The position numbers and the translations under genes are program-made. Under the pieces are notes generated by a model. It was not told where the DNA came from. It did no database searches and worked only from the letters and a program-made list of their open reading frames with translations. From an uncultured bacterium (GTDB lineage: Bacteria > CALINM01), in contig CALINM010000086.1 in NCBI GenBank assembly GCA_938045315.1, positions 1 through 5,426 of the forward strand: a stretch of 5,426 nucleotides of DNA. The letters run 5' to 3'. This document shows positions 1 to 5,426 of the stretch, piece after piece (position 1 is the first letter of the stretch; the number at the start of each line of letters is the position of its first letter).

Positions 1-501
1 GATTCTTATTGGTATGCCATTTATGTTAAGGCAAAGCATGAATTCATTGTTCGTGATAGGCTTTTAAGGTCAGGCATTGATGTCTTTCTTCCCGCTGTGG
101 AACGCCTGAGTAAATGGAAGGACAGAAAAAAAGTGATTCAATGCCCTCTTTTCCCTGGATATCTATTTGTAAATATTAAAAGGACTTATGATGAAATAAT
201 AACAGTGCTACGAACACCTGGGGTTGTAAGATTTCTCGGCTTTGAACCTAGGAATCCTGAGATAATTCCTGAGGAACAGATATATTCTCTAAAAAAACTT
301 ATTGAGAGTAGAGACCAATTAGACCCTTACCCTTACATAAAGGAGGGACAAATGGTCAGAGTTAAAAGAGGACCACTTAACGGAGCTAAAGGCATTCTTA
401 TAGAAAAAGAAGACAAACATATCTTTATTGTTTCTATCCACATACTCAGAAGGTCTATAGCTGTAAAGATAGATGCCTATGATGTAGAGGTATTGGTCTA
501 A
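1..501 (+). CDS. NusG-family transcription antiterminator (UpxY/RfaH-like paralog), 5' end missing
   Basis: The reading frame is open from base 1 to the TAA at 499-501, giving 166 residues. The GTG at 97 is only an internal codon. The NusG N-terminal (NGN) domain is already under way at the window edge (W4-Y-A-I-Y-V-K10), so probably only a few residues are missing. NGN landmarks are F51-P-G-Y-L-F-V57 and T72-P-G-V-V-R-F78. A linker rich in Pro and Ile follows, then a C-terminal KOW domain from about I113 to V166, including R123-G-P-L-N-G128. Family members bind elongating RNA polymerase through the NGN domain, and the KOW domain contacts Rho, NusE or ribosomes. Specialised paralogs such as UpxY, RfaH and LoaP promote transcription through long polysaccharide operons. 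Placement directly before sugar-nucleotide genes favours a paralog over housekeeping nusG, which normally lies by secE and rplK. Which subfamily it belongs to, and whether its KOW domain changes fold as in RfaH, cannot be read here. Confidence 0.9.
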   Translation, partial: DSYWYAIYVKAKHEFIVRDRLLRSGIDVFLPAVERLSKWKDRKKVIQCPLFPGYLFVNIKRTYDEIITVLRTPGVVRFLGFEPRNPEIIPEEQIYSLKKLIESRDQLDPYPYIKEGQMVRVKRGPLNGAKGILIEKEDKHIFIVSIHILRRSIAVKIDAYDVEVLV

Positions 502-537
502 AGAGAGATAAATTTTTTTATTGGAGGAGGTAAAGTA
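502..537 (+). promoter_or_regulatory. Short intergenic leader with strong ribosome binding site for the dehydrogenase
   Basis: This 36-nt gap holds an A/T-rich stretch with a run of seven T (513-519), then GGAGGAGG at 523-530. The SD ends 7 nt before the TTG at 538, an ideal spacing. The in-frame ATG at 550 would lie 19 nt from the SD, too far. The site therefore picks TTG as the start. No hairpin precedes the T run, so I do not read it as a terminator, and the two genes are likely co-transcribed. Confidence 0.8.
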
Positions 538-1881
538 TTGATTACAGATATGGTAAATCAAAATGGATATGATCTTAAAGAGGAATTGAAGGAAAAGATC
601 GTTCAAAGAAAAGCTGTAATTGGCATAATAGGTTTGGGATATGTAGGACTCCCATTGGTCATAGAATTTGCAAAGGCTGGTTTTAAAGTAAGGGGCTTTG
701 ACATTGATAAGAAGAAGATTCAGATTCTTCAGAATGGAGAATCTTACATAAAACACATAAAGTCTGAAATGATTAAAGATATCCTGCCAGGGTTTGAGCC
801 TACCTCAGATTTTTCAAGGCTTGGTAATGTGGATATAATTATTATCTGTGTACCTACCCCATTAACTCCACATAAAGAGCCAGACATGAAATATGTGTTT
901 AACACAGGAAAGGAAATATCTAGATATCTTAAGAAGGGGCAGCTTATAGTCCTTGAGTCCACTACCTATCCTGGCACAACAGACGAGGATTTAAGAGCTA
1001 TCCTGGAAGAGTCCGGGCTCAAGGCTGGTTGTGATTTTTTCTTAGCTTATTCCCCTGAAAGAGAAGATCCTGGTAATAAAGAATTCAGCACATCAAGGAT
1101 TCCCAAGGTTGTTGGAGGATTCACAACCTACTGTTTGGAAGTCGCCACAACCCTATACGATCAGATTGTGATCAAAACAATCCCTGTATCCTCTACAAAA
1201 GTGGCTGAGGCTGTTAAATTATTAGAAAATATTTACCGTGCAATTAACATTGCTTTGGTAAACGAACTAAAGATACTCTTTGGTAGAATGGGGATAGATA
1301 TCTGGGAAGTTATAGAAGCTGCACGGACAAAACCCTTTGGATTCCAAGCCTTCTATCCAGGACCCGGCCTTGGAGGACATTGCATTCCCATAGATCCCTT
1401 TTATCTCACATGGAAAGCTCGGGAATACGATTTTCATACAAGATTTATCGAACTTGCAGGCGAGATAAACGATTATATGCCTTATTATGTCGTAGAAAAA
1501 ACTGTAGAGGCACTAAACCACAGGGGTATGTCTATAAAAGGAGCAAAAATCTTGATACTTGGCATAGCATATAAAAAGGATGTGGATGATGCAAGGGAGT
1601 CGCCTGCCTTTAAAATAATGGAACTTCTTGAAAAGAAGGGAGCCGAAGTTGATTATAATGACCCTTATTTTCCTGAACTTCCACATACAAGAAAATATAA
1701 ATATCAGAAAAAATCTGTTGAGCTTCTTTCAGAGAATCTTAAAAGATTTGACTGCGTGATAGTAGTTACAGATCATAGCTTTTATGACCCAAATTTTATA
1801 GCAGAACATTCATCGCTGATTATTGACACCAGAAATTTAATAAAGAATAACAAATATATTGCAAAGGTAGTAAAGGCATAA
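538..1881 (+). CDS. wbpA: UDP-N-acetylglucosamine 6-dehydrogenase (WbpA type)
   Basis: This 447-residue protein belongs to the UDP-glucose/GDP-mannose dehydrogenase family. It should oxidise C6 of UDP-GlcNAc twice with NAD+ to give UDP-GlcNAcA in the cytoplasm. An N-terminal Rossmann fold carries G32-L-G-Y-V-G37 and the acidic D55/D57 after the second strand. The central domain carries the catalytic pair K227 and N231 (AEAVK-LLEN) and the nucleophile C282 in G-G-H-C-I-P-I-D-P. A C-terminal UDP-binding Rossmann domain begins near G-A-K-I-L-I-L-G. All key residues are present and the length is close to P. aeruginosa WbpA (about 436). About 20 polar residues precede the Rossmann fold. The TTG start is set by the SD at 523-530. 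Related enzymes act on UDP-ManNAc (WecC) or UDP-glucose (Ugd). The downstream wbpB, D, E and I type genes are the main reason for choosing UDP-GlcNAc, and sequence alone does not prove it. Confidence 0.88.
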   Translation: MITDMVNQNGYDLKEELKEKIVQRKAVIGIIGLGYVGLPLVIEFAKAGFKVRGFDIDKKKIQILQNGESYIKHIKSEMIKDILPGFEPTSDFSRLGNVDIIIICVPTPLTPHKEPDMKYVFNTGKEISRYLKKGQLIVLESTTYPGTTDEDLRAILEESGLKAGCDFFLAYSPEREDPGNKEFSTSRIPKVVGGFTTYCLEVATTLYDQIVIKTIPVSSTKVAEAVKLLENIYRAINIALVNELKILFGRMGIDIWEVIEAARTKPFGFQAFYPGPGLGGHCIPIDPFYLTWKAREYDFHTRFIELAGEINDYMPYYVVEKTVEALNHRGMSIKGAKILILGIAYKKDVDDARESPAFKIMELLEKKGAEVDYNDPYFPELPHTRKYKYQKKSVELLSENLKRFDCVIVVTDHSFYDPNFIAEHSSLIIDTRNLIKNNKYIAKVVKA

Positions 1882-1893
1882 ACTTTTAAAAGA

Positions 1894-1901
1894 GAGGTGA
1901 T
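1894..1901 (+). promoter_or_regulatory. Extended Shine-Dalgarno for the fusion gene
   Basis: GAGGTGAT matches eight consecutive bases of the extended anti-SD complement (AAGGAGGTGAT) and sits 8 nt before the ATG at 1910. An in-frame TGA at 1898-1900 lies inside this site, so no start further upstream is possible. This fixes the fusion protein's N-terminus. The 28-nt gap after the dehydrogenase stop contains nothing else I can name. Confidence 0.75.
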
Positions 1902-1909
1902 TAAATAAT

Positions 1910-3484
1910 ATGCAAGATAAATTTATTGCCCAGGTTGGTTTAGGTTATTGGGGAAAGAATATCTTTAGGAATCTTTATGAGCTTAATATCCTTCGTGTAG
2001 CATGCGACCTAAACTTAAAACTTCTTAATCAATACAAAGCTAAATTTCCAAATATAAATTTTACCTCGGACTTTAAAGAAGTTCTTAAAAACCCTGAAAT
2101 CAAGGCTGTAGTAATTTCAACTCCTGCTCAGTTACATTATGAAATGGCAAAAGAAGCCCTCCTTGCAGGAAAGGATGTATTTGTAGAAAAACCACTTGCC
2201 CTGAGTGCCAAAGAGGGTGAAGAGCTTGTTAAATTGGCAGAGGAAAAAGATAAAGTGCTTATGGTGGGGCACATCCTTCAATATCACCCAGCGGTAGAGA
2301 AGCTTAAGGAATTGATTTTAAATGGTAGCCTTGGAAAGATTCAATACATCTACTCCAATAGACTTAATATCGGAAAGTTGAGGACAGAAGAGAATGTTCT
2401 CTGGAGTTTTGCACCCCATGATATTTCTTTGATACTCATGCTTGTTGGGGAAGAACCGAAAGGAGTATATGCTTGGGGTGGAGATTATGTTAATAAAGGA
2501 ATTTATGACACTACAATCACCATACTAGAATTTTCCAATGATGTAAAGGCACATATATTTGTAAGCTGGTTACATCCTTTTAAGGAACAAAAACTTGTCA
2601 TAATAGGAACTCAGGCTATGGTAGTATTTGATGATACAACTAAAGAAAAGCTATTTCTTTATCCTCATAAAATCAATTGGAGAGAAGGCAAAATTCCTGT
2701 TGCAAATAAAGCAGAATATCAGGTTATCCCTATAGAAGATAGAGAACCTTTAAAAGTTGAGCTTATGCATTTTTTAGAATGTGTCCTTAAAAGGAAAAAG
2801 CCACTAACAGATGGACGAGAGGGATTGAAAGTTCTTCGAATTCTGGAACAAGCTCAGAAGCTTCTATTAAATTCCCCCTTCGCCCGAATATTTCCCTTAG
2901 AAGACAAAAAATATTTTGTTCACGAATCTGCTTTTATAGATGAGAATGTACAGATAAATGAAGGTACCAAAATTTGGCATTTTACACATATTTTAAAAGG
3001 TACAAAAATTGGCAAAGACTGCGTAATTGGACAGAATTGCATGATAGGACCTGATGTGACAGTGGGTAATAGGTGTAAAATTCAAAACAATGTGTCAATA
3101 TATAAAGGTGTGACTTTAGAAGACGATGTTTTTTGTGGTCCCTCTTGTGTTTTTACTAATGTATATAATCCAAGGGCATTTATAGAAAGGAAGCATGAGT
3201 TCTTACCAACCCTTGTTAAAAGAGGGGCAACAATTGGAGCAAATGCCACGATTGTTTGTGGTATTACGATTGGCAGGTATGCTATGGTAGGAGCAGGGGC
3301 AGTGGTAAAGAAGGATGTTCCAGATTATGCAATAGTAGCTGGAGTTCCTGCCAGACAGATTGGTTGGGCATGCAAATGTGGGGTGACTTTAAAATTTAAT
3401 AAAAATCATGCTTTTTGTAAAAACTGCCACAACGAATACGAATTAAAAGATAATACTATCATTGTTATCAAGGAGAATAATTAG
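1910..3484 (+). CDS. wbpB-wbpD: Bifunctional UDP-GlcNAcA 3-dehydrogenase / UDP-GlcNAc(3NH2)A N-acetyltransferase (WbpB-WbpD fusion)
   Basis: This 524-residue protein has two catalytic parts. Residues 1-330 are a Gfo/Idh/MocA oxidoreductase like WbpB/WlbA. It has the NAD-binding G10-L-G-Y-W-G15, the E93-K94-P95 motif with its catalytic-type lysine, and H170 in A-P-H-D, where WlbA enzymes have an active-site His. This part should oxidise C3 of UDP-GlcNAcA to the 3-keto sugar. Residues about 335-485 are a left-handed beta-helix of hexapeptide repeats like WbpD/WlbB, starting Y335-F-V-H-E-S-A-F-I. This part should acetylate the 3-amino group using acetyl-CoA. The tail carries C488-x-C490 and C503-x-x-C506, a likely zinc ribbon. 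In P. aeruginosa the two activities are separate proteins of about 316 and 191 residues, whose sum is close to 524. There is no stop, SD or Met at the boundary: in-frame Met is absent between M286 and M378. The fusion therefore looks genuine. The aminotransferase that must act between the two steps follows directly. Confidence 0.9.
2912..3364 (+). other. Left-handed beta-helix acetyltransferase domain within the fusion
   Basis: Residues about 335-485 of the fusion protein show repeated I/V-G-x-x-hexad turns, for example [12 protein letters not shown] and I-G-A-N-A-T. There is also a WHFTHI segment and a loop (N-V-Y-N-P-R-A-F) that is typical of the WbpD/WlbB/WxcM N-terminal group. The end, [13 protein letters not shown], is the usual acetyl-CoA-side close of hexapeptide acyltransferases. 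Members form trimers with active sites between subunits. Family membership is clear. The exact acceptor (3-amino of UDP-GlcNAc3NH2A) is inferred from the neighbouring genes. Confidence 0.85.
3371..3427 (+). other. Four-cysteine zinc-ribbon-like tail of the fusion protein
   Basis: Just after the hexapeptide domain lie C488-K-C490 and C503-K-N-C506, 12 residues apart, followed by a short polar end. Two close cysteine pairs with a Lys/Asn-rich knuckle between them fit a rubredoxin/zinc-ribbon metal site. P. aeruginosa WbpD, as I recall it, lacks such a tail, though I believe some other WbpD-like proteins have one. A role in stability or contact with a partner enzyme is inference. Confidence 0.55.
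3470..3475 (+). promoter_or_regulatory. Shine-Dalgarno for the aminotransferase, inside the fusion gene's 3' end
   Basis: AAGGAG lies 9 nt before the ATG at 3485 and within the last codons of the upstream gene. The upstream stop TAG (3482-3484) directly abuts this ATG, so the intergenic distance is zero and ribosomes can re-initiate. The arrangement suggests coupled translation of the fusion enzyme and the aminotransferase. Confidence 0.7.
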
Positions 3485-4630
3485 ATGGCCAAAATACCCA
3501 TGCTTGATTTATATGCTGAATATTTGTACATGAAAGAGGAGATTGATTCTGCTATTAGAAGATGCTTAGAGCATCAAAAATGGATCCTTGGCCCAGAAGT
3601 GAAAGAATTAGAGAATAAAATAGCTGATTATATGGAGGTAAAGCATTGTATTGGTTGCTCCTCTGGCACAGATGCTCTTGTTCTTGCCTTAAGGGCTTTA
3701 GCTATAAGAACTAAAGGGAAAGAATATTTTGATAGAGAAGATGAGATTATAACAACTCCCTTCACTTTCACGGCAACAGGGGATGCTATTTTAAGGGCAG
3801 GAGCAACTCCTGTTTTCGTAGACATAGATCCAGAAACTTTTAATATTGATCCTGCTAAAATAATGGGATATTTAAAAAGGAATTCTGGTAGAGTTATAGG
3901 AATTATTCCTGTTCATCTATATGGGCAGGCTTGTGAAATGAATGAAATTATAAGAATTGCCAATGAATATGACCTCTTCATAGTGGAAGATGTAGCCCAG
4001 GCATTTGGAGGCAAGTGGCTTGATAGAAAGCTTGGCTCAATAGGAGTAGTGGGGTGCTTTAGTTTTTTTCCTTCTAAAAATCTTGGAGGTTTTGGTGATG
4101 GCGGAATGGTAGCAACAAATGATGATCAAATTGCAGAGCTTGTACGGATGCTTATAAAACACGGGGGAAAAGACAAATACAATGTTGAACATATTGGCTA
4201 TAACGCCCGTCTTGATACTCTGCAAGCAGCCATTATATTGGTAAAATTTAAATATGTGGATAGATTCAATGAATTAAGGAGAGGAATAGCAGAGGCTTAC
4301 AACAAGGGGCTTTCGGGATTCGAAGGCATAGTTTTGCCTAAGGTATACGAAAAGGCTTATCATGTTTACCATCAATATACAATTAGGTTGAGAGACAACA
4401 GAAGAGCTGAATTGCAGGAGAGATTAAGAGAAGTAGGAATTCAAAGTATGGTATATTATCCCTATCCTTTGCATAAAATGAGGGTATTTGAGGGAAGGTG
4501 CAAGGTATTTGAAAATCTAAAAGAGGCGGAAAAGGCTTCAAAAGAGGTCCTCAGCCTTCCCATAGAGCCTCTTATGAAGGAAGAAGAAGTTTACAGGGTA
4601 GTTGATGCAATAAGGGAGTTTTATAAATGA
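3485..4630 (+). CDS. wbpE: PLP-dependent UDP-3-keto-GlcNAcA aminotransferase (WbpE/WlbC type, DegT/DnrJ/EryC1/StrS family)
   Basis: This 381-residue cytoplasmic enzyme should transfer an amino group from glutamate to the C3 ketone of UDP-3-keto-GlcNAcA, giving UDP-GlcNAc(3NH2)A. Fold-type I PLP features are all visible: the phosphate-binding S-S-G-T-D-A-L near residue 60, the T-T-P-F-T-F-T-A-T segment, the V-E-D-V-A-Q-A acidic motif, and the Schiff-base lysine K198 in F-F-P-S-K-N-L-G-G. The N-A-R-L-D-T-L-Q-A-A segment is also typical. It is about 20 residues longer than P. aeruginosa WbpE (359), partly through a charged insert at about residues 75-85. The start is the ATG abutting the previous stop, supported by AAGGAG upstream. 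The gene sits directly after the enzyme that makes its substrate and uses its product, and overlaps the epimerase gene by 4 nt. Related family members aminate C4 or other keto sugars, so C3 specificity rests on context. Confidence 0.9.
   Translation: MAKIPMLDLYAEYLYMKEEIDSAIRRCLEHQKWILGPEVKELENKIADYMEVKHCIGCSSGTDALVLALRALAIRTKGKEYFDREDEIITTPFTFTATGDAILRAGATPVFVDIDPETFNIDPAKIMGYLKRNSGRVIGIIPVHLYGQACEMNEIIRIANEYDLFIVEDVAQAFGGKWLDRKLGSIGVVGCFSFFPSKNLGGFGDGGMVATNDDQIAELVRMLIKHGGKDKYNVEHIGYNARLDTLQAAIILVKFKYVDRFNELRRGIAEAYNKGLSGFEGIVLPKVYEKAYHVYHQYTIRLRDNRRAELQERLREVGIQSMVYYPYPLHKMRVFEGRCKVFENLKEAEKASKEVLSLPIEPLMKEEEVYRVVDAIREFYK
4614..4630 (+). promoter_or_regulatory. Ribosome binding site and ATGA start/stop overlap for the epimerase
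   Basis: GGGAG at 4614-4618 lies 8 nt before the ATG at 4627. That ATG shares bases with the aminotransferase stop TGA (4628-4630), forming ATGA. This is the classic arrangement for translational coupling and fixes the epimerase start. Confidence 0.75.
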
Positions 4631-5426
4631 AAATAGTAAGTATAGTTGGTGCAAGACCGCAGTTTATAAAACTTATGCCTATAGTTAGGGCAGTTGAAAA
4701 ATTTAATATAGAGAGAAACTTTGGAATTCAACATATTATCACTCACACGGGTCAACATTATGACTACTTAATGAATAAAGTATTTTTTGATGAGCTTGGA
4801 CTTCCAAAACCCAATTATAATCTGGAAGTTGGCTCTGGCACCCACGGCTATCAGACAGGAGAAATGATAAAAAGAATTGAAGAGGTCTTATTAAAAGAAA
4901 AACCAGATATTGGTTTAGTCTATGGAGACACGAATTCAACCCTTGCTGGTGCTTTAGCAGCAGTAAAACTTCATATACCCGTTGCTCATATTGAAGCAGG
5001 ATTAAGGAGTTTTAACAAGCGTATGCCAGAGGAGATAAATAGAGTCTTAACAGATCATATCTCAGATTACCTTTTTTGTCCTACTGAAACCGCCCTGAAA
5101 AATCTTGAAAGAGAAGGGATAACTAAAGGAGTTTATTTTGTAGGAGATGTAATGTATGATGCAGTGCTTATGAGCTTGGAGATAGCTGAAAGAAAAAAGA
5201 TAGACATTCTCGAAAACCTAAACTTAAAGCCAAAAGAATATGCCCTTGCCACAGTTCATAGAGCAGAAAACACAGATGTCCCTGAAAGATTATTTTCCAT
5301 CTTTTCCGCTTTAAAAGAAATTGCAAGTAACGGTTTACCAGTAGCAGTTACCCTTCATCCAAGAACAAGAAATGCTTTAGATACTTTATCGTTCTTTAAA
5401 AATACATTACCACAGGGTCTTCGCAT
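4627..5426 (+). CDS. wbpI: Non-hydrolysing UDP-sugar 2-epimerase (WbpI/WlbD type), 3' end missing
   Basis: The frame stays open from ATG 4627 to the window end, giving 266 residues plus two bases. Family members run to about 355, so roughly 90 residues are lost. The protein belongs to the UDP-GlcNAc 2-epimerase superfamily (GT-B fold, cytoplasmic). Visible motifs are V7-G-A-R-P-Q-F-I-K15, T41-G-Q-H-Y-D46, G100-D-T-N-S104, H121-I-E-A-G-L-R127, P134-E-E-I-N-R139, V210-H-R-A-E-N215 and H244-P-R-T247. These cover the acidic residues (D101, E123, E136) and the His (H211) that correspond to catalytic or UDP-binding positions in the family. The short S128-F-N-K-R-M-P134 loop differs from the longer loop of WecB, as I recall it, and fits the WbpI group. 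In this operon the predicted reaction is inversion of C2 of UDP-2,3-diacetamido-glucuronate to the D-manno form. A plain UDP-GlcNAc 2-epimerase is the main alternative. Confidence 0.87.
   Translation, partial: MKIVSIVGARPQFIKLMPIVRAVEKFNIERNFGIQHIITHTGQHYDYLMNKVFFDELGLPKPNYNLEVGSGTHGYQTGEMIKRIEEVLLKEKPDIGLVYGDTNSTLAGALAAVKLHIPVAHIEAGLRSFNKRMPEEINRVLTDHISDYLFCPTETALKNLEREGITKGVYFVGDVMYDAVLMSLEIAERKKIDILENLNLKPKEYALATVHRAENTDVPERLFSIFSALKEIASNGLPVAVTLHPRTRNALDTLSFFKNTLPQGLR

Follow-up and report, generated by a model that had tools for sequence, protein, structure and literature searches.

A pathway of five enzymes is known to end in UDP-2,3-diacetamido-2,3-dideoxy-mannuronic acid (UDP-ManNAc3NAcA), and its dehydrogenase WbpB catalyzes the oxidation of C3 of UDP-GlcNAcA, with the bound NADH being re-oxidized by 2-oxoglutarate (PMC10622841). 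Solved structures include WbpB (PDB 3oa2 from P. aeruginosa and 3o9z from T. thermophilus), WlbA (3q2k from B. pertussis and 3q2i from C. violaceum) and WlbB of Bordetella petrii (3mqg, 3mqh), which is a stand-alone protein. GnnA of Acidithiobacillus ferrooxidans (7bvj, 7bvk), a UDP-GlcNAc 3-dehydrogenase, is likewise a stand-alone enzyme. GnnA acts together with GnnB for lipid A and is not known to serve a diacetamido uronic acid.

The window (the whole 5,426-nucleotide stretch of DNA that was analysed, from an uncultured bacterium) carries five co-directional genes, and the third of these (1910..3484, + strand) is a fusion predicted from its sequence to encode a 524-aa protein made of a GnnA-like NAD-dependent nucleotide-sugar 3-dehydrogenase and a WbpD/WlbB-type 3-N-acetyltransferase. 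In the ORF listing, this frame has an ATG start, 524 codons and no internal stop. Its dehydrogenase half (aa 1-320; 1910..2869, +) is followed by a linker (about aa 321-333; 2870..2908, +), by a left-handed beta-helix N-acetyltransferase half (about aa 334-487; 2909..3370, +) and by a zinc-ribbon-like tail, CKCG...CKNC (aa 488-510; 3371..3439, +). Pfam searches detected GFO_IDH_MocA at residues 8-121 (84 bits) and GFO_IDH_MocA_C3 at residues 130-238 in the first half (PF01408/PF22725), and Hexapep from residue 346 onwards, all above their cut-offs. The first half has the Rossmann NAD domain, the EKP lysine and the active-site histidine of the Gfo/Idh/MocA superfamily: the catalytic-type residues K94 of the EKP motif (E93-K94-P95; codon 2189-2191) and H170 of a PHD motif (H170-D171; codon 2417-2419) are both near invariant among 78 fused homologues. 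Across the same 78 sequences, 85 columns of the N-terminal half and 45 of the C-terminal half were at least 97% identical, and many beta-helix glycines of the C-terminal half were near invariant; residues of catalytic type were invariant in the two halves alike. The original prediction of two enzymes in one chain, with intact motifs in both halves, was thus borne out by the intact frame, the Pfam domains and the conserved motifs.

The same prediction had assigned the first half to the WbpB type, and this assignment did not hold: the half lies outside the WbpB and WlbA subfamilies and its nearest solved fold is GnnA. As references, we used two ORFs from the sampled genomes, a canonical WbpB (locus L149, scoring 382 bits against 3oa2 of P. 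aeruginosa and 338 bits against 3o9z of T. thermophilus) and a WlbA (locus L140, scoring 455 bits against 3q2k of B. pertussis), and both fell outside the clade of the window's dehydrogenase (B) on very long branches of the B tree, WlbA doing so with a support of 99. The two WbpB structures were absent from the best 60 chains found with the N-half profile and also from the 50 rows of the structural comparison, the latter absence excluding nothing by itself. Top chains of the profile search were 3c1a and then 7bvj, the second-best whole-domain match with 107.6 bits over profile positions 2-306, and the best fold match was again GnnA 7bvj (Z 35.9, 301 residues, 2.0 A), while WlbA 3q2k reached Z 31.6. 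The best NCBIfam model was NF040723, an archaeal UDP-GlcNAc 3-dehydrogenase, with 176-179 bits, far below its cut-off of 450, and because of this score we call the half GnnA-like rather than a proven GnnA member; since its identity to GnnA is also only about 24%, its substrate cannot be read off from these matches. The N-terminal half belongs to a separate subfamily and is probably a GnnA-like 3-dehydrogenase standing in for WbpB and WlbA, with which it shares the superfamily and the expected C3 reaction on a UDP-sugar. In a 386-genome sample, canonical WbpB or a near relative occurs in 21 genomes, where no frame exceeds 385 residues, and a WlbA-like protein occurs in 42; neither was fused to the acetyltransferase (D, WbpD) in any of them. 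Among the sampled genomes, only the GnnA-like type of B was seen fused to D.

Concerning the second half, its original classification as a WbpD/WlbB-type protein was upheld. It matches Bordetella petrii WlbB (3mqg; likewise 3mqh) with 227 bits over aa 337-514 in the profile search and with 55% identity and a TM of about 0.9 by target length in the fold search, and its beta-helix and this close sequence match place it in the WbpD/WlbB group, with acetylation of UDP-GlcNAc3NA as its predicted reaction. The tail, which the original prediction had not mentioned, keeps two cysteine pairs (C488-x-C490...C503-x-x-C506) that are gone from the degenerate tail of the B. petrii protein. We considered this zinc-ribbon-like CxC...CxxC tail as a fusion-specific part and rejected the idea: it was present in 79/102 fused and 39/45 split D proteins, so it belongs to WbpD and not to the fusion. 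The idea that this WbpD is tied to one type of B was also rejected, since the D encoded beside the canonical WbpB of L149 groups with the window's D in a well-supported set of 37 on the D tree. That operon shares with the window 77% identity in D, 61% in the aminotransferase (E) and 69% in the 6-dehydrogenase (A) while its B differs, indicating that one acetyltransferase/aminotransferase/6-dehydrogenase set combines with unlike 3-dehydrogenases. Distances in the B and D trees correlated with a Spearman coefficient of 0.36 in fused proteins, equal to that of split pairs, too noisy an estimate, given the short D half, to bear on domain swapping. What we regard as the more useful result of this analysis is that the dehydrogenase is GnnA-like and that three subfamilies share one acetyltransferase; by this sequence evidence, no fewer than three subfamilies have supplied the C3-dehydrogenase of a well-studied surface-sugar pathway. 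Elsewhere, at L136:2884-4401 (-), an Abi_2 (abortive-infection-like) protein reads stop-free and in frame into a WbpD-type acetyltransferase, forming a 506-aa ORF.

The genes around the fusion suggest the pathway in which it may act. The window opens with a NusG-like antiterminator of the UpxY family (1..501, +, cut by the window start; NF033644, 128 bits for a cut-off of 100), and UpxY-family antiterminators are typical of polysaccharide operons. Next come a UDP-sugar 6-dehydrogenase of the WbpA/WecC superfamily (538..1881, +; TIGR03026, 428 bits, and Pfam) and the fusion itself. A WbpE-like DegT/DnrJ/EryC1/StrS aminotransferase (3485..4630, +) is encoded next door, as originally predicted, its start at 3485 directly following the stop codon of the fusion with no gap; it is nearer to 7b0d (337 bits, its best match) than to WbpE 3nyu (269 bits), a point against the pathway proposed below. 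The last gene encodes a non-hydrolysing 2-epimerase of the WbpI type (4627..5424, +, cut by the window end), which is closer to the characterised T. thermophilus UDP-GlcNAc3NAcA 2-epimerase 8sxv (304 bits, its best solved relative; 4neq, 263 bits) than to UDP-GlcNAc 2-epimerases (E. coli 1f6d, 101 bits). Given this type of epimerase together with the 6-dehydrogenase, aminotransferase and acetyltransferase, UDP-ManNAc3NAcA, in which the five-step pathway ends, is the likely product of the operon. Next to the fused genes of 32 wide loci, we found the aminotransferase in 20/32, the 6-dehydrogenase in 4/32 and the 2-epimerase in 4/32; because many fused loci have no neighbouring 6-dehydrogenase or epimerase, other end products are possible elsewhere. 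At two loci of one genus (L143:2660-4999 (-) and L144:4110-5999 (-)), an intein (Pfam Intein_splicing, LAGLIDADG_3) interrupts the 6-dehydrogenase encoded beside split B and D, close to the GGHC motif of its active site.

We consider it probable that the protein is a bifunctional enzyme for UDP-ManNAc3NAcA synthesis, which arose when a B-D-E operon lost a stop and which tethers its two halves flexibly. Its N-terminal half would use NAD+ to oxidize the UDP-sugar at C3, the aminotransferase, a protein of its own, would aminate the resulting 3-keto group and the C-terminal half would acetylate the new amine, so that the two fused steps flank the aminotransferase step, as the original prediction had noted. 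The neighbouring 6-dehydrogenase would provide the carboxylate and the 2-epimerase the manno configuration, giving this surface-polysaccharide sugar as the end product. B and D would have been neighbours on one strand that lost the stop codon separating them, and the resulting tether would ensure that both are made 1:1 and would concentrate steps 1 and 3 locally to some degree; a dedicated rigid three-enzyme machine is the less likely outcome.

The order of these reactions may differ from that of the Wbp pathway. If the N-terminal half takes UDP-GlcNAc as GnnA does, then C3 oxidation, amination and acetylation would precede 2-epimerisation and C6 oxidation, with the 6-dehydrogenase acting later than in the Wbp pathway and the same sugar being made. 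We regard this reordering as a real possibility, although not as the expected outcome. It is favoured by three observations: the N-terminal half is closest to GnnA and to the archaeal model for UDP-GlcNAc 3-dehydrogenases, it is separate from WbpB and WlbA, and most fused genes have no 6-dehydrogenase gene beside them. Against it, the window does have a 6-dehydrogenase gene ahead of the fusion, and the D half is interchangeable by sequence with the D found beside canonical WbpB, which uses UDP-GlcNAcA. A broader version of this scenario, to which we give less credence, is that the locus represents a widespread and apparently undescribed variant of the diacetamido-uronic acid pathway, in which WbpB/WlbA is replaced by a GnnA-like enzyme that uses UDP-GlcNAc ahead of the oxidation at C6 and has WbpD tethered to it, with the aminotransferase working between the two ends of the chain.

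The origin of the fusion could be approached through relatives in which B and D are separate genes. In split pairs with the window's type of B, the order was B-D in 24/27, with gaps mostly of -50 to +21 bp and often with E next; such B-D-E operons (for example L154, L157, L158 and L159) have the B subfamily, the D and the gene order of the window, and differ from it in having two genes that overlap or lie a few bases apart. The split B proteins end around residue 320-330 and the split D proteins start around residue 330-333 (numbering of the window protein), so the junction of the fusion falls where natural proteins end and begin. At L150:2502-4100 and L151:2523-4121, in two genomes from a single genus, the B and D genes lie in one frame with a single TAG between them and the start codon of D right after it, one substitution away from the fused state. 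Mapped on the B tree, the fused and split states switch no fewer than 10 times; the branches with good support are enough to require at least 6-7 of these switches, and the tree does not tell gains of the fusion from losses. Considering that split genes lie end to end in the B-D order, that single-TAG pairs exist and that the state changes repeatedly, a stop codon lost or gained between neighbouring genes appears to be the best explanation for these fused/split changes. Other in-frame split pairs were found at L022, L036, L050 and L055, where the search favoured one frame and the even spacing is partly a matter of selection.

These same observations would also fit a fusion with little or no functional effect, where the loss of a stop between co-transcribed neighbours was tolerated since both termini are free. 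End-to-end split genes in the same order, the single-TAG separation in two genomes, the ten or more changes of state and an unconserved linker (in the 78 fused homologues, positions 315 and 337 are 17-51 residues apart, with neither sequence nor length kept) are all what one would then expect. Against it, D and E overlap as closely as B and D do, yet no D-E frame was seen in about 170 loci, a hint of some reason why joining B to D is tolerated or favoured. Large clades are also entirely fused (49 rows in one case), although this sample was drawn with a fused query. We find a neutral fusion somewhat unlikely and keep the flexible tether as the preferred reading. One C3-dehydrogenase subfamily is repeatedly joined to the acetyltransferase, and its fused and split forms provide a natural comparison of flux with and without a tether between steps that are not consecutive.

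The original prediction had gone further and proposed a complex with the aminotransferase and, from the differing symmetries of the enzymes, an unusually large assembly. The first proposal found little backing: no ORF joins the aminotransferase to B or D, the aminotransferase is a neighbour in 20 of the 32 wide loci only, and fused and split states interchange, so that a complex with it is possible, as suggested by adjacency alone. The second was weakened by the nature of the linker. An AlphaFold2 model built with 37 fused sequences shows two well-folded domains (mean pLDDT 87.6, pTM 0.61) with a sole segment of pLDDT below 50, residues 324-331, within the linker, and its pTM would fit two domains without a fixed relative placement. 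Such a flexible linker would let a dimeric or tetrameric dehydrogenase coexist with a trimeric acetyltransferase with no need for a special particle; where a dimer is combined with a trimer, a closed set would take at least six chains. The strongest form of the proposal is that the two fused enzymes and the aminotransferase encoded next door form one large particle, in which the unstable 3-keto and free-amine intermediates are handed on without being released. The abutting aminotransferase gene, its rank as the commonest neighbour, the retention of the fusion over wide taxonomic distances and the kinetic link between dehydrogenase and aminotransferase created in P. aeruginosa when WbpB re-oxidizes NADH with 2-oxoglutarate (PMC10622841) could be explained in this way. 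Nevertheless, we consider such a particle improbable: B-E, D-E and triple fusions were all absent from about 170 loci in spite of the frequent overlap of D and E, the fused and split states swap on the B tree, a disordered and unconserved linker joins the halves, and the N-terminal half lies outside the ping-pong WbpB subfamily, so that the NADH coupling need not hold. Frames joining A or the epimerase (I) to another step were not seen either in the loci compared.

The fusion is genuine and widespread across many bacterial phyla, and is no peculiarity of one genome. A second fused copy, 67% identical, lies on another contig of the same genome (G000:C54:26153-27688), where it adjoins its own 6-dehydrogenase and 2-epimerase. 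Among the best 80 relatives in the genome collection, one frame covers both halves in 76/80 and two adjacent genes do so in 4/80, in a search whose fused query favours fused genes; these relatives belong, as judged by record title, to Nitrospirota, Thermodesulfobacteriota, Myxococcota, Planctomycetota, Acidobacteriota, Omnitrophota, Chloroflexota, Pseudomonadota and other phyla. In the 386-genome sample across Bacteria, both halves were in one stop-free frame in 23/385 other genomes (~6%, by our count of the table). The finished plasmid NZ_CP029830.1 of Azospirillum ramasamyi also encodes a fusion (WP_111068228.1, 51.5% identical to that of the window), in the order 6-dehydrogenase - fusion - aminotransferase. 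We looked for a frameshift or a stop near 2870-2930, which the original prediction had named as a possible flaw, and found none, the same in-frame junction being present in the paralogue, in 76/80 of the best loci and on the finished plasmid. Even though the window comes from a draft genome of 244 contigs, the paralogue on a different contig, some 100 additional loci with the fusion and the finished plasmid make it next to inconceivable that an assembly or sequencing error joined the two genes, and this explanation was rejected. Apparently larger fusions at G071, G341 and G101 (799-904 aa) were also set aside, as they were stop-free upstream extensions in GC-rich DNA with no extra domains by eye.

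The source lineage is sparsely sampled, with only two returned genomes sharing a genus or family with G000 and the others being related only at the domain level; at E 1e-30, the fusion matched nothing in either of these two near relatives. A literature search, with most subscription papers outside its scope (including those on WlbA, WlbB and WbpB/E/D), returned no published description of this B-D fusion, which is apparently undescribed in the literature searched and is built of known parts with a simple origin. On the Azospirillum ramasamyi plasmid, the fusion (L176:5968-7572) is annotated only as a Gfo/Idh/MocA oxidoreductase, which names the first half and leaves the acetyltransferase half unnamed, and the acetyltransferase of the pathway may be overlooked in other genomes as well.
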